Assembly: GCF_900176425.1 (NCBI RefSeq)
Contig: NZ_FWXS01000001.1
Location: 1 to 64,000, forward strand
DNA length: 64,000 bases
Reading direction: 5' to 3'
From: Moheibacter sediminis
GTDB taxonomy: Bacteria > Bacteroidota > Bacteroidia > Flavobacteriales > Weeksellaceae
The stretch's first letter is position 1, and the number at the start of each line of letters is the position of its first letter. Under the pieces are notes generated by a model. The model worked only from the letters and a program-made list of their open reading frames with translations, did not search any database and was not told the origin of the DNA. Below are positions 1 through 64,000 of this stretch, piece by piece. Position numbers and translations under genes: made by a program.

Positions 1-196
1 CACGGCAGGATGCCGCTAAGCGATAGGTTGGTTCTCATAATCTTAGTTTTAACGAATTCCAAACTTAATTAATTATGTTAAGGAAAACAAAAAAAATAGC
101 AGATTATTGTATAAAAAATTAATTGATAAAAATACCTAAATACAGGAAATTCGGCTCCTGAGGATATTTTGGAATATTAAAAATTATATGAATTCA
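1..196. other. AT-rich left-edge intergenic stretch with a small hairpin
   Basis: No gene is visible here. Positions 3-15 form a short GC-rich hairpin (CGGCA, loop GGA, TGCCG). It could be the tail of a dispersed intergenic element that continues beyond the left edge. The rest is AT-rich and lies downstream of the leftward lipoprotein gene; no convincing terminator was found. Confidence 0.35.
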
Positions 197-940
197 TTAA
201 GGATAAACCACTTGCCCTGTATAAAGCTGCTCAACATTTACTATTGGAGGGAAATTCTTCAAAACTAAATTTCCTGTGCTGTAAAGTGTTCCTGAAATCT
301 TTTCTGTTGGGTAAACAATCATATCATTGGTACTTCTGTGGAAGACATTTATTTTTTTTGCAATTAAATTTTGTGCTTCGAGCCTGCCATTACTTCCCCA
401 GAAATTTACGTTTAGGTTTTCTGTATTTCCTTTGATTTTAAAAACGGAAGAAACATTTTCATGGATGGTCAAATTTTGATTGTTTATTTCTAAATCAAAT
501 ACACTGGAAGGCACATCTTCGCTTAAAGTTCCCGACTCCAAAGTCAAGTCCGGGAAATGCAACATGCCTTCTGAATGAATCGAAAACTGCGAGGCCGAAT
601 AAATCTTTTCCAAAACAGGCGTCGAAACATAAACTTTTGCAATACTCACATTCCGGAACATATGACAACCGCTGTTGTCTTTTACAAATAATTCGCCGTT
701 TATAACTTCAAACGTTACGTTGCTAATTAAGTTTTTGCCTGCCGTAACCGTTACTTTTTGTTGGTCAGATTCTTTTATAATTAATTCAACTCCTTTTGAA
801 ATGTGGATTTTGGAGAAATTTTCTACCGAAATCACTTCAGTTATTTGTTCTCCCTGCTTTTTGAAACAGTCTGAGCCTTCTTCTGAATTGCACCCAGAAA
901 AACAAAATATTATCAAAAACAGAAATCCAATACCTTTCAT
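197..940 (-). CDS. DUF2807 (head GIN domain) lipoprotein
   Basis: This is a 247-residue predicted lipoprotein. The N-terminus is a short hydrophobic signal ending in a lipobox-like F-S-G-C with Cys17 as the lipidation site. Residues of about 35-235 form the repetitive beta-strand pattern of the putative auto-transporter adhesin head GIN family (DUF2807), common in Bacteroidota envelopes. The biochemical role of the family is unknown; a right-handed beta-helix-like surface or periplasmic protein is the usual expectation. It lies 16 nt downstream of the PagL-like gene on the same strand, so the two are probably co-transcribed. Confidence 0.85.
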   Translation of the reverse strand: MKGIGFLFLIIFCFSGCNSEEGSDCFKKQGEQITEVISVENFSKIHISKGVELIIKESDQQKVTVTAGKNLISNVTFEVINGELFVKDNSGCHMFRNVSIAKVYVSTPVLEKIYSASQFSIHSEGMLHFPDLTLESGTLSEDVPSSVFDLEINNQNLTIHENVSSVFKIKGNTENLNVNFWGSNGRLEAQNLIAKKINVFHRSTNDMIVYPTEKISGTLYSTGNLVLKNFPPIVNVEQLYTGQVVYP

Positions 941-956
941 AAATTTTACTTTTGCC

Positions 957-2045
957 TTATAACCTCACTCCTACCGAAAACTCCATCGCTTCTGCTTTAG
1001 AGAAATGTGTTTTCAAACTTGTTCCTGCAAAGAATTCTTTCCAGAAATAATATTTCAAACCTAATCTTTGATACAGGGCTGTATTGGCTTCGTATTCATC
1101 CAAAACATAAAAACCTAACTGTCCTTCGAAAGACAATCGGTTGATGAACAATTCATACCCGGCAAATAGTCCAATTCTGGTAGAATTCAAATCGGGATTT
1201 ATATTTAATTCAGGAAAAGCAATCGACATATACTTTATTTCATTTTTGTACATAGGAGAAATAAAAACATCTACACCAGCCTGTACTGCGCTTGATTTTG
1301 TAAACCTTTTATCCGCATAAGCCGAAATAAAATAAAATGGATATTGGCCCGTGCCGATGACACGGCTTTCCTGCACGCCGCTTCGCAATGCCAAATTAAA
1401 TTTAATCGGTTCTGTATAAGTAGAATCTTTCATTCGTAGAATGAGTTCTCTTTCATTTTTTGAATCGAGCACGTAATTAATTCCGACATTTGCCCCGACA
1501 GTATTGGTACTCGTATTGGGTGATTTCATTGTGCCATTGGAATGATGAATGAGAAACGCTCCTGCTTGTATTCCAAATCCATCGATGATGTTTTCTTTTT
1601 TGTAATTCAACATGAAATAAGAAGAGGGCATCAAATGTGTACTGTAAGCGACATTTCGGTAATTTTCTTCTTTGTCATACGGATTGGTATTGTAAGCTAC
1701 GCCCTGCCCTATTCTCAACATTAAATTTCTTTTGAGGAAATAAAAATTGTAATGCAAAAACAAACCGTACATATCACCCAGCGACTTATTTTTATTGTTT
1801 TGAAAATGAAATGAAACACCGAAATCGGGATAACTGAACCTTGACTCCCACTCTTTTTCGCCAAATGTTTTCTGATTTACCGCCACAAAAACACCTTCCG
1901 GATGGTCTGTAATCAAATGCTGAATCTTTTGGCTGTGCGGCAAAATGCTTCCATAGAAATAATTCACATCTGCTGTATATTGCTTCTGTTGTGCTAAACA
2001 AACATAAGAAATGGAAATCAGTAATATTAGAATCCTATTTTTCAT
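957..2045 (-). CDS. Acyloxyacyl hydrolase / PagL-like lipid A 3-O-deacylase
   Basis: A 362-residue outer-membrane protein with a signal peptide (about residues 1-18). It resembles the acyloxyacyl hydrolase (PagL) family, whose members remove an ester-linked acyl chain from lipid A at the outer membrane. The sequence shows alternating aromatic/hydrophobic beta-barrel strands. The HHSNG segment at residues 167-171 matches the family's catalytic His-x-Ser region. It ends in aromatic/hydrophobic strand residues, as barrels do. Members of this family in Bacteroidota are longer than Pseudomonas PagL. A TATATTTG promoter element lies 13 nt upstream, and the DUF2807 lipoprotein follows. Lipid A deacylation is inferred from family, not shown. 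Confidence 0.78.
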   Translation of the reverse strand: MKNRILILLISISYVCLAQQKQYTADVNYFYGSILPHSQKIQHLITDHPEGVFVAVNQKTFGEKEWESRFSYPDFGVSFHFQNNKNKSLGDMYGLFLHYNFYFLKRNLMLRIGQGVAYNTNPYDKEENYRNVAYSTHLMPSSYFMLNYKKENIIDGFGIQAGAFLIHHSNGTMKSPNTSTNTVGANVGINYVLDSKNERELILRMKDSTYTEPIKFNLALRSGVQESRVIGTGQYPFYFISAYADKRFTKSSAVQAGVDVFISPMYKNEIKYMSIAFPELNINPDLNSTRIGLFAGYELFINRLSFEGQLGFYVLDEYEANTALYQRLGLKYYFWKEFFAGTSLKTHFSKAEAMEFSVGVRL

Positions 2046-2058
2046 AGATTTAAGTTCC

Positions 2059-2066
2059 CAAATATA
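2059..2066 (-). promoter_or_regulatory. -7 promoter element (TATATTTG) for the PagL-like gene
   Basis: Exact match to the Bacteroidota -7 consensus TAnnTTTG on the minus strand, 13 nt before the ATG. A divergent copy serves the plus-strand gene 40 bp away. Confidence 0.6.
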
Positions 2067-2105
2067 AACAAAAGTTAAAACGTCTGCTCATTTATCAATT
2101 CTCTG

Positions 2106-2113
2106 TAAGTTTG
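2106..2113 (+). promoter_or_regulatory. -7 promoter element (TAAGTTTG) for the cystathionine gamma-synthase-like gene
   Basis: Exact TAnnTTTG match, 23 nt before the ATG at 2137. The resulting leader is too short to hold a known methionine-responsive riboswitch. Confidence 0.6.
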
Positions 2114-2136
2114 CAACGCAGACAAATTAATTCAAA

Positions 2137-3282
2137 ATGAAATTCAATACCAAAACCATACACGGAAATCAACAGCATGATCCTTCAACAGGCGCTGTGA
2201 TGACACCGATTTACCAAACTTCAACTTTCGCACAAAGCAGTCCGGGCGTACACAAAGGATACGAATATTCGCGCGCTGCGAACCCGACTAGAACGGCATT
2301 GGAAAATGCACTCGCAAGCATCGAAAACGGAACGCATGGATTTGCTTTCGGTTCAGGATTGGCTGCGACGGACAGTGTTTTGAAAATGCTCAATCCCGGT
2401 GATGAAATCATCGCCATCGATGATTTGTATGGTGGTTCGTACCGTATGTTTACGCGTATTTATGAAAAATATGGATTGAAATTCCACTTTGTGGACATGA
2501 CAAATCCTGAAAATATTTTAGATAAAATTAATTCCAACACCAAATTGATCTGGGTTGAAACACCGACCAATCCTTTGATGAAAATCGCTGACATCGAAGC
2601 GATTTGCAATTTGGTGAAAGGAAAAAATATACTGGTTGCGGTGGACAATACTTTTGCCTCTCCTTATCTGCAGCGTCCGTTGGATTTGGGTGCTGATATT
2701 GTGATGCATTCCGCTACGAAATATCTGGGCGGACATTCAGATGTGGTTGCCGGAGCATTGATTGTGAAAGATCCGGAATTGGCTGAAAAAATTCATTTCC
2801 AGTTGTTTGCCGGCGGCGGAATTTTAGGACCACAGGATTCTTATCTGGTTTTGAGAGGAATCAAAACTTTGCATGTGAGAATGCAAAGGCATTGTGAAAA
2901 CGGAAAAGCGGTTGTAGAATTTTTAGCAAATCATCCTAAAATTGACAAGGTTTTCCATCCGGGACTGACTTCTCATCCGAACCATGAAGTGGCTAAAAAG
3001 CAGATGAAAGATTTCGGGGGAATGGTAAGTTTTACCTTTAAATCGGGTAAACAGGAAGATGCAGCGAAGTTTTTGAAAAGCCTGAAAGTGTTTACACTAG
3101 CGGAAAGTTTAGGTGGTGTGGAATCTTTGGCCAACCATCCGACGACGATGACACATGCTTCTATCCCTGCTGAAAAACGCGCTGAAAAAGGAATCACAGA
3201 TGATTTGGTGCGATTGAGTGTCGGCATCGAGGACATCGAGGATTTGCTTGCAGATTTGGAAAATGCTTTGGGTCTTCTTTAA
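2137..3282 (+). CDS. Cystathionine gamma-synthase/lyase family PLP enzyme
   Basis: A 381-residue Cys/Met-metabolism PLP-dependent enzyme (fold type I), the full usual length. The internal-aldimine lysine is K195 in S-A-T-K-Y-L-G-G-H-S. D170 in the A-V-D-N-T segment is expected to contact the PLP ring nitrogen, and the Y-S-R-x-x-N-P-T substrate/PLP phosphate segment is at about 44-51. The family joins O-acylhomoserine and cysteine to cystathionine, or splits cystathionine or methionine. Sequence alone does not separate MetB, cystathionine gamma-lyase and methionine gamma-lyase. It is monocistronic: own TAnnTTTG promoter and a strong terminator directly downstream. Confidence 0.88.
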   Translation: MKFNTKTIHGNQQHDPSTGAVMTPIYQTSTFAQSSPGVHKGYEYSRAANPTRTALENALASIENGTHGFAFGSGLAATDSVLKMLNPGDEIIAIDDLYGGSYRMFTRIYEKYGLKFHFVDMTNPENILDKINSNTKLIWVETPTNPLMKIADIEAICNLVKGKNILVAVDNTFASPYLQRPLDLGADIVMHSATKYLGGHSDVVAGALIVKDPELAEKIHFQLFAGGGILGPQDSYLVLRGIKTLHVRMQRHCENGKAVVEFLANHPKIDKVFHPGLTSHPNHEVAKKQMKDFGGMVSFTFKSGKQEDAAKFLKSLKVFTLAESLGGVESLANHPTTMTHASIPAEKRAEKGITDDLVRLSVGIEDIEDLLADLENALGLL

Positions 3283-3308
3283 ATAAATTTAAAATAGAAA
3301 TAATCAGG

Positions 3309-3340
3309 GAGACGGATAATTATCCGTCTCTAGTTTTTTA
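3309..3340 (+). terminator. Intrinsic terminator after the PLP enzyme gene
   Basis: Perfect 11-bp inverted repeat (GAGACGGATAA at 3309-3319 and its complement at 3320-3330) followed by a run of T (3334-3339), 26 nt after the stop codon. Confidence 0.85.
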
Positions 3341-3365
3341 TAACAAATTGAAATTATTATAACGC

Positions 3366-3477
3366 TTTGCGCCCGGGATGAAGGCATTTCCTTCGGCAGT
3401 TCGCTTCACTCGTGTGTCTGAGCTCTTCCCGTTTTTCTCGGGAAAACGAGTGCCGCCAGCCCGATAAGGCGCCCAAA
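3366..3477. repeat. GC-richer, multi-stem structured intergenic element
   Basis: About 112 bp between convergent genes that can fold into nested stems. The outer stem pairs 3366-3373 (TTTGCGCC) with 3468-3477 (two-base bulge). GGG 3375-3377 can pair with CCC 3460-3462. There is a hairpin GAAGG/CCTTC at 3380-3384/3390-3394. A second arm pairs CACTCGT 3407-3413 with ACGAGTG 3446-3452, and encloses TTCCCG/CGGGAA at 3426-3431/3439-3444. Base composition stands out from the AT-rich surroundings. It looks like a dispersed REP/MITE-like intergenic repeat or a structured RNA. Only one copy is in this window, so repetition is not shown here. Confidence 0.5.
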
Positions 3478-3479
3478 TT

Positions 3480-4454
3480 TTAATCTTGTTTAATCTCTGC
3501 TAAATTGTAAGATTCTTCGATGAACTGAACCAATCTTATTGCGTGGTGACCGTCTAGCACGGAGCTGCGGTTCTCAGCAATGGCTTCCACGATTTCGGCG
3601 ATGGCTTTGGGGTGGAAGTTTTTGACGGTGGTGGAAAGGTTTTTCTCAGAACAAACTACGTTTTTGAGGTTGCTGTATTTGAGTTCATTGAGGTATTGGT
3701 CTCCGATTTTGAGGGTTCCTTTTTCGGCAATGATGACGATGCTGCTTTCGTAATTGGTTTCGTATGTGGAGGTCGTGAAAATCATATTTCCTGCTGCTTC
3801 ATTGGCTTTAAAATCGAGTTTTCCGCTGTCGGCAAACTCGGTAATCCCTTGGTGGTTGAAATTGTAAAAAGATGAATTGGTACAAGTTACCTCATCGAAC
3901 CAATAATTTACAATATCTATAAAATGGGAAAACTGCGTGAATAGAACTCCGCCGTCCATTTCGTTGGTGCCGTGCCACTCGCGGGTTTTATAATAGTTCT
4001 TGTTACGGTTCCAGTAACATTGGATGTTGACCATATAGATTTCTCCCAAACAATTGTTTTCCAAAAGTTGTTTCACATAAGAAACGGGCGGGGAGAATCG
4101 CAGCTGCATAGAAGAAAAAACGCGAAGTCCTTTGCTTTCTGCAACGGTCAGGATTTCCTGTGCTCGATCCGTGGTAAGCGCCATGGGCTTTTCTATCAGC
4201 ACATGTTTTCCTGCATTTAAGCAGCGAACGGCGTGTTCGCGATGAAGTCCGTTGGGTGTTGCGATGATGACTACGTCGGTTTCGGTGTCTTCTGTAAGAA
4301 AGCTTTCTAAAGTGGTATAGGTTTTCACGTCTAAATCTTCGTCCTGAAGATTCATATCGATGATGGATATGAGTTCCGCTCCTATTGTTTCTTCTATTGC
4401 CTGTCTGTGAACTTTGCCGATGTGTCCGTAGCCTAATAGGGAAAATTTAAGCAT
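3480..4454 (-). CDS. Gfo/Idh/MocA family sugar oxidoreductase
   Basis: A 324-residue NAD(P)-dependent oxidoreductase. The N-terminal Rossmann fold carries G-Y-G-H-I-G at residues 8-13. The family's E-K-P motif is at 88-90 (the lysine is catalytic in characterised members), followed by the alpha/beta C-terminal domain. Members oxidise or reduce sugars and nucleotide sugars, for example in making amino-uronic acids for O-antigen. The gene overlaps the upstream Wzz-like gene by 8 nt and is surely co-transcribed with it, so a role in surface polysaccharide sugar synthesis is likely. The substrate cannot be read from sequence. Confidence 0.85.
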   Translation of the reverse strand: MLKFSLLGYGHIGKVHRQAIEETIGAELISIIDMNLQDEDLDVKTYTTLESFLTEDTETDVVIIATPNGLHREHAVRCLNAGKHVLIEKPMALTTDRAQEILTVAESKGLRVFSSMQLRFSPPVSYVKQLLENNCLGEIYMVNIQCYWNRNKNYYKTREWHGTNEMDGGVLFTQFSHFIDIVNYWFDEVTCTNSSFYNFNHQGITEFADSGKLDFKANEAAGNMIFTTSTYETNYESSIVIIAEKGTLKIGDQYLNELKYSNLKNVVCSEKNLSTTVKNFHPKAIAEIVEAIAENRSSVLDGHHAIRLVQFIEESYNLAEIKQD

Positions 4455-5496
4455 TTGGATTTCTTCTTCTTTGAGAATAAATATCTAGGTATTTGTTGAA
4501 TTGAATAGCTAAAATAACGATTGATGCTAAAACGAATCCGATAAGTGCATATTTCAATACCGGATTGTGAATAACGGACTCATCTTTGGAAATTCTTAAA
4601 TTAGAAATCACGGTGATTCCTCTTTCTGCTTCGGATTTCATGCGCTGGATACCAAAAAGTCTTTTTGTGAGTTTCTCTGAATGGTATAATAATTCACCTT
4701 CTACGTTTCCTCTGGAAGCTGTATTTACCAATACTTGTTCGGATGTTGCAGGATTTGTGTTTTTAGCTGCAGTTGCTCTATTGAACATTAAACTGTCAAT
4801 CGCATTTAAATCAGTTTGAACTTCTTTTTCCAAAACAGTTAAAGCTTTATATTTTGCTTGCTGTTCATTTTTTATAGAAGAAAGATTATTAAAATAATTG
4901 ATGAACTTTTCTTGAATTTCACGGGCATTTACATCTCCACTTGTGGAAATTACAATTTTCTGCAAAGGATAATCGACTTTGTCAATATTATTTTTAAACC
5001 CTTTTATATCATAATTTTGATAGTATAACGTATCTGTTTCATAGCCTCTAATAGTTGCAGTCTCAATTTGTTGGAAATAGTTTTGAATCTCGTCTTCTAA
5101 TTTTGGTATAGGAGATATCGTCAGAGATCCTATTTTGGTATTTGTCAATCCAATTTCTTTCACTGCTTGATTGTTGGTAGCACCATTATTTACCTCTACT
5201 GCATAAGAATAAAGTTCATAATTTCCTATAGGATTGGTTCTGACAACCATCTCATATTTTTTATGGTCGTTTGAAGCCATTGCCGGTTCAATGAATTTTC
5301 CATAAACAATACCTAAGACAACAAGTCCTACAACTATAATCCAGTATTTTTTGAGAAGTAATATAAAATCGATAAATACTTCGACAATTCTCCATAATCC
5401 TAAGAAAAAAGATTTTACTCCGTTTTTGAAATAATTCAATAACCTGATCAAATCTACTTCCTCCTGATTATTGTTTTTATTAAATTCCTGACTCAT
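4447..5496 (-). CDS. Wzz-like polysaccharide chain-length determinant protein
   Basis: A 349-residue inner-membrane protein with the Wzz/PCP-1 topology. It has a cytoplasmic N-terminus, a transmembrane segment at about 51-68, a long periplasmic region rich in helix, and a second transmembrane segment at about 317-333 with a short basic tail. Proteins of this type set the chain length of O-antigen or capsule made by the Wzx/Wzy route. There is no C-terminal tyrosine-kinase domain. The polymerase, flippase and glycosyltransferases are not in this window, so the pair 4447-5496 and 3480-4454 is a small detached piece or edge of a polysaccharide locus. Confidence 0.75.
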   Translation of the reverse strand: MSQEFNKNNNQEEVDLIRLLNYFKNGVKSFFLGLWRIVEVFIDFILLLKKYWIIVVGLVVLGIVYGKFIEPAMASNDHKKYEMVVRTNPIGNYELYSYAVEVNNGATNNQAVKEIGLTNTKIGSLTISPIPKLEDEIQNYFQQIETATIRGYETDTLYYQNYDIKGFKNNIDKVDYPLQKIVISTSGDVNAREIQEKFINYFNNLSSIKNEQQAKYKALTVLEKEVQTDLNAIDSLMFNRATAAKNTNPATSEQVLVNTASRGNVEGELLYHSEKLTKRLFGIQRMKSEAERGITVISNLRISKDESVIHNPVLKYALIGFVLASIVILAIQFNKYLDIYSQRRRNPNA

Positions 5497-5591
5497 TTTT
5501 TAGTAAAATTTGGGTAAATATAACTTATATAATTTATTGGGTAAAATCATTAGCAACTGTAAACAGTCAGATTTTAAGCGGTACAAATTTA

Positions 5592-5599
5592 TATATTTG
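5592..5599 (+). promoter_or_regulatory. -7 promoter element (TATATTTG) for the MMPL fusion gene
   Basis: Exact TAnnTTTG match, 24 nt before the proposed TTG start at 5624. It supports transcription starting close to that codon. Confidence 0.55.
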
Positions 5600-5623
5600 C
5601 TTTGATTTATAGCTGATTTAGGT

Positions 5624-8600
5624 TTGATACTTTTTTTTCTTTCGATTTATATATTTTTTAAAACACGAAAACTTCCTTTTTTTGTGGGAGTTATTGTGGT
5701 TTTTGGACTGCTTGGCTATTGGGCTTCGCGTATCAGTTTCGAGGAAGATATTTCGAAATTAATTCCCTCTGCTGAGGATTCACAACAAATCAATAAAGTA
5801 CTCCAAAACACCAATTTCGCAGACAAAATTATCGTCAATGTTTCAACTTCAGATTCGATTCATCCAGGGGAATTACAAAATTACGCTGATGAACTCGATA
5901 GTCTGCTGCAAAAAGATTCGGCATACATTGGAAAACTCCAATCCAAGTTTGAGGACGATCAAATGTTCGACTTGCTGGATTTCGTTTCAGCTCATCTCCC
6001 CCTCTATCTCGAAGATTCGGATTACACAAAAATTGATTCTCTTTTACAGCCTGATTTGATCAAACAGAAAGTTGGAGATTCTTATCATTCCATCGTTTCT
6101 CCGTCGGGAATGATTACGACAGAAATGATCCGTTCAGATCCATTTGGCATTTCTTTTTTGGCTTTGAATAAATTCCGAAGATTGCAGTCTGGTGATAATT
6201 TCAGTTTGAAAGATGGTTATTTAATCCATGAAAACGGGAAAAATCTTTTCGTTTTCGTTTCTCCCAAAGCCAAAGCCAATGAAACGTCGCAAAATGCTTT
6301 TTTGGTTGAATCTTTAAATTCAAATATAAATTTCCTGAATTCAAAATACAAAAATGTCAAAGCCGAATATTTTGGTGCGACGCCCGTTTCTGTTGCCAAT
6401 GCGAAACAAATCAAAAACGATATAATCCTCACGCTAAGTATTTCCTTGGTTTTGCTTTTTGCGCTGTTCATTTATTTTTACCGAAAATTCAGCATTCCGT
6501 TTATCATTTTGATTCCGGCGATTTTTGGAAGTTTATTGGGAATTGTCATTTTGTACCTCATCAAAGGAACAATTTCGGCAATTTCAATCGGAATAGGATC
6601 GGTTTTATTGGGATTGACGTTAGATTATTCGCTCCACATTTTGAGCCATTACCGAAGCACAGGCGACATCAAAAAACTTTTTCAAAGCACCACCAAACCT
6701 CTGATTGTCTGCGCAGTTTTTACGGCTGCTGATTTTTTGTGTCTGCTTTTTCTGCATTCCGATGTGTTGAAAGATTTGGGCGTTTTCGCAGCGGTGAGCG
6801 TTTTGGGAGCGGCGTTTTTTGCATTGATTTTTGTTCCGCAGGTTTATTCACCGAAGAATTCAATTGAATTCAAACAAAACACCATCATCGACAAACTTTC
6901 CCGATATGATTTCAGTAAAAACAAATGGTTCTTGGGAATTTCTGTTTTGTTGATTCTCATCAGCTTATTTACCTATAAAAATGTGGGATTTGAAAATGAT
7001 TTGAACAAATTGAATTTCTTTCCGAAAGATTTAAAAACTGCCGAAAATAATTTGGATAAATTAAATAATTATTCATCCAAATCTATTTATATAGCGGCTT
7101 ATGGAAAAGATTACGAAGCCGCTTCCAAAGCCAATTCTGAATTATTTGAAAACTTAAAAAATTTAGAATCAAACAAAGAAATTCTGACTTTTAATTCGAT
7201 TGGTGGAATTGCACTTTCGGAAGAAAAACAAATAGAAAAAATCAAACAATGGGATGAATTCTGGACGCCTGAAAAAATTGAATCCCTTCAAAATCAAATG
7301 ATTTCTGAAGGAAAAAAGTTTGGATTTAAGGAAAATACATTTCAACCATTTTTTGCGAAATTGAATGAAACTTATTCTTCTGAAAATTTAAGCCAAAATG
7401 AACTTTTGAAAAATCTATTTTTGGATGAATTTGTTTCAAACGAAAAAGATTTCACAACGATTACTTCGATTATCAAAACGGAAAACCCAAACACAGAAAA
7501 ACTTATCAATGAGCTTTCAGCAAAAAATGAAAACGTTTTGGTCATTGATCGAAAACATTTGTCTGAAACATTTCTTTCCAATCTGGAAGCGGATTTCAAC
7601 AAATTATTTTTCATTTCTTCGATTGTTATTTTTGTTATTTTGATGTTATTTTTCCGTTCGTTGGAATTAACCCTCATCACAAACATCCCGATTTTTGTCG
7701 GCTGGCTCGTCACGCTCGGAATGATGGGACTTTTCGGGTTAAATTTCAATGCGTTTAATATCATCATCACGACTTTGATTTTTGGACTGGGTGTTGATTA
7801 TTCGATTTTCGTCACGCGCGGACTGATTGAAAAATACACGTATGGAACCGATGAAATGGCGGCATTCCGATCCGGAATTTTGATGTCGGCTTTGGCGACG
7901 ATTTTGTGTTTTGGTGTATTGGTTTTTGCGAAACATCCTGCGATTTATTCGATTTCCTGGATTCCGATTATCGGACTTTGTGTTGTAGTTTTGATGTCAT
8001 TTACCATCCAACCATGGCTGTTCAATTTTTTCATTCAAAAACCTCAGGAAAAAGGAAATACGCCGCGAACTATTTTTAATATCATCATGACTTTCGGAAC
8101 TTTTGGATATTTCTTTGTGGCAGGATTTTTATTAAATATTCTCGCCCAAATTCTTCTGCCAATCGCCCCAGTCAGCAAAAAGAAAAAATTTAAATTTTTC
8201 CATAAAACGGTTCATTTGTATTTCAAAACTTTGATTCATGGAACGCCATTTGTGAAAATTAAAATCATTGGAAAAGAAAATTTAAACTTTGACAGACCGC
8301 GAATTATCATCGCCAATCATACTTCACAGCTCGACACACCTACTTTGGGAATGATTCATCCGAAATCGATTTTTATGGTCAATAACCGTGTTCTGAATTC
8401 AAAATTCTTCGGAAAAGCTATTCAAATGGCTGGATTTTATTCGGTTTCTGATAATTATGAAGAAGGCTTAGATGGTTTGCGCGAAAAAATTCGGCAGGGT
8501 TATTCGATCATCATTTTTCCAGAAGGAACGCGCTCCAGAACCTCTGCCATTCAGCGTTTTCACAAGGGTGCATTTTTCCTGGCGAATGAACTAAACTTAG

Positions 8601-9259
8601 AAATTTTACCCGTTTTGGTATGTGGAAATGCAGATTTGCTTCCGAAAAATGACAATGTTTTGAAATCGGGTAAATTAACAATCGAATACCTTCCTTTGAT
8701 CAAACCTGATGATGAGAATTTTGGGAAAACGCATTCGGAACGAACTAAAAAAATCAGCACATATTTCAAAGAAAAATTCATTGAATTGAAAAGAGTTGAT
8801 GAAGATGAAAATTATTTCAAAAACAAACTGAGATTCAATTATTTATATAAACCAAGATACATTCAGAAAGAATTCAATGCTGAATTTAATTTAAACAAAA
8901 AAACCTATCATAAACTATTGAATTTAATTCCTGTAAAAGGAAAAATTCTGCACTTGGGTTGTGGTTATGGTGTTTTGGATTTCCTTTTGGTTTATGATTC
9001 TGCGCGTAGAAGTGTTGTCGCTTGGGATGCCGATGCTGAAAAAATAACAATCGCTCAAAATACCTTTACAGTCAATAGATTTCCGGTTGTGTTCACGGAA
9101 AATTTACCCGAAGAATTGAATAATTTTGAATTTGTAATTCTTCAAAATTCAGATGAATTGACAAGATTTGAAAATTTGGTTAATTTAGAGGATTGGCAAA
9201 ATATTTTTGAGGAAAATGAATTAAGGATTTTCAGGAAAAAAAATGCAGGAAGAATTTGA
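5624..9259 (+). CDS. Trifunctional MMPL transporter / lysophospholipid acyltransferase / SAM methyltransferase fusion
   Basis: A 1211-residue three-domain protein. Residues of about 1-840 are an MMPL/RND-type lipid transporter: two blocks of transmembrane helices, each after an N-terminal helix and a periplasmic domain, with conserved aspartates in G-L-T-L-D-Y-S and G-L-G-V-D-Y-S. Residues of about 870-1070 are a PlsC-type acyltransferase, with NHTSQLD (H899, D904) and FPEGTR (965-970). The last ~150 residues have a SAM-binding motif L-G-C-G-Y-G (1111-1116) in a methyltransferase fold that seems short. The start is a TTG; an in-frame TGA at 5603-5605 excludes starts further upstream. It overlaps the FAD oxidoreductase gene by 17 nt. 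Equivalent proteins occur in flavobacterial aryl-polyene/flexirubin clusters. Acylation, methylation and export of a lipid are inferred. Confidence 0.85.
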   Translation: MILFFLSIYIFFKTRKLPFFVGVIVVFGLLGYWASRISFEEDISKLIPSAEDSQQINKVLQNTNFADKIIVNVSTSDSIHPGELQNYADELDSLLQKDSAYIGKLQSKFEDDQMFDLLDFVSAHLPLYLEDSDYTKIDSLLQPDLIKQKVGDSYHSIVSPSGMITTEMIRSDPFGISFLALNKFRRLQSGDNFSLKDGYLIHENGKNLFVFVSPKAKANETSQNAFLVESLNSNINFLNSKYKNVKAEYFGATPVSVANAKQIKNDIILTLSISLVLLFALFIYFYRKFSIPFIILIPAIFGSLLGIVILYLIKGTISAISIGIGSVLLGLTLDYSLHILSHYRSTGDIKKLFQSTTKPLIVCAVFTAADFLCLLFLHSDVLKDLGVFAAVSVLGAAFFALIFVPQVYSPKNSIEFKQNTIIDKLSRYDFSKNKWFLGISVLLILISLFTYKNVGFENDLNKLNFFPKDLKTAENNLDKLNNYSSKSIYIAAYGKDYEAASKANSELFENLKNLESNKEILTFNSIGGIALSEEKQIEKIKQWDEFWTPEKIESLQNQMISEGKKFGFKENTFQPFFAKLNETYSSENLSQNELLKNLFLDEFVSNEKDFTTITSIIKTENPNTEKLINELSAKNENVLVIDRKHLSETFLSNLEADFNKLFFISSIVIFVILMLFFRSLELTLITNIPIFVGWLVTLGMMGLFGLNFNAFNIIITTLIFGLGVDYSIFVTRGLIEKYTYGTDEMAAFRSGILMSALATILCFGVLVFAKHPAIYSISWIPIIGLCVVVLMSFTIQPWLFNFFIQKPQEKGNTPRTIFNIIMTFGTFGYFFVAGFLLNILAQILLPIAPVSKKKKFKFFHKTVHLYFKTLIHGTPFVKIKIIGKENLNFDRPRIIIANHTSQLDTPTLGMIHPKSIFMVNNRVLNSKFFGKAIQMAGFYSVSDNYEEGLDGLREKIRQGYSIIIFPEGTRSRTSAIQRFHKGAFFLANELNLEILPVLVCGNADLLPKNDNVLKSGKLTIEYLPLIKPDDENFGKTHSERTKKISTYFKEKFIELKRVDEDENYFKNKLRFNYLYKPRYIQKEFNAEFNLNKKTYHKLLNLIPVKGKILHLGCGYGVLDFLLVYDSARRSVVAWDADAEKITIAQNTFTVNRFPVVFTENLPEELNNFEFVILQNSDELTRFENLVNLEDWQNIFEENELRIFRKKNAGRI

Positions 9260-10781
9260 CATCATTATCATCGGAAGTGGATTGGGCGGTTTGGTCTGCG
9301 CCAATATTCTGTGCCGTGAAGGTTACAAAGTTCTTGTGTTGGAAAAAAACCAGCAATTCGGTGGAAATCTTCAGACTTTTTCCCGTGACAAAGTGGTTTT
9401 CGATACCGGTGTTCACTACATCGGTGCACTGCTTCCCGGACAAAATCTGCATAAATATTTCCATTATCTAGGAATTGCAGACCAACTCAAAATCCAGCAA
9501 ATGGATTTAGATGGATTTGATTTGGTAACTTTTGATGAAGACGAAAATGAATATCCATACGCACAGGGTACTGAAAATTTTGTCCATCAATTGTCTCTAT
9601 TTTTCCCGGAAGAAAAAGAAAGTATCCGTCGATATGTTTCTAAAATGAAAGAAGTTTGTGATAGTTTTCCGCTTTACAGATTGGATGCAGATGTTGATTA
9701 TCTCTCAAAGGAAGAAATCATTCCACTGAAAGCGAGCGAAATAATCAACAGCATTACCGAAAACGAAAAATTGCGTGCGATACTTGCCGGAACTAATTTT
9801 TTGTATGCGGGAATCAAAGACAAAACTCCTTTTTACGTGCATGCGCTTTCGATCAATTCTTACATTGAAAGTTCTTGGAGGTGCTTGAATGGCGGAAGTC
9901 AGATTTCGAAACAACTGATCAAGCAAATTCGGAATTTAGGCGGATCAGTATTGAAACACAAGGAAGTAGATTCATTTGAAATCAAAGATGGTGAAGTGGA
10001 AGCAGTTACCACAAAAGATGGATTTACTTATAAAGGTAAACAGTTCATTTCCAACATTGATCCGAAAAAAACCATGTCTTTGATTAAAGGTTTTCCCATC
10101 AGAAAATCTTATTTGAGAAGAATCAAGGAATCAGAAGATACAATCTCATCATTCAGTTTGTACATCACTTTGAAACCGGAGTCTTTTCCTTATCTGAACA
10201 AAAATTATTACCATTACAAAAACGAATCAAAAGTCTGGGACAGTATCAATTACAAGCCTGAAAATTGGCCAGAAAGTTACATGGTTTCGTTTAATACGAA
10301 AAATGAAAATGATATCTGGACGGATGGTATAAGTGTTTTGACGTACATGCGTTACGAAGAAGTGAAACAATGGGAAAATTCGTTTAATACCGTTGCAGAA
10401 AAAGATTACAGAGGAGATGAATATGAAAAGTTCAAAGCAGAAAAAACGGAGATTTTATTGAATGAATTGGAGAAAAAATTTCCGAATCTGAGAGAATGTA
10501 TTCTTTCCACTTATGTTGCGACACCATTAACTTACCGCGACTACATCGGTAGTGAAACAGGCTGTATGTATGGGTTTGTGAAAGATGCAAATTCGCCTTT
10601 GAAAACTTATCTTTCCCCTAAAACGAAAATCAAAAATTTGTTTCTGACAGGACAAAGCATTAATATGCACGGAATTTTGGGTGTAACTATTAGCGCAGTT
10701 TTGACTTGTTCGGAATTTGTGGGGAGAAAAGAGTTATTGGATAACATTAATCTGGCTTATCATCAAAAATTCAACCTTTAA
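9243..10781 (+). CDS. CrtI/phytoene desaturase-like FAD-dependent oxidoreductase
   Basis: A 512-residue flavoprotein with the dinucleotide-binding motif G-S-G-L-G-G at residues 11-16, an acidic ribose-binding residue at the end of the second strand (L-V-L-E-K), and the NAD(P)/FAD amine-oxidase fold seen in phytoene desaturases, CrtO and retinol saturases. A C-terminal FAD-contact segment precedes the H-G-I-L-G-V-T-I-S stretch. The start overlaps the end of the MMPL/acyltransferase/methyltransferase gene by 17 nt, so the two are translationally coupled. That pairing suggests it desaturates or reduces a polyene or isoprenoid-like lipid handled by the transporter. Substrate unknown. Confidence 0.83.
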   Translation: MQEEFDIIIIGSGLGGLVCANILCREGYKVLVLEKNQQFGGNLQTFSRDKVVFDTGVHYIGALLPGQNLHKYFHYLGIADQLKIQQMDLDGFDLVTFDEDENEYPYAQGTENFVHQLSLFFPEEKESIRRYVSKMKEVCDSFPLYRLDADVDYLSKEEIIPLKASEIINSITENEKLRAILAGTNFLYAGIKDKTPFYVHALSINSYIESSWRCLNGGSQISKQLIKQIRNLGGSVLKHKEVDSFEIKDGEVEAVTTKDGFTYKGKQFISNIDPKKTMSLIKGFPIRKSYLRRIKESEDTISSFSLYITLKPESFPYLNKNYYHYKNESKVWDSINYKPENWPESYMVSFNTKNENDIWTDGISVLTYMRYEEVKQWENSFNTVAEKDYRGDEYEKFKAEKTEILLNELEKKFPNLRECILSTYVATPLTYRDYIGSETGCMYGFVKDANSPLKTYLSPKTKIKNLFLTGQSINMHGILGVTISAVLTCSEFVGRKELLDNINLAYHQKFNL

Positions 10782-10798
10782 TACTTAAAAATATTTTC

Positions 10799-11158
10799 AT
10801 GGAAAAAGTTAATATAGAAGAAAAATTATCCTTGTTTTCGGAGCATTGGTCTCCAAAAATTCTAGGTGAATTGAATGGTCAACATGTCAAAATTGCTAAA
10901 TTTCTTGGAGAATTTACATGGCATAAACATGATCATGAAGACGAAATGTTTTATGTAATAAACGGAAATTTAAAAATAGAGTTTCGTGATAAAACTGTAG
11001 AATTATCTGCAGGCGAATTTTTAATCGTAACAAAAGGCACTGAACATAAACCTGTTGCAGAGAAAGAAGTTTCTGTAATGCTCTTCGAGCCTGCAACTAC
11101 CTTAAATACAGGAAATGTTGAAAATGAATTAACCAAAAAGAACTTAGAAAGTTTGTAG
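10799..11158 (+). CDS. Small cupin-domain protein
   Basis: A 119-residue single-domain cupin. Motif 1 is visible as H-K-H-D-H-E-D-E ... G (residues of about 41-56), which supplies the His/His/Glu metal ligands. Motif 2 follows as G-E-F-L-I-V-T-K-G-T-E-H-K-P. Such stand-alone cupins bind a divalent metal; functions range from isomerases to sensors, so none is assigned. It follows the FAD oxidoreductase by 17 nt on the same strand and probably belongs to that transcript. It converges with manC. Confidence 0.82.
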   Translation: MEKVNIEEKLSLFSEHWSPKILGELNGQHVKIAKFLGEFTWHKHDHEDEMFYVINGNLKIEFRDKTVELSAGEFLIVTKGTEHKPVAEKEVSVMLFEPATTLNTGNVENELTKKNLESL

Positions 11159-11167
11159 AAATTAAAA

Positions 11168-12253
11168 TCAAGTAAACTGTTCTCCTTTGTTCAACTTCAA
11201 ATCGCTCACAAAAGTTTTAATCGTTTGGTCTTTGTCCATCGGACAGATTAAAAGTGCATTTTCAGTATCGACTACGATGTAATTTTCTAGACCATCAACA
11301 ATTACAGCTTTATTTTGACTCGTGTAAATCAATGAATTTTTGGTGTTATAAGTCAAAATCGGTTTGCCTCTTTTGATATTTTTTTGCTTGTCTTTTTCTG
11401 AATTTTCATACAAAGATTTCCATGTTCCCAAATCTGACCAACCAAAAGAAGAAGGTATAACGTAAACATTTTCAGCCTTTTCCATGATTCCATTGTCGAT
11501 AGAAATAAACTGAACGGTTCCGTAAACTCTTCTCATTTCTTCAATTCCTTCAGATGAAGAAAGCATTTTTTTGATGGTTTTGAATGAATCATACATGTCT
11601 GGCAAATTCTCTTTGAAAGATTTCAAAATTGTTTGTACGTGCCATATGAAAATTCCCGCATTCCATAAAAATTCGCCGGATTTATAAAAAACTTCAGCTA
11701 ATTCGATTCCGGGTTTTTCGGTAAACGTTTTTACTTTTTTAAGTTCGCTGTCATTTTCTTCGTCTTCGATAAATTGGATATAGCCATAACCCGTATCTGG
11801 TCTCGTCGGCTGGATTCCAAGCGTGATTAATTTTTCTTCTTTTGCAGATTCTTCCAATGCAAAATTTAATTTTTCAATGAAAACCTTTTCATCCAAAATC
11901 ACATGATCTGAAGGAGCAACTACGATTCTTGCTTCAGGATTTTTTTCATTGATGAGCATCGCCGCATAAAGATTACATGGCGCGGTATTCATACCCATTG
12001 GTTCGGCAATTACCTGTTCTGAAGAAAGTTTCGGCAACTGTTCCAGCGTCAAATCTACGTATTCATCCAATGTTACTACATAAATTTGATCTTGCGGAAT
12101 GATTTTCACCAAACGGTCAAATGTCTGTTGCAAAAAAGTCCTGCCTGTACCTAATATATCGTGAAACTGTTTAGGGTAAGAAGTCGTGCTCAGAGGCCAA
12201 AATCTTGAACCTACACCACCTGCCATAATCACTGCGAAGTTATTGTTTTTCAT
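11168..12253 (-). CDS. manC: Mannose-1-phosphate guanylyltransferase
   Basis: A 361-residue nucleotidyltransferase that makes GDP-mannose from mannose-1-phosphate and GTP for surface glycans. The signature A-G-G-V-G-S-R-F-W-P-L-S near residues 11-22 and P-K-Q-F just after it are the nucleotide-binding and catalytic segments. It lacks the C-terminal phosphomannose isomerase cupin of bifunctional enzymes. I place the start at the ATG at 12253, not the TTG one codon upstream. That ATG shares its A with the TGA of the SprT-like gene (TGATG), so the two are coupled. Confidence 0.9.
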   Translation of the reverse strand: MKNNNFAVIMAGGVGSRFWPLSTTSYPKQFHDILGTGRTFLQQTFDRLVKIIPQDQIYVVTLDEYVDLTLEQLPKLSSEQVIAEPMGMNTAPCNLYAAMLINEKNPEARIVVAPSDHVILDEKVFIEKLNFALEESAKEEKLITLGIQPTRPDTGYGYIQFIEDEENDSELKKVKTFTEKPGIELAEVFYKSGEFLWNAGIFIWHVQTILKSFKENLPDMYDSFKTIKKMLSSSEGIEEMRRVYGTVQFISIDNGIMEKAENVYVIPSSFGWSDLGTWKSLYENSEKDKQKNIKRGKPILTYNTKNSLIYTSQNKAVIVDGLENYIVVDTENALLICPMDKDQTIKTFVSDLKLNKGEQFT

Positions 12254-12846
12254 CAATCAAAAATTTCATCTGCAATTGCACTTCCGCTTACCGTGTACAA
12301 TTTTCCGGTTTGAATTTCCTTACAAAGATACCGTATTTTTCGTTTTTTTCCTCGTTCAAAAATTCTTTTCCCCAATCTGAATTTTTGGTTTTCCATCAGA
12401 TTTTCTATGCGTTTGGACTCATCTTGTTCGATTTGAAATAAATTATTCATCAAAATTTTATCTGCATTCAAACTCGCTTTCGGTCGGACTGCATGTCTGT
12501 AAATTACTGGTCTTAACTCTTCAGGATAAACTTCAATAGATTCCAATAATAATTTTCCAAAAGTGAGTTTCCATTCCATTCCATGAGATTTCACACTTGA
12601 TGAAAATTTAACCCTGACGAGCAGATGAGCGATTTCGTGTGTGAGCACAAAAAAGAAAGCTTCGGACGAAATGTCTTTGTTGACGGTAATCTCATGGGCA
12701 TTGAATTCTCTTAAAAACCTGTAGTCGCCCAATTTGGTTTTGCGTGTATTTCTGATTTTGATTGTTAAATTTTCATTGTCTACCCATTTATTCACAAAAG
12801 TCAAAGCATCATGGGGAAGAAATGATTCAAAATGTTTGGATTTCAT
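12253..12846 (-). CDS. SprT-like zinc metalloprotease-domain protein
   Basis: A 197-residue SprT-like protein. The zinc-binding H-E-x-x-H is at residues 70-74 (H-E-I-A-H), with a downstream H-G-M-E-W segment (H88) as the likely third ligand. The C-terminal part is basic. Relatives include SPRTN, which cuts DNA-protein crosslinks, but bacterial SprT-like proteins are mostly uncharacterised. Its stop overlaps the manC start, an odd pairing of functions. It is divergent from mlaE with about 50 bp between the starts. Confidence 0.83.
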   Translation of the reverse strand: MKSKHFESFLPHDALTFVNKWVDNENLTIKIRNTRKTKLGDYRFLREFNAHEITVNKDISSEAFFFVLTHEIAHLLVRVKFSSSVKSHGMEWKLTFGKLLLESIEVYPEELRPVIYRHAVRPKASLNADKILMNNLFQIEQDESKRIENLMENQKFRLGKRIFERGKKRKIRYLCKEIQTGKLYTVSGSAIADEIFD

Positions 12847-12883
12847 TAACGCAAGATAAAAAACTTACTCAGAAAAAAAATCC

Positions 12884-12891
12884 TAATTTTG
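12884..12891 (+). promoter_or_regulatory. -7 promoter element (TAATTTTG) giving a near-leaderless mlaE mRNA
   Basis: Exact TAnnTTTG match separated by only 5 nt from the ATG at 12897. This spacing decides the mlaE start and predicts transcription starting at or next to the start codon. Confidence 0.65.
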
Positions 12892-12896
12892 CAACC

Positions 12897-13646
12897 ATGT
12901 TGAAACTATTAGGGTTCATAGGTGCATACTTCATTTTTCTCGGAAAAGTTTTTAAAAAGCCACAGGGATTTAAAGTATTTTGGAAGCTCGTGATGCGTGA
13001 AATTTATGATTTGGGAATGAGTTCCGTGGGGCTTGTTGCTTTCATTTCACTATTTATGGGTGCCGTAACGGCGATCCAGATGGCACAAAATTTTCAGGGA
13101 GCGGACATTCCGGTTCCGGATTATTATATTTCTTATGCCACGAAAATGGTATTGATTCTGGAATTCTCCCCGACAATTATTTCCTTAATTCTTGCAGGAA
13201 AAGTTGGCTCATATATTGCATCGAGTATCGGAACGATGAGAGTTACTGAACAAATCGACGCTTTGGATGTAATGGGAATCAATGCGCCCTCGTTTTTGGT
13301 GCAGCCTAAAATCATCGCAGCTGTATTTTTCAATCCGATTTTGATTATGATTAGTATCGGAATGGGATTGGTCGGCGGATATTTAATTGGAGAAGCGACA
13401 CAAATGTGGTCAACTTCAGATTATGTCATTGGTTTACAAATGCCTATGGCTGGAAAGATGTTTATCTATACTTTTGTAAAAACAATTGTTTTCGCATTTA
13501 TCATCGCGACGCTTCCGGCTTATTACGGTTATTATGTAAAAGGTGGTTCGTTGGAAGTTGGTCGCTCCAGTACTTCTGCTGTTGTTTGGACTTCGGTGAT
13601 TATAATCATTATGAATTTAATTCTAACACAAACGATCCTTAGCTGA
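12897..13646 (+). CDS. mlaE: MlaE-family ABC transporter permease
   Basis: A 249-residue integral membrane permease of the MlaE family, part of the ABC system that moves phospholipids between the inner and outer membrane. Five or so hydrophobic segments are visible, with the conserved E-F-S-P-T region and the G-x-Y-I-A-S-S-I-G-T-M-x-V-x-E-Q-I-D-A-L coupling helix that contacts the ATPase. An upstream extension in frame would begin inside the SprT-like gene and cross the TAATTTTG promoter, so it is rejected. The stop overlaps the mlaF start (TGATG). The MCE-domain partner MlaD is not encoded next door. Confidence 0.9.
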   Translation: MLKLLGFIGAYFIFLGKVFKKPQGFKVFWKLVMREIYDLGMSSVGLVAFISLFMGAVTAIQMAQNFQGADIPVPDYYISYATKMVLILEFSPTIISLILAGKVGSYIASSIGTMRVTEQIDALDVMGINAPSFLVQPKIIAAVFFNPILIMISIGMGLVGGYLIGEATQMWSTSDYVIGLQMPMAGKMFIYTFVKTIVFAFIIATLPAYYGYYVKGGSLEVGRSSTSAVVWTSVIIIIMNLILTQTILS

Positions 13647-14434
13647 TGATAGAAATAAAAAATCTAAAAAAATCGTTTGACGATATAGAGGTTCTCAAAG
13701 GAATTTCAACCACTTTCGAAACGGGAAAAACAAATTTGATCATCGGACAAAGTGGTTCGGGAAAAACAGTTCTTTTGAAATGTTTGACGGGATTGATAAC
13801 GCCTTCATCCGGAGAAGTTTTATTTGACGGAAACGATACGACGAAATACAATTTTCAGCAAAGACAGGAATTGAGAGGTGAAATCGGAACGGTTTTCCAG
13901 GGAAGTGCCTTGTTTGATTCTATGACGGTTTTGGAAAATGTAAGATTTCCGCTGGAGATGTTTTCAAAACTTTCCATGCGTGAAATGAACAAAAGGGCAG
14001 AAGAAGTTTTGGAAAGAGTAAATTTAACCAAAGAATCATTTACCAAGTTCCCAGCTGAAATTTCGGGAGGAATGCAAAAACGGGTCGCAATTGCACGTGC
14101 GGTTGTAAACAAACCGAAATATCTGTTTGCCGACGAACCCAATTCAGGATTAGATCCAAAAACTTCGATGGTCATTGATCAATTGTTGCACGAACTAACA
14201 GTGGAATACAACACTACCACCATCATCAATACCCACGACATGAACTCTGTGATGGAAATCGGTGAGAACATTCTTTTCCTAAAAGGTGGATTCAAAGAAT
14301 GGGAAGGTGATAAAAATGAAATTTTGACTGCGGACAATGAAGCGGTCATCGATTTCGTTTATTCATCAAAGTTATTTACGAAGCTTCGAGAAGTTTTATT
14401 GAAAGAAAAATCTAATTCAACAAATAAATTCTAA
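13646..14434 (+). CDS. mlaF: MlaF-family ABC transporter ATP-binding protein
   Basis: A 262-residue ABC ATPase, the energising subunit for MlaE. Walker A is G-Q-S-G-S-G-K-T at 34-41, the signature is I-S-G-G-M-Q-K-R, and Walker B is L-F-A-D-E-P followed by N-S-G-L-D-P and the switch histidine in N-T-H-D. The Met-Gln variant of the signature loop fits MlaF. It is translationally coupled to mlaE. Confidence 0.92.
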   Translation: MIEIKNLKKSFDDIEVLKGISTTFETGKTNLIIGQSGSGKTVLLKCLTGLITPSSGEVLFDGNDTTKYNFQQRQELRGEIGTVFQGSALFDSMTVLENVRFPLEMFSKLSMREMNKRAEEVLERVNLTKESFTKFPAEISGGMQKRVAIARAVVNKPKYLFADEPNSGLDPKTSMVIDQLLHELTVEYNTTTIINTHDMNSVMEIGENILFLKGGFKEWEGDKNEILTADNEAVIDFVYSSKLFTKLREVLLKEKSNSTNKF

Positions 14435-14478
14435 AAATTATGAAATTGAAGATTTGCGAACACAAAAAACAAATAAAC

Positions 14479-15093
14479 ATGAATGTGAGAAAAAAATTAA
14501 TGTTATTGGGATTTTCCCTTTTTGCAATCAACACTTTTGCACAAACTGTAGATTTCGGTCTGAAAGTGGGTATGGTTTATAATGCCGACAAAGGTGCTTT
14601 CAAAGCATTAAATGGCGCTATAGATGAAAAAGGCAAGGGGTCTGTAGGTTTTCAGGGTGGAGCGATGGTAAGAATAAAAGCTGGCGGAATTTATGTACAG
14701 CCGGAATTACTCTATACTGCTTTTAAAAATGAATTTGAAGAAGCTGGAGAAACTATTGATGTGAAAAAAAGCCGTTTGGACATCCCTGTAAACATCGGTA
14801 AGACGTTTGCAATGGGACTGGTTCAAATCCAAACTGGACCGGTTTTTTCATTGAACTTCGAAGATACAATCGATTCTGACGGAATCAATTTTCCTGATGC
14901 AACGGAACGTGACGAAATCGGCTTGGGATGGCAAATCGGAACGGGTGTAAATTTGAAAGGATTGAACATTGACTTGCGTTATGAGTTTGGTTTAAATAAA
15001 AATATTACGAAATACAACATCGCAGGAGCAGGCGAATTTCAAACGGAAAACCGTTCAAATTTGTTGAACCTTTCGGTTGGATATTTCTTCTAA
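14479..15093 (+). CDS. Outer-membrane beta-barrel protein (PorT-like family)
   Basis: A 204-residue predicted small outer-membrane barrel. I start it at 14479, which gives a clean signal peptide (basic N-terminus, hydrophobic core, cleavage near A-Q). An earlier in-frame ATG at 14440 would add 13 non-signal residues. The mature part has G-rich alternating strands and ends in an aromatic residue (Y-F-F), as outer-membrane barrels do. It follows mlaF by 44 nt and may ride on that transcript, but a lipid-transport role is not supported by sequence. A strong terminator follows. Confidence 0.78.
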   Translation: MNVRKKLMLLGFSLFAINTFAQTVDFGLKVGMVYNADKGAFKALNGAIDEKGKGSVGFQGGAMVRIKAGGIYVQPELLYTAFKNEFEEAGETIDVKKSRLDIPVNIGKTFAMGLVQIQTGPVFSLNFEDTIDSDGINFPDATERDEIGLGWQIGTGVNLKGLNIDLRYEFGLNKNITKYNIAGAGEFQTENRSNLLNLSVGYFF

Positions 15094-15117
15094 ATTAATT
15101 AGAAATTTAATCATACT

Positions 15118-15155
15118 AATCCTCAGAGAATTATAATTTCTCTGAGGATTTTTAT
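15118..15155 (+). terminator. Intrinsic terminator closing the mla region
   Basis: A 13-bp stem (15118-15130 with 15138-15150, core CCTCAGAGAA) with a 7-nt loop, followed by a T-rich tract. Confidence 0.85.
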
Positions 15156-15174
15156 TTTTACGCTTTTATTTTAG

Positions 15175-15202
15175 TTTGATTTCTTAAAAAACTCTATTTT
15201 TG
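15175..15202 (+). promoter_or_regulatory. Promoter (TTTG ... TATTTTTG) for the TPR protein-ribH operon
   Basis: TTTG at 15175-15178 and TATTTTTG at 15195-15202, 16 nt apart, resemble the Bacteroidota -33/-7 pair. The ATG follows 21 nt later. Confidence 0.6.
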
Positions 15203-15223
15203 CAGACTTGAAATTAAAATAAA

Positions 15224-15928
15224 ATGGCGAAAGCAAATAAAAAACAGGAATATACAACTGAGAAAGTTCTTGACAGCCTCAACGAAACTGCGTACAAAGC
15301 AGAAAATTTCTTCGAAAAAAATTCTAAAATCATCATCGGGGTTTTCGGTGCGATTGCAATCGCTGCCATCGGATATTTTGTTTACCTGAAATATGTGTTG
15401 GAGCCAAAATCTGAACAAGCTTTTACCGAAATGGTTCAGGCAGATGAATATTTCAAACAAGACTCTGTATTGCTTGCATTGAAAGGAAGCCCGGGAAGTT
15501 TCATGGGTTATGAGCAAATTATCGAAAACTATAGCGGAACTGACGGTGCAAACATCGCTCGTTATAAAGCCGGAGTTGCTTATTACAAATTAGGAGATTT
15601 TGCTTCAGCAGTTTCTAATTTGGAAAAATTCAGTACAGATGACAACATTTTGCTTGCGCAGAAAAACGGTATGATCGGAAACGCTTTGGTTAATTCCAAT
15701 AAAATTGCAGAAGGTTTGCCCTATTACGTAAAAGCGGCCGAAGGGACTGAATTGGAAGTTTTGCAAACGGTTTACTACACCAAAGCAGGACAAATCGCAA
15801 TGCAGTTAGGGAAAAATGCTGATGCTTTGAAATATTTCCAGACATTGGCAGATAAATATCCAAATGCAAACAATGGAGAAGTAGAAAAATACATCGAAAG
15901 ATTAAAATACGCTACAGGTGGCAACTGA
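15224..15928 (+). CDS. YfgM-like membrane-anchored TPR protein
   Basis: A 234-residue protein with a charged cytoplasmic N-terminus (1-34), one transmembrane helix (about 36-56), and an extracytoplasmic domain of TPR-like helical hairpins. These include Y-K-A-G-V-A-Y-Y-K-L-G-D-F and A-G-Q-I-A-M-Q-L-G-K-N-A-D-A-L. The layout matches YfgM/tetratricopeptide proteins of Bacteroidota, thought to hold partner proteins at the membrane. The start of ribH lies inside its last codons (11-nt overlap), an arrangement that couples ribH translation to this gene. Confidence 0.8.
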   Translation: MAKANKKQEYTTEKVLDSLNETAYKAENFFEKNSKIIIGVFGAIAIAAIGYFVYLKYVLEPKSEQAFTEMVQADEYFKQDSVLLALKGSPGSFMGYEQIIENYSGTDGANIARYKAGVAYYKLGDFASAVSNLEKFSTDDNILLAQKNGMIGNALVNSNKIAEGLPYYVKAAEGTELEVLQTVYYTKAGQIAMQLGKNADALKYFQTLADKYPNANNGEVEKYIERLKYATGGN

Positions 15929-16394
15929 AAATAAAAATTTATCCAATTACGATAAAACACAACTTCCAAATGCCGAGGCTTCCCGTTTCGGCATTGTTGT
16001 TTCCCAATGGAACAGCCACATTACGCACAATCTGCAGAAAGGCGCAATCGAAACTTTAATTGATTTAGGAGCGAAAGAAGAAAACATTTCTTCGCATGAA
16101 GTTCCGGGAAGCTTTGAATTAATTTATGGTGCAAATCAACTTTGCAAAAGGGGAGAAGTGGATGCTGTAATTGTAATTGGAAGTGTGATTCGCGGTGAAA
16201 CTTCACATTTTGATTATGTGTGTGAGGGCGTGACGCAAGGCATCAAAGACCTCAATATCAAATACAACATTCCGGTTATCTTTTGTGTTTTGACGGACGA
16301 CAACGAGCAGCAATCTCTTGACCGTTCTGGCGGAAAGCACGGAAACAAAGGAGTAGAAGCAGCTGTTGCTGCGGTAATCATGACGAAATTTTAA
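15918..16394 (+). CDS. ribH: 6,7-dimethyl-8-ribityllumazine synthase
   Basis: A 158-residue lumazine synthase, the penultimate step of riboflavin synthesis. It condenses 5-amino-6-ribitylamino-uracil with 3,4-dihydroxy-2-butanone 4-phosphate. Recognisable segments are V-P-G-S-F-E-L, G-S-V-I-R-G-E-T-x-H-F (catalytic His97) and the C-terminal N-K-G-x-E-A-A. The start codon is GTG at 15918, inside the end of the TPR gene. No FMN riboswitch is seen. Riboflavin synthase is encoded about 42 kb away (57650-58237), so the pathway is scattered. Confidence 0.93.
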   Translation: MATENKNLSNYDKTQLPNAEASRFGIVVSQWNSHITHNLQKGAIETLIDLGAKEENISSHEVPGSFELIYGANQLCKRGEVDAVIVIGSVIRGETSHFDYVCEGVTQGIKDLNIKYNIPVIFCVLTDDNEQQSLDRSGGKHGNKGVEAAVAAVIMTKF

Positions 16395-16412
16395 CTAAAA
16401 TTAATTCTAGAA

Positions 16413-16448
16413 AACAAAAAACCTCCGAATTGTTCAGAGGTTTTTTGT
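16413..16448 (+). terminator. Intrinsic terminator after ribH
   Basis: The A-rich arm CAAAAAACCTC pairs with GAGGTTTTTTG around an 11-nt loop, ending in a T run. Confidence 0.8.
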
Positions 16449-16510
16449 TTTGGTTTTCAATCAATTTTTTTATTAATTCAAATTGATTTTAAATTCTACC
16501 ATTAACTTTC

Positions 16511-16518
16511 TACTTTTG
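16511..16518 (+). promoter_or_regulatory. -7 promoter element (TACTTTTG) for mutL
   Basis: Exact TAnnTTTG match 6 nt before the ATG at 16525, which sets the mutL start and predicts a leaderless transcript. Confidence 0.65.
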
Positions 16519-16524
16519 CAACCT

Positions 16525-18312
16525 ATGATTTCTATGGGAGATGTAATACAGCTATTGCCTGACCACGTTGCGAATCAAATCGCGGCTGGAGAAGTGGTGC
16601 AGCGTCCGGCTTCGGTTGTGAAAGAATTGATTGAAAATGCGGTAGATGCCAAAGCAAATTCCATTTCTTTAATCATAAAAGATGCAGGGCGTACTCTGAT
16701 TCAGGTAAGTGACGACGGCGCAGGAATGAGCGTTACCGATTTGCGGATGGCTTTTGAACGTCATGCGACATCGAAAATCAGAACAACCGAAGATATCTTT
16801 TCCATTCAGACCAAAGGTTTTCGTGGCGAAGCTTTGGCTTCGATTGCGGCAGTAGCGCAGGTCGATGCAGTTTCAAAAAGAGATCAGGATGAAGTAGCAA
16901 CGCGTTTGATTATTGAAGGCGGAGAAGTCAGAGACCAAGTACCGAGGGCTGCAAGAACCGGAACTTCTATTTCCGTCAAGAATTTGTTTTACAATGTTCC
17001 TGCAAGGCGTAATTTTCTTAAATCCAACCAAATAGAATTAAAACATATCCAAGATGAATTTTTAAGGGTTGCACTTGCGCATGAAGCCATCGAATTCAAT
17101 TTTTACCACAACGATTCGGAATTGTATGTGCTGAAAAAAGGAAATCTAAAACAAAGAATCATTCAGGTTTTTGGTCGAAAAATAGAACCTCAGCTTGTTC
17201 CTGTGGCGGAAGAAACAGAAATCGTTTCGGTAAAAGGTTTTGTAGGAAAACCGGAAAGTGCCAAGAAGGCGAGGGGAGAGCAGTATTTTTTCGTGAACAA
17301 TCGATTTATCAAAAACAATTACCTGCACAAGGCGATTGTGGATGCTTTTGAGCATTTGCTTCCGAACCAATATGTGCCTTCCTATTTTTTGTTTTTGGAA
17401 ATTGATCCTTCTAAAATCGACATCAACATCCATCCGACCAAAACGGAAATTAAATTTGAAGATGAATACGCCATCTATGCGGTTTTGCGCGCGGCGGTGA
17501 AACATGCTTTGGGACAGTACAACATCACGCCTTCGCTCGATTTTGATCAAAATCCTGACTGGGCATTCATCCCTTCTGCACCGAAAGGAGGTACGATAAA
17601 AGCACCTGAAATCCATGTAGATAGAAATTACAATCCGTTTGAAACTTCGGCAAATTCCTACAAAGAAATTCAGGCTACGAATGATTTGTACAAATCTTTT
17701 TCTGAATTTGAATTGGAAAACAACCATCCTGAAACGATTTTGGACAAAGCAGATTTTGATTCGCTTGAAATTAATGCATTTCAATGGCAGAATAAATACA
17801 TCGTCACCCACCACAAAGGTGAATTGCTCATCATCGACCAGCACCGTGCGCACCAATTGATTTTGTTTGAAAAATTGAAAAAATCAAGTACCGAAAATGC
17901 ATTGAGCCAAAGGCTTTTGTTTCCGGTGGAAATCATTTCCAATGCTACTGAAATTTCGCAATTAAAAAATATAGAAACTGATTTGTTCCGGTTTGGATTT
18001 GATGTAGAATTTACAATAGATCAAATTTTAGTCAATGCGTTGCCGACAGAAGTTGAACCTGAAAATGTTCCAGGAATTTTTTCGGACTTTTTGACAGATT
18101 TGGAACTGCATGATAAAATCAGTTTTGAAGTTGAAATTGCAAAAATCCTCGCGAAAAACGTAGCCATAAAGAAAGGAGAAGGATTATTACCCGAACAGGC
18201 GAAGCACTTGGCACAACAATTGTTGACTTTAGGCGAACCCAATTTTTCACCTTATGGAAAGCCCGTTTTTGTACAAATATCCGAAAGTGAAATCATCAAG
18301 AAATTAAATTAA
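16525..18312 (+). CDS. mutL: DNA mismatch repair protein MutL
   Basis: A 595-residue MutL. The N-terminal GHKL ATPase carries I-A-A-G-E-V-V, E-N-A-V-D-A, D-D-G-x-G-M, H-A-T-S-K and G-F-R-G-E-A-L. The C-terminal domain has the Q-x-x-L-x-P clamp-related segment (Q-R-L-L-F-P). Its endonuclease motif reads D-Q-H-R-A-H-Q-L-I-L-F-E instead of DQHA(x)2E(x)4E, and the CPHGRP-like motif reads S-P-Y-G-K-P. Metal binding for strand nicking may therefore be altered. The start at 16525 follows the promoter by 6 nt; an upstream in-frame start at 16483 would lie in front of the promoter. MutL matches mismatches signalled by MutS. Confidence 0.93.
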   Translation: MISMGDVIQLLPDHVANQIAAGEVVQRPASVVKELIENAVDAKANSISLIIKDAGRTLIQVSDDGAGMSVTDLRMAFERHATSKIRTTEDIFSIQTKGFRGEALASIAAVAQVDAVSKRDQDEVATRLIIEGGEVRDQVPRAARTGTSISVKNLFYNVPARRNFLKSNQIELKHIQDEFLRVALAHEAIEFNFYHNDSELYVLKKGNLKQRIIQVFGRKIEPQLVPVAEETEIVSVKGFVGKPESAKKARGEQYFFVNNRFIKNNYLHKAIVDAFEHLLPNQYVPSYFLFLEIDPSKIDINIHPTKTEIKFEDEYAIYAVLRAAVKHALGQYNITPSLDFDQNPDWAFIPSAPKGGTIKAPEIHVDRNYNPFETSANSYKEIQATNDLYKSFSEFELENNHPETILDKADFDSLEINAFQWQNKYIVTHHKGELLIIDQHRAHQLILFEKLKKSSTENALSQRLLFPVEIISNATEISQLKNIETDLFRFGFDVEFTIDQILVNALPTEVEPENVPGIFSDFLTDLELHDKISFEVEIAKILAKNVAIKKGEGLLPEQAKHLAQQLLTLGEPNFSPYGKPVFVQISESEIIKKLN

Positions 18313-18315
18313 AAT

Positions 18316-19071
18316 ATGTTCAATCAGCCAATTCCAACCATAACCAAAAACCTTTTAATTATCAATGGATTATTTTTCCTCGCAACAATTGTTTTTGGCT
18401 CTCGGGGAATTGATTTAGGAAATATTTTAGGGGCATTTTATCCAGAATCTGTGAATTTCAAAGGATGGCAAATTGTCACGCATATGTTTATGCATGCGCC
18501 TTTTCCAAATATTTCACATATTTTGTTCAATATGTTTGCGTTGTGGATGTTTGGTTCAACTGTGGAAAATACAATAGGACAAAAGAAATTTTTGATTCTT
18601 TATTTTGTTGCAGGATTAGGTTCATTTGTGTTATTTAATTTCACCAATTATTTACAAGTCGAATCTCTAAAAGAAGTAGTTACCGCATCAGGCGTAAATG
18701 TTCCAGAACTTATCAAATCTTTGAAAGTTAGCACAGATGGAATGTACAATGTTCCAACTTCTGGTGATGTAGAAAAAACCAAAGAATTGATGGGTTATTA
18801 TGTCACGCCAATGGTCGGCGCTTCAGGAGCGATTTATGGATTATTGGTTGGCTTTGCGGTGCTTTATCCGAATGCTAAGCTTGCATTGTTATTTTTTCCG
18901 GTTCCCATCGCAGCGAAATATTTCATTCCGGTAATGATTGCGATTGAATTTTATTTGGCAATTCAGAATTATGCTTGGAATCCTGTGGCACATTTTGCCC
19001 ACATTGGCGGAGCGATTATAGGATTTTTGTTGGTTCGTGCATGGAAGAAAAATTTACATACCGGATATTAA
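18316..19071 (+). CDS. Rhomboid family intramembrane serine protease (first of a pair)
   Basis: A 251-residue polytopic membrane protease. The catalytic serine is S170 in G-A-S-G and the partner histidine is H229 in A-H-I-G-G-A. The H-x-x-x-N segment of the oxyanion region appears as H-I-L-F-N. A 45-residue insertion (about 113-160) after the third helix is longer than in GlpG-type enzymes. It starts 3 nt after mutL and sits 1 nt before a second rhomboid gene, so the two are probably co-transcribed. Confidence 0.9.
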   Translation: MFNQPIPTITKNLLIINGLFFLATIVFGSRGIDLGNILGAFYPESVNFKGWQIVTHMFMHAPFPNISHILFNMFALWMFGSTVENTIGQKKFLILYFVAGLGSFVLFNFTNYLQVESLKEVVTASGVNVPELIKSLKVSTDGMYNVPTSGDVEKTKELMGYYVTPMVGASGAIYGLLVGFAVLYPNAKLALLFFPVPIAAKYFIPVMIAIEFYLAIQNYAWNPVAHFAHIGGAIIGFLLVRAWKKNLHTGY

Positions 19072-19072
19072 A

Positions 19073-19912
19073 ATGGACGTAATAGAACAATTAAAATACA
19101 ATTTCAAAAATGGCGATGTAAGCATTCGGCTGATTTTTATCTGCGTCACGATTTTTATTGTAGATGCGATTTTTGGGTTGTTTGACGTACACATTAATTC
19201 TTATTTCAGCTTGGGAAGCGGATGGGAATCATTTATCCGTCAGCCTTGGGGGATTTTTACTTATTCATTTTTTCATGGAAATTGGATTCATTTAATTCTG
19301 AATATGTTAATGTTGTATGTGATGGGAAAATTTTTCCTGCGTTATTTCAGAAATCATGATTTACTTACATTTTACATTTTCGGAGCCATTTTCGGTGGAA
19401 TTTTCTTTGTGTTTCTCTCACCGTTGATTGATGCTCCTGCGGTTCTTGTGGGTGCTTCGGCAGCCGTTTATTCGGTGTTTTTTGCATTGGTTTCTTATGT
19501 TCCCAAAATGAGGCTTCAATTGGCAATTGTCAACATTAATTTGCCTTTGGATTATCTGGCGTATGGATTGCTGGGATTTGATTTGATCATGATTTTGGTG
19601 GGGAATAATGTCGGCGGACACATTTCGCATTTGGGAGGCGCTGCATTCGGATTTTTGTACATGAAACAATTTGAAAAAGGAAATGATTTTTTGGGCAATT
19701 TTTTAATGAAATTAATTCCTTCAAAAAATTCACAAAAAACAAGAAGAACCGAAAGAGCAAAACCACCCAAAGATGATTATGAATTTAATGCGCAAAAGGT
19801 TGCTAAACAGAAAAAAGTAGATGCCATCCTCGATAAAATTTCGCGTTCGGGTTATGATACTTTGACCAAAGAAGAAAAAGATTTTCTATTCAAATCCGGG
19901 AAAAATGGCTAG
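19073..19912 (+). CDS. Rhomboid family intramembrane serine protease with DUF6576-like tail
   Basis: A 279-residue rhomboid. Catalytic S129 sits in G-A-S-A and H186 in S-H-L-G-G-A. After the last membrane helix there is a basic linker and an ~45-residue cytoplasmic tail containing I-L-D-K-I-S-R-S-G-Y-x-x-L-T-x-E-E-K-x-F-L, which matches the helical tail (DUF6576) seen on Bacteroidota rhomboids. The start is the ATG at 19073, just after the preceding stop. Its last 8 nt overlap the next gene. Confidence 0.9.
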   Translation: MDVIEQLKYNFKNGDVSIRLIFICVTIFIVDAIFGLFDVHINSYFSLGSGWESFIRQPWGIFTYSFFHGNWIHLILNMLMLYVMGKFFLRYFRNHDLLTFYIFGAIFGGIFFVFLSPLIDAPAVLVGASAAVYSVFFALVSYVPKMRLQLAIVNINLPLDYLAYGLLGFDLIMILVGNNVGGHISHLGGAAFGFLYMKQFEKGNDFLGNFLMKLIPSKNSQKTRRTERAKPPKDDYEFNAQKVAKQKKVDAILDKISRSGYDTLTKEEKDFLFKSGKNG

Positions 19913-20933
19913 AAAAAGCACATTTAGATTGACGGGGTTTGACCCTGTTTTCTTTATTTTCCATTTGCTTTTTTTGGGAATTACTTACACCATCTATCTT
20001 GCGCCTCACATTGCGCCTTCTACATTTCCCTATTTTGGGCTGATTCCTATTTTTTATTCACTTTTGGTATTGGGAAACATTTTTTTAATTTTTCTATTGT
20101 TTTGGAGGAGAATTGCTTACGCAATTTTATTTCTGATTCTTTCGACAGGATTATACCAGCCGCTTACAAAATCTTATCAATATTTTGGAAAAGAGGTTAC
20201 TGTGGAACCGGATTTCAAAATGATTACATTCAATGCACATTATCTGAAACAAGATGGATTTGATAAATTCTTCAAAAAAGAAAATGCCGATTTAGTTGTT
20301 TTGCAGGAAGTTTACTGGCGAAATGATGCTTTTAATCAACTGAAAGATTCTACGTTTGGAGATTATTATCACGAGAAGCACTCAATCATCCAATTTTTTA
20401 GTAAATATCCAATCATCGAAACCAAGAAAATTCTTTCTGGCGAAAACGGAACAACTGCTTACGCGGCGTATGCCGATATCGATACCGGAAAAGACACCAT
20501 TCGTATCATCAATGTTTATCTGGAATCTATGTTGATTGATAAAGGGTTGGTAAAAGAAACTTTGGATCAGGATATGGCTGAAGAAAATTCAAAGAAAATA
20601 GGAGGAAAGCTTACGCGTGGATTTCTTGAACATGAAAAACAAATTAAGATCCTGATTCCTTACATTACCAATTCCAAACATCCTGTTATACTTGCAGGAG
20701 ACTTAAATTCTGCTCCAAATTCTTATGAATACCAGCAAATTATTTATTGGTTAAATGATGCTTATCCTGTTGTAGGAAAATCTGTGGGAACATCTTTTCA
20801 TGAATTCAAATATCCGATTAGATTAGATTATATATTCCACTCAGATGAAATTCTTCCTGTAAAATACGATGTACTTCATGATGTAAAACTTTCTGACCAT
20901 TATCCGGTTGTGGGGCATTTCAAATTGCCATAA
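19905..20933 (+). CDS. Membrane-anchored endonuclease/exonuclease/phosphatase (EEP) family protein
   Basis: A 342-residue protein. Three hydrophobic helices fill the first ~90 residues, followed by an EEP catalytic domain with L-Q-E (metal ligand Glu), A-G-D-L-N-S, R-L-D-Y-I-F and S-D-H-Y-P-V. EEP domains hydrolyse phosphodiesters in nucleic acids, inositol phosphates or sphingomyelin, and the membrane anchor argues for a lipid or extracytoplasmic substrate. It overlaps the second rhomboid gene by 8 nt, so the rhomboid pair and this gene form one operon. Confidence 0.87.
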   Translation: MARKSTFRLTGFDPVFFIFHLLFLGITYTIYLAPHIAPSTFPYFGLIPIFYSLLVLGNIFLIFLLFWRRIAYAILFLILSTGLYQPLTKSYQYFGKEVTVEPDFKMITFNAHYLKQDGFDKFFKKENADLVVLQEVYWRNDAFNQLKDSTFGDYYHEKHSIIQFFSKYPIIETKKILSGENGTTAYAAYADIDTGKDTIRIINVYLESMLIDKGLVKETLDQDMAEENSKKIGGKLTRGFLEHEKQIKILIPYITNSKHPVILAGDLNSAPNSYEYQQIIYWLNDAYPVVGKSVGTSFHEFKYPIRLDYIFHSDEILPVKYDVLHDVKLSDHYPVVGHFKLP

Positions 20934-20938
20934 AATTG

Positions 20939-20946
20939 TATATTTG
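20939..20946 (+). promoter_or_regulatory. -7 promoter element (TATATTTG) for the HerA-like ATPase operon
   Basis: Exact TAnnTTTG match 20 nt before the ATG at 20967, beginning just after the previous stop codon. Confidence 0.55.
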
Positions 20947-20966
20947 ACTCAAATCCCCAACTAAAA

Positions 20967-22490
20967 ATGTCATTGAAGGAAAAATTCATCCAGGAAATCC
21001 AATCCAATTACCAATACAAAGGCGATAAAATTATTTTAGGAAAGGCTAAACTAGATGGCGAGGTTTTGACCGATGCTGAAATTTCAGTGGCTTTAAAAAC
21101 CATGAATCGTCATGGATTGATTGCCGGCGCGACCGGAACCGGGAAAACCAAAACTTTGCAAATCCTTGCCGAACAATTGTCGCTGAAAGGAGTTCCGAGT
21201 TTATTGATGGACATCAAAGGAGATTTGAGCGGAATTGCAGCGTCCGGAAATGGAGATGACAAAGGAATTCAGGAAAGGCAAAAACTCATCGGTGAAACTT
21301 ATACACCGTCAGGTTCGCCTGTTGAATTGCTTTCTCTAAGCGGAGAAAATGGCGTTAGGTTAAGAGCTACAGTTTCAGAATTCGGACCGATTTTATTCAG
21401 TAAAATTCTGGAATTAAATGATACGCAATCAAGCATAATTTCTATTATTTTTAAATATTGTGACGATAAAAATCTTCCATTAGTTGATTTGGAAGACATG
21501 CGAAAAGTGCTTCAATATGTAAGTGAAAATGCAGAAGGAAAACAAGAATTGAATTCAACTTACGGCGCAATAGCTCCGGCTTCATTGGGGACAATTCTCA
21601 GAAAAATTGTGGCTTTGGAACAACAGGGCGCAACGCAGTTTTTTGGTGAACCTTCTTTTGAAGTAAGTGATTTGATGCGAACCAAGGACGGAAAAGGTGT
21701 TGTAAATGTGATTCGTCTGACCGATATCCAAAACAAACCAAGCTTGTTTTCAACTTTTATGTTGAGTTTGCTGGCAGAAGTTTACGAAACGCTTCCCGAA
21801 GCAGGCGATGGCGATAAACCGAAATTGGTGATATTCATCGACGAAGCGCATTTGATTTTCAAAGAAGCGAGCAAGTCCCTTTTGGATCAAATCGAAACCA
21901 TGGTAAAATTAATCCGTTCCAAAGGAGTCGGATTGTATTTCTGTACGCAGGTTCCAGGCGATGTGCCCGATGCGGTTTTGAGTCAATTGGGATTAAAAAT
22001 CCAGCATGCACTGCGCGGATTTACAGCAAAAGATAGAAAACAGATTGAAAAAGCGGTGGAAAACTATCCGATTTCAACTTATTACAAAGCAGATGAAGTA
22101 ATTACACAACTGGGAATTGGAGAAGCATTTGTCACGGCTTTAAACGAGAAAGGAATTCCGACTGCGTTGGCACATACATATATGCGTTCCCCAAATTCGA
22201 GGATGGATGTTTTGTCCGATTCTGAAATTAATTCTTTGATCAATCAATCAGAATTGGTTTCAAAATATAAAAATGACATCGACAAGGAATCTGCTTACGA
22301 GATTTTGAGCAAAAAAATGGAACGTGCACAAGAATCCGTTTCATCACAGCCAAAACGCGTTGCCGGAAGACCTAAAAAAGAAAAATCAACCCTTGAAACT
22401 ATACTAACTGACAGTACGACCAAAAGCTTTTTAAGAACTGCCGGAAATCTTCTGATAAGAGGGATTTTCGGGAAATTAATGAAAAAATAA
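20967..22490 (+). CDS. HerA-like (DUF853) P-loop ATPase
   Basis: A 507-residue DUF853 protein of the HerA/FtsK superfamily. Walker A is G-A-T-G-T-G-K-T at 54-61 and Walker B is F-I-D-E-A-H at 290-295, followed by a sensor region F-C-T-Q-V-P. The basic C-terminal tail (about 440-507) may contact DNA or membrane. HerA proteins pump or translocate DNA, but the DUF853 branch has no settled function. Unlike archaeal HerA, no NurA nuclease is adjacent. Instead a DnaQ/GIY-YIG nuclease-like gene starts 2 nt later, which hints at a functional pair. Confidence 0.87.
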   Translation: MSLKEKFIQEIQSNYQYKGDKIILGKAKLDGEVLTDAEISVALKTMNRHGLIAGATGTGKTKTLQILAEQLSLKGVPSLLMDIKGDLSGIAASGNGDDKGIQERQKLIGETYTPSGSPVELLSLSGENGVRLRATVSEFGPILFSKILELNDTQSSIISIIFKYCDDKNLPLVDLEDMRKVLQYVSENAEGKQELNSTYGAIAPASLGTILRKIVALEQQGATQFFGEPSFEVSDLMRTKDGKGVVNVIRLTDIQNKPSLFSTFMLSLLAEVYETLPEAGDGDKPKLVIFIDEAHLIFKEASKSLLDQIETMVKLIRSKGVGLYFCTQVPGDVPDAVLSQLGLKIQHALRGFTAKDRKQIEKAVENYPISTYYKADEVITQLGIGEAFVTALNEKGIPTALAHTYMRSPNSRMDVLSDSEINSLINQSELVSKYKNDIDKESAYEILSKKMERAQESVSSQPKRVAGRPKKEKSTLETILTDSTTKSFLRTAGNLLIRGIFGKLMKK

Positions 22491-22491
22491 C

Positions 22492-23856
22492 GTGTACGCA
22501 GTAATAGATGTTGAAGCCACAGGCGGGAAAAAAGGAGAAGAATCTATTATCGAAGTAGCTATATTTCTTTATGATGGGGAAAAAGTAATCGATCAGTTGA
22601 TTTCTTTAGTGCAACCGGATAGAGAAATAGATTTGTATGTACAAAAACTTACGCAAATCACTCCGAAAATGGTCAGCACTGCACCTAAATTCCATGAGCT
22701 TGCCAAACGAATCATTGAAATTACGGACGGAGCCATCATTGTAGGTCATAATGTAGATTTTGATTATAGGATGCTCAAGCAGGAGTTCAGCAAATTGGGC
22801 TATACTTATTACCGAGAAACCATCGACACGCTTCCGTTGAGTGAAAAACATTTTCCAGATGCCGAGTCTTATTCGCTCGGAAAATTGAGTAAATCTCTTG
22901 GAATTCCCGTTTCTGACAGGCATAGAGCTTCAGGTGATGCCCGTGCTACGCTTGAACTTTTTAAACTTTTGCAGGACAAAGACTCAGAAAAAGACATTGT
23001 TTTAAAAGAAACATTTACTGATAAAAAAAAGTCTATTAAATACGATTCTCTCCTGAAAGATTTACCCAATGAAACTGGTATTTTTTATGTTTTCAATAAA
23101 AATAAACAAATTATTTACCTTTCCAGAAGTAAAAATATTTCACAATCTGCAAGAATATTGTTGACAGGAAAATCAAATCTGAGCAACAAAATAAAAATTT
23201 CTGCTACAGAAATAACGTATGAAACCACAGGGAATGAATTGGTTGCCTGGTTAAAAGAAAATCATGAAATCAAAACCTTAAAGCCTTCACTCAACGAAAA
23301 CCAGAAAAAAATAAATTTCCCCTTTACAATTTACAACGGATTCAAAAACGGATTCAAACAGTTGCGAATTGATCATACTGATTATAATAGCAAACAAAGC
23401 CATATTCTCAGGATGAATTCATATAACAATGCGTTGAGTTTTCTTTCGCTCATTTCAGAAGAATACGAGCTTTGTTCCAAAATAAACGACATTTATCAGG
23501 GAGACGGCCCCTGCCTTGGGTATTCAGTAGGAGAATGTCACGGAGCTTGTATTGGTAAAGAATCGCCAGATGATTACAATAAACGGGTAGAAGCATTTCA
23601 AAGCAAAGTTTGCTTGGAAGGAAAAAGCATTTTGATAATAGGAAAGGGCAGGACGTTGGCTGAAAAATCTTTTGTTTGGATAAAAAACAATGTATGCAAA
23701 GGTTATGGTTATTTTGATTTAAATCACCAGATAAAAACAGAAAAATTGGTTCAGAAAAGAATGATTCCTATCGAAGAAAATGATGATATGGATTCCATGG
23801 CGAGAGGATTTTTATTCTCAGAAAAATATTTAGAAATTATAAACTTAAACACATAA
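22492..23856 (+). CDS. DnaQ-type 3'-5' exonuclease fused to a GIY-YIG/UvrC-like domain
   Basis: A 454-residue protein starting at a GTG one base after the HerA-like stop. Residues 1-165 are a DEDDh exonuclease: D-V-E-A-T-G, H-N-V-D-F-D, and H-R-A-S-G-D. From about 190 a GIY-YIG-like domain follows (G-I-F-Y-V-F ... I-I-Y-L-S-R-S-K-N-I). The second half is related to the region after the UvrC nuclease domain, including C-x-G-Y-S-V-G-E-C-H-G-A-C. The GIY-YIG core seems degenerate: the usual Y-V/I-G-K-S is Y-L-S-R-S. Only the exonuclease is likely to be active. A role in DNA repair is inferred from domains and from the HerA-like partner. Confidence 0.87.
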   Translation: MYAVIDVEATGGKKGEESIIEVAIFLYDGEKVIDQLISLVQPDREIDLYVQKLTQITPKMVSTAPKFHELAKRIIEITDGAIIVGHNVDFDYRMLKQEFSKLGYTYYRETIDTLPLSEKHFPDAESYSLGKLSKSLGIPVSDRHRASGDARATLELFKLLQDKDSEKDIVLKETFTDKKKSIKYDSLLKDLPNETGIFYVFNKNKQIIYLSRSKNISQSARILLTGKSNLSNKIKISATEITYETTGNELVAWLKENHEIKTLKPSLNENQKKINFPFTIYNGFKNGFKQLRIDHTDYNSKQSHILRMNSYNNALSFLSLISEEYELCSKINDIYQGDGPCLGYSVGECHGACIGKESPDDYNKRVEAFQSKVCLEGKSILIIGKGRTLAEKSFVWIKNNVCKGYGYFDLNHQIKTEKLVQKRMIPIEENDDMDSMARGFLFSEKYLEIINLNT

Positions 23857-23871
23857 AATACATTCCCAATC

Positions 23872-24585
23872 ATGACAGAAAAAGAAGAAAATGACAGAAT
23901 AAGGGCAAAGTTAGCTCCAAAAAATTGGAATGAAGTAAAAACAAACGATTCCTGGGCTTTGTTTAAAATCATGGCAGAATTTGTGGAAGGTTATGAGAAA
24001 ATGGCTAAAATCGGCCCCTGTGTGTCTATATTTGGCTCTGCGCGCACTAAACCTGACTCTCCTTATTATAAAATGGCAGAAGAAATCGGAAATAAACTGA
24101 CAGAATTGGGTTTTGGTGTAATTACAGGTGGCGGACCCGGAATCATGGAAGCCGCCAACAAAGGTGCCCGCCACGGTAAAGGAAAATCTGCCGGAATCGG
24201 AATCAGACTTCCTTTTGAAACAGGATTGAATCAATTTGTAGATTATGATTACAGCATCAATTTTGATTATTTCTTTGCCCGAAAAGTGATGTTCGTCAAA
24301 TATGCACAAGGATTTATCGTGCTTCCAGGAGGGATGGGAACTTTAGATGAATTGTTTGAAGCCTTAACTTTAATTCAAACTCAGAAAACAGGAAGATTTC
24401 CAATTGTATTGGTAGGTGTCTCTTTCTGGTCCGGATTGATTGATTGGCTCAAAGAAACCGTTTTGCAAGAAGGAAACATCAGCGAACATGACTTTGATTT
24501 GTACCGTTTGGTAGACACTCCGGAAGAAGCCGTTGGACATATCAAAGCTTTTTATGACAAATACATGGTGAAGCAAAATTTTTAA
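23872..24585 (+). CDS. LOG-family Rossmann-fold protein (TIGR00730)
   Basis: A 237-residue LOG/lysine decarboxylase-like protein. The signature P-G-G-M-G-T-L-D-E-L is present, plus the nucleotide-binding G-G-G-P-G-I-M-E-A. Characterised members are phosphoribohydrolases that release the base from nucleoside 5'-monophosphates (cytokinin LOG, PpnN); they are not lysine decarboxylases. It follows the exonuclease gene by 15 nt and may be the last gene of that transcript. Confidence 0.9.
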   Translation: MTEKEENDRIRAKLAPKNWNEVKTNDSWALFKIMAEFVEGYEKMAKIGPCVSIFGSARTKPDSPYYKMAEEIGNKLTELGFGVITGGGPGIMEAANKGARHGKGKSAGIGIRLPFETGLNQFVDYDYSINFDYFFARKVMFVKYAQGFIVLPGGMGTLDELFEALTLIQTQKTGRFPIVLVGVSFWSGLIDWLKETVLQEGNISEHDFDLYRLVDTPEEAVGHIKAFYDKYMVKQNF

Positions 24586-24669
24586 AAAATATAAATTTAT
24601 ACTAAAAGCGTATCCAAATCGTTCGATTGAGATAGAAAACTGTTTTATGAATTACCATCTGAAAAAATA

Positions 24670-24677
24670 TAATTTTG
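24670..24677 (+). promoter_or_regulatory. -7 promoter element (TAATTTTG) for porZ-recO
   Basis: Exact TAnnTTTG match 5 nt before the ATG at 24683. It lies inside the longer possible reading frame and so rules out the earlier in-frame ATG at 24647. Confidence 0.65.
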
Positions 24678-24682
24678 CCTAC

Positions 24683-26911
24683 ATGAAATGGTTATTTTTA
24701 TTAATGCCTACCATCTTTGTCTTTTCCCAGAGCACAAGCACACGCTGGCAGGATCATTTTTCTTACAACAACATCAAACACATTTGGGAAATAAACGGCT
24801 TGATTTTTTGTAGTGCAGAAAATGGTATTTTTTCATATGACCCTGTTTCCGGAGAAATTCAGAAAATTTCTAAAACCACGCAGCTAAACGATGTAGGAAT
24901 TACGGCTTTTAATTATAATCCCGACAACGAAATTATTTTCATTGGCTATGAAAGTGGAGAATTAGATATTCTCACTCCTGATGGAAATCGAAACTTACTA
25001 CAAGTTCCCCTCCATCAAGGATATACTGGAAGTAAAATCATAAATCACATTACCACCCATCAAAATACCGCCATTATTTCAGGGGAATGGGGAATTGTTA
25101 CTTTCAGTTTGGAAGATTTTGAATTTATGGAAACCACATATTTCATCATTGGGGGAAATTATTTTGGAGTCAAGGAATCAGTGGTTATGGATGGAATCAT
25201 TTATTCTGCAGGAAACGGAGGCATTCATACTCATGCCTTAGATGGATTTACTGCAAATTTCACTTCTTGGCAGCAGCCTCAAGGCATCCCAAACTCTCCT
25301 TATCAGGACATTGTAGCATTTAATGGAAATATCATAGCCAATACTTGGGGAAACACTTATAGGTTTGATGGTAATTCCTGGATGTTTATGGGTAATTATC
25401 CTTCACTGCGGGATATTAATATTAATGGAAATGTACTCACTATATCCGAATTAAATTCTGCTTATAATTTTGATAATAATCTCAACCTAACTGAAACTGT
25501 TTCTTTTACCCAAGATTTAAATACTGCTGCAAAAATAGGTAATGTAACCTATGGAGGTTCAAAACAAGAAGGATTGATTGCTGGCTTAAATAATATTATT
25601 CCAGATGGTCCGTACAATAACAAATCTTGGTCTGTAACAGCATTTGATAAACAAATTTGGGTGGCGCCCGGGGGAGTGAATGATTTTAGCCAGCCTCAAT
25701 TTAACTTTGACGGCTATTATCATTTCGATGGGATTTCGTGGAAACAAATTAAAAGTCAATCTATGTTAAATGCCAAAGACATAGTACATATAGAAGTAAA
25801 TACAAAAAATCCATCTGAAGTTTATGTTTCCTCTTGGATGGAATTCCCAGATTGGAATCCTCTATCTGCAAACACACACATTGGTATGTTCAAAATGGTT
25901 GATGATGTGATGGTAAATCATTATAATTCTGAAAATTCAGGTTTAAAATTTAAAGAACGTATTGCTGGTTCAAAACTTGACGAACAAGGAAATTTATGGG
26001 TGGCACAAGGTTTTGTAAACGACCAGACGATGGGGCTTGCAAAAAAAGATGCAAACGGGGCTTGGAGTTATATAGGCTTAGGGGGTAAAACCGGTGCTAT
26101 GAGACCGATTGTTTATAATGGGTTTGCCTTCGTTCCATCACCGCGTGCTGCGGGAGGAGGTGTTTTTATTTCTGACATGAGCAGTGTTTATAGTATAACA
26201 TCTTCTGCAAGCAATGGAAAACTACCTACTGATTATGTAGTTTGTGTAGCTATTGAACAAAATGGAACTTTATGGATTGGAACAGAATTGGGATTAAGAA
26301 TTTTGTACAATCCAATAGAAACTGTACAATCCGGAAGCTTTGAAACTCAGCCTATTATTATTGAGCAAAACGGAATTCCTGAAGCACTGCTAATGGATAC
26401 TCAAATAAATGATATTGAAGTAGATGGCGCCAACCGAAAATGGATAGCAACAGAAACCTCCGGCGTTTTCTATGTTTCTGAAAATGGGGAGGAAACCATA
26501 TTTAATTTTACTTCTGGAAATTCTCCTTTACCATCTAATAAAGTGAATGACATCAACGTAGATCCCACAACCGGAGTTGTTTATTTCGCAACAGACAAAG
26601 GCATTGTTTCTTATAGAAGCGATGCTGTTGATGTCGGTGAATCTTTCGGTGATGTATATTCCTATCCAAATCCGGTTCGTCCAGGTTTCAACGGAAATGT
26701 AGTAATTAAAGGTCTTCCCAATGATGCCGACGTGAGAATCGTAGATGTCGTCGGAAATCTTATTTACAACACCAAAGCAGCTGGCGGCATTGCACAATGG
26801 GACACGAAAAACTTGAAAGGTAAACCCGTCGCTTCAGGAATCTATCTGGTGTTGATGACCAATCGCGATGCTTCTGAAACCAAACAAACCAAAATCGCTA
26901 TCGTAAGGTAA
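24683..26911 (+). CDS. porZ: Type IX secretion system attachment-complex protein PorZ
   Basis: A 742-residue exported protein. The signal peptide (1-16, ending F-S-Q) is intact only if translation starts at 24683. Two beta-propeller regions follow, with repeated W-I-G/G-L-x blade motifs such as G-T-L-W-I-G-T-E-L-G-L and N-L-W-V-A-Q-G. The C-terminal ~85 residues (Y-P-N-P-V ... G-I-Y-L-V) form a type A T9SS sorting domain. PorZ works on the cell surface with PorU, PorV and PorQ to attach secreted cargo to anionic LPS. Its stop overlaps the recO start (TAATG). The porZ-recO order is familiar in Flavobacteriia. Confidence 0.85.
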   Translation: MKWLFLLMPTIFVFSQSTSTRWQDHFSYNNIKHIWEINGLIFCSAENGIFSYDPVSGEIQKISKTTQLNDVGITAFNYNPDNEIIFIGYESGELDILTPDGNRNLLQVPLHQGYTGSKIINHITTHQNTAIISGEWGIVTFSLEDFEFMETTYFIIGGNYFGVKESVVMDGIIYSAGNGGIHTHALDGFTANFTSWQQPQGIPNSPYQDIVAFNGNIIANTWGNTYRFDGNSWMFMGNYPSLRDININGNVLTISELNSAYNFDNNLNLTETVSFTQDLNTAAKIGNVTYGGSKQEGLIAGLNNIIPDGPYNNKSWSVTAFDKQIWVAPGGVNDFSQPQFNFDGYYHFDGISWKQIKSQSMLNAKDIVHIEVNTKNPSEVYVSSWMEFPDWNPLSANTHIGMFKMVDDVMVNHYNSENSGLKFKERIAGSKLDEQGNLWVAQGFVNDQTMGLAKKDANGAWSYIGLGGKTGAMRPIVYNGFAFVPSPRAAGGGVFISDMSSVYSITSSASNGKLPTDYVVCVAIEQNGTLWIGTELGLRILYNPIETVQSGSFETQPIIIEQNGIPEALLMDTQINDIEVDGANRKWIATETSGVFYVSENGEETIFNFTSGNSPLPSNKVNDINVDPTTGVVYFATDKGIVSYRSDAVDVGESFGDVYSYPNPVRPGFNGNVVIKGLPNDADVRIVDVVGNLIYNTKAAGGIAQWDTKNLKGKPVASGIYLVLMTNRDASETKQTKIAIVR

Positions 26912-27624
26912 TGCAAGTTCAAACATCGGCCATTGTAATTTCTTCATTAAAATATGGAGACAATGGATTGATTATAAGGTGCTATACACAAAATTCAGGA
27001 ATAGAATCTTTTATTTTAAAAAATGCTTTTTCGGGTAGAAATAAAAAATCTTCTGTTTTCTTGATTTTGAATCAAATCAAAATCATTTATGATCAAAAAA
27101 AGAATTCCAATTTGAATTATCTGAAAGAAGCAGACGCAGAAATTTATTACCAATCCATTTACTCTAACCCAATAAAAACAACCATCACATTATTCTTGGG
27201 AGAAATACTGAACTCTGTTTTGCAGGAAGAAGAAACGAATCTTTCTTTGTATCAATTTTTAAGTAGTGGTTTAAATGAATTTGATTCAAATAGAACCAAT
27301 TATGCTGATTTTCATTTATGGTTTTTGATAAATTTGACGAGATTTTTGGGCTTTTTTCCTAATTATTCTGAGAATTATCAATTTTTTGATTTGACCAACG
27401 GTGTTTCAACCCATGATTTTTCTTCAGGATTTGTCATCGAAAAAGAAGAATTAATTCTATTTAAAAATTTAATTGATTTGGATTTTAATGCAGAAGAAAC
27501 TTCAAAATTTAATCAAATTCAAAGAAAAAAACTATTGGAAATTATCATTCGATATTACGAGCTTCATATTTCCGATTTCCGACGACCAAAATCATTAGAA
27601 GTACTCTATTCAGTTTTTGAATAA
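26911..27624 (+). CDS. recO: DNA repair protein RecO
   Basis: A 237-residue RecO. The N-terminal OB-fold shows A-I-V-I-S-S-L-K-Y-G-D-N-G-L-I and the C-terminal helical domain ends in the typical Y-Y-E-L-H region. RecO loads RecA at gaps with RecR. The zinc-finger cysteines of some RecO proteins are absent, as is common in this phylum. Its start overlaps the porZ stop. Its last 19 nt overlap the 3' end of the convergent methyltransferase gene. Confidence 0.88.
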   Translation: MQVQTSAIVISSLKYGDNGLIIRCYTQNSGIESFILKNAFSGRNKKSSVFLILNQIKIIYDQKKNSNLNYLKEADAEIYYQSIYSNPIKTTITLFLGEILNSVLQEEETNLSLYQFLSSGLNEFDSNRTNYADFHLWFLINLTRFLGFFPNYSENYQFFDLTNGVSTHDFSSGFVIEKEELILFKNLIDLDFNAEETSKFNQIQRKKLLEIIIRYYELHISDFRRPKSLEVLYSVFE

Positions 27625-28394
27625 TTCTTCTGTCTCAGTGCTTCATAAATGCAAATTGCTGCCGCATTGCTCACATTCAGAGAATCCACCATTCCATTCA
27701 TCGGAATTTTAACCAAAAAATCTGAATGCTCCAACCATTCTTTCGTCAATCCTGAATTTTCAGTTCCTAAAACAATCGCAGATTTCCCTTTGAAATCAAT
27801 CTCATAAAGGGTTTTGGTGTCATCTCTCAAATAAGTAGAAATGATTTGTATCTTATTTGATCTCAACCAATTGATGATGTTTTCTTTGGAGTCTGAGTTA
27901 AATTGATTTGTAAAAATTGTGCCTACACTGCTTCTGATCACATTCGGGTTATAAAAATCAACCAAAGGATCGCAAACCAGCAAAGCCTCAACGCCAGCGC
28001 CATCACAAGTCCGTAAAATTGCACCTAAATTTCCCGGTTTTTCAATGGACTCTAAAACGACAACTAACGCATTATCAGAAAGTTTAATTTCAGATAACTC
28101 ATTTTTCTTCATTTTGAAAACGCCGACAATTCCACCCGTTGTTCCACGGTAAACAATTTTTTCAAACAATGCTTCGGAAACGAAATTTGTATGAATTTTA
28201 GGCAATGAAATCTGATTCTGAAAAATGGATTCACAAATAAAAATTTCATTCAATTCAAATCCTGACTCAAATGCCAAACCTACTTCCTGAAGACCTTCTA
28301 CTACAAACAACCCATGCTTTTTTCGTTCGCGCGATTTTTCCTGAAGTTTCAGTAAATTTTTGATTTTCGGATTTTGAAGGCTTTCTATTTGCAT
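27606..28394 (-). CDS. SpoU/TrmH-family RNA 2'-O-methyltransferase
   Basis: A 262-residue enzyme with an N-terminal L30e-like substrate-binding region (Q-N-P-K-I-K-N-L-L-K-L ... F-V-V-E-G) and a knotted SPOUT methyltransferase domain. The three SpoU motifs are V-L-E-x-I-E-K-P-G-N-L-G-A-I-x-R, I-V-L-G-T-E-N-S-G-L and I-P-M-N-G-M-V-D-S-L-N-V-S. It methylates a ribose in rRNA or tRNA; the exact target is not clear. It lies 8 nt downstream of asd and is probably co-transcribed with it. Confidence 0.9.
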   Translation of the reverse strand: MQIESLQNPKIKNLLKLQEKSRERKKHGLFVVEGLQEVGLAFESGFELNEIFICESIFQNQISLPKIHTNFVSEALFEKIVYRGTTGGIVGVFKMKKNELSEIKLSDNALVVVLESIEKPGNLGAILRTCDGAGVEALLVCDPLVDFYNPNVIRSSVGTIFTNQFNSDSKENIINWLRSNKIQIISTYLRDDTKTLYEIDFKGKSAIVLGTENSGLTKEWLEHSDFLVKIPMNGMVDSLNVSNAAAICIYEALRQKNYSKTE

Positions 28395-28402
28395 CAGAAA
28401 AA

Positions 28403-29410
28403 TTAAGCAATAACTTTATTTCCAACCAAATTCTTTACCACTAAATATTCCGCAATCTGAACTGCATTTGTAGCCGCCCCTTTTCTCAGATTATCCGCAA
28501 CAATCCACATATTCAATGAATTAGGCTGAGATAAATCTCTTCTTATTCTTCCCACAAAAACATCATCTTTTCCTTCTGCGTACAACGGCATCGGATAAGT
28601 ATTGGTTTCCGGACTGTCCTGAACGACAACACCAGGAGTTTCGTGAAGGATTTTTCTTACATCAGCTTCTTCATAATGGTTATTGAATTCTATATTAACT
28701 GACTCGGAATGCCCACCCTGAACCGGCACACGAACCGCAGTGGCTGTCAAAGCAATCGTTTTGTCATTCAAAATTTTCTGTGTTTCACGTGAAAGTTTCA
28801 ATTCCTCTTTGGTGTAACCGGCTTCCTCAAAAACATCACAATGTGGCAATGCATTTTTGAAGATTTGATAAGGATATTTTTTCTTCGGATTGGTACCTGC
28901 TATTTCTCCATCTAACTGTTCTACTGCATCTTTTCCCGTTCCAGTAACAGATTGATAAGTGGAAACCACAACACGTTTGATATCGTATTTTTTGTTTAAT
29001 GGATTCAAAACCATAACCAATTGAATCGTTGAACAATTTGGATTGGCAATGATTTTATCATCTGCAGTAAGCATATCTGCATTGATTTCCGGAACAACCA
29101 AAGGAACATTGGGTTCCATCCTCCAGGCAGATGAATTGTCAATAACCGTCGTTCCAACTTCTGCAAATTTCGGCGCAAATTCTTTTGAAGTATCTCCGCC
29201 CGCTGAAAATAAAGCAATGTCAGGTTGTTGATTGATAGCATCTTGCATACTGACAATCGAGTACTGTTTACCCTTATATTCAATCTGTTTACCAATTGAA
29301 TTTTCGGAAGCTACTGGAATCAATTCAGAAATTGGGAAATTTCTTTCTTCCAATACTTTCAACATCACTCTGCCAACCATTCCGGTTGCGCCAACAACTG
29401 CTACTTTCAT
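28403..29410 (-). CDS. asd: Aspartate-semialdehyde dehydrogenase
   Basis: A 335-residue enzyme that reduces aspartyl-4-phosphate to aspartate semialdehyde, the branch point to lysine/diaminopimelate, methionine and threonine. The NADP-binding G-A-T-G-M-V-G is at residues 7-13 and the catalytic cysteine is C126 in N-P-N-C-S-T-I-Q. The G-G-H-S-E substrate segment is also seen. A parS-like sequence lies inside the gene at 28781-28796. Own TAATTTTG promoter 18 nt upstream. Confidence 0.95.
   Translation of the reverse strand: MKVAVVGATGMVGRVMLKVLEERNFPISELIPVASENSIGKQIEYKGKQYSIVSMQDAINQQPDIALFSAGGDTSKEFAPKFAEVGTTVIDNSSAWRMEPNVPLVVPEINADMLTADDKIIANPNCSTIQLVMVLNPLNKKYDIKRVVVSTYQSVTGTGKDAVEQLDGEIAGTNPKKKYPYQIFKNALPHCDVFEEAGYTKEELKLSRETQKILNDKTIALTATAVRVPVQGGHSESVNIEFNNHYEEADVRKILHETPGVVVQDSPETNTYPMPLYAEGKDDVFVGRIRRDLSQPNSLNMWIVADNLRKGAATNAVQIAEYLVVKNLVGNKVIA
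28781..28796. promoter_or_regulatory. Weak parS-like ParB-binding sequence inside asd
   Basis: TGTTTCACGTGAAAGT matches 14 of 16 positions of the classical parS sequence TGTTTCACGTGAAACA. It lies within a coding gene, as many parS sites do. It is weaker than the pair flanking mnmG. Confidence 0.35.
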
Positions 29411-29428
29411 TTTTTAAAATATTTATAG

Positions 29429-29436
29429 CAAAATTA
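29429..29436 (-). promoter_or_regulatory. -7 promoter element (TAATTTTG) for asd
   Basis: Exact TAnnTTTG match on the minus strand, 18 nt before the asd ATG; divergent from the patatin promoter 60 bp away. Confidence 0.6.
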
Positions 29437-29495
29437 ACACAAAATGAACAACTTCAGAGGTGATTTTTGTTAATTTAGGAGAATTGCTTTTATTG

Positions 29496-29503
29496 TACAT
29501 TTG
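29496..29503 (+). promoter_or_regulatory. -7 promoter element (TACATTTG) for the patatin-like gene
   Basis: Exact TAnnTTTG match 17 nt before the ATG at 29521. Confidence 0.6.
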
Positions 29504-29520
29504 ATGAATTATAAGGATTT

Positions 29521-31710
29521 ATGCGGTTTTCCTTTTTATTAATTTTAATTTTCAGTTTCGGATTCATTTCTGCCCAAAACAAACAACGCCCGAAAGTCGG
29601 TGTCGTGTTGAGCGGTGGCGGAGCGAAAGGCTATGCACATATCGGTGCTTTAAAAGTCATTGAAGATGCAGGAATCAAAATCGATTACATAGGCGGAACC
29701 AGCATCGGAGCAATAATAGGCGGGCTGTATGCTTCGGGTTATTCAGCAGATGAATTAGAAAAAATCATGTATTCATTAGATTTGAATAGTTTGATTCTCA
29801 ATGAAAAGACAAGAACCGATTTACCTTTTTTTGATAAGTCTTATCGTGAAAAATACATTCTTGAGCTACCTTTTGATAATTTTAAATTGGGATTTCCCAA
29901 TGCACTTTCGTCCGGACAAGGAACTTCAGAGGCGCTCACTTATCTTTTCCGACACGTTCATGACATAAACGATTTCAACAAATTACCAATTCCTTTTGTT
30001 TGTGTTGCCACGAAATTGAGCAATGGAGAATCTGTTGTATTTAATCAAGGTTATTTACCACAGGTTGTTTTAGCAAGCGGAGCCTATCCGACGCTTTTAG
30101 AACCGGTTCATATCAATGGGGAAATGTACATCGATGGCGGGGTGAAAAATAATTATCCCGTTCAGGAAGTCATGGATTTAGGGGCAGATATAATTATAGG
30201 GGTCGATTTACAAGAAGGTTTATTGAAACAGGAAGACATCAATTCCGCAACAAAAGTAATCGAACAAATCATCAGTTACAATATTACCCAAAAATCTGAA
30301 GAACAAAGTAAATTAGTGGATTTGGCAATTAAACCAAATTTAAAAGGATTTAGTGTAACGAGTTTTGATGACAAAGACAGCATTATAAATGCAGGTTACA
30401 AAGCGGCTCAGGAAATGTTTTCTGAACTTCAAAAAATTGCAGATTTGCAAGGAAACAAAGAAATTAAAAGAAAGCCGATTGAGTCTAATGAATATGTTTT
30501 GATTACAGAATTGGAAATTAAGGGTTTAGATGCCTATAACCGCTCTTACATCAAAGGAAAAATGAGCATAAAACCGCCTCAACTGGCTACTTATAATGAG
30601 ATCAGCCAAGGTGTTCAGGCTTTGTATTCAACCGGAAATTTCAACAAAGTTTTTTATAGAATTGTAACAGGTGAAAATGGATATAAAAAATTAGTCATAA
30701 GCGTTCGGGAAAAACCATCGAAACAATCTGTAAAATTCGGATTGCATTATGATGATTTGTTCAAAACGGGATTGTTATTAAATTTTACTGCAAAACATCT
30801 TTTGGTTGACAATTCTATTTTTTCTGCAGATTTAATTTTAGGAGATTTTCCACGTTATGAACTCAATTATTACGTGGATAATGGTTATTATCCAAGTTTC
30901 GGAATCAATTCCTCATTCAAACAATTTGATGCTGAAACAGATATTTCTAATTTTAATTTGAGTGATGAATCAGTTTTATTAGACTATCAGTTCAACGAAT
31001 TCGTAAACCAAGCCTACATTCAATCTACACTTTATGAAAAATACGCTATAGGAGGAGGCATTGAACATCAATATTTAGAAATAAAGACCAATAATTTACC
31101 TGCTTCAAATTCTCTCAGAAGACCCGAAAGCAGTTATTTTGCAAGTGTTTATGGATTTCTTCGTGCAGATAACAGAAACAATCCTAATTTTCCCACACAA
31201 GGATTTAAATTTGATGGAATTTTCAAATATATTTTCAGTTCAAATTCTTTAAATTTCAATGAAACTTCTTTATTAACTGCAAATTTGGAAATTAATCAAC
31301 CTATCAATCATTGGATTACGGGAAGATTTTTTGGTTCATTTGGAACTTATTTAAGTAATTTCCCGCCGATTTCTCAAAAATTTGCTTTGGGCGGATATGT
31401 CGAGCAGCGCTTTATGAATTATACAAGATTTTATGGTTTGCCATTTTTATCAGCAACTGGTGATAATAAAATGGTTACAGGCTCAGCGATTCAGGCAAAA
31501 TTCCTTAAAAATCACTATTTATCCGCTTTTTATAATGTAGCAAATATAGAAGATGATTTTGATAAATTAAATCTAATCAAATTCAAATATGTTGGTTACG
31601 GTATCAGTTACGGTTATGACAGCCCACTGGGACCGATAAGCGGATTTTGGACTTATTCGCCACAAACAAAAAAAGGGCTATTCAATGTTTCTCTCGGTTT
31701 TTGGTTTTAA
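29521..31710 (+). CDS. Patatin-like phospholipase with C-terminal outer-membrane barrel (PlpD/type Vd-like)
   Basis: A 729-residue exported protein. The signal peptide is about residues 1-18. The patatin domain (about 24-310) has the oxyanion G-G-G-A-K-G, the nucleophile S61 in G-T-S-I-G and catalytic D205 in D-G-G. A POTRA-like segment (about 330-400) and a barrel related to Omp85/TamA follow, ending in a terminal aromatic residue (F-W-F). This matches type Vd phospholipase autotransporters such as PlpD, in which the barrel anchors or exports the lipase. Substrate is probably phospholipid. ybeY begins 9 nt after the stop. Confidence 0.9.
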   Translation: MRFSFLLILIFSFGFISAQNKQRPKVGVVLSGGGAKGYAHIGALKVIEDAGIKIDYIGGTSIGAIIGGLYASGYSADELEKIMYSLDLNSLILNEKTRTDLPFFDKSYREKYILELPFDNFKLGFPNALSSGQGTSEALTYLFRHVHDINDFNKLPIPFVCVATKLSNGESVVFNQGYLPQVVLASGAYPTLLEPVHINGEMYIDGGVKNNYPVQEVMDLGADIIIGVDLQEGLLKQEDINSATKVIEQIISYNITQKSEEQSKLVDLAIKPNLKGFSVTSFDDKDSIINAGYKAAQEMFSELQKIADLQGNKEIKRKPIESNEYVLITELEIKGLDAYNRSYIKGKMSIKPPQLATYNEISQGVQALYSTGNFNKVFYRIVTGENGYKKLVISVREKPSKQSVKFGLHYDDLFKTGLLLNFTAKHLLVDNSIFSADLILGDFPRYELNYYVDNGYYPSFGINSSFKQFDAETDISNFNLSDESVLLDYQFNEFVNQAYIQSTLYEKYAIGGGIEHQYLEIKTNNLPASNSLRRPESSYFASVYGFLRADNRNNPNFPTQGFKFDGIFKYIFSSNSLNFNETSLLTANLEINQPINHWITGRFFGSFGTYLSNFPPISQKFALGGYVEQRFMNYTRFYGLPFLSATGDNKMVTGSAIQAKFLKNHYLSAFYNVANIEDDFDKLNLIKFKYVGYGISYGYDSPLGPISGFWTYSPQTKKGLFNVSLGFWF

Positions 31711-31715
31711 CTTTG
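31708..31715 (+). promoter_or_regulatory. -7 promoter element (TAACTTTG) overlapping the patatin stop codon, for ybeY
   Basis: Exact TAnnTTTG match whose first three bases are the TAA stop of the patatin gene. Only 4 nt separate it from the ybeY ATG, so a leaderless ybeY mRNA is predicted. Confidence 0.55.
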
Positions 31716-31719
31716 CAGC

Positions 31720-32139
31720 ATGATTTCATTTTTTTACGAAACTGATTTTAAAATCAGTAAGCCGCGAGCCTGGAAAAATTGGTTGAAGGAATCAGCGGCT
31801 AACGAAGGATATAAAATCGGTGACATCAATTACATTTTTTGCGATGATGAATACCTGTTACAAATCAATAAAGAATACTTGCAACATGATTATTATACCG
31901 ACGTAATAGGATTTCAATACTCAGAAGGAAATGTAATTTCGGGTGACATTTACATCAGCGTAGAAAGAATTGAAGACAATGCAAAACAAAATGAAATAGA
32001 ATTCAAAAACGAATTGGCAAGAGTAGTCATTCATGGCATTTTGCACTTCATGAATTACAAAGACAAAACCGATAAGGAAGCAAAAAAAATGAGAGAAATG
32101 GAAAGCCAATACATCTCAAAAATTATAGATTTAATTTAA
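31720..32139 (+). CDS. ybeY: rRNA maturation endoribonuclease YbeY
   Basis: A 139-residue YbeY, involved in 16S rRNA 3'-end maturation and ribosome quality control. The zinc motif appears as H-G-I-L-H-F-M-N-Y-K-D-K. The two histidines are conserved, while the usual third His of HGxLHLxGxDH is replaced by Asp; from memory this is typical of Bacteroidota. The conserved Y-T-D-V-I-G-F and S-G-D-I-Y-I-S segments support the call. It is followed 2 nt after its stop by the perfect parS palindrome, then mnmG. Confidence 0.9.
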   Translation: MISFFYETDFKISKPRAWKNWLKESAANEGYKIGDINYIFCDDEYLLQINKEYLQHDYYTDVIGFQYSEGNVISGDIYISVERIEDNAKQNEIEFKNELARVVIHGILHFMNYKDKTDKEAKKMREMESQYISKIIDLI

Positions 32140-32141
32140 TA

Positions 32142-32157
32142 TGTTCCACGTGGAACA
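32142..32157. promoter_or_regulatory. parS: Perfect palindromic parS site between ybeY and mnmG
   Basis: TGTTCCACGTGGAACA is a 16-bp perfect palindrome (18 bp with the flanking A and T) and fits the chromosomal ParB-binding consensus. ParB nucleates here and spreads, with ParA, to segregate newly copied origins. It lies in the 37-bp gap between ybeY and mnmG. Confidence 0.85.
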
Positions 32158-32176
32158 TTCACAATTTTCATAAGAA

Positions 32177-34045
32177 ATGTTTTTAACAGAATACGACGTA
32201 ATTGTAGTAGGGGGTGGACATGCCGGAGCAGAAGCGACCGCAGCCGCAGCCAATATGGGCTCGAAAACTCTTTTGGTCACTATGAATTTACAAGCCATCG
32301 GGCAGATGTCTTGCAATCCCGCAATGGGAGGAATTGCCAAAGGACAAATCGTGCGCGAAATAGATGCTTTGGGCGGGCAGTCCGGACTTGTAACCGACAA
32401 AACCATGATTCAATTTAAAATGCTGAACCTTTCAAAAGGGCCAGCAATGTGGAGCCCGAGAGCGCAGTCTGACCGCATGAGGTTTGCAGAAGAATGGAGA
32501 ATAACTTTGGAAAATATCCACAATGTCGATTTCTTTCAAGACATGGTAAGCGGGCTTTTAATCGAGGGAGATAAAGTAGTAGGAGTAAAGACGGGAATGG
32601 GTCTAGAGATTCGTTCAAAAGCTGTTGTTTTGACGAATGGAACTTTTTTAAATGGATTAATTCACATAGGAGACAAACAATTTGGCGGAGGTAGAATGGG
32701 AGAGAAAGCCGCTACAGGAATCACTGAACAACTCACAAAAATTGGTTTTGAATCCGGTAGAATGAAAACCGGAACACCGCCTCGTGTGGACGGAAGGTCT
32801 TTGAATTATTCCAAAATGGAAGAGCAAAAGGGGGATGAGAATCCACAGAAATTCTCCTATACAAATACACCAAAGTTGACCAAACAACGCAGCTGTTATA
32901 TTACTTACACCAATTCAGAAACGCATGATTTATTGAGAGAAGGTTTTGATCGTTCTCCTATGTTTAACGGCGCAATTCAAAGCACAGGACCTCGTTATTG
33001 CCCATCGATTGAAGATAAAATCAATCGTTTTGCAGAGCGCGAAAGACATCAAATTTTTGCTGAACCAGAAGGCTGGAACACCGTAGAGGTTTACGTAAAT
33101 GGATTTTCTACATCATTACCAGATGACGTTCAAGCGAAAGCTTTGCGTTCAATTCCAGGTTTTGAAAAGGCTAAAATATTCCGTCCCGGATACGCCATTG
33201 AATACGATTATTTTCCACCCACACAGTTAAAACATACGTTGGAAACTAATTTAATTGAAAATCTTTACTTCGCAGGTCAAATCAATGGAACCACAGGTTA
33301 TGAAGAAGCAGCAAGTCAGGGTTTGATGGCAGGAATCAATGCTCATTTAAAAATCAATGAAAAAGACCCATTCATTCTAAAAAGAAACGAGGCTTATATA
33401 GGCGTTTTAATCGATGATTTAATCACAAAAGGAACTGAAGAACCTTACAGAATGTTTACTTCAAGAGCTGAATACAGAATCCTTTTGAGACAAGATAATG
33501 CTGATGAAAGGTTAACTGCTATTTCAAATTCGATTGGTTTGGCGTCTGATGACCGACTGAAAAGAGTTGAAAATAAATTCAAAAAAGCAGGCAAACTAGT
33601 GCATTATTTTGAAGTAAATTCCATTTTACCGGAAGAAATCAATTCAGCTATTGTAGAAAACAATGGCTCTCCGATTAACCAAAGCATGAAAATGGTAACG
33701 GTTTTATCGCGTCCTGAAATTAAATTAAGAGACTTTTTATCACTTCAAAGATTGAACGACTTCCTCGAAGAAAATGAATTGAATGAAGAAGAAATTGAAC
33801 AAGCAGAAATTCAAATCAAATACAAAGGCTACATCAGAAAAGAAGAGGAAAATGCAGATAAATTGAAACGTTTGGAAAATTTGAAAATTCCTGCTGATTT
33901 TGATTATTTCAAATTGGTTTCTATGTCAACAGAGGCACGTCAAAAGCTCGATAAAATCCGTCCGGCAACAATTGCTCACGCATCCCGAGTGAGTGGTGTT
34001 TCCCCATCAGATATCAGCATTTTATTAATTTATATGGGACGATAA
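32177..34045 (+). CDS. mnmG: tRNA uridine-5-carboxymethylaminomethyl synthesis enzyme MnmG (GidA)
   Basis: A 622-residue FAD protein. With MnmE it installs the carboxymethylaminomethyl group at C5 of the wobble uridine of several tRNAs. The FAD-binding G-G-G-H-A-G-A-E-A is near the N-terminus, the signature C-N-P-A-M-G-G-I-A-K-G is at about 45-55, and the C-terminal helical domain ends with the G-Y-I-x-R ... R-P-A-T-I-x-x-A-S-R-V-S-G-V motif. Length is normal. The gene is bracketed by two parS sites, as gidA often is near replication origins. Confidence 0.96.
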   Translation: MFLTEYDVIVVGGGHAGAEATAAAANMGSKTLLVTMNLQAIGQMSCNPAMGGIAKGQIVREIDALGGQSGLVTDKTMIQFKMLNLSKGPAMWSPRAQSDRMRFAEEWRITLENIHNVDFFQDMVSGLLIEGDKVVGVKTGMGLEIRSKAVVLTNGTFLNGLIHIGDKQFGGGRMGEKAATGITEQLTKIGFESGRMKTGTPPRVDGRSLNYSKMEEQKGDENPQKFSYTNTPKLTKQRSCYITYTNSETHDLLREGFDRSPMFNGAIQSTGPRYCPSIEDKINRFAERERHQIFAEPEGWNTVEVYVNGFSTSLPDDVQAKALRSIPGFEKAKIFRPGYAIEYDYFPPTQLKHTLETNLIENLYFAGQINGTTGYEEAASQGLMAGINAHLKINEKDPFILKRNEAYIGVLIDDLITKGTEEPYRMFTSRAEYRILLRQDNADERLTAISNSIGLASDDRLKRVENKFKKAGKLVHYFEVNSILPEEINSAIVENNGSPINQSMKMVTVLSRPEIKLRDFLSLQRLNDFLEENELNEEEIEQAEIQIKYKGYIRKEEENADKLKRLENLKIPADFDYFKLVSMSTEARQKLDKIRPATIAHASRVSGVSPSDISILLIYMGR

Positions 34046-34051
34046 TATAAA

Positions 34052-34067
34052 TGTTCCACGTGAAACT
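34052..34067. promoter_or_regulatory. parS: Second parS site between mnmG and the methyltransferase gene
   Basis: TGTTCCACGTGAAACT keeps the CACGTG core and both GTT/AAC arms and differs from a perfect palindromic parS only at one arm position and the last base. It ends directly at the next ATG (34068). Confidence 0.75.
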
Positions 34068-34940
34068 ATGAACGAAAACCCTTTACAGGAAAGAGAATTA
34101 TCTGAATTTATACTTGAGTTAAAAGATTATTTTTTGACACAAGAAGGTTTTGTTTTGAGAAAAAATCCTGAATTTGGTTTTCTGGAAACGTATCCTCAGC
34201 CTTTAGAAAATTTAAATAAATACTACGAAAGTAAAGATTACATTTCTCATTCTGATTCTAACAAAAGCATTTCAGATAAAACTTATCAATTGATTAAAGT
34301 CATCAACATTCGACATAAATTTTCGATGTTGGGAAATATAAAAAAGGGAGCAAAAATTTTAGATTACGGATGTGGCACCGGAGATTTTTTAGCGTTTGCA
34401 AAAAGTAAAGATTTAGATGTTTTAGGAGTAGAGCCTAATGAAAGCGCAAGAGAAATTACACAAAAAAAAGTAGGCAAAAATTCCGTTTTGAATTCTGATT
34501 TGAAAGACATTTCTGAAACTTTTGATATCATTACTTTGTGGCATGTTTTGGAGCACATTCCAAATTTGTATGAATTCATTGAAGAATTAAAAAAGCATTT
34601 AAATCCGAATGGAGAAATTTTAATTGCCGTTCCAAACCATCTTTCTTTCGACGCAAAATTCTACAAAAAACATTGGGCGGCTTATGACGTTCCAAGACAT
34701 CTTTGGCATTTTTCACCAAAAAGCATGGATATGCTTTTTAACAATTTTGGTATGAAAATTGAAAAAAGATATGCATTGTGGTTTGACAGCTTCTACGTAA
34801 GCTTGCTTTCCGAAAAATATAAAAAAACAGAATTTGGTTTTTTTAGAGCTGTTGCTATTGCGCTCATTTCAAATTTGATTGGAATTTTTACAGGAAATTT
34901 CTCTTCTGTTGTCTATAAAATCACCAAAAATCCAATTTAA
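34068..34940 (+). CDS. Class I SAM-dependent methyltransferase
   Basis: A 290-residue methyltransferase (type 23 fold family). The SAM-binding motif is D-Y-G-C-G-T-G-D-F, the acidic residue ending strand 2 is in G-V-E-P, and motif III/IV reads W-H-V-L-E-H-I-P. Family members methylate small molecules such as lipids, quinones or polyketides. An A-A-Y-D-V-P-R-H-L-W-H-F segment is typical of this subgroup. It follows mnmG by 22 nt, separated only by a parS site, and is probably on the same transcript. Substrate unknown. Confidence 0.88.
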   Translation: MNENPLQERELSEFILELKDYFLTQEGFVLRKNPEFGFLETYPQPLENLNKYYESKDYISHSDSNKSISDKTYQLIKVINIRHKFSMLGNIKKGAKILDYGCGTGDFLAFAKSKDLDVLGVEPNESAREITQKKVGKNSVLNSDLKDISETFDIITLWHVLEHIPNLYEFIEELKKHLNPNGEILIAVPNHLSFDAKFYKKHWAAYDVPRHLWHFSPKSMDMLFNNFGMKIEKRYALWFDSFYVSLLSEKYKKTEFGFFRAVAIALISNLIGIFTGNFSSVVYKITKNPI

Positions 34941-35064
34941 AGCGATTTAAGAGACTTTATTTCTAAGCACGAATTTCGGAGTTGATTTTTTACTAAAAAT
35001 TCGTTAGAATTGATTTAAAAAAGGCGTTTTTTGATGAAAATGTGAATAAAAACAATATATGACT

Positions 35065-35592
35065 ATGAAATCAACGATCAACAAACTAAAAAATTCATCT
35101 AAGGTGAATTCTTTTAAAATTTTAATTTTGTCAAGTTTTAGTGCTTTTACTCTTCTTGCATCCTGCGCAGGAAGCAAGGCTGTAGTTGACAATGAAGTTC
35201 AGATGCGTGGCGACTGGACAATTTCAGATGTTTCCGTAAGCGGAATCAATGAAAGTTACGTGAACATTACAGTTTTGGATGAAGCCAAAACAGAATGTTA
35301 CGAAAGAAGTTCTTGGCATTTGGTTCAAAATAATGCAAGCGGGAATTATACACTCAACGGAGGCAACGGTTGCCCTTCAAGTACAAGTAAAATCAAATGG
35401 TTTGTGACTGACGAAAACGGACAGATGTTCTTCAATTTCAAACGCATTTACGAAGGAGAAAGGCCTAAAAATGTAGTTGACGGCTACAAAATGAGAATTA
35501 TTTCAAACACAGGTTCTTCTATGGTTTTGACACAAGATTTGATGTTTGAAGGAAAACCAATCAGTGTCAATTATACATTTCAAAAAAATTAA
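35065..35592 (+). CDS. Lipocalin-like lipoprotein
   Basis: A predicted lipoprotein of about 175 residues. A signal segment ends in L-A-S-C, which lipidates the cysteine near residue 34, and is followed by a small beta-rich domain opening with R-G-D-W-T-I-S-D-V and a W-H-L-V-Q-N-N strand, as in bacterial lipocalin-like proteins. An ATG two codons earlier (35059) is an equally possible start. The OmpA-family lipoprotein gene follows by 24 nt, so the two are likely co-transcribed. Ligand unknown. Confidence 0.78.
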   Translation: MKSTINKLKNSSKVNSFKILILSSFSAFTLLASCAGSKAVVDNEVQMRGDWTISDVSVSGINESYVNITVLDEAKTECYERSSWHLVQNNASGNYTLNGGNGCPSSTSKIKWFVTDENGQMFFNFKRIYEGERPKNVVDGYKMRIISNTGSSMVLTQDLMFEGKPISVNYTFQKN

Positions 35593-35616
35593 TAAACAGC
35601 TTTAAATCAACAAATT

Positions 35617-36315
35617 ATGAAATCATTAAAAACTAATTTAATTGCAGTAACCCTTTCAGCAGGCCTTTTGCTTTCCAGCTGTGAAGCCATTCAAAATACA
35701 AATCATACACAACGCGGTGCCGCTGTAGGAACAGCTTCCGGTGCTGTAATCGGTGGAGTTCTTGGAAATAATGTTGGAAAAGGAGATAACGCTGCTTTGG
35801 GAGCGCTTATTGGTGCAGTCGTTGGGGGAGTTGCCGGTGGGGTAATAGGTAACAGAATGGACAAACAGGCAGAAAAAATCGAAAATACTTTACCTGGGGC
35901 TGAAGTTGTAAGGACGGCTGAAGGAATTCAAGTTATTTTAGATGAACAATCTGATGTTCGTTTTGAATACGACAAATCAGATTTGACCGCTCAGGCAAAA
36001 ACAAATTTAGATAAATTGGTAACTGTTTTCAACGAATATCCTGATACCGATATTTTAGTTGTTGGATTTACAGACAGCAAAGGTTCAGACGCCTATAACC
36101 AAGGTTTGTCAGAAAGAAGATCTGCGTCTGTGGTTAGTTATTTAAAATCAAAAGGGCTTAAATCTTCTCGTTTGTCATCAATTGGACAAGGCAAGACCAA
36201 TCCACGTGGAGACAATGAAACGGAAGCAGGACGTGCTCAAAATCGTCGTGTAGAGTTCGCCATTACTGCCAACGAAAAAATGGTAGAAGACGCTCAGAAA
36301 CAAGCTGGTCAATAA
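35617..36315 (+). CDS. OmpA-family peptidoglycan-binding lipoprotein with glycine zipper (YiaD-like)
   Basis: A 232-residue lipoprotein with lipidation at C22 (L-S-S-C). A glycine-zipper region (about 33-85, repeated G-A-V-I-G-G-V-L-G pattern) suggests membrane insertion or oligomerisation. The C-terminal OmpA-like domain (about 110-225) binds peptidoglycan; the residues G-F-T-D, L-S-x-R-R-A/S and N-R-R-V-E-F are visible. The layout is that of E. coli YiaD. A terminator lies downstream. Confidence 0.9.
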   Translation: MKSLKTNLIAVTLSAGLLLSSCEAIQNTNHTQRGAAVGTASGAVIGGVLGNNVGKGDNAALGALIGAVVGGVAGGVIGNRMDKQAEKIENTLPGAEVVRTAEGIQVILDEQSDVRFEYDKSDLTAQAKTNLDKLVTVFNEYPDTDILVVGFTDSKGSDAYNQGLSERRSASVVSYLKSKGLKSSRLSSIGQGKTNPRGDNETEAGRAQNRRVEFAITANEKMVEDAQKQAGQ

Positions 36316-36339
36316 TTTTCATTTACTTAAATGATATGG

Positions 36340-36367
36340 AAAGTGGTTGGGATTCTAGCCACTTTTT
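36340..36367 (+). terminator. Intrinsic terminator after the OmpA-family gene
   Basis: Stem AAAGTGGTT (36340-36348) with AGCCACTTT (36357-36365), one G-T pair, followed by T residues. Confidence 0.75.
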
Positions 36368-36370
36368 TTA

Positions 36371-36910
36371 TTAAAATGAATCAGAGAAATTTGAAATCTC
36401 TTCTTTTAATAAATTCAATTCTTCATCGTTTACGATCTTTCCATCCTGAAAATTCTGCGAAAATGAAGGCAAACTAAATGTTCCCGTAATTTTTGCTGAA
36501 AACATTCTGCTGTAAACCGATTCCAGTACAGCTAAATTCGTTTTTCCACCCCTTCCGCCTTGAGAAGTACTCAAAAGCAAAACCGGTTTTTCGTTGAAAA
36601 ATTTCAATTCTTTACGCGAAAGCCAATCCGTAATATTCTTCAAAAATGCGGGAACAGAACTATTATGTTCTGGACTCGCGATGATGTATCCGTCAAAATT
36701 ATGCATCAATTCATGCAGTTTTTGAGTTTCAGCGGGCAAACCATTTTGTTTTTCTTCATCCAAAGAAAGCATAACAGGCGAATAATCTCTCAAATCAATT
36801 TCAGTGATTTCAAAACTTCTTTTGTCAATTAATTCCAAAGCAAATTGGAGTAATTGTCTGTTGATGGATTTGGAATGATTGCTTCCCGTAAATGCTAAAA
36901 TCTTTTTCAT
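36371..36910 (-). CDS. NAD(P)H-dependent FMN reductase family protein
   Basis: A 179-residue flavodoxin-fold protein. The FMN phosphate-binding loop is G-S-N-H-S-K-S-I-N at about 9-17, and S-P-E-H-N-S-S-V-P matches the P-x-Y/H-N isoalloxazine-binding loop of NADPH-dependent FMN and azo reductases. It reduces flavin, quinone or chromate-type acceptors in characterised relatives. It is a single gene, convergent with the OmpA-family gene. Confidence 0.88.
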   Translation of the reverse strand: MKKILAFTGSNHSKSINRQLLQFALELIDKRSFEITEIDLRDYSPVMLSLDEEKQNGLPAETQKLHELMHNFDGYIIASPEHNSSVPAFLKNITDWLSRKELKFFNEKPVLLLSTSQGGRGGKTNLAVLESVYSRMFSAKITGTFSLPSFSQNFQDGKIVNDEELNLLKEEISNFSDSF

Positions 36911-36921
36911 GAACTAAATAT

Positions 36922-36953
36922 AAAAAGAAAAAAGCACTTCAAAAAGAAGTGCT
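36922..36953 (-). terminator. Intrinsic terminator for tRNA-Ala
   Basis: On the minus strand, AGCACTTC and GAAGTGCT (36933-36940/36946-36953) form an 8-bp stem with a 5-nt loop, followed by a T run. It lies 60 bp downstream of the tRNA. Confidence 0.75.
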
Positions 36954-37012
36954 AATTCGATAAAACTTTTTCTTATGAAATAAGAATATATATACAAAAT
37001 ACTCTGTATATG

Positions 37013-37086
37013 TGGAGAAGATGGGGCTCGAACCCACGACCTTTAGACTGCCAGTCTAACGCTCTAGCCAACTGAGCTACATCCCC
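37013..37086 (-). tRNA. tRNA-Ala (anticodon GGC)
   Basis: A 74-nt cloverleaf. Acceptor arms GGGGATG/CTTCTCC include the G3-U70 pair that marks alanine tRNAs. The D arm is GCTC/GAGC. The anticodon arm TTAGA/TCTAA encloses loop CTGGCAG, so the anticodon is GGC. The T arm GTGGG/CCCAT has loop TTCGAGC. The acceptor stem has a U-U mismatch at 6-67. CCA is not encoded. Confidence 0.95.
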
Positions 37087-37109
37087 GTTAACCCATGCAA
37101 TGTTAATGA

Positions 37110-38057
37110 TTATTTTTGAAATGATGCTTTCCAGTTCAAAATTTTATCTAAAATCGCTTTCGCCAATTTTTCCTTACTCTGAATTGTCCAGCCTGCAATG
37201 TGTGGCGCAAGAATGACTTTATCTGAATTAATTAAATATCTGAAATCTTCCGGCAATTCATTTAAATCTAAATTCTCAAATGAAGATTTTTCATATTCAT
37301 GTACATCCAGACAAGCACCTTTTATTTTTGCGGATTCTAAAGCTGTTACCAAATCCTTTGTAACAACGGATTTGCCTCTTGCTGTATTGATCAAATAAAA
37401 CGGTTTATGAAATGAATTGATGAAATTCGAATTTACCATTCGGTTGGTTTCATTTGTTTGTGGCGTATGCAAACTCACTACATCAGATTTTTGGAAAAGT
37501 TCATATAACTCAACTTGTTTCGCATTTTCATCACCCAAATTTTCTAAAATATCATAACAAATTACTTCAACACCAAAACCTTTCAATCTTTGCGCAAAAG
37601 CTTTTCCCATGTTTCCGTAACCGACGATTCCAACAGTTTTTCCCATCAGTTCATCGCCGCGGTTTTCTTCCCGAAGCCAGATTCCATTTCGAACTTCATT
37701 GTCCGCAATTTTCAAACGGTTCATCAACATCAAAAGCATAGCTATAGAATGTTCTCCGACCGAGTCCTTATTTCCTTCCGGCGCATTGAACAATCTTATA
37801 TTTCTTTCTTTGGCAAATTTTTCATCGATATTTTCCAATCCGGCACCGACACGACCAATGAATTTTAGATTTGTTGCCTTTTCCAAAAAAGATTTATCTA
37901 TCGGAAAACGGCTTCTGATGATAATTCCATCGTATTCAGAAATAAATTTCATAATTTCTTCCTTTGAAGATTTATAATCTTCATCGACTACAAATCCTGC
38001 ATTTCTCAAACCTGAATTCAAAAAATCATGGTTGTTGTCCAGCGCTAAAATTTTCAT
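37110..38057 (-). CDS. D-2-hydroxyacid dehydrogenase (phosphoglycerate dehydrogenase-like)
   Basis: A 315-residue NAD-dependent D-2-hydroxyacid dehydrogenase. The Rossmann motif is G-I-V-G-Y-G-N-M-G at 143-151. Catalytic Arg is in N-T-A-R-G and catalytic His in A-P-H-I-A-G-W. It resembles the SerA catalytic core without the C-terminal ACT regulatory domain, so it may make 3-phosphohydroxypyruvate for serine or act on a related acid. A TAAATTTG promoter lies 4 nt upstream of its ATG. It is divergent from sufE. Confidence 0.88.
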   Translation of the reverse strand: MKILALDNNHDFLNSGLRNAGFVVDEDYKSSKEEIMKFISEYDGIIIRSRFPIDKSFLEKATNLKFIGRVGAGLENIDEKFAKERNIRLFNAPEGNKDSVGEHSIAMLLMLMNRLKIADNEVRNGIWLREENRGDELMGKTVGIVGYGNMGKAFAQRLKGFGVEVICYDILENLGDENAKQVELYELFQKSDVVSLHTPQTNETNRMVNSNFINSFHKPFYLINTARGKSVVTKDLVTALESAKIKGACLDVHEYEKSSFENLDLNELPEDFRYLINSDKVILAPHIAGWTIQSKEKLAKAILDKILNWKASFQK

Positions 38058-38061
38058 TCTA

Positions 38062-38069
38062 CAAATTTA
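38062..38069 (-). promoter_or_regulatory. -7 promoter element (TAAATTTG) for the hydroxyacid dehydrogenase
   Basis: Exact TAnnTTTG match on the minus strand, 4 nt before the ATG at 38057; predicts a leaderless mRNA. Confidence 0.6.
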
Positions 38070-38138
38070 ATGATTCAATTCATCGAAATTGTTTCTTTTG
38101 TCCTGATACTTGATACAAATTTTAAAATTCAAATTAAT

Positions 38139-38146
38139 TACCTTTG
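38139..38146 (+). promoter_or_regulatory. -7 promoter element (TACCTTTG) for sufE
   Basis: Exact TAnnTTTG match 4 nt before the ATG at 38151. It fixes the sufE start and excludes the in-frame ATG at 38070, which lies upstream of it. Confidence 0.65.
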
Positions 38147-38150
38147 TGAA

Positions 38151-38576
38151 ATGACCATACAAGAAATTCAAAATGAAATTATAGATGAGTTTTCATTTTT
38201 TGAAAACTGGGAAGAACGTTATGAACATCTGATAGAATTGGGCAAAAGCCTGAAGGAAATTCCTGACGAAAACAAAACCGAAGATAAAATAATAAAAGGA
38301 TGTCAATCAACAGTTTGGCTTGATGCTAGAATGGAAAATGACAAAATCATTTTTGAAGCAGATAGCGATGCAATTCTTCCCAAAGGTTTGGCTGCTATAT
38401 TGGTTAAAATGTACAACAACCAAACGCCTGAAGACATTTTAAATTCTGAAACTAAGTTTATCGAAGAAATCGGATTGCAGGAGTTTCTCTCTCCAACAAG
38501 AGCGAACGGACTTTTGGCGATGATCAAGCAATTCAAATTTTACGCAATCGCATTCAAGGCAAAAAACAAATCATAG
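38151..38576 (+). CDS. sufE: Fe-S assembly sulfur acceptor SufE
   Basis: A 141-residue SufE. It takes persulfide sulfur from the cysteine desulfurase SufS and passes it to the SufBCD scaffold. The acceptor is C51 in I-K-G-C-Q-S-T-V-W, and the L-S-P-T-R-A-N-G-L motif is typical near the C-terminus. The rest of the suf operon is not nearby. The start was chosen from the promoter spacing and from the usual SufE length. The antiporter gene follows by 3 nt. Confidence 0.93.
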   Translation: MTIQEIQNEIIDEFSFFENWEERYEHLIELGKSLKEIPDENKTEDKIIKGCQSTVWLDARMENDKIIFEADSDAILPKGLAAILVKMYNNQTPEDILNSETKFIEEIGLQEFLSPTRANGLLAMIKQFKFYAIAFKAKNKS

Positions 38577-38579
38577 CAG

Positions 38580-40460
38580 ATGGGCGGATTTTCAATGTTT
38601 CAGGCATTCATTTATCTCTTGGCAGCAATTGTTTGTGTGCCGATTGCAAAACGTTCCGGGCTCGGTTCGGTTTTGGGATATTTGATTGCCGGGGTTTTGA
38701 TTGGTCCTTATGTTTTGGGTCCATTTTTGGGATTGAGCTCCGGCGAAAGCGGCGAAGACATAATGCACGCGGCGGAATTTGGTGTGGTGATGATGCTTTT
38801 TTTGGTTGGATTAGAACTGGATCCAAATGAATTCTGGAAAATGAGAAAAAAAATCGTCGGCATTGGAAGCATCCAGCTTTTCGGAACCATTTTGCTCATC
38901 ATGCCTATTTGTTTTCATTATTTAAATTTAGGATTTGGAACCTCTTTAGCTATTGGTTCTGCAGTAGCAATGTCATCGACCGCAATCATCTTGCAAACTC
39001 TTTCTGAAAAAGGTTTAACCAAAACACCCAGTGGACAATCCAGTTTTGCGGTTCTTTTGTTTCAGGACATCATGGTGATCCCTATTTTGGCGATTTTACC
39101 TTTATTGGCTGTAAATGCGACAATTGTTACTGAACATGCCCATGATACACTTTTGGACGGTGCGCCGGGCTGGATGAAAACTTTGGCGATTTTGTCTGCC
39201 ATCGGGATTATATTTTTTGTAGGAAATTATATTGTCAATCCATTCTTTAAATACATTGCAAGGCTTCAGGTGCGTGAATTGTTTACATCATTTGCTTTAA
39301 TGCTTGTAATAGGTGTTTCAGTTTTGATGACTTATGTAGGACTGAGCCCTGCATTGGGTGCGTTTATGGCTGGAGTTGCCTTGGCAAATAGTCAATACAA
39401 ACATCAACTGGAAAGTGACATAGAACCTTTCAAAGCATTGTTGTTGGGATTGTTTTTTATTGCAGTAGGTTCGACAATTAATTTTAATTTAATCATTGAT
39501 GATCCATTAACCATTCTATTCATGACATTGGGAATTATGACCATAAAAGCGATTGTTTTGTTGGTTGCCGGATGGATTTTCAAATTAAAATTAACCCAAA
39601 ACATTTTGTTTGTCATGTTGTTATCACAAATCGGAGAATTTGCATTTGTGATTTTAAATTTAACCAATCAATTACAATTAATTCCAAAAGAATGGCATGA
39701 TTTGCTGTTGGCTACAACGGCTGTAACCATGACAATTACACCTATTTTATTGATGATAAATGAGAAATGGATTGCACCATTAATTGGGATGCGCAAAAGA
39801 AAATTCGCGGAAGAAATCGAATATGATTTACCGGAATCCCACAAAAAAATTATCATCGCCGGTTATGGAGATTTCGGAAATACGATTGGACGAATTGTGA
39901 AATTTTCAGGTTTTCAGGCTACGGTTTTAGATAATGACAGCGACCGAGTGAATTTGCTTCGAAAAATGGGCTTTAAAGTTTATTATGGTGATGCAACTAA
40001 TTTAAACGTATTACGTGCTGCAAAAGCAGATGAAGCGCACATTCTGGTTGCGGCAATTGATCCGCCGGAAATCAACAAAAGATTGATAGAAACAGCAAAA
40101 GAACATTTCCCTAATTTGAAAATTCTCGTGCGTGCCAGAAATCGTTTTGAAGCTTATGAATTCATCAATGACGGTTTTGACAAAGTGTACAGAGAAACTT
40201 TTTATACAGCTTTACAAGCGGGTGTCGATTGCTTGGAACTGCTTGGCGTTTCACACGAGGATGCCGTGAGACAAGGAGAAATTTTCAAAGTGGCAGAGAA
40301 AGCTTCATTGAAAAAATTATCTAAACATTCACACAATCTAGAGGAATACATTACGGTTTCTCGTGAAGAAACAGAAAGAATTAGAGCTTTGCTCAATGAG
40401 GGAATGAACCTTGAATTGGTTGAAGATGAAATAGAAGAGGAGGATAGTGAAAAAAGATAG
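38580..40460 (+). CDS. CPA2-family cation:proton antiporter with RCK domain (KefB/KefC-like)
   Basis: A 626-residue membrane protein. Residues of about 1-400 form 12 or so transmembrane helices of the monovalent cation:proton antiporter-2 family. A TrkA-N/RCK domain follows from about 420, with NAD-binding G-Y-G-D-F-G, and the tail is acidic. Such proteins exchange K+ or Na+ for H+ or act as ligand-gated K+ efflux systems. The tail lacks any extra domain. It begins 3 nt after sufE and overlaps the next gene by 14 nt, making an odd three-gene unit. Confidence 0.88.
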   Translation: MGGFSMFQAFIYLLAAIVCVPIAKRSGLGSVLGYLIAGVLIGPYVLGPFLGLSSGESGEDIMHAAEFGVVMMLFLVGLELDPNEFWKMRKKIVGIGSIQLFGTILLIMPICFHYLNLGFGTSLAIGSAVAMSSTAIILQTLSEKGLTKTPSGQSSFAVLLFQDIMVIPILAILPLLAVNATIVTEHAHDTLLDGAPGWMKTLAILSAIGIIFFVGNYIVNPFFKYIARLQVRELFTSFALMLVIGVSVLMTYVGLSPALGAFMAGVALANSQYKHQLESDIEPFKALLLGLFFIAVGSTINFNLIIDDPLTILFMTLGIMTIKAIVLLVAGWIFKLKLTQNILFVMLLSQIGEFAFVILNLTNQLQLIPKEWHDLLLATTAVTMTITPILLMINEKWIAPLIGMRKRKFAEEIEYDLPESHKKIIIAGYGDFGNTIGRIVKFSGFQATVLDNDSDRVNLLRKMGFKVYYGDATNLNVLRAAKADEAHILVAAIDPPEINKRLIETAKEHFPNLKILVRARNRFEAYEFINDGFDKVYRETFYTALQAGVDCLELLGVSHEDAVRQGEIFKVAEKASLKKLSKHSHNLEEYITVSREETERIRALLNEGMNLELVEDEIEEEDSEKR

Positions 40461-41445
40461 CCCATACCGTATTTTGATTATGCGTTTCAGCTCGCTTGGC
40501 GATGTTGCGATGACGATTCCTGTCGTGAATGAATTCATTAAACAAAATCCTTATGTGAAAATTACTTTTGTTTCACGTGAAAAATTCAAACCGCTTTTCA
40601 TTGATTCTCCCAATGTTGATTTTTATGTGGCGGATTTGGATGGAAAACACAAAGGTGTTTGGGGTTTGTACCGTTTGTACAAAGAATTGAGAGAATTGGA
40701 CATTTATGCCATTGCTGATTTGCACAATGTTTTGCGCACTAAAATTCTCAGGAAATATTTTTCTTCACACGCCATTAAATTTGCTGTTTTAGATAAAGGA
40801 AGAGACGAAAGAAAAGCATTGACACGCAAGGAAAATAAAATCAGAAAACAGTTGAAACCGATGACTGAACGATACGCTGATGTATTTCGGGAACTTGGTT
40901 TTGAATTGGAATTGCCGCATACATTAATCCAAAATAATTCTGAGAAAGAAAACGCCATCGGAATTGCGCCATTTGCGATGTATGAGGGCAAAATGTATCC
41001 TATTGAACAAATGCGCTCAGTTGCACTGAAAATAGCTGAGAAGGGCCTCAAAGTTTACTTATTTGGCGGAAAAGCTGAATTGGAAGAATTGAAATCTTGG
41101 GAAAAATTAAATCCAAACATTATTTCAACCGTTTGTCAATACGATTTGAAAGGTGAATTGGAATTGATAAAAAAACTGAAATTGATGGTTTCTATGGATT
41201 CTGCAAATATGCATTTGGCTTCTTTGGTGGGAGTGAGAGTAATTTCGATTTGGGGAAATACACATCCATTTGCCGGATTTTTGGGTTATGGACAATCGAT
41301 GGATGATGTGATTCAAGATGAAACTTTGACAATGCGACCGACTTCGATTTTTGGAAAAGAAGCTTCTAATACAAAGAAAGTCAATTATTTCGAAAATGTT
41401 TCTTCCAAATTAATTATTGAGAAAATTGAAAGTTATCTGGATTAA
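40447..41445 (+). CDS. Glycosyltransferase family 9 (ADP-heptose:LPS heptosyltransferase-like)
   Basis: A 332-residue GT-B fold enzyme. The N-terminal R-F-S-S-L-G-D-V-A-M-T-I-P motif and the C-terminal S-M-D-S-A-N-M-H-L-A-S-L and I-S-I-W-G-N-T-H-P-F-A-G motifs identify glycosyltransferase family 9, which transfers heptose or a related sugar to the LPS inner core. It starts with GTG inside the antiporter gene (14-nt overlap), and a weak parS-like site sits at 40569-40584. Donor sugar unproven. Confidence 0.88.
   Translation: MKKDSPYRILIMRFSSLGDVAMTIPVVNEFIKQNPYVKITFVSREKFKPLFIDSPNVDFYVADLDGKHKGVWGLYRLYKELRELDIYAIADLHNVLRTKILRKYFSSHAIKFAVLDKGRDERKALTRKENKIRKQLKPMTERYADVFRELGFELELPHTLIQNNSEKENAIGIAPFAMYEGKMYPIEQMRSVALKIAEKGLKVYLFGGKAELEELKSWEKLNPNIISTVCQYDLKGELELIKKLKLMVSMDSANMHLASLVGVRVISIWGNTHPFAGFLGYGQSMDDVIQDETLTMRPTSIFGKEASNTKKVNYFENVSSKLIIEKIESYLD
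40569..40584. promoter_or_regulatory. Weak parS-like sequence inside the glycosyltransferase gene
   Basis: TGTTTCACGTGAAAAA matches 14 of 16 positions of TGTTTCACGTGAAACA. Confidence 0.35.
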
Positions 41446-42098
41446 ATCGGAAGTTTGTTTTCAATCTGACGGTCGATTTGTTCAAAAACTCCAAATCCTT
41501 TCAAAACGACAATTATTCCAAAAATAATTAAAATAAATCCTATCGTTTTCTTGAGATAAAAAATCCTGCGCATCGTAAAACTGTCTTTTACTTTTTGCGC
41601 CAAAAAAATCTTTCCTAAATCAATCGAGAAAAATGTTGCAAGGACAATTCCCATATAGAGAAAGGTATCTTCGGTTTTTGGATATTGAATAACAACAGTA
41701 CTCACAATGAAAAACCAAAATACAATAACACCAATATTTAAAATATTGAGTAAGAAGCCATTCATGAAGGTTCTGAAGTAATTTCGGGTAACGACATTTA
41801 CATTTCGCATTTTGAAATTGGGTTTGGTGATGTACATAATCAATCCATAAATCAAAATAAAAAATCCCCCAAAAATGTAGATTGAAGGATTGTTTTGAAT
41901 AGCCAATGCCAAATCTTTACTCCCGAAATAAGCAATGAAAATACAAAGTACATCAGCTGTAATCACTCCCAAATTCAAAGTAATCGCTGCTTTCCACCCA
42001 CGTGAAACACTGGTTTCCAATAACATAAAGAAAACAGGTCCGATGAGCACGAGGCTTAGGATAAATCCAATCAATATGGCAGAACTAACCATTTCCAT
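41442..42098 (-). CDS. LysE-family translocator
   Basis: A 218-residue polytopic membrane protein with about six hydrophobic helices and the N-terminal G-P-V-F-F-M-L-L-E-T-S region of the LysE/RhtB amino-acid exporter superfamily. Substrate is not identifiable. It is convergent with the glycosyltransferase gene, whose end it overlaps by 4 nt, and lies 22 nt downstream of rnr on the same strand. Confidence 0.85.
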   Translation of the reverse strand: MEMVSSAILIGFILSLVLIGPVFFMLLETSVSRGWKAAITLNLGVITADVLCIFIAYFGSKDLALAIQNNPSIYIFGGFFILIYGLIMYITKPNFKMRNVNVVTRNYFRTFMNGFLLNILNIGVIVFWFFIVSTVVIQYPKTEDTFLYMGIVLATFFSIDLGKIFLAQKVKDSFTMRRIFYLKKTIGFILIIFGIIVVLKGFGVFEQIDRQIENKLPI

Positions 42099-42120
42099 AC
42101 AGTGTGCAAGGTAATGAGTT

Positions 42121-44280
42121 TTACCCTAACAATTCAAAATCCAATTGCTTATTTCGTAAATCTGCTTTGGCAACTTTGATTAAAACTTTGTCTCCCAGCT
42201 GATAAGTGATTCCAGATTTTCTCCCGACAATCGAATAATTTTTCTGGTCAAAATAGAAAGAATCTTCTTCCATATTTCTTAATCTAACCATTCCTTCGCA
42301 GCGGGTTTCAGGGATCTCAACAAAAATTCCGTATTCCTGAACACCGGTGATGAAACCATAGAATTCTTCGCCGATGAATTGTTCCATGAATTTTACCTGC
42401 ATGAATTTGATGGATTCTCTTTCTGCTTCTGTCGCTAATTTTTCTCTTGCCGAACTATGGATACATTTTTCTTCGTAAGGTGCAGCTGCAGGCGATTTTC
42501 CACCATCTAAATAATGCTGAAGCAAGCGATGCGCCATCATATCCGGATAACGGCGAATCGGTGATGTAAAGTGAGAATAATACCTGAATGCCAAACCGTA
42601 ATGCCCCACATTATTATCGGTAGAATATTTCGCTTTGCTCATCGTTCTGACCGCTAAAGTTTCAATCAGGTTTTCTTCAGGTTTACCTTTTACATCGCTC
42701 AAAAGTTGATTCATGGATTTAGTGATAGATTTTGTTGTACTCAAATCTAAACTGTATCCGAATTGTTTGATGAACAAACGCAAATCCTGCAATTTATCCA
42801 TATCCGGATCGTCATGAATCCTGTAAACAAAAGTATTGTTATTTGGCTTCCCGTCTTTATTGGTTGAAACAAATTCTGAAACTTTTCGGTTACAAAGCAA
42901 CATGAATTCTTCAATCAAATGATTGGCATCTTTGCTGATTTTGAAATAAGTTCCAACCGGATTGTCATTTTGATCCAATTCAAATTTAACTTCGATTTTA
43001 TCAAATGTAATCGCGCCGTCTTTCATTCTTTTATTGCGAAGAGTTTTAGCCAATTTATCCAAAGTCAAAATTTCATCTTTCATGTCTCCTTCAGCACCTT
43101 CGATGATTTCTTGAGCTTCTTCGTAAGTGAATCTTCGGTCAGAATGAATCGCAGTTCTACCGTACCATTCATTTAAAACTTTGGCATTGTCATCCATTTC
43201 AAAGACGGCTGAAAAAGTATATTTGTCTTCATGCGGGCGAAGCGAACAAGCGACATTACTCAAATTTTCAGGCAGCATCGGCACCACTCTGTCCACTAAA
43301 TATACGGAAGTTGCACGGTTGTAAGCTTCTTGTTCTAGCAAAGTTCCAGGACGCACATAATGAGTAACGTCGGCAATGTGAACGCCAATTTCCCAATTTC
43401 CATTTTCTAATTTTTGAATGGAAAGTGCATCATCAAAGTCTTTTGCGTCTTTCGGATCGATGGTAAAAGTCGGAACAGAGCGCATATCACGTCGTTTCAA
43501 AATTTCAGATTCATGGATTTTTACATCCAATTCCTGTGCTTCTCTTTCTACTTCTTCAGGAAATTGATACGGTAAATTGTATTCCAGCAAAATGGCGTGC
43601 ATTTCGGTTTTGGTTTCGTCTGGTTTGCCCAAAACTTCTATGATTTGTCCAAATGGACTGTCTGCATCATCGGGCCAATCCAACATTTCAACCACTACTT
43701 TGTCTCCCATTTCGGCTCCGTTGAATTTATCTTTTGGAATGTAAAAATCAACGTGAATTGCTCGGCTGTTCATCACCACAAAACCATATTTTCCACTCGG
43801 CTGTGGTTCAAAAATTCCTGTAAAAATAGATTTGAATCTTTTTACAATATCAACGATTTCACCCTCTGGTTTGTCCGATTTTCCTTTGAGTTTCGGATAT
43901 AGATAAACACGAACCATATCGCCTTGCAGCGCATTTTTCTTTTTGTTTTTGGCAATGAAGATGTCATCATCCATTCCATCTACAATTACATAAGCAGAAC
44001 CGCTTTGCGTGACATCAATCGTTCCAATCAAATAATCTCTTTCCGCATTGATTTTAAATTTTCCCCGGTCAGATTCTTTTATTTTTTTATCAGCCAAAAG
44101 TGACTGTAAGTCTTTGATTAATATTTCTTTATCAATTCTATTGGTTAAGTTCAAAGAAGCTGCAATTTGTTTGTAATTCTGAGGTTTCTCAGGATTTTTA
44201 AACAATACTTCTATGATTTGTTTGGTAAACTTACCTGAAGTTGACCTTTTATTTTTTGAGTTAAATTTTCTATTTGGCAT
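42121..44280 (-). CDS. rnr: Ribonuclease R
   Basis: A 719-residue processive 3'-5' exoribonuclease of the RNase II/R family. It has an N-terminal winged helix-like region, cold-shock-like OB domains and the RNB catalytic domain. Metal-binding aspartates lie in T-I-D-P-K-D-A-K-D-F-D-D-A-L, with H-I-A-D-V-T-H-Y-V downstream. A C-terminal S1 domain (G-F-I-T-G-V-Q-E-Y-G-I-F-V-E) completes the protein. It degrades structured RNA and takes part in rRNA and tmRNA turnover. Confidence 0.94.
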   Translation of the reverse strand: MPNRKFNSKNKRSTSGKFTKQIIEVLFKNPEKPQNYKQIAASLNLTNRIDKEILIKDLQSLLADKKIKESDRGKFKINAERDYLIGTIDVTQSGSAYVIVDGMDDDIFIAKNKKKNALQGDMVRVYLYPKLKGKSDKPEGEIVDIVKRFKSIFTGIFEPQPSGKYGFVVMNSRAIHVDFYIPKDKFNGAEMGDKVVVEMLDWPDDADSPFGQIIEVLGKPDETKTEMHAILLEYNLPYQFPEEVEREAQELDVKIHESEILKRRDMRSVPTFTIDPKDAKDFDDALSIQKLENGNWEIGVHIADVTHYVRPGTLLEQEAYNRATSVYLVDRVVPMLPENLSNVACSLRPHEDKYTFSAVFEMDDNAKVLNEWYGRTAIHSDRRFTYEEAQEIIEGAEGDMKDEILTLDKLAKTLRNKRMKDGAITFDKIEVKFELDQNDNPVGTYFKISKDANHLIEEFMLLCNRKVSEFVSTNKDGKPNNNTFVYRIHDDPDMDKLQDLRLFIKQFGYSLDLSTTKSITKSMNQLLSDVKGKPEENLIETLAVRTMSKAKYSTDNNVGHYGLAFRYYSHFTSPIRRYPDMMAHRLLQHYLDGGKSPAAAPYEEKCIHSSAREKLATEAERESIKFMQVKFMEQFIGEEFYGFITGVQEYGIFVEIPETRCEGMVRLRNMEEDSFYFDQKNYSIVGRKSGITYQLGDKVLIKVAKADLRNKQLDFELLG

Positions 44281-44327
44281 TTATTTTTCTGTATTACTGT
44301 AATAAGCACAATGTATAATGTACTTTT

Positions 44328-44759
44328 TTAAGAGCAAGCAATTTTAGCTACTCTGTTTTCGTGTCTTCCACCTTCAAAATCCGTGCTAAGAAATGTATCT
44401 ACCATTTCGATGGCGTATTCCAAAGCTACAAAACGAGCAGGAAGTGCAATGATATTGGCATTATTGTGTTGTCTTGTCAGCCTGGCAATGTCGGTATTCC
44501 AGCAAAGTGCAGAGCGGACGCCTTGGTGCTTGTTGGCAGTCATGTTCACTCCTTGACCACTTCCGCAAATCAAAATTCCGAATTCTGCTTCACCGTTTTC
44601 AACAGCTGACGCAGTAGGATGGGCGAAATCCGGGAAATCAACAGATTCTGTTGATAACGTTCCAAAGTCCTGAACTTGAAATCCTTTACTTGTTAAATAC
44701 TCAGCAATTTTTGACTTATAAACAAATCCTGCATGATCCGATCCTATTGCTATTTTCAT
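44328..44759 (-). CDS. rpiB: Ribose-5-phosphate isomerase B
   Basis: A 143-residue RpiB that interconverts ribose-5-phosphate and ribulose-5-phosphate. The N-terminal I-G-S-D-H-A-G-F phosphate/substrate loop and the C-G-S-G-Q-G-V-N-M-T-A-N-K segment with the catalytic Cys are present. It is 47 nt upstream of rnr on the same strand, so probably in one transcript. The 530-bp AT-rich gap to pgk lies on its upstream side. Confidence 0.94.
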   Translation of the reverse strand: MKIAIGSDHAGFVYKSKIAEYLTSKGFQVQDFGTLSTESVDFPDFAHPTASAVENGEAEFGILICGSGQGVNMTANKHQGVRSALCWNTDIARLTRQHNNANIIALPARFVALEYAIEMVDTFLSTDFEGGRHENRVAKIACS

Positions 44760-45250
44760 GTTTTTGGTTTTATTAACACCTAATTTTTCTTAATTTCTTT
44801 AACTAATTATAAATCAAGATTTAGTAATTGTAAATTTAATGTTAATAAATGTGCAATTACTTTTGATTGATTTTTTGTCTAATTACTTGCACAATATAAT
44901 TTCAGTTTTGATTAGAAAATTAACAATATAAAGCAAGACTTATTTTTCATTCTGGCACGGAAATTTTCAACGTACTTATGAATAAGATCAACAATCAATT
45001 TATGATCAAATAGGACTTTTAACAATGAACAAAATTTGTTGATAACCCTATAAATTCCTGATTTAAAAACAAAATTAAGCATTATTAATTGTTTAATTCC
45101 TTTCCATAAAATTATTTAAAGTTTAGTTATTCACAAATGAACATCGCTATATACACATATGCTTTTCTTTCTTTTTAAATTTTAAAAAAATATAAATATG
45201 ATTATATGAAATGTGAACAACTAAAAACAGCACGTGAAGAATTATTCTGC
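44760..45250. other. Long AT-rich intergenic region with DnaA-box-like 9-mers (possible oriC)
   Basis: About 490 bp with no reading frame worth calling and very high AT content. DnaA-box-like 9-mers: TTATTCACA (45127-45135, exact TTATnCACA), and one-mismatch forms TTATTAACA (44770-44778; minus-strand copy 44840-44848), TTATCAACA (minus strand, 45037-45045) and TTGTTCACA (minus strand, 45212-45220). The nearest strong parS sites are 11-13 kb away. This could be the replication origin, a DNA-unwinding region, or simply a long promoter region. No ncRNA or terminator is convincing. Confidence 0.35.
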
Positions 45251-45258
45251 TATTTTTG
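45251..45258 (+). promoter_or_regulatory. -7 promoter element (TATTTTTG) for pgk
   Basis: Exact TAnnTTTG match 30 nt before the ATG at 45289. Its final TTG is in frame with pgk and could be mistaken for a start codon. Confidence 0.6.
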
Positions 45259-45288
45259 CTCTCAGTAAAATTAATTCTAAATATTCGA

Positions 45289-46479
45289 ATGAAAACAATT
45301 GACGATTTTAATTTCCAGGACAAAAAAGCATTGATCAGAGTTGACTTCAATGTTCCGCAAGATGATAATTTGAAAGTGACAGACGATACGAGAATTGTAG
45401 CGGCTAAACCAACCATTGATAAAATTTTAAAAGACGGCGGTTCAGCAATTTTGATGACGCATTTGGGAAGACCAAAAGGTGGACCGGAAGATAAATTTTC
45501 TTTGAAACACATCGCTTCGAAAGTTTCTGAAATTTTAGGTGTAAATGTCATCGTAGCAAATGATGTTGTAGGTAACGATGCTAAGGAAAAAGCTAAAAAC
45601 CTGAAGCCGGGAGAAGTTTTATTGTTGGAAAATGTTCGTTTTCATGCAGAAGAAGAAAATGGAGACAAAGATTTTGCTAAAAAACTGGCAGATTTAGGTG
45701 ATATTTATGTGAATGATGCATTTGGAACAGCACACAGAGCGCATGCTTCGACTGCTGTAATTGCTGAATTTTTTCCAAAAGCCAAATGTTTCGGTTATTT
45801 GATGAAACAGGAATTACAAGCAATTGACAAAGTGTTGAAAACCGGAGATGGACCGGTAACAGCAATTTTGGGCGGTGCAAAAGTTTCTTCAAAAATTACG
45901 ATTATCGATAATATTTTACCGGCTATTGATAACTTAATCATCGGAGGTGGAATGACTTATACGTTTATCAAAGCTCAAGGCGGAAACATCGGAAAATCAT
46001 TGGTTGAAGATGATAAATTAGAATTGGCTTTGGAAATTTTGAAAGCTTGTGACGAAAATGATGTAAATGTGTATTTGCCTGAAGATAATGTTGCCGCAGA
46101 TAATTTCAGCAACGATGCCAACAAAAAAGTGGTTAACGTTTATGAAATTCCAGACGGATGGATGGGAATGGATTGCGGTCCGGAAACCAATAAATTGTTT
46201 GCTGATGTCATCAAAGAATCTAAAACCATTTTGTGGAATGGTCCTTTAGGCGTTTTTGAAATGGAAAATTTTGCAAAAGGAACGATTGCTTTGGGCGATG
46301 CGATTGCAGATGCAACCAAAAAAGGAGCATTCTCATTAGTTGGCGGTGGTGATTCCGTTGCATTTGTGAAACAATACAATTACGACGAAAAAGTAAGTTA
46401 TGTTTCTACCGGAGGAGGCGCAATGCTGGAAAGCCTTGAAGGTAAAGAATTGCCTGGCGTAGCTGCAGTGATGAATTGA
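45289..46479 (+). CDS. pgk: Phosphoglycerate kinase
   Basis: A 396-residue glycolytic kinase that makes ATP and 3-phosphoglycerate from 1,3-bisphosphoglycerate and ADP. The signature R-V-D-F-N-V-P lies near the N-terminus, H-L-G-R-P-K-G and D-A-F-G-T-A-H-R follow, and the C-terminal nucleotide-binding G-G-G-D-S motif is intact. The ATG at 45289 is preferred: the in-frame TTG at 45256 lies in the promoter motif, and the longer form would add 11 residues not seen in the family. A 28-bp palindromic terminator follows. Confidence 0.95.
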
Positions 46480-46500
46480 TAAAATTTAAATAGAAAATGG

Positions 46501-46528
46501 ATAAAGCACGAAATATTTCGTGCTTTAT
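46501..46528. terminator. Bidirectional terminator: 28-bp perfect palindrome
   Basis: ATAAAGCACGAAAT followed directly by its reverse complement, placed between the convergent pgk and the alpha-helical unknown and touching the latter's stop codon. Hairpin arms rich in A/T at their ends allow it to work in both directions. Confidence 0.8.
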
Positions 46529-48003
46529 TACTTTTTAATCAACTCCAAAGTAGCTTCGTAAGGCGTTTTATTTTCTATTTGACAGATTATCCATCCCCAA
46601 AAGCTCAAGATAAACGGATCAAGGTTTTCATCAGTTTTAAACACTTTATAAATTTCTTCTTTGAATTTCAAATCCTTGATGATTTCAGGTTTTTTAACCA
46701 TCGATTCTACCATTGAAACAAAATCCATAACGCGCGTTTCATTCACTTCCCAAAGGTATTTTTTGTAACGTCGTTTGAAACTTTGCAATCGCGAAACTGC
46801 GAGTTCCGTATTTTCAAACTGGACTTGAATGAGGATTTCCAACAAATTTTTTCGAATTGTCCAAAGCATTCCCATTTTTTTCTCAAACCAAAAATCTGTG
46901 TGATTCATTTGCGAAATTAGCTTCAAAACCTTTCTGTCATTGTGTTGTGCATAAAAAGTAGCAAGCGTTAATTTCAAATCATACAAATCTTCAATTTTAT
47001 CTTTTTTAGCAGAATTTTTCAATACGGATTCTACTTTGTCCATTGCCATTTTCGAATTTCCGCTGTAGTGAATGTTTAATGAGAAAAGCAAATTGTATTT
47101 CAGATAAAATGTTTTGAGATAAGCTTTATTTTTCTTTTGCATCAAAGTTTTCATTTCATCTAAATATTGTTGACATTCCGCAAATTGATTGGTTCTGAAA
47201 TGAAAATTTGCCAAAAAATAAACAATTTGAATGTGGTAAAAAAGATGATTTTCTGAATTGTCTTTTTTCGATTCTAAAAATTCATAACCTGATTTCACAA
47301 AAGGCTCAATCAAAGAGAAATTCTGATGAATATTCCCAAACTCATTTCCAATAAATAAAATCTGATAAAGCGATTTATAAGTGATGATTTCGTTAAAGTT
47401 TAAATCCAGTTTTATCAGAATATCATTGATTAAGTTTTTAAAATTAATCACTTTTTTCTCCTGATGAATTTTCTGCAATTCCTTTCTGATAAAAGCATAT
47501 CCAATGTTCAGCTGGATTTCTTTCTGAATTTGATTGAGGTTGAAATTAATTTTATCAGTCAAATAATTCAAATCCTGATTAGGAAAAAGATGCAGGTAAT
47601 TTATCTGTGTTTGATAAATTTCATTTAATAAGCTAAATTGTTCTAAATGAATAGCTCTCTCTTCCGCTTTTTTTAAATATTTCAAAGCATCTTTTTCTAA
47701 ATTATGCTCCAGAAAAAAATTGCTCAAAACCAAAAATCGAAGTGAAGCATGGATTTCATCTGTATTTTTTTCAAAAGTTCGGTTGCTCAAAAATTCAATT
47801 AAATTATCGTACAATCTTTTTCGAAGTGCATGGTATGCTTGTTTATTAAAATATTTTTCTTTAATTATATCGTCATTTTCTAAATTTTTAAAATAAGAAA
47901 TGTTTTTGATGTCTAAACGTTTATTTCTTTTGTTTAAATATCTAATAAATTCCTTTTTATCTTCAGAATTCATAATTGATACGATTTCATAAAGTGAATT
48001 CAT
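46528..48003 (-). CDS. Conserved alpha-helical protein with TPR-like repeats, function unknown
   Basis: A 491-residue protein with no signal peptide or membrane segment. It is almost entirely helical and rich in Lys, Leu, Phe and Asn, with TPR-like spacing in segments such as L-E-K-D-A-L-K-Y-L-K-K-A-E-E-R-A and F-A-E-C-Q-Q-Y-L-D-E-M. No catalytic motif is seen. It looks like a cytoplasmic scaffold of a type common in Flavobacteriia, but I do not recognise a named family. It is a single gene, convergent with pgk. Confidence 0.75.
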   Translation of the reverse strand: MNSLYEIVSIMNSEDKKEFIRYLNKRNKRLDIKNISYFKNLENDDIIKEKYFNKQAYHALRKRLYDNLIEFLSNRTFEKNTDEIHASLRFLVLSNFFLEHNLEKDALKYLKKAEERAIHLEQFSLLNEIYQTQINYLHLFPNQDLNYLTDKINFNLNQIQKEIQLNIGYAFIRKELQKIHQEKKVINFKNLINDILIKLDLNFNEIITYKSLYQILFIGNEFGNIHQNFSLIEPFVKSGYEFLESKKDNSENHLFYHIQIVYFLANFHFRTNQFAECQQYLDEMKTLMQKKNKAYLKTFYLKYNLLFSLNIHYSGNSKMAMDKVESVLKNSAKKDKIEDLYDLKLTLATFYAQHNDRKVLKLISQMNHTDFWFEKKMGMLWTIRKNLLEILIQVQFENTELAVSRLQSFKRRYKKYLWEVNETRVMDFVSMVESMVKKPEIIKDLKFKEEIYKVFKTDENLDPFILSFWGWIICQIENKTPYEATLELIKK

Positions 48004-48122
48004 ACAAAGATTATTTTTCTATAAAATTAAAAATATATCGTCAGTTTTTTAAGAATTTTTAATTTTTTATAAATCAGTTCCAACTGAAATTTGTTTCAAA
48101 TTAATCTTTAAAACAAAAAATT

Positions 48123-48599
48123 ATGGAACCGCTAAATGAAATGAATCAATCAGAAAAAACTTCTTCAAAAAAAAGAAATTTTAACAACGAAAGAAACCCC
48201 ATGAAACCTACGCCTGCTTTTATCGGTGCATCCTGGTTTGCATTTTTCTTGGGAACCATCAGTTTTTGCATCGGACTTTGGAATGCCGATATTGAACTGA
48301 ACGAAAAAGGATATTATTTTACGATTTTGCTTTTCGGACTTTTTGCTGTGATTTCCGTGCAGAAAAGTGTTCGGGACAAAGCCGAAGGATTGCCTGTAAC
48401 GGAAATTTACTATGGTCTGAGTTGGTTTGCCACCATTGCTTCCTTGGTTTTGCTCATTATAGGACTGTGGAATGCCGATATGCTTTTGAGCGAAAAAGGA
48501 TTTTACGGAATGTCTTTTGCGCTGGGCGTCTTTGCATCGATTGCTGTCCAAAAGAACACAAGAGATGCGAAGTTGATAGATGATAATTCTAAACTTTAG
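48123..48599 (+). CDS. YiaA/YiaB-family inner-membrane protein
   Basis: A 158-residue protein made of two copies of the YiaA/B unit (about 28-80 and 92-148). Each copy has two hydrophobic helices around G-L-W-N-A-D and ends in V-Q-K-x-x-R-D. The N-terminal 27 residues are charged. E. coli YiaA and YiaB have the same fold; the function is unknown. The internal duplication is clear from the repeated G-L-W-N-A-D-x-x-L-x-E-K-G segment. Confidence 0.9.
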   Translation: MEPLNEMNQSEKTSSKKRNFNNERNPMKPTPAFIGASWFAFFLGTISFCIGLWNADIELNEKGYYFTILLFGLFAVISVQKSVRDKAEGLPVTEIYYGLSWFATIASLVLLIIGLWNADMLLSEKGFYGMSFALGVFASIAVQKNTRDAKLIDDNSKL

Positions 48600-48606
48600 C
48601 GGTTTG

Positions 48607-48645
48607 TCCCTGTGGTATTTAGAAATATATTGCAGGGATTTTTTA
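48607..48645 (+). terminator. Intrinsic terminator after the YiaA-like gene
   Basis: TCCCTG (48607-48612) pairs with CAGGGA (48633-48638), followed by TTTTTTA. Confidence 0.65.
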
Positions 48646-48674
48646 CTAAAAATTTAATATTTAAACTTTGATTA

Positions 48675-48700
48675 AAATGCTGGATTTATTTTCAGCATTT
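48675..48700. other. Hairpin upstream of the T9SS substrate gene
   Basis: AAATGCTG (48675-48682) pairs with CAGCATTT (48693-48700) around a 10-nt loop, 30 bp before the ATG at 48731. It may be a second terminator or a leader hairpin. Confidence 0.35.
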
Positions 48701-48730
48701 ATTTAATATATTTAATTCAAATTAAAACTT

Positions 48731-49831
48731 ATGAAAAAAATTCTACTATTGCTTTTCGTTCCGATTTCATTATTTGCTCAGTTTGAAGATGATTATTACA
48801 TTCTTCAATCAAGAGGAGATGGAAATGAGGTTTCTCTGAAATACGTGAACATATCTACCAACCAAATTTATTCAGATTCAGCATTGAATTTTATAGAATC
48901 AGATGATGGTACAAGCAATCCATTTGATGGTGGAATGGTCCATTCACTGACTTACAGTCCTGAAACAAGATCAATGTTCCTTATAACAACAAATTATATT
49001 TTCAGACCTATGAGTGGTACCAACCAAGATGTACAACTTGTCAATAAGGAAACAGGAGATTGTACCTTTGTTTTTGCTGCCGGAGGAGATAGTTATTTTG
49101 ATGACGATAGTTCAGGAAGCTTTGGTTTAAATATAAATAATGATGGGAAATATGTTTATATAGGTTTGTACAGTGCATGGGGAAATACAAATAGAAAAAT
49201 AATCATTACTGATGGAACTCCCGGAAACTCAGAATCATTTGAGATCGATAATTTGGGTTCTAATTATTTTGAAGAAGCGATGGCTTATAATGTTCAAAAC
49301 GGATTGCACTATTTTATAGGTAAAAATACCCAAAACCAAAACTTCCTTTACTCTATCAATACTTTCTCGGGAGAAATTAACACATATCCTATCAATACGG
49401 GAAATAACCAAAACCTGTATATTTTAGCGATGACTTTTTCGACTGGCCTTAATAAAATTTTGATTGCCGACACGAACTCCGGAAAAATATTTACCTTAAA
49501 TCTAAATGGAGGAAATTTGGACTTGTATAAAGAAACAGGTTTGTTAAATATTACAGGAATTGTTAGTGTTCATGATTTATTATCAAATGTTGAATTTGAA
49601 AATCAGGGAGAAATTAAAATTTACCCAAACCCTGTAAAAGAAAATCTGCATTTAGAAACAAGTGCGCAGATTGAAAAAATTGAACTTTTCAATATTATTG
49701 GTCAAAAATTGAAAGAATTTAATTTAAACTCGAAAACTTTGAATTTATCTAAAGAATCCAAGGGCATTTACATTCTCAAAATCCAAATGAAAAACGGAAA
49801 AGTTGAAACCAAGAAAATCATAAAAAACTAA
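48731..49831 (+). CDS. Secreted protein with type A T9SS sorting domain
   Basis: A 366-residue exported protein. The signal peptide is about 1-16 (ending L-F-A-Q). The middle has repeated N/G-rich strands suggesting a beta-propeller-like or similar fold, with no enzymatic motif. The last ~75 residues form a type A type IX sorting tail: K-I-Y-P-N-P-V, then I-E-L-F-N-I-I-G-Q and G-I-Y-I-L-K-I, ending in basic residues. It should be secreted by the same system that PorZ (24683-26911) serves. Cargo function unknown. The DUF1801 gene follows by 2 nt. Confidence 0.87.
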   Translation: MKKILLLLFVPISLFAQFEDDYYILQSRGDGNEVSLKYVNISTNQIYSDSALNFIESDDGTSNPFDGGMVHSLTYSPETRSMFLITTNYIFRPMSGTNQDVQLVNKETGDCTFVFAAGGDSYFDDDSSGSFGLNINNDGKYVYIGLYSAWGNTNRKIIITDGTPGNSESFEIDNLGSNYFEEAMAYNVQNGLHYFIGKNTQNQNFLYSINTFSGEINTYPINTGNNQNLYILAMTFSTGLNKILIADTNSGKIFTLNLNGGNLDLYKETGLLNITGIVSVHDLLSNVEFENQGEIKIYPNPVKENLHLETSAQIEKIELFNIIGQKLKEFNLNSKTLNLSKESKGIYILKIQMKNGKVETKKIIKN

Positions 49832-49833
49832 AT

Positions 49834-50226
49834 ATGATTTCTGAAATTCAAAATTACCATGATGATTTAACCGATTCAGAAAAGGAAATCTGCAATTTAT
49901 TGTATGAATTAATTGAGGAAAATTTACCAGAATCTGAATACAAAATCTGGCATGCACATCCGGTTTGGTTTTTGGAAGGAAATCCGATTGTCGGTTACAG
50001 CAAACAAAAACCTGGAATTCGGCTGATGTTTTGGAGCGGAGCGGATTTTGATGAGGAAAATTTGTCCAAAAAAGGAGAAAAATTCAAAGATGCATCAATA
50101 TTTTATAATTTTGTGAATGAAATTAATTCAGAAGATTTGAAATGCTGGCTCGGAAAATCAATTGAAATCCAATGGGATTATAAAAACATTGTGAAACGAA
50201 AAGGTGTTTTGGAAAGGTTAAAATAA
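49834..50226 (+). CDS. DUF1801 domain-containing protein
   Basis: A 130-residue cytoplasmic protein matching the DUF1801/YdhG-like fold: helix-rich N-terminus, then the W-H-A-H-P-V-W-F and I-G/V-Y-S-K-Q-K-x-x-I-R-L-M-F-W-S-G strands. Characterised relatives are few; the phosphatase- or stress-related claims in the literature do not transfer safely. It lies 2 nt after the T9SS substrate gene and is convergent with gmk, with no spacer between the stops. Confidence 0.82.
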   Translation: MISEIQNYHDDLTDSEKEICNLLYELIEENLPESEYKIWHAHPVWFLEGNPIVGYSKQKPGIRLMFWSGADFDEENLSKKGEKFKDASIFYNFVNEINSEDLKCWLGKSIEIQWDYKNIVKRKGVLERLK

Positions 50227-50793
50227 TTAATTCAAAAATCCTGAAATCAAATCCACAATTTCCTTTTTGCTTTTCTCCAAATCTTCATTCACAAGAATCG
50301 TATCAAATTTCGACGCCAAAAGAAGCTCCTTTTCAGCCTTTTCTACACGCATCTGTAACTTGTCTTCACTTTCGGTATTGCGTGCGCGCAAACGTCTTTC
50401 AAGCTCCTCAACCGAAGGCGGCATGATGAAAACGGAAAGTGAATTTGTAGGATAGATATTTTTCAGGTTAATTCCACCATCGACATCAATATCAAAAATC
50501 ACAGATTTACCTTTAGCCCAAATTCTTTGAATTTCAGATTTCAAAGTTCCGTAATAAGAACCGGCATAAACTTCTTCCCATTCTGCAAATTCTTGATTTT
50601 CAACTTTTTGTTTGAATTCTTCTGCAGAAATGAAATAATAATCTTTTCCATGAATTTCATTTTCTCTTGGACCTCTGGTCGCACAAGAAACAGAAAATTC
50701 AATAGAATCTAAATTTTCCAACAAATGCTTTACCAATGTAGTTTTTCCGGCGCCTGACGGAGCGGAAACGATGATTAATTTTCCAGAGCTCAT
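50227..50793 (-). CDS. gmk: Guanylate kinase
   Basis: A 188-residue kinase that converts GMP to GDP with ATP. The P-loop is A-P-S-G-A-G-K-T-T, followed by the GMP-binding S-C-A-T-R-G-P-R-E-N-E and G-K-D-Y-Y-F-I segments and the A-E-W lid region. Its ATG shares one base with the stop of the YicC gene (TAATG). The yicC-gmk order is widespread in bacteria. Confidence 0.95.
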   Translation of the reverse strand: MSSGKLIIVSAPSGAGKTTLVKHLLENLDSIEFSVSCATRGPRENEIHGKDYYFISAEEFKQKVENQEFAEWEEVYAGSYYGTLKSEIQRIWAKGKSVIFDIDVDGGINLKNIYPTNSLSVFIMPPSVEELERRLRARNTESEDKLQMRVEKAEKELLLASKFDTILVNEDLEKSKKEIVDLISGFLN

Positions 50794-51653
50794 TAAAGAA
50801 TATTCAAAACCTGTTCTTTCATTTTTTCCAATTCATCTTTCATCTGAACGACCAATTTCTGCATTCCGGAATGATTCGATTTAGAACCCAAAGTATTTAT
50901 TTCACGACCGATTTCCTGCGTGATGAATCCCAATTTTTTACCGCTGAATTCTTCGCCACTCAAAGTTTGAAGAAAGTATTCACAATGGTTTTTCAAACGA
51001 ACTTTTTCTTCTGTAATGTCCAGTTTTTCAAGGTAATAAATCAATTCCTGTTCAAAACGATTTTGATCGTATTCAGTGGTTAATTCACCCAAATTTTTGA
51101 TAAATCTCTCTTTCAAAGTCTCAATTCTTTCTTTTTCAAAAGGTTCAACTTGTTCCAATAAATTGAGAATCGAATTGTTGCGTTGAATGAATTCCTGTTC
51201 CAAAACTTTTCCTTCGTCCAAACGGAATTGTGTCAAATTTTCAATCGCTTTCAAAATCATTTCAACCGCTTGGTTCCACTCATCTTCTTCGATTTCTTTA
51301 CAAGTAAAAGTCATTACATCGGGCAGACGCATAACAATTGTAAGAAGCTCAGCATCAGAAGCATCAGGAACGATTTGTTTAAATTCGCTGATGTAAGCTT
51401 TGATGATTTCAGGGTTGATTTGCTGTGCTTTGTTGACAGCATTGGATTCCGTATTGATAGAAAAATCAACTTTTCCTCGTTGTAATTTCTCAGACAGTAA
51501 TTTCCTGATTTCCAATTCTTTCTCTTTGTACAAAAAAGGAAGACGCGTATTGAGGTCTAAACTTTTGCTGTTGAGCGAACGAATTTCTACCGTAATTTTT
51601 TTGTCAGAAAATTCTGCTACGGCTTTTCCGTAGCCTGTCATCGATTGAACCAT
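50793..51653 (-). CDS. YicC-family endoribonuclease
   Basis: A 286-residue YicC/YloC protein. The N-terminal M-x-x-S-M-T-G-Y-G-K signature and V-E-I-R-S-L-N-S-K are present, and the C-terminal DUF1732 region carries the metal-binding K-L-G-F-I-x-Q-E-I-G-R-E-x-N-T-L-G-S-K motif. E. coli YicC is an endoribonuclease acting on small RNAs. It is coupled to gmk by a 1-nt overlap and has a TACTTTTG promoter 20 nt upstream. Confidence 0.93.
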   Translation of the reverse strand: MVQSMTGYGKAVAEFSDKKITVEIRSLNSKSLDLNTRLPFLYKEKELEIRKLLSEKLQRGKVDFSINTESNAVNKAQQINPEIIKAYISEFKQIVPDASDAELLTIVMRLPDVMTFTCKEIEEDEWNQAVEMILKAIENLTQFRLDEGKVLEQEFIQRNNSILNLLEQVEPFEKERIETLKERFIKNLGELTTEYDQNRFEQELIYYLEKLDITEEKVRLKNHCEYFLQTLSGEEFSGKKLGFITQEIGREINTLGSKSNHSGMQKLVVQMKDELEKMKEQVLNIL

Positions 51654-51673
51654 TGTCGATTAGATTTAAATGT

Positions 51674-51681
51674 CAAAAGTA
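51674..51681 (-). promoter_or_regulatory. -7 promoter element (TACTTTTG) for yicC-gmk
   Basis: Exact TAnnTTTG match on the minus strand, 20 nt before the ATG at 51653. Confidence 0.55.
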
Positions 51682-51785
51682 CATAAAATCTTTATACCAA
51701 CGTTTCATCCTTCCAAAGCCTGAGTGGGTTTGTATTGTCGTTAAGAATATTTATATGATTTTTAAATAAAATTTCATAAAATAAA

Positions 51786-52361
51786 TTACCAATAATTCTG
51801 ATTGTGAATTACTTGAGTTACAACAGGGTCATAAATATTGACAAAGCTTTTGGTAAACCGCACTTTTTGGTTAGCACTGTATTTGATTTCGGAGTCCTAA
51901 ATCCCAAAGATAAACTTTTCGTACCTTTTTAAGCTCATTATCCTGATTTTTACTGAAAGTATTTAATCGGAAAACAATAAAGTTTTTTTCGAGAATATCA
52001 ACATATTTTTCTACCGTAAGACGGTTGATTCCTAAATCATTACCTAAAGAAGAATAATTTATTTCACTTCCTATAAGGAATGCGAGCATTTGAACCAGCC
52101 GTTGTAATGTGGATGATTTTTTAATTCCTTCAAGATTAAAACTGTCTTTGTATAAAAATCCTTCTGCCAAATCCTTTAGGATTTTCTCTTCTCCAATAGA
52201 AGTGAAATGTCTGGTTCATCTCCGTTTAACCAAAGAAATTCCTGTCCACTTACGATTTCTTTTATCAATGAAAATTTTCCAACCTGTCTGGCTCCAAACA
52301 AAATAATAGCTTTCCCTCTGAATAAAACTTCTTGGATGTTTTGGTATTCAATTCTTTTATA
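51786..52361 (-). pseudogene. Decayed AAA ATPase with DUF4143 domain
   Basis: Three pieces of one AAA_14/DUF4143 ATPase remain. The 5' part (52361-52194) encodes I-I-L-F-G-A-R-Q-V-G-K-F-S-L-I-K, a P-loop whose usual T-T after the lysine is F-S, and ends in a stop. The middle piece (52170-51871) encodes the winged-helix segment and the start of DUF4143 (Y-L-W-D-L-G-L-R-N), then stops. In another frame 51897-51786 encodes the usual C-terminal end (K-S-F-V-N-I-Y-D-P ... H-N-Q-N-Y-W). There is no ATG for the first piece, Walker B is missing, and the reading frame shifts at the deletion junction. These ATPases occur as chromosomal strays near toxin or defence loci; this copy is dead. Confidence 0.8.
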
Positions 52362-52422
52362 TTATTGAAAATATCAAAAAAGTATAATTTTATATGATTA
52401 TAATATCATATTGTTATGTTTT

Positions 52423-53649
52423 TTAACCAATATTTTTCCCATTTTTCCAAACACTATTTGGTTTCATTTGTCCCTGATAATAAATAATATCTCTAAAATC
52501 ATTGGTCGGAAACGAAACAAAATCGGCTTTTTTACCCGTCTCCAAAATTCCTCTGTCAGACAAGTTCAATGCTTTTGCCGCGCGAAACGTAATTCCAGAA
52601 AGGATTTCTGCCATTGATAATTTTTCAAAAGTGGCTAAAATAGAAGCTTGTGTAACCAAATCACCCATCGGTGCTGAACCTGGATTCCAATCCGAAGCAA
52701 TTGACAAACAAACTCCGGCATCCAAAAGTTTTCTCGCAGGTGTGTATTGCATTCCTAATCCTATGGATGCACCTGGCAAAGCTGTTGCAACGACATCAGA
52801 TTTCGCTAAAAATTTGATTTCTTCTTCTCCTGAAAATTCCAAATGGTCAGCGCTCAATGCGCCAAATTCAACTGATAATAAACTTCCGCCCGGCGTGAAT
52901 TGATCAGCATGAATCGTAATTTCAAAACCTTGTTCTTTGGCCTTTTGTAAATAAATTCGGCTTTCTTCCACCGAGAAAGCAGATTTTTCCGTAAAAATAT
53001 CGACTCGCTTAGCGAGATTTTTTTCTTTTAAAACCGGGAAAATTTCATTGACCAATAATTCTAAATATTCGGAATTTGTTCCTTCAAAATCCCGTGGTTT
53101 CATGTGTGCACCCAAAAATGTTGAAATGATGTCGGCTTTCGATATAGATTTGACTTCATTGATGGCCTCCAACATTTTGATTTCATCTTCGATGCTGAGT
53201 CCGTAACCACTTTTGATTTCGGTCGTTGTAATTCCCTTTTGGAGTGAAATATTCGCTTTTTCTAAAGTAGATTTTACTAAATTTTCCTTGGATTCTTTTC
53301 TTGTATTGGTCACTGTACTCCAGATTCCGCCACCGCTTTCAGCAATTTCCAGATAGGTTTTTCCATTTAATCGCATCGCAAAATCTTTCGAACGATTTCC
53401 TCCAAAACAAATGTGTGTATGACTGTCGACAAACCCAGGAAGCAGAACATTATTTCCTTCAATTAATTCAATATCAGCATTTTGAAATTCATTTTTTAAT
53501 GAATTAAAATCGCCTGCTTTTTTGATTATTTTATTTTCAATGAGAACTCCTCCGTTTTCGATTATTTGCAATTGTTCGTCTTTGACAGCGCCTTTCAAAG
53601 GAATTCCTGCAAGTGTGATGATTTGTGAAAATGGACCGATTAATTTCAT
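52423..53649 (-). CDS. hutI: Imidazolonepropionase
   Basis: A 408-residue amidohydrolase-fold enzyme, third step of histidine breakdown (imidazolone-5-propanoate to formiminoglutamate). The first metal ligands are in D-S-H-T-H, followed by the G-G-G-I-W-S-T-V substrate loop. Further ligands and acids are seen in A-H-M-K-P-R, H-A-D-Q-F-x-P-G-G and A-S-D-W-N-P-G. Length is normal. No other hut gene is in the window, so the pathway is dispersed or partial. Confidence 0.93.
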   Translation of the reverse strand: MKLIGPFSQIITLAGIPLKGAVKDEQLQIIENGGVLIENKIIKKAGDFNSLKNEFQNADIELIEGNNVLLPGFVDSHTHICFGGNRSKDFAMRLNGKTYLEIAESGGGIWSTVTNTRKESKENLVKSTLEKANISLQKGITTTEIKSGYGLSIEDEIKMLEAINEVKSISKADIISTFLGAHMKPRDFEGTNSEYLELLVNEIFPVLKEKNLAKRVDIFTEKSAFSVEESRIYLQKAKEQGFEITIHADQFTPGGSLLSVEFGALSADHLEFSGEEEIKFLAKSDVVATALPGASIGLGMQYTPARKLLDAGVCLSIASDWNPGSAPMGDLVTQASILATFEKLSMAEILSGITFRAAKALNLSDRGILETGKKADFVSFPTNDFRDIIYYQGQMKPNSVWKNGKNIG

Positions 53650-53704
53650 TTAAAAATGTTTAAAGTTTTGCGTTCAAGGTTTAAAGTTAAGACTTTTCAT
53701 AAAA

Positions 53705-53731
53705 ACAAAAAGTCCCGAAACATTTCGGGAC
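53705..53731 (-). terminator. Intrinsic terminator after the YceI lipoprotein gene
   Basis: On the minus strand, GTCCCGAAA and TTTCGGGAC (53712-53731) form a 9-bp stem with a 2-nt loop, followed by TTTTTG. Confidence 0.85.
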
Positions 53732-53756
53732 CTGGGCTCAAATTGTAAAACAATTA

Positions 53757-54419
53757 TTATTTTTTGTCAGCTGTAACATCTAATTGCAACAAAACATCGT
53801 CCTTGATGATTGATCCGCCACCACCTTTGAAAGTGATTCCGAAATCTTGACGGTTGATTTTGAATTCTTCAGATTTGATCGTTACTTTTCCAGCTTCTTC
53901 TTTTACGTTCGCTTTGAAAGTCACGTTTTTAGGAACTCCTCTGAAATCCAAGTTTCCTGAAATTTCAGTGTTGTAATCACCTGTATCTAATTTAGTTACT
54001 TTCGTGATTTCAAATTTAGCTTCCGGGAATTTTTCAACATCCAAGAAATCACCAGATTTCAAGTGTCCGTCCAATTTTGCTTTTTCATCAGGTAAATCAT
54101 TTTTGTCAGCGCTTTCAAACGTAGTCTGGTCAGCAACAAAGCTTCCTGATTCCAACACACCGTCTTTTACAGTTACAGTTCCTGATTTCAATTTTACAGA
54201 ACCATAGTGTCCTTCTTCAGGCTTAGAAGTATCTTCATAGATTTTTCCACCTTTCCAGCTAGTTGAACTTACCGCTGTATTTACAACATATTCTGTTGCA
54301 GTTTCAGATGCAGTTGAAGTTTCCTGAGCGTCTGTAGCTTCTACAGCGTCTTTTCCTCCGCCACATGAAGCAAGAAATGTCATCCCGATAACAGATAAAG
54401 TTAAAAGTACTTTTTTCAT
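53757..54419 (-). CDS. YceI-family lipoprotein
   Basis: A 220-residue lipoprotein (lipidation at C19 in L-A-S-C-G). After a T/E/A-rich linker (about 25-45), residues 45-220 form the YceI lipocalin-like barrel that binds isoprenoid-type lipids such as polyprenols in characterised relatives. The I-S-G-N-L-D-F-R-G-V-P-K-N-V-T-F and I-N-R-Q-D-F-G-I-T-F segments are typical. It is divergent from the ABC ATPase gene, each with its own TAnnTTTG element. Confidence 0.92.
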   Translation of the reverse strand: MKKVLLTLSVIGMTFLASCGGGKDAVEATDAQETSTASETATEYVVNTAVSSTSWKGGKIYEDTSKPEEGHYGSVKLKSGTVTVKDGVLESGSFVADQTTFESADKNDLPDEKAKLDGHLKSGDFLDVEKFPEAKFEITKVTKLDTGDYNTEISGNLDFRGVPKNVTFKANVKEEAGKVTIKSEEFKINRQDFGITFKGGGGSIIKDDVLLQLDVTADKK

Positions 54420-54436
54420 TTTTTGTAAATTTTAGG

Positions 54437-54444
54437 CAAACTTA
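54437..54444 (-). promoter_or_regulatory. -7 promoter element (TAAGTTTG) for the YceI gene
   Basis: Exact TAnnTTTG match on the minus strand, 17 nt before the ATG. Confidence 0.6.
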
Positions 54445-54512
54445 GCTCAAAAACCCTGCCTAAATTGTTGATGTATGGTAAGGAATTGGCAATCTAGGCG
54501 AAAAATGTTTAG

Positions 54513-54520
54513 TATTTTTG
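54513..54520 (+). promoter_or_regulatory. -7 promoter element (TATTTTTG) for the orphan ABC ATPase
   Basis: Exact TAnnTTTG match 16 nt before the ATG at 54537. Confidence 0.6.
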
Positions 54521-54536
54521 CAACATAAGCGAAACA

Positions 54537-55505
54537 ATGTTAGAAATCCGGCAATTAGGTTTTAGTTTTCATGAAAATCAATCGATTTTAGAGGACATCA
54601 ATTTTGAGGTTAAAACTGGTGAAATTTTATCAATTTTGGGTGAAAGCGGAAGCGGAAAATCTACCTTGCTTAAATTGATTTACGGTTTGGAAGATACTGT
54701 TTCGGGAGAAATTTTCTACGAAAGTGATAAAGTTACCGGACCAAAATTTAATTTGGTTCCAGGAAATTCTAAAATGAAATTTGTTCCGCAAGAATTTGAT
54801 TTGTTAGATTCCATAAATGTCTCTGAAAATGTAGGCAAATACCTGAGTAACTTTGATCTACCTTTAAAATCGGAAAATACAAAGAAAGCGTTGAAAGTTG
54901 TCAAAATGGATAGTTTTGCAAATCATTTTCCTTCGCAATTAAGTGGTGGACAACGACAAAGGGTTTCAATTGCGAGGGCGATTGCCACGAATCCTAAAAT
55001 GCTTTTGCTCGATGAACCTTACAGCCATTTGGATCAGCCTTTGAAATTTGAAATCCGCAAAAATATTTGGAATTGGGCAAAAGAAACGAATTGTACGGTG
55101 ATTTTGACGACGCATGATGTCAATGATGCTTTGGGATTTTCAGATAAAATAATAATTCTGAAAAATGGAAAAATCATTCAAAATGATTCTCCGGAAAATT
55201 TGAGAAATAATCCTGAAAATGAATATGTTGCGAGTTTGTTAGGTGAATATTCTATTTTGAATGCTGACGAAATGTGGAATTTATTTCAAATTAAAATTTC
55301 AGAAACCCAAAAAGCAATTATTTATCCGGAAGAAATTTCAGAAGACGAATCAGGACAAGAATTTGAAATTTCAGATGTGAGATTTCGTGGCAGAGATTAT
55401 TTAATTGAAACGATTCATAAAAATTCAAAACTTAAATTTTATTCAATATTAATTACTGAAAATCAATTTGTTAAATTAAAAATTAAAAATTTCAGATTGA
55501 TATGA
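54537..55505 (+). CDS. Orphan ABC transporter ATP-binding protein with TOBE-like tail
   Basis: A 322-residue ABC ATPase. Walker A is G-E-S-G-S-G-K-S at 35-42, the signature is L-S-G-G-Q-R-Q-R, Walker B is M-L-L-L-D-E-P, followed by Y-S-H-L-D and the switch T-T-H-D. About 90 residues after the ATPase core form a small beta-rich tail, like the TOBE-type regulatory domain of PotA/FbpC importers. No permease or binding protein lies nearby, so its transporter is elsewhere or it serves a non-transport role. It is convergent with trmN6. Confidence 0.87.
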   Translation: MLEIRQLGFSFHENQSILEDINFEVKTGEILSILGESGSGKSTLLKLIYGLEDTVSGEIFYESDKVTGPKFNLVPGNSKMKFVPQEFDLLDSINVSENVGKYLSNFDLPLKSENTKKALKVVKMDSFANHFPSQLSGGQRQRVSIARAIATNPKMLLLDEPYSHLDQPLKFEIRKNIWNWAKETNCTVILTTHDVNDALGFSDKIIILKNGKIIQNDSPENLRNNPENEYVASLLGEYSILNADEMWNLFQIKISETQKAIIYPEEISEDESGQEFEISDVRFRGRDYLIETIHKNSKLKFYSILITENQFVKLKIKNFRLI

Positions 55506-55506
55506 A

Positions 55507-56211
55507 TTACATTTTCAAATAAAAATCTTTCGTCAGTGAAATGTAATCTGCTGTGTAAATATTTCTTGAAATTTCGATGATTAATTCATCCATTTCTATT
55601 TCTAATTGTTTTCTGGAAAATAGCATCAAACTGCGTTTGAAATCTGCATTTTCATTTCCTTTAACCCGCGTAATTTTTTCCGGAAATAAATTTAATTTTA
55701 TTGATAGTTTGACGAAATGATTTTCTGATTCAAAAGGAATTACCACCGCAAATTTTCCATTTGAACTTAATAATTTTTCAGCATGAGAAATCAAATCTTC
55801 AAAACTTAAATCTGATTGTTGTCTAGCGGTATTTCTGGCAGAATTTTCTTTGTGTGTGAATTCAAAAAATGGCGGATTACTGACAATCAAATCAAATTTT
55901 TCTTCAGAATTAAATTCTTGCAAAGAAGAATGGATTACTGAGCATCTTTCTTTGAAAACACTTTCAGAAATGTTGAACCAAGCTTCTGTGAAAGCGTTTT
56001 CATTAATTTCTATTCCTGTCAATTTAGTTTGTGGAAATCGTTGCGCCAACATCAATAATATCAGTCCAGTTCCGGTTCCGATGTCTAGGATTTTTTTTGG
56101 ATTTTTAGCATTTGCCCAAGCGCCAAGCAAAACGCCATCTGTTCCGATTTTCATGGCAGATTTTTCCTGAAGAACCGAAAATTGTTTAAACCTGAACAAA
56201 TGACGACTCAT
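55507..56211 (-). CDS. tRNA1(Val) adenine-37 N6-methyltransferase-like protein
   Basis: A 234-residue class I methyltransferase of the TrmN6/YfiC type. The SAM motif is L-D-I-G-T-G-T-G and the N6-adenine catalytic motif is N-P-P-F-F. The N-terminal F-R-F-K-Q-F-x-V ... M-K-I-G-T-D-G-V-L-L-G-A-W segment is characteristic. E. coli TrmN6 modifies A37 of tRNA-Val. Its first 26 nt overlap the end of the histidine kinase gene, so it is probably translated from the same mRNA. Confidence 0.88.
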   Translation of the reverse strand: MSRHLFRFKQFSVLQEKSAMKIGTDGVLLGAWANAKNPKKILDIGTGTGLILLMLAQRFPQTKLTGIEINENAFTEAWFNISESVFKERCSVIHSSLQEFNSEEKFDLIVSNPPFFEFTHKENSARNTARQQSDLSFEDLISHAEKLLSSNGKFAVVIPFESENHFVKLSIKLNLFPEKITRVKGNENADFKRSLMLFSRKQLEIEMDELIIEISRNIYTADYISLTKDFYLKM

Positions 56212-57646
56212 TCAAATAAGGAAGTTTGATTGTAAATTCAGTTCCGCGGTTTTCTTCGCTGTGGTAGCGGATTTCGCCATTGTAATCTTCAATGATTTTT
56301 TTAACCATTGCGAGACCCAGACCTGTTCCGCCTGTCGTTGTTGTGAATTTAGGCTCGTAAATTTTTTCACCCAATTGTGGCGGAATTCCAATCCCATTAT
56401 CAGAAATGCGGATGATGACCCAATCTTTTACTTTTTGGAGCATGACCGTTACTTCGGGTTTTCTATCGTTTGGAATCGCCTGAATTGCATTTTTGGTTAA
56501 ATTGGTAACAATTCGGATGAGGTAAATTTTATCAAAATAAAGCGGAAGTTCATCAACCAAAGGTTTGAAAGTGATGATATTTTCAGGGAAAATTTCAAGA
56601 GAAGTCCGGATGGTATCGACAACTTCAATCTTTTCATCTTTTCGCAAAGGCATTCGCGCAAAGTCAGAAAAAGCCTCAGCGATCGCAGACATGGTGTCAA
56701 TTTGGGTGACCAAAGTATCTGATAAATCATTTAATTTTTCAACTGAATTCGAGTCGTTTGGGTCATATTTTCTTACATAATTCTGAATCATCATACGCAT
56801 CGGCGTGAGCGGGTTTTTGATTTCATGCGCAACTTGTTTTGCCATTTCGCGCCATGCTTCTTCACGTTCAGTAATTGCCATCATGTTGGATTGCTGATTA
56901 AGTTTTTCCAACATTTCATTGTAAGCATCCACTAAACCTTTTAATTCATCATTGTGTTTGTAAATAATTGGTTTGTTGTGAATTACAACGTCCGTTTGTT
57001 TAATTTTGGAGGAAATTACTTTTATTTTTCTGGTAATTTGATTTGCCATCAGCCATGATAAGAATCCGCCTGCAATTAAAATAAAAAGCATAATCCACCC
57101 AAAGCGTTGTAATAAAACATTCATATCTTCTTCAAACAGATGATTGTCAGCTTTGTAAGGAAGGTTAATAATGGCGACAGGTTCGTTTTTGAAATTATTA
57201 ATGTATTGATAGGTAGTTAAGTAAGTTTTCCCTTTTGCTAATTCAATAGGGATTTCAAGATATTCTAAATTTCTAGAAAGACTGTCTAAAACTTTTTGAG
57301 GCAAAACGCGTGAAGGAATTGTTCCAGGCTCTGTTGTTAACATCAAATTTCCTCGTGTGTCAAAAACATTGATGTCTATTTTGTGAATGTCAGAAATTCC
57401 TAAAATTACATTTTCAAAAACATCATAAACATTTTGATCTGTTGCTAAATCAGGATAACGATCTAATTCATAGTCAATTGCAGCGATAACTTCTTTTTCT
57501 TTACTTTTGAGAAGATCTTCTGCATATTTATGATTTTGTTGTCGGAAATTATAAATTGTAATTATCAAAATGGAAACGGACGTCAATAGAATTACTAAAA
57601 ACATCGCGGCAAAAATCCTTTGTGATAGTTTTAATCTCCTGAACAT
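56186..57646 (-). CDS. Sensor histidine kinase (HAMP, NtrY-like), orphan
   Basis: A 486-residue membrane kinase. A transmembrane helix at about 10-32 precedes an extracytoplasmic sensor region, then a second transmembrane helix (about 175-200). A HAMP-like segment follows, then a HisKA domain with the phospho-acceptor H274 in A-H-E-I-K-N-P-L-T-P-M. The HATPase domain has G-T-G-L-G-L-A-M-V-K-K. No response regulator is adjacent. Downstream it overlaps trmN6; upstream the riboflavin synthase stop is only 3 nt from its ATG. Confidence 0.9.
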   Translation of the reverse strand: MFRRLKLSQRIFAAMFLVILLTSVSILIITIYNFRQQNHKYAEDLLKSKEKEVIAAIDYELDRYPDLATDQNVYDVFENVILGISDIHKIDINVFDTRGNLMLTTEPGTIPSRVLPQKVLDSLSRNLEYLEIPIELAKGKTYLTTYQYINNFKNEPVAIINLPYKADNHLFEEDMNVLLQRFGWIMLFILIAGGFLSWLMANQITRKIKVISSKIKQTDVVIHNKPIIYKHNDELKGLVDAYNEMLEKLNQQSNMMAITEREEAWREMAKQVAHEIKNPLTPMRMMIQNYVRKYDPNDSNSVEKLNDLSDTLVTQIDTMSAIAEAFSDFARMPLRKDEKIEVVDTIRTSLEIFPENIITFKPLVDELPLYFDKIYLIRIVTNLTKNAIQAIPNDRKPEVTVMLQKVKDWVIIRISDNGIGIPPQLGEKIYEPKFTTTTGGTGLGLAMVKKIIEDYNGEIRYHSEENRGTEFTIKLPYLNESSFVQV

Positions 57647-57649
57647 TAG

Positions 57650-58237
57650 TTATTTATTCATAAGTCTTTTAATATATTTTCCGAGTATGTCAAACTCTAA
57701 ATTCACAATATTTCCGGATTTCAGGTTTTTCAAATTGGTATGCTCCCAAGTGTAAGGAATTATAGCAACCGAAAACTCACCGACCGAAGAGTCTACAACC
57801 GTAAGGCTGATACCATTCATACAAATTGAACCTTTTGGAACTGTCACATTTCCGGAATTATTTTCGTCGTAATTTATTGTTAATAAATAACTTCCGTCAA
57901 AATCCTCTATCGATTTCAAGACTCCTGTCTGGTCAACGTGTCCTTGCACGATGTGGCCATCGAGCCTATCGTTCAACTTCATACATCGTTCCAAATTTAC
58001 CAAATCCCCAATCTTTAAATCATTAAGACTGGTTTTGTTAAGCGTTTCATCGATGGCGGTAACTTTGTATTTGTTTCCTGAGATTTCTACAACAGTTAAG
58101 CAAACTCCGTTGTGAGCAAGGCTTTGGTCAATTTTTAATTCGTTTGTAAAATCACATTTCAACCAAAAATGTTTGTTATTTTGGTCAGATTCTATGCGTT
58201 TTACGATTCCTGTATTTTCAATAATTCCTGTGAACAT
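57650..58237 (-). CDS. ribE: Riboflavin synthase (alpha subunit)
   Basis: A 195-residue enzyme that dismutates two 6,7-dimethyl-8-ribityllumazine molecules to riboflavin. It has two similar barrels: M-F-T-G-I-I-E at the N-terminus, S-L-A-H-N-G-V-C-L-T-V in the first half and G-S-I-C-M-N-G-I-S-L-T-V in the second, plus G-H-I-V-Q-G-H-V-D. It is the first gene of a unit with the histidine kinase and trmN6. No FMN riboswitch is seen upstream, but a short palindrome is (58265-58278). Confidence 0.94.
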   Translation of the reverse strand: MFTGIIENTGIVKRIESDQNNKHFWLKCDFTNELKIDQSLAHNGVCLTVVEISGNKYKVTAIDETLNKTSLNDLKIGDLVNLERCMKLNDRLDGHIVQGHVDQTGVLKSIEDFDGSYLLTINYDENNSGNVTVPKGSICMNGISLTVVDSSVGEFSVAIIPYTWEHTNLKNLKSGNIVNLEFDILGKYIKRLMNK

Positions 58238-58264
58238 TTTGTTTGAGTATATTATAAGGATTCC

Positions 58265-58278
58265 TATCAGGTCTGATA
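58265..58278. promoter_or_regulatory. Palindrome TATCAG-GT-CTGATA upstream of riboflavin synthase
   Basis: A perfect 6+6 inverted repeat with a 2-bp centre, 28 bp before the ribE start. Size and position would suit a dimeric repressor, but no such regulator is known to me for this gene. Confidence 0.3.
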
Positions 58279-58391
58279 TATGAAAATTCAGCCCGATTAA
58301 ATTTTATTAAAACAAATATGAGTAATGGAGATTTGGATTAGGTTTAATTTCATTAAAATAAATTTAAAATTACAAATTAAATAAGTAATTA

Positions 58392-58430
58392 TAAAAAATG
58401 CCCCTTAATTTTTTTGTAAATCAAAGGGCA
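58392..58430 (-). terminator. Intrinsic terminator after the bacilliredoxin gene
   Basis: On the minus strand, TGCCCTTT and AAGGGGCA (58399-58430) form a stem with a bulge, followed by TTTTTTA. Confidence 0.65.
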
Positions 58431-58451
58431 AAAGTTTTTAAAATGGATAGA

Positions 58452-58862
58452 TTAAACGAACTCTTCGTAAGCGTCCATTAAATTTTCAGCAATTGCTTGC
58501 GCCGAATGGCCCTCGATGTGGTGCCTTTCTAACATGTGAACCAATTCACCGTCTTTGAACAACGCAACAGCAGGTGAACTTGGAGGAAATGGCAACAAAT
58601 GTTCTCTAACTCTTTTCACTGCGTCGAGGTCAAATCCTGCGAAAACCGTTGTAAGATTTGTTGGTACTTTTTCTCCTGAAAGCGACATCAATACGCCTGG
58701 GCGGGCCGCTCCTGCAGCACAACCACAAACGCTGTTTACCATTACCAATGTCGTTCCGCTTTTTTTGATGGCTTCATCAACCAATTCAGAAGTTGTCAAA
58801 TCTTCAAACCCGTTGAAAGTCAACTGCTCCTTCATCGGAATTACTATATCTGCTGGGTACAT
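58452..58862 (-). CDS. BrxA/BrxB-family bacilliredoxin
   Basis: A 136-residue thioredoxin-like protein. The C-G-C motif (C46 and C48) in S-V-C-G-C-A-A-G replaces the usual C-x-x-C and marks bacilliredoxins (YphP/YqiW), which remove bacillithiol from protein cysteines. This implies that the organism makes bacillithiol, which some Flavobacteriia do. The ATG at 58862 is chosen. A TTG start at 58889 would lie inside the promoter motif TAATTTTG and add nine residues not seen in relatives. Confidence 0.9.
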   Translation of the reverse strand: MYPADIVIPMKEQLTFNGFEDLTTSELVDEAIKKSGTTLVMVNSVCGCAAGAARPGVLMSLSGEKVPTNLTTVFAGFDLDAVKRVREHLLPFPPSSPAVALFKDGELVHMLERHHIEGHSAQAIAENLMDAYEEFV

Positions 58863-58886
58863 TTTATTTAATTTTAAATTAGTACA

Positions 58887-58894
58887 CAAAATTA
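58887..58894 (-). promoter_or_regulatory. -7 promoter element (TAATTTTG) for the bacilliredoxin gene
   Basis: Exact TAnnTTTG match on the minus strand, 24 nt before the ATG at 58862; its TTG can be misread as a start codon. Confidence 0.6.
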
Positions 58895-58924
58895 CGGGAT
58901 TCTTTCTGATTAGTTGGAAAGAAT

Positions 58925-58932
58925 TACCTTTG
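58925..58932 (+). promoter_or_regulatory. -7 promoter element (TACCTTTG) for rnpA
   Basis: Exact TAnnTTTG match 29 nt before the ATG at 58962; divergent from the bacilliredoxin promoter 30 bp away. Confidence 0.6.
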
Positions 58933-58961
58933 ATTTTATTATTGAACCATAACAGGAATTG

Positions 58962-59342
58962 ATGAAGCTGAGCTTTGGGAAAGATAAAAAATTAAAAAGC
59001 CAAAAAGCGATTGAAAAAATTTTCTATGACGGGAAAAATTTTCACCGGTTTCCTGTTCGCGCGGTTTATTTTTATGATGCTGATTTAGAGCAAGAATTCA
59101 AAATTGGCGTTTCGGTTCCCAAGAAAAAATTCAAAAAAGCGGTTGACCGAAATTTACTCAAACGCAGAATGAGAGAAGCTTTCAGATTAAATCAGGAAAA
59201 TTTAAAACTTAATGGAAAATTGAATATTATGTTCATTTATTCCGGAAAAGAAATCCTTCCTTACTCAGAAATTGAAAAATCTATGGTTGCTTTGTTCGGT
59301 TTTCTAAATTCGATTTCAGACGCGCATATCGAAAATAAATAA
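58962..59342 (+). CDS. rnpA: Ribonuclease P protein component
   Basis: A 126-residue basic protein that binds the catalytic RNA of RNase P for tRNA 5' maturation. The RNR signature is visible in K-K-F-K-K-A-V-D-R-N-L-L-K-R-R-M-R-E. The ATG at 58962 is used; a TTG one codon earlier is in frame but less likely. The usual upstream neighbour rpmH is absent, and the divergent neighbour is the bacilliredoxin gene. Its 3' 62 nt overlap, antisense, the end of a small membrane protein gene. Confidence 0.93.
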   Translation: MKLSFGKDKKLKSQKAIEKIFYDGKNFHRFPVRAVYFYDADLEQEFKIGVSVPKKKFKKAVDRNLLKRRMREAFRLNQENLKLNGKLNIMFIYSGKEILPYSEIEKSMVALFGFLNSISDAHIENK

Positions 59343-59496
59343 CACAAAGGATCAAACCACAGATTCCTGCAGCTGTTCCGATTACATAAGGTCTGTTTTC
59401 TGTACTGAAAAATCCATCAGAAAAATCAAGGTAATACAGATTGTAACCGAAAGAAAATAAGATAATTGCGAGGACTATATAGACGAAGATTTTCAT
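59281..59496 (-). CDS. Small two-helix membrane protein, function unknown
   Basis: A 71-residue protein with hydrophobic helices at about 3-20 and 40-56 and a basic C-terminal tail. No family is recognised. Support comes from position: its ATG lies 4 nt after the MarC stop on the same strand, and membrane topology is clear. The last 62 nt overlap the 3' end of rnpA on the opposite strand. It could still be spurious. Confidence 0.65.
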   Translation of the reverse strand: MKIFVYIVLAIILFSFGYNLYYLDFSDGFFSTENRPYVIGTAAGICGLILCVIYFRYARLKSNLENRTKQP

Positions 59497-59499
59497 TTT

Positions 59500-60099
59500 T
59501 TAAAAATTTTGAACAAATAATGCACCGATGTTTGAAACAAATAATTTCACGGCGATCGATAATAAAATAATTCCAAATACTTTTTTGAAAACGGACATGA
59601 TTCCTGGACCTAATAGTTTTTCCAATCTACCGGCATTTCTCAAAACCAGATAAACGATGACCATGTTGAGGATGATGGCAATGATGATATTGATATCTCC
59701 AAATTCCGCTCTCAGCGCAAGAACTGTAGTCAAAGAACCGGCTCCCGCAATCAATGGAAATGCAATCGGAACAATGGAAGCTGCCTGTGGCGCAGTATCT
59801 CGGTGGATTTCTATTCCTAGGATTAATTCTAAGGCGATGATGAAAATTACGAATGCACCCGCAACTGCAAATGACTCTACATCTATTCCGATAAACGTAA
59901 GGATCTTAGTTCCGAAAAACAAAAAGGAAATCATAATCAAACCCGCAACCAGCGTTGCTTTCTCGGATTCTATGACGCCGACACGGCTTCTGATGTTGAC
60001 CAAAATGGGAAGACTTCCCAAAATATCAATGACTGCAAACAAAACAGCAAAACAAGTTCCTATTTCTTTGAGAGAAATTTTTGCAAAAAACTCAGCCAT
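59500..60099 (-). CDS. MarC-family integral membrane protein
   Basis: A 199-residue protein with six predicted membrane helices, matching the MarC/YchE family. The N-terminal F-A-V-I-D-I-L-G-S-L-P-I-L and F-P-L-I-A-G-A-G-S segments are diagnostic. Despite the name, MarC is not proven to confer multidrug resistance; function unknown. The start is the ATG at 60099. A longer form starting from a TTG at 60120 would begin inside the TACCTTTG promoter. A small membrane protein follows. Confidence 0.92.
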   Translation of the reverse strand: MAEFFAKISLKEIGTCFAVLFAVIDILGSLPILVNIRSRVGVIESEKATLVAGLIMISFLFFGTKILTFIGIDVESFAVAGAFVIFIIALELILGIEIHRDTAPQAASIVPIAFPLIAGAGSLTTVLALRAEFGDINIIIAIILNMVIVYLVLRNAGRLEKLLGPGIMSVFKKVFGIILLSIAVKLFVSNIGALFVQNF

Positions 60100-60117
60100 A
60101 CAATTGTATTTGTTGGA

Positions 60118-60125
60118 CAAAGGTA
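60118..60125 (-). promoter_or_regulatory. -7 promoter element (TACCTTTG) for marC
   Basis: Exact TAnnTTTG match on the minus strand, 18 nt before the ATG at 60099; it also overlaps the region just after the batD stop. Confidence 0.55.
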
Positions 60126-60132
60126 CAACGAA

Positions 60133-61902
60133 CTATTTAACAGAAAAAAATTGTTGCACCAATGTTTCGGTTTCCTTGTGTTTAGATTCTAAATCTACGG
60201 CGGATGAAGCAAAGGCATATTTCGCTTGTTTGCTTTCCAGCAAAAGGTTTTCCCATTTTTGTGCCAATTCTTCGGAATGAATGTCAGCTATTTTTGAAGC
60301 GACAAAATTTTCTGTAAAATCAGATAAATTCGTTTGGGTAAACTTCATTCCCAACTGGGTTAAAATTTCTTCTTGCAATGAATAAAATTCGGAGGCATTA
60401 TCCGTTTGCGCAAATAATTTCAACTGAACCAGTTTGGATTTAATTTCAGATTTGAAACCATCATTTAATCTCTTTTCAGAAATGACTTTCGGTACTGTTT
60501 TGCTTTTTTTCTTTCTGAAAAATAAAAACGCCGACAACGCCAAAATTGCAGCCACAACAATCCAAATCCAATTGTTATTTCCTGAAACAGTAGTAACCAC
60601 CCTGTCTTTTACTTCCGTAATTTTTTGCGGAACAAATGAAGTAATGCTTGCCGTAGAATCTTTTCTTTGGTGGTCTGTAATCAGCTCATCCTGCGTTAAA
60701 CTATCTTCTTTTGAAATGACATTTTTCGGCGGTTCAGGACCATCCACTTTCAACACCATCGGTTCGGTGGCGAGCGTTACATATTTTTCTTCTTTCGGAT
60801 CGAAATAACTGAATCGTATCGGTCCAATGGCATATTGGCCGCCATACTGAGGGACCAAAACCGTATTTTCAACCACTTTTCCGCGCATTCCCGTAGGTCT
60901 CGCTTCAAAAGCGTCTCTGCGTTTTGGGGCGTAAGTTTCGATGGTTTCTGAAAGTTCGATATTCGGCGTTTTGATGGTGTTCAAATTTCCGGAGCCGATG
61001 ATTTCCACTTCCAATTTTACCGCTTCATTGGCTTTGACTTCGTCCTTCGACATCGAAGCATTTAATTTGTAAGTTCCAACTGCACCGCTGTAATTTTTCG
61101 GCTTATTTCCTGGTAAATCTTTTACTTTCAATGAAATAGGCTGTGACGTCAACTGAACTGCTTCCGAACCATAATAACCTGATATAATGACTTCTATTGC
61201 AAAAGGATCGATTTCAATTTTTCCTGTTTTTTGTGGAAATAAAATATAACGCGCCAATTCCTGAGAGACATAAGTTTGTCCGTTTACGACTTCTTGTCTG
61301 ATGTTGTCATCTGTTTTTTCACTTACGAATTTCGCTACCAGATTGGCAAAATCAGGTTCTTCATATTTTCGAAGACGATTTAAAATCGAATAATCCCTTG
61401 CATAAATTTTCACAATTAAAACCACTTCCTGGTTTACAAAAGGATTTTCTTCCGTAACTTCAGTAGTAAGAAAAACACCTTGTAATCGCTGATTGGGTTT
61501 CACTTTGGGTTTTAAGCCTTGTTTTACAGTGATTGTTATAGGTTTGGTTTTGTAACGTTTTCCGTCGATGACCAAACTTGCGGCACCGATGGTATACTCG
61601 CCTTCTCTGTCGGCAACGAGAATTACTTCCAATCCGGATTGGTTGAGAATTTGTCCGTTTACGATTTGGAAATTACTTTGCTGGGACTCAGCCAATTGAT
61701 TTAAGCCATTAAAATCCGGAAGTTTGATGGGTTGGTCAACGCGAAGGTTTCTTTCGTCAGAACTTAAAACAAATTGGATAGAAAATCTTTCATTGACGGA
61801 AACTTCAGTTTTATTGGCGCGGGCAGTAAATGAGATTTCCTGTCCCCACAAAACTGCAGAGCAAAAAATTACAAAAAACACACACAAATTACCTCTCATC
61901 AT
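60133..61902 (-). CDS. batD: BatD-family protein (oxygen tolerance)
   Basis: A 589-residue membrane-anchored protein. A signal peptide (ending W-G-Q) leads into several Ig-like beta domains with strands such as V-N-E-R-F-S-I-Q-F and N-P-F-V-N-Q-E-V-V-L. A transmembrane helix (near residue 450) and a helical cytoplasmic tail follow. BatD belongs to the Bat complex, named for aerotolerance in Bacteroides. The start is placed at 61902, which overlaps the TPR gene's TGA (TGATG). The TTG/GTG codons just before it are rejected. Confidence 0.88.
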   Translation of the reverse strand: MMRGNLCVFFVIFCSAVLWGQEISFTARANKTEVSVNERFSIQFVLSSDERNLRVDQPIKLPDFNGLNQLAESQQSNFQIVNGQILNQSGLEVILVADREGEYTIGAASLVIDGKRYKTKPITITVKQGLKPKVKPNQRLQGVFLTTEVTEENPFVNQEVVLIVKIYARDYSILNRLRKYEEPDFANLVAKFVSEKTDDNIRQEVVNGQTYVSQELARYILFPQKTGKIEIDPFAIEVIISGYYGSEAVQLTSQPISLKVKDLPGNKPKNYSGAVGTYKLNASMSKDEVKANEAVKLEVEIIGSGNLNTIKTPNIELSETIETYAPKRRDAFEARPTGMRGKVVENTVLVPQYGGQYAIGPIRFSYFDPKEEKYVTLATEPMVLKVDGPEPPKNVISKEDSLTQDELITDHQRKDSTASITSFVPQKITEVKDRVVTTVSGNNNWIWIVVAAILALSAFLFFRKKKSKTVPKVISEKRLNDGFKSEIKSKLVQLKLFAQTDNASEFYSLQEEILTQLGMKFTQTNLSDFTENFVASKIADIHSEELAQKWENLLLESKQAKYAFASSAVDLESKHKETETLVQQFFSVK

Positions 61903-62693
61903 CACCAATCTTTTTCTGTATTTGTTCTGACTTTTTTAGCTTTTTGACTGATTATTTTTTTGAGCGTTTCCTGTTCCTGTTGTTCCAGCGCTCTGAGTAC
62001 ACCTTCCTGGTATTCTTTGTTCATCGCATTTCGAGAATCTTGTCCTTTCCCGTCAGAGCCTTTTGTGATTTGCTGGTCTTTGGGTTGATTTCCTTCTCCT
62101 TCTTCATTTCCGCCTTGTCCCTGGTTTTGTTGATTGCCTTTATTTTTTTCCTGTTCAGATTCGTTTTTATCACCAGACTCAGGATTTTCTTGGTTTTTAT
62201 CGCCTTTGTTTTGATCCTTTTGTTGGTCTTTATTTTGATCTTGTTTTTTTTGTTCTTCCAGCATTTTTCTGGCTAACGCATAATTGTAACGCGTTTGTTC
62301 ATCATAAGGATTGAATCTCAAGGCTTCTTTCAAATTCTGAACAGCTTTTTCAGGTTCATTTTCATCCAGATAAGTTTTACCAATATTGTGAAAAGCTTTG
62401 TGTTTATCTGCTTTTGAAGATTTTATGTTTTTAATGATTTTGTAGTAATGTGCACGAGATTCATCATATTTTTTTTGATGATAAAGAGAATTCCCCAAAT
62501 TGTAATTAGCCTTGATGGAATTAGCGTCTTTGGACAAAGCCTGTTTGTATTGCAATTCAGCTTTGGCGTAATCCTTTTGAGCATATAACTGATTTCCGCC
62601 AATGATATAGTCTTTCGCGTCCGACTGAGCACAGACGGAAACAAAAACAGTTACCAAAAAGAAGAAAAACAGTATATTTTTTATCATAGGCAT
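61902..62693 (-). CDS. Bat-operon TPR protein (BatC/E-like)
   Basis: A 263-residue exported or membrane-linked protein. The signal peptide is about 1-20. Three TPR units occupy about 24-135 (A-K-A-E-L-Q-Y-K-Q-A-L, A-N-Y-N-L-G-N-S-L-Y, A-F-H-N-I-G-K-T-Y-L). A strikingly low-complexity K/Q/N/E/G/D-rich stretch (about 142-215) follows, and then a basic tail with Q-E-x-E-T-L-K-K-I-I. It is coupled to batD. A TAGTTTTG promoter sits 8 nt before its ATG, so it can be expressed apart from batA/batB. Confidence 0.87.
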   Translation of the reverse strand: MPMIKNILFFFFLVTVFVSVCAQSDAKDYIIGGNQLYAQKDYAKAELQYKQALSKDANSIKANYNLGNSLYHQKKYDESRAHYYKIIKNIKSSKADKHKAFHNIGKTYLDENEPEKAVQNLKEALRFNPYDEQTRYNYALARKMLEEQKKQDQNKDQQKDQNKGDKNQENPESGDKNESEQEKNKGNQQNQGQGGNEEGEGNQPKDQQITKGSDGKGQDSRNAMNKEYQEGVLRALEQQEQETLKKIISQKAKKVRTNTEKDW

Positions 62694-62701
62694 CACCGTA
62701 G

Positions 62702-62709
62702 CAAAACTA
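62702..62709 (-). promoter_or_regulatory. Internal -7 promoter element (TAGTTTTG) in the Bat operon
   Basis: Exact TAnnTTTG match overlapping the end of batB, 8 nt before the ATG (5 nt before an in-frame GTG at 62696) of the TPR gene. Confidence 0.45.
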
Positions 62710-63717
62710 TTGCTTTTTGTTGTTAAAAAGTTTATGGTCAGTTGTTAAAGTATCTATAAATATAAGTAACAATCCCAACGCCAAAAACAGCTGAAAGATA
62801 TGTTTTTTGTCTTTACGCATAGCAGTATCCTGGACATTTTTGTCTAAACTGTTCAAGTATCTGTGTAAATCTTCCAATCCGGCTTGTGTTTTATTGATTC
62901 TGATGTAAACTCCTGAAGAGGATTCCCCTAGCGACTTCATGGAAGATTCATCCAATTTCGAAATTACCGTTTCACCGTATCGGTCCATTTTGTATTCTTC
63001 AAAACCACCCATCTGAACGGGAATTGGACCGCCGGATTTGGTTCCGATTCCGAGCGTTGCGATGTGGATCTTATTACTTTTTGCCAAATCAATTGCTTTT
63101 GACAAACTCGATTCGTTGTCTTCTCCGTCCGAAAGAATGACCAATAATTTTCCGGTGCTTGGTGCACCCTGAAACAATTCTGAAGATTTCAGCAAAACAT
63201 CCCCAAAATTGGTTCCCTGCTGTGAAATCAAATTGGTTTCAGCACTGTTTATGTAGGATTGAATTGCGCTGTAATCGTTTGTCAAAGGCGAAATCACATA
63301 AGCATCCGCCGCAAAAACAATCAATCCTACACGGTCACCGCCCAATTGCTGCACCGATTCGGAAATGATTTTTTTGGCTTTATCCAAACGGCTTGGAGCA
63401 ACGTCCTGCGCGTCCATACTGTTTGACAAATCCAGAGCATACACGATGTCAATTCCTTCGCGTTTAACTTTTACTTCTTCCTCTCCAAAAAGCGGATCCA
63501 TCAAGGCAATGACCAAAAATAAAATTCCAACTGAAGTCAAGATTATTTTGAATCGGAAACGGTTGTTAGAAGTTTGAGGAAAAATGGAATTAATTAAATT
63601 GGAGTCGGCAAAATTTTCTCTTGTTTTGATTCTCCATTTATAAACATGAATTGCCAATCCGATAAATAAAATCAGGAAAGTTAACCAAGCGATATTTTCA
63701 AAACTGCCCCAATCCAT
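62707..63717 (-). CDS. batB: BatB: VWA-domain membrane protein
   Basis: A 336-residue protein. Two N-terminal transmembrane helices (about 8-27 and 57-75) lead to a von Willebrand A domain (about 88-285) with the MIDAS residues D-L-S-N-S (96-100) and T-N-F-G-D, and a C-terminal transmembrane helix (about 305-325). MIDAS domains bind divalent metal and partner proteins. It overlaps batA by 1 nt (TGATG) and precedes the TPR gene. Confidence 0.92.
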   Translation of the reverse strand: MDWGSFENIAWLTFLILFIGLAIHVYKWRIKTRENFADSNLINSIFPQTSNNRFRFKIILTSVGILFLVIALMDPLFGEEEVKVKREGIDIVYALDLSNSMDAQDVAPSRLDKAKKIISESVQQLGGDRVGLIVFAADAYVISPLTNDYSAIQSYINSAETNLISQQGTNFGDVLLKSSELFQGAPSTGKLLVILSDGEDNESSLSKAIDLAKSNKIHIATLGIGTKSGGPIPVQMGGFEEYKMDRYGETVISKLDESSMKSLGESSSGVYIRINKTQAGLEDLHRYLNSLDKNVQDTAMRKDKKHIFQLFLALGLLLIFIDTLTTDHKLFNNKKQ

Positions 63718-64000
63718 CAGGTTAATTCTTTGAATATAGTTTTACGTAAAATCAACTCTAAAAACAAAAAGATTAATCCAAAAGTGAGGAATTTCCCGAA
63801 CAATTCTGTGTAATTGTAATATTTAATTTCATTGATTTCAGTTTTTTCCAAGCGGTCAATTTGTTTATAAATTTCTTCCAAGGATTGGTTGTCAGTCGCT
63901 CTGAAATATTCTCCTCCGGTTTCTGAAGCAATGTGTTCCAACAAAGGTTCGTCAATTTCCACAGGCTGCATGTCGAAAATTAATTCACCCGTAAAAAAAT
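63717..64000 (-). CDS. batA: BatA, C-terminal part only (cut by the window edge)
   Basis: The frame stays open to the right edge, beyond the first internal ATG at 63971. Visible are the end of a VWA-domain protein: P-V-E-I-D-E-x-L-L-x-x-I-A-x-x-T-G-G-x-Y-F-R-A-T-D, typical of BatA, then a helix and a C-terminal transmembrane segment. The start and the MIDAS motif lie outside the window. Confidence 0.85.
   Translation of the reverse strand, partial: FFTGELIFDMQPVEIDEPLLEHIASETGGEYFRATDNQSLEEIYKQIDRLEKTEINEIKYYNYTELFGKFLTFGLIFLFLELILRKTIFKELT

Follow-up and report, generated by a model that had tools for sequence, protein, structure and literature searches.

Two overlapping genes near the start of the window, the 64,000-nucleotide stretch of the Moheibacter sediminis genome that was analysed, very probably supply the export and finishing steps of a flexirubin (aryl-polyene/dialkylresorcinol ester) pathway, whose product is a yellow-orange pigment and from whose other genes they have become separated. 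The first gene (5624..9259, forward strand, TTG start, 1211 amino acids) encodes a fusion of an MMPL exporter, a PlsC acyltransferase and a SAM-fold domain, of the exporter-acyltransferase type found in flexirubin clusters. The second (9243..10781, forward strand, ATG start, 512 amino acids) encodes a CrtI/CrtD-like FAD oxidoreductase. A complete-looking flexirubin cluster was located at 354196-381842 of the same contig, ∼343 kb (343,000 bases) from the pair. The pair itself belongs to a known type and has been relocated; the newly seen detail is a decaying methyltransferase domain at the C terminus of the fusion.

The fusion was found in full at 70-71% identity in three further genomes of the genus, so its frame is not a chance reading. 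An in-frame stop at 5603-5605, 5' of the TTG, makes an upstream ATG start impossible. The TTG, with no ATG nearby, was also found at the start position in three same-genus relatives, and a further genome (G071) has an ATG option; nothing in this comparison supports a regulatory meaning of the TTG. The two genes overlap by 17 nt (9243..9259, forward strand). The preliminary description, which had reported the three domains in one chain and this overlap, was confirmed on both points by the open reading frame and the Pfam matches. It had also read the overlap and the TTG as control of stoichiometry, which the wider comparison does not support: within the family sample only four of 55 genomes, all of Moheibacter sediminis' genus, have the overlap, whereas in 39 of the 55 the genes are separated by 16-29 kb. 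The overlap as a general coupling device was rejected on this distribution. An argument based on promoters was likewise discarded (14 promoter-like sites against 19.0, sd 3.9, in shuffled sequence).

MMPL/RND proton-driven exporters are characterised by a pair of membrane bundles carrying conserved Asp-Tyr motifs. The exporter part of the fusion (residues 1-830, 5624..8113, forward strand) was matched by Pfam MMPL in two stretches, the best at residues 657-800 (E 1.3e-16; 61 bits against a cut-off of 20.5), and its hydrophobic segments cover residues 262-410 and 654-804. The aspartates of the two DY motifs are kept in 60/65 (D334) and 65/65 (D725) aligned homologues. By these marks it would be an exporter of this class, with predicted proton coupling. 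Besides the window, the 65 homologues came from 8 of the 10 contig loci, the 29 best of the other family loci and 27 loci found in the phylum search; they are a subset of the carriers, and MMPL-only proteins were excluded.

An extra hydrophobic segment (residues 817-851, 8072..8176, forward strand; Kyte-Doolittle) separates the exporter from the acyltransferase domain (residues 878-998, 8255..8617, forward strand), which was matched by Pfam Acyltransferase (E 3.7e-22; 79 bits against a cut-off of 23). PlsC/LPLAT acyltransferases are recognised by HX4D and FPEG(T)RS motifs. H899, D904 and E967 are invariant in the 65 homologues; the second motif reads FPEGTRS here, with A replacing G in 26/65. 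These features predict a PlsC-type acyltransferase, and the exporter-acyltransferase architecture proposed earlier is supported. With hhalign, the MMPL part was paired with ApeM (probability 99.7%) and the PlsC part with ApeD (98%), two proteins encoded separately in E. coli; since both families are broad, these matches do not single out pigment export.

The oxidoreductase resembles the polyene oxidoreductases CrtD, CrtI and CrtISO: it is similar to the models for CrtD and for carotenoid isomerase, and its residues 7-495 align with the gamma-carotene desaturase 4rep (phmmer, E 3.9e-15). Unlike these enzymes it scores far under the curated NCBIfam cut-offs (CrtD 114 against 550 bits, carotenoid isomerase 102 against 587), so that it does not reach the score of a carotenoid desaturase, and it sits in polyketide-pigment clusters.

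Co-occurrence was assessed in 148 genomes of the family and 395 of the phylum, the genomes behind all counts being related to each other, a dependence that the P values for the family associations leave out of account. Within the family the fusion was present in 55 genomes, the oxidoreductase in the identical 55, the ammonia-lyase (E < 1e-200) in 58 and KSIII in 56; the fusion was accompanied by the lyase in 54. The pairing of fusion and oxidoreductase made in the preliminary description is thereby supported. In 50/55 genomes no more than 45 kb separates the fusion from the lyase or KSIII, the exceptions being four of the genus (G000, G009, G038 and G079) and G103, which carries the oxidoreductase and the fusion from residue 128 onward, with neither flexirubin-type lyase nor KSIII. 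The earlier suggestion of kinship with flexirubin/aryl-polyene genes is thus borne out. At all ten contig loci the MMPL gene lies within the pigment cluster, downstream in order from the glycosyltransferase, and eight of the ten share the order LolA-lipoprotein-dehydratase-glycosyltransferase-fusion-oxidoreductase. In the phylum sample a homologue of the MMPL fusion was found in 33 genomes (MMPL only in G263 and G486), the lyase (E <= 1e-120) in 33 and both in 31; G486 and G533 have the homologue and lack the flexirubin-type lyase. DarB occurs in G075, G099, G108, G244 and G530 with neither oxidoreductase nor, at the thresholds used, fusion. Given these five genomes and the two with a homologue and no lyase, the fusion is not strictly obligatory. 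The fusion frame is split in two pieces in two family genomes (G120 and G123), and in G078 the fusion and KSIII are ∼650 kb from the lyase and oxidoreductase.

No MMPL, PlsC-type or CrtI-like gene was found inside the organism's own flexirubin cluster. A whole-genome search with the fusion returned itself and five partial-domain relatives, none of them in that cluster, and no second copy. The absence of ketosynthases reported earlier holds for the window (no match in 1-64000) but not for the genome, where the flexirubin cluster lies on the same contig. The pair occupies the same place, with open frames, in G000, G009 and G038. In another genome of the genus, G055, the site is empty: the flanking genes, Gfo/Idh and ManC, stand side by side, and neither the pair nor KSIII nor a flexirubin-type lyase was found in that genome. 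Outside the genus, six genomes from five genera gave no match to either gene of the pair in the 20 kb around ManC.

Comparable gene sets are known from other pigment pathways. According to part of the text of PMC3992019 and PMC5932025, the flexirubin clusters described for Flavobacterium johnsoniae (Fjoh_1080-1115) and for Chitinophaga pinensis (flx/dar) share with this genome an ammonia-lyase, CoA ligase, ketosynthases, ACPs, DarA/DarB, LolA and glycosyltransferase. The Chitinophaga cluster additionally has a predicted exporter and a phospholipid/glycerol acyltransferase, functions also found here, and pigment export has been proposed as the role of flxP-flxU (acyltransferase, LolA, glycosyltransferase, exporter) in that organism (PMC3992019, in part). 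In contrast to both clusters, the exporter-acyltransferase and oxidoreductase are here 343 kb from the remainder. E. coli CFT073 has a counterpart of each domain of the fusion family in ApeM (RND), ApeD (acyltransferase) and ApeB (methyltransferase), encoded by three separate genes rather than one chain. The sections of PMC8253772 on the mutants describe late intermediates retained in apeD and apeJ mutants and, in an apeM mutant, aryl-polyene metabolites absent by HPLC from an extract that was still slightly yellow. Azoarcus sp. BH72 makes arcuflavin, a pigment with a DAR moiety. Judged by locus number, its genes for methyltransferase, exporter, LolA and acyltransferase (arcM, arcP, arcQ and arcR; 0253-0259) stand well away from arcA-arcI (3913-3921), a separation as here; Azoarcus differs in having separate genes, in belonging to another phylum and in showing no CrtI-like gene in the part of its gene table covered here (PMC3949708). 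No paper was found among open-licence PMC papers on a flexirubin or aryl-polyene MMPL fusion, or on a 'trifunctional MMPL family transporter'. Proteins of this kind presumably carry an NCBI name beginning 'trifunctional MMPL'.

The preliminary description had proposed that the pair might be a self-contained module for finishing and exporting lipids, with an unknown substrate. Distance from the ketosynthase cluster and the gene content of G103 would suit such a module, but the identical distribution of the two genes, their proximity to flexirubin genes and the joint absence of pair and flexirubin genes in G055 make it very unlikely, and it was rejected on co-occurrence and synteny. Neither 'self-contained' nor 'unknown substrate' is supported. 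That description had itself named a complete aryl-polyene cluster elsewhere needing the gene as the finding that would count against it, and at the level of genomics one was found.

It is similarly improbable that the fusion is a hopanoid- or sterol-like lipid transporter (HpnN/BstA type) with phospholipid remodelling, placed incidentally in pigment clusters. The top NCBIfam matches of the transporter are HAE3 and HpnN, and the relatives of known structure are HpnN (5khn, 6wu0) and PlsC (5kym), yet the transporter scores fall far under curated cut-offs (HpnN 123 against 752 bits) and the LolA, lipoprotein and glycosyltransferase neighbourhood is conserved in pigment clusters. The chance that the pair is a leftover en route to loss, with the pigment exported by something else, appears slighter still. 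Its separation from the cluster and a C-terminal domain that is the shortest of the 65 throughout the genus could be read that way; against this stand the constant place and open frames in three relatives, the retention of H899, D904, E967 and D725, the single copy in the genome and the within-genus identities over four pairs (0.67-0.92 for PlsC, 0.68-0.82 for MMPL).

For the displaced flexirubin pair, the most likely role of the fusion is the inner-membrane export and acyl-transfer step, predicted from sequence to be equivalent to the separate ApeM and ApeD. The main cluster would convert tyrosine to an aryl-polyene acid and also make the dialkylresorcinol (DAR). The PlsC domain, held at the inner membrane behind the extra hydrophobic segment, would then transfer the polyenoyl group to a hydroxyl acceptor, presumably DAR or a lipid anchor. 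The oxidoreductase, judged by its family, may adjust the polyene through desaturation or isomerisation. Export of the completed pigment from the inner membrane would fall to the MMPL part, after which LolA and the lipoprotein of the main cluster could carry it to the outer membrane. What had looked like an orphan thus gains a probable pathway, and genome mining restricted to a single cluster would miss the flexirubin exporter and acyltransferase of this genus.

The C-terminal domain (residues 1058-1211, 8795..9256, forward strand) is a truncated class I SAM-methyltransferase-like domain. It measures 154 aa, compared with 219-228 aa for the six homologues of full length, and was matched by Pfam MTS (methyltransferase-small) at 1100-1172 (E 8.5e-7; 29.2 bits against a cut-off of 23). 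Class I SAM methyltransferases are marked by motif I and an acidic residue after strand 2. HLGCGYG and AWDADAEKI are retained as in the full-length homologues, so that both marks are present; the second half of the fold is incomplete. The domain is full-length in 6/6 aligned Cytophagia-type homologues, a label given to L100-L104 on families outside Flavobacteriales and likeness to L017 (Marinigracilibium, a genus of Cytophagia). In the 58 aligned Flavobacteriales homologues it is 40-74 residues shorter, and motif I is missing in 54 of them and retained in 4/4 of the genus, this copy included, whose domains are the shortest aligned. Against the full-length profile of 227 columns, the alignment of the genus stops at column 103 and that of other Flavobacteriales extends to column 151. 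Full-length Cytophagia-type domains were matched to ApeB at 85%, whereas those of the genus and of other Flavobacteriales gave no match (0.1% each). Short domains also occur outside Flavobacteriales, in L022 (170 aa, aligned) and in G533 (a 1165-aa protein outside the alignment).

An AF2 model of the truncated domain (pLDDT 90) is still similar in fold to methyltransferases (best Z 10.4, rmsd 4.1, 140 aligned), many of which are nearly tied in score, a likeness that indicates no function. Median methyltransferase/MMPL divergence ratios were 0.85 for Cytophagia-type pairs, 1.31 for other Flavobacteriales and 1.30 for the genus, the pairs being non-independent and the Flavobacteriales range 0.80-7.73. 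An intact methyltransferase is not supported, and the SAM-binding domain named in the preliminary description is truncated. The domain derives from a methyltransferase, lacks a large part of the second half here and has probably ceased to methylate; in the proposed pathway it would be non-methylating here and full-length in Cytophagia-type clusters. The label 'methyltransferase' is doubtful for flavobacterial members, given the shortening in all 58 and the loss of motif I in 54, and the state of the domain predicts which flexirubins should bear a ring methyl group.

A more specific reading, that PlsC forms the aryl polyene-dialkylresorcinol ester and that the C-terminal domain is a non-catalytic SAM-fold module in Flavobacteriales, where ring methylation of flexirubin has been lost, is tentative and, taken whole, rather unlikely. 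Among 51 genomes tested for DarB, it accompanies 36/41 full fusions and 0/4 MMPL proteins without PlsC and methyltransferase (Fisher P 8e-4, uncorrected and noticed post hoc); against it stand the five DarB genomes without the fusion. The PlsC domain is a testable candidate for the ester-forming step. Full fusions without DarB were found in G103, G127, G533, G537 and G541, the last a 1.8 Mb Flavobacteriales MAG (that of L018) with its match near a contig end. Chlorinated flexirubins have been reported from flavobacteria. A halogenase was found in 30/395 phylum genomes, four of which (G163, G397, G412 and G441) also have the full-length methyltransferase domain, so chlorination does not simply take the place of methylation.

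The fusion gene (1211-residue protein, 5624-9259) and the oxidoreductase gene (512-residue protein, 9243-10781) were read as open reading frames on the forward strand, overlapping by 17 nt. A TTG start for the fusion is plausible from the sequence because the reading frame is closed just upstream. Pfam gave MMPL, Acyltransferase and methyltransferase-small matches for the fusion and FAD/amine-oxidase-type matches for the oxidoreductase, which by NCBIfam was nearest to CrtD, carotenoid isomerase and CrtI with scores far below those families' cut-offs. The solved structures closest in sequence were PlsC (5kym) and HpnN transporters (5khn, 6wu0) for the fusion and gamma-carotene desaturase (4rep) for the oxidoreductase. 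The pair was flanked by a membrane protein (4447-5496), Wzz-like by eye with no Pfam family above cut-off, and a cupin protein (10799-11158); in G009 and G038, two carriers of the same genus, the fetched surroundings of the pair gave no match to either protein.

From its sequence and distribution, the pair is very probably a relocated, otherwise ordinary part of the machinery that finishes and exports flexirubin. The preliminary description had ketosynthases missing, which is true for the window only: it holds none of the genome's 7 ketosynthase matches, four of which lie at 359-375 kb of the same contig (C14). The flexirubin-type cluster there (C14:354196-381842) was assigned by Pfam as a glycosyltransferase with DUF2062, FabA-like dehydratase, LolA, polysaccharide deacetylase, ketosynthases, ACP, thioesterase, BtrH-like protein, ketosynthase III (KSIII), LpxL-like acyltransferase, ketoreductase, aromatic amino-acid lyase, halogenase-like protein, AAT-like protein and AMP-binding ligase. 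Assignment was by eye or synteny only for a second ACP, an ABC transporter, a lipoprotein-like protein, a probable DarA and another DarB-like KSIII, which shares 54% identity with the first. This is the function set described for flexirubin of Chitinophaga and Flavobacterium (PMC3992019, PMC5932025). The 22 cluster proteins scanned contained no MMPL, PlsC-type or methyltransferase family, the fusion as query gave no match within the cluster, and the oxidoreductase as query gave a single match in the genome, at its own place (E <= 1e-60). The exporter, acyltransferase and CrtI-like gene very probably come from the remote pair. The two DarB-like KSIII genes lie on the minus strand of C14 (L025:9041-10183 and L025:11633-12772); two are also found in G009 and, in pieces, in G079, and most relatives show one match.

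Co-occurrence was counted in a family sample of 148 genomes (flexirubin-type lyase at E < 1e-200) and a phylum sample of 395, related genomes not being independent. In the family sample fusion and oxidoreductase shared one set of 55 genomes; KSIII was found in 56 and the lyase in 58; fusion and lyase occurred together in 54, fusion and KSIII in 53. In the phylum sample a fusion homologue was found in 33 genomes (including G263 and G486, MMPL only), the lyase in 33 and both in 31. The fusion lay within 45 kb of lyase or KSIII in 50 of the 55 family carriers. The five exceptions were G103, which had neither lyase nor KSIII, and every carrier in this genus: G000 and G009 (>300 kb) and G038 and G079 (other contigs). 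Fusion and oxidoreductase were adjacent in 15/55 (14 within 300 bp, plus G120, where the fusion frame is split in two), separated by 16-29 kb in 39/55 and by 652 kb in G078. Ten public-record loci (Galbibacter, two Arenibacter, Marinigracilibium, Gelidibacter, uncultured Mesonia and four MAGs) all carried the MMPL gene inside the pigment cluster, after the glycosyltransferase. In eight, the oxidoreductase comes after a full fusion; in Gelidibacter and Mesonia the protein is MMPL only, and a search of both genomes gave no oxidoreductase (E <= 1e-15).

In G000, G009 and G038 a Gfo/Idh gene lies on one side of the pair and a ManC-like gene on the other. In G055 (same genus, 99% complete) these two flanking genes abut at L105:9277-11362, an empty site, and the pair, KSIII and lyase were all not found. 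Six genomes from five other genera (G071, G016, G119, G131, G049, G124) have an SprT-like gene next to ManC and gave no match to fusion or oxidoreductase in the 20 kb fetched. The simplest reading of the gene order is that the pair moved to its present site within this genus. Absence of the cluster goes with absence of the remote pair in G055 and also in G069 (only 76% complete).

In pairwise profile comparisons with E. coli aryl-polyene proteins, the MMPL domain matched ApeM (99.7%, E 6.7e-26), PlsC matched ApeD (98%, E 1.4e-13) and the full-length methyltransferase domain matched ApeB (85%, E 6.2e-6), these E-values being from single comparisons of broad families. The Flavobacteriales methyltransferase domain, and that of this genus alone, gave no match to ApeB. 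H899, D904, E967 and D725 were invariant in 65/65 aligned homologues and D334 in 60. The acyltransferase block read FPEA instead of FPEG in 26/65, mostly as FPEAERS in this family's genomes.

Counted from residue 1058, with motif I scored by our own pattern, the C-terminal domain had 219-228 residues with motif I (GCGYG or GCGFG) in Cytophagia-type homologues (n=6), 162-179 without it in other Flavobacteriales (n=54), 170 without it in one Bacteroidales MAG and 154 with it kept in this genus (n=4). Against the full-length domain, profile probability was 99.1 (columns 3-103) for this genus and 98.2 (columns 1-142) for other Flavobacteriales, so kinship with the full-length form can still be seen in the short domains. 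AlphaFold2 modelled the domain of the window confidently as a compact fold (pLDDT 90.0, pTM 0.85, 9 sequences) that resembles methyltransferases (best Z 10.4, rmsd 4.1, 140 aligned), and failed for the full-length domain of L017. The modelled domain is read as a SAM fold that in this genus may still bind SAM, probably without the substrate half; we infer loss of methyltransferase activity in the short domain. This decay across the Flavobacteriales examined and the relocation in one genus are new; no paper treating the fusion protein was found in the open-licence PMC literature.

The polyene acid and dialkylresorcinol (DAR) would be built by the distant cluster. The PlsC domain would move the polyenoyl group onto an acceptor hydroxyl, the oxidoreductase would adjust the polyene, and the MMPL part would export the product, LolA then transferring it to the outer membrane. 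Flexirubin is reported to lie in the outer membrane (PMC3992019). In E. coli, apeD and apeJ mutants contain late intermediates, no aryl-polyene metabolites were seen in an apeM mutant, and apeL was not cleanly tested (PMC8253772). DarB was tested in 51 genomes: it was absent from 4/4 MMPL-only carriers (G263, G486 and the genomes of loci L019 and L020) and present with the full fusion in 36/41. The lack of DarB in MMPL-only carriers and its presence beside most full fusions hint at a role of PlsC in the DAR ester; five DarB carriers without the fusion run counter to this.

Two tandem CrtI-like oxidoreductases lie downstream of the fusion in a Bacteroidales MAG (L022:13654-16671) and in G533 (L114:4410-7439), neither genome giving a DarB match. 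Two clusters that lack DarB encode, between MMPL and AAT, a ~295-aa protein that is cupin/JmjC-like by eye (L019:12405-13295 and L116:18491-19372), at the position taken in other clusters by the PlsC/methyltransferase extension and oxidoreductase.
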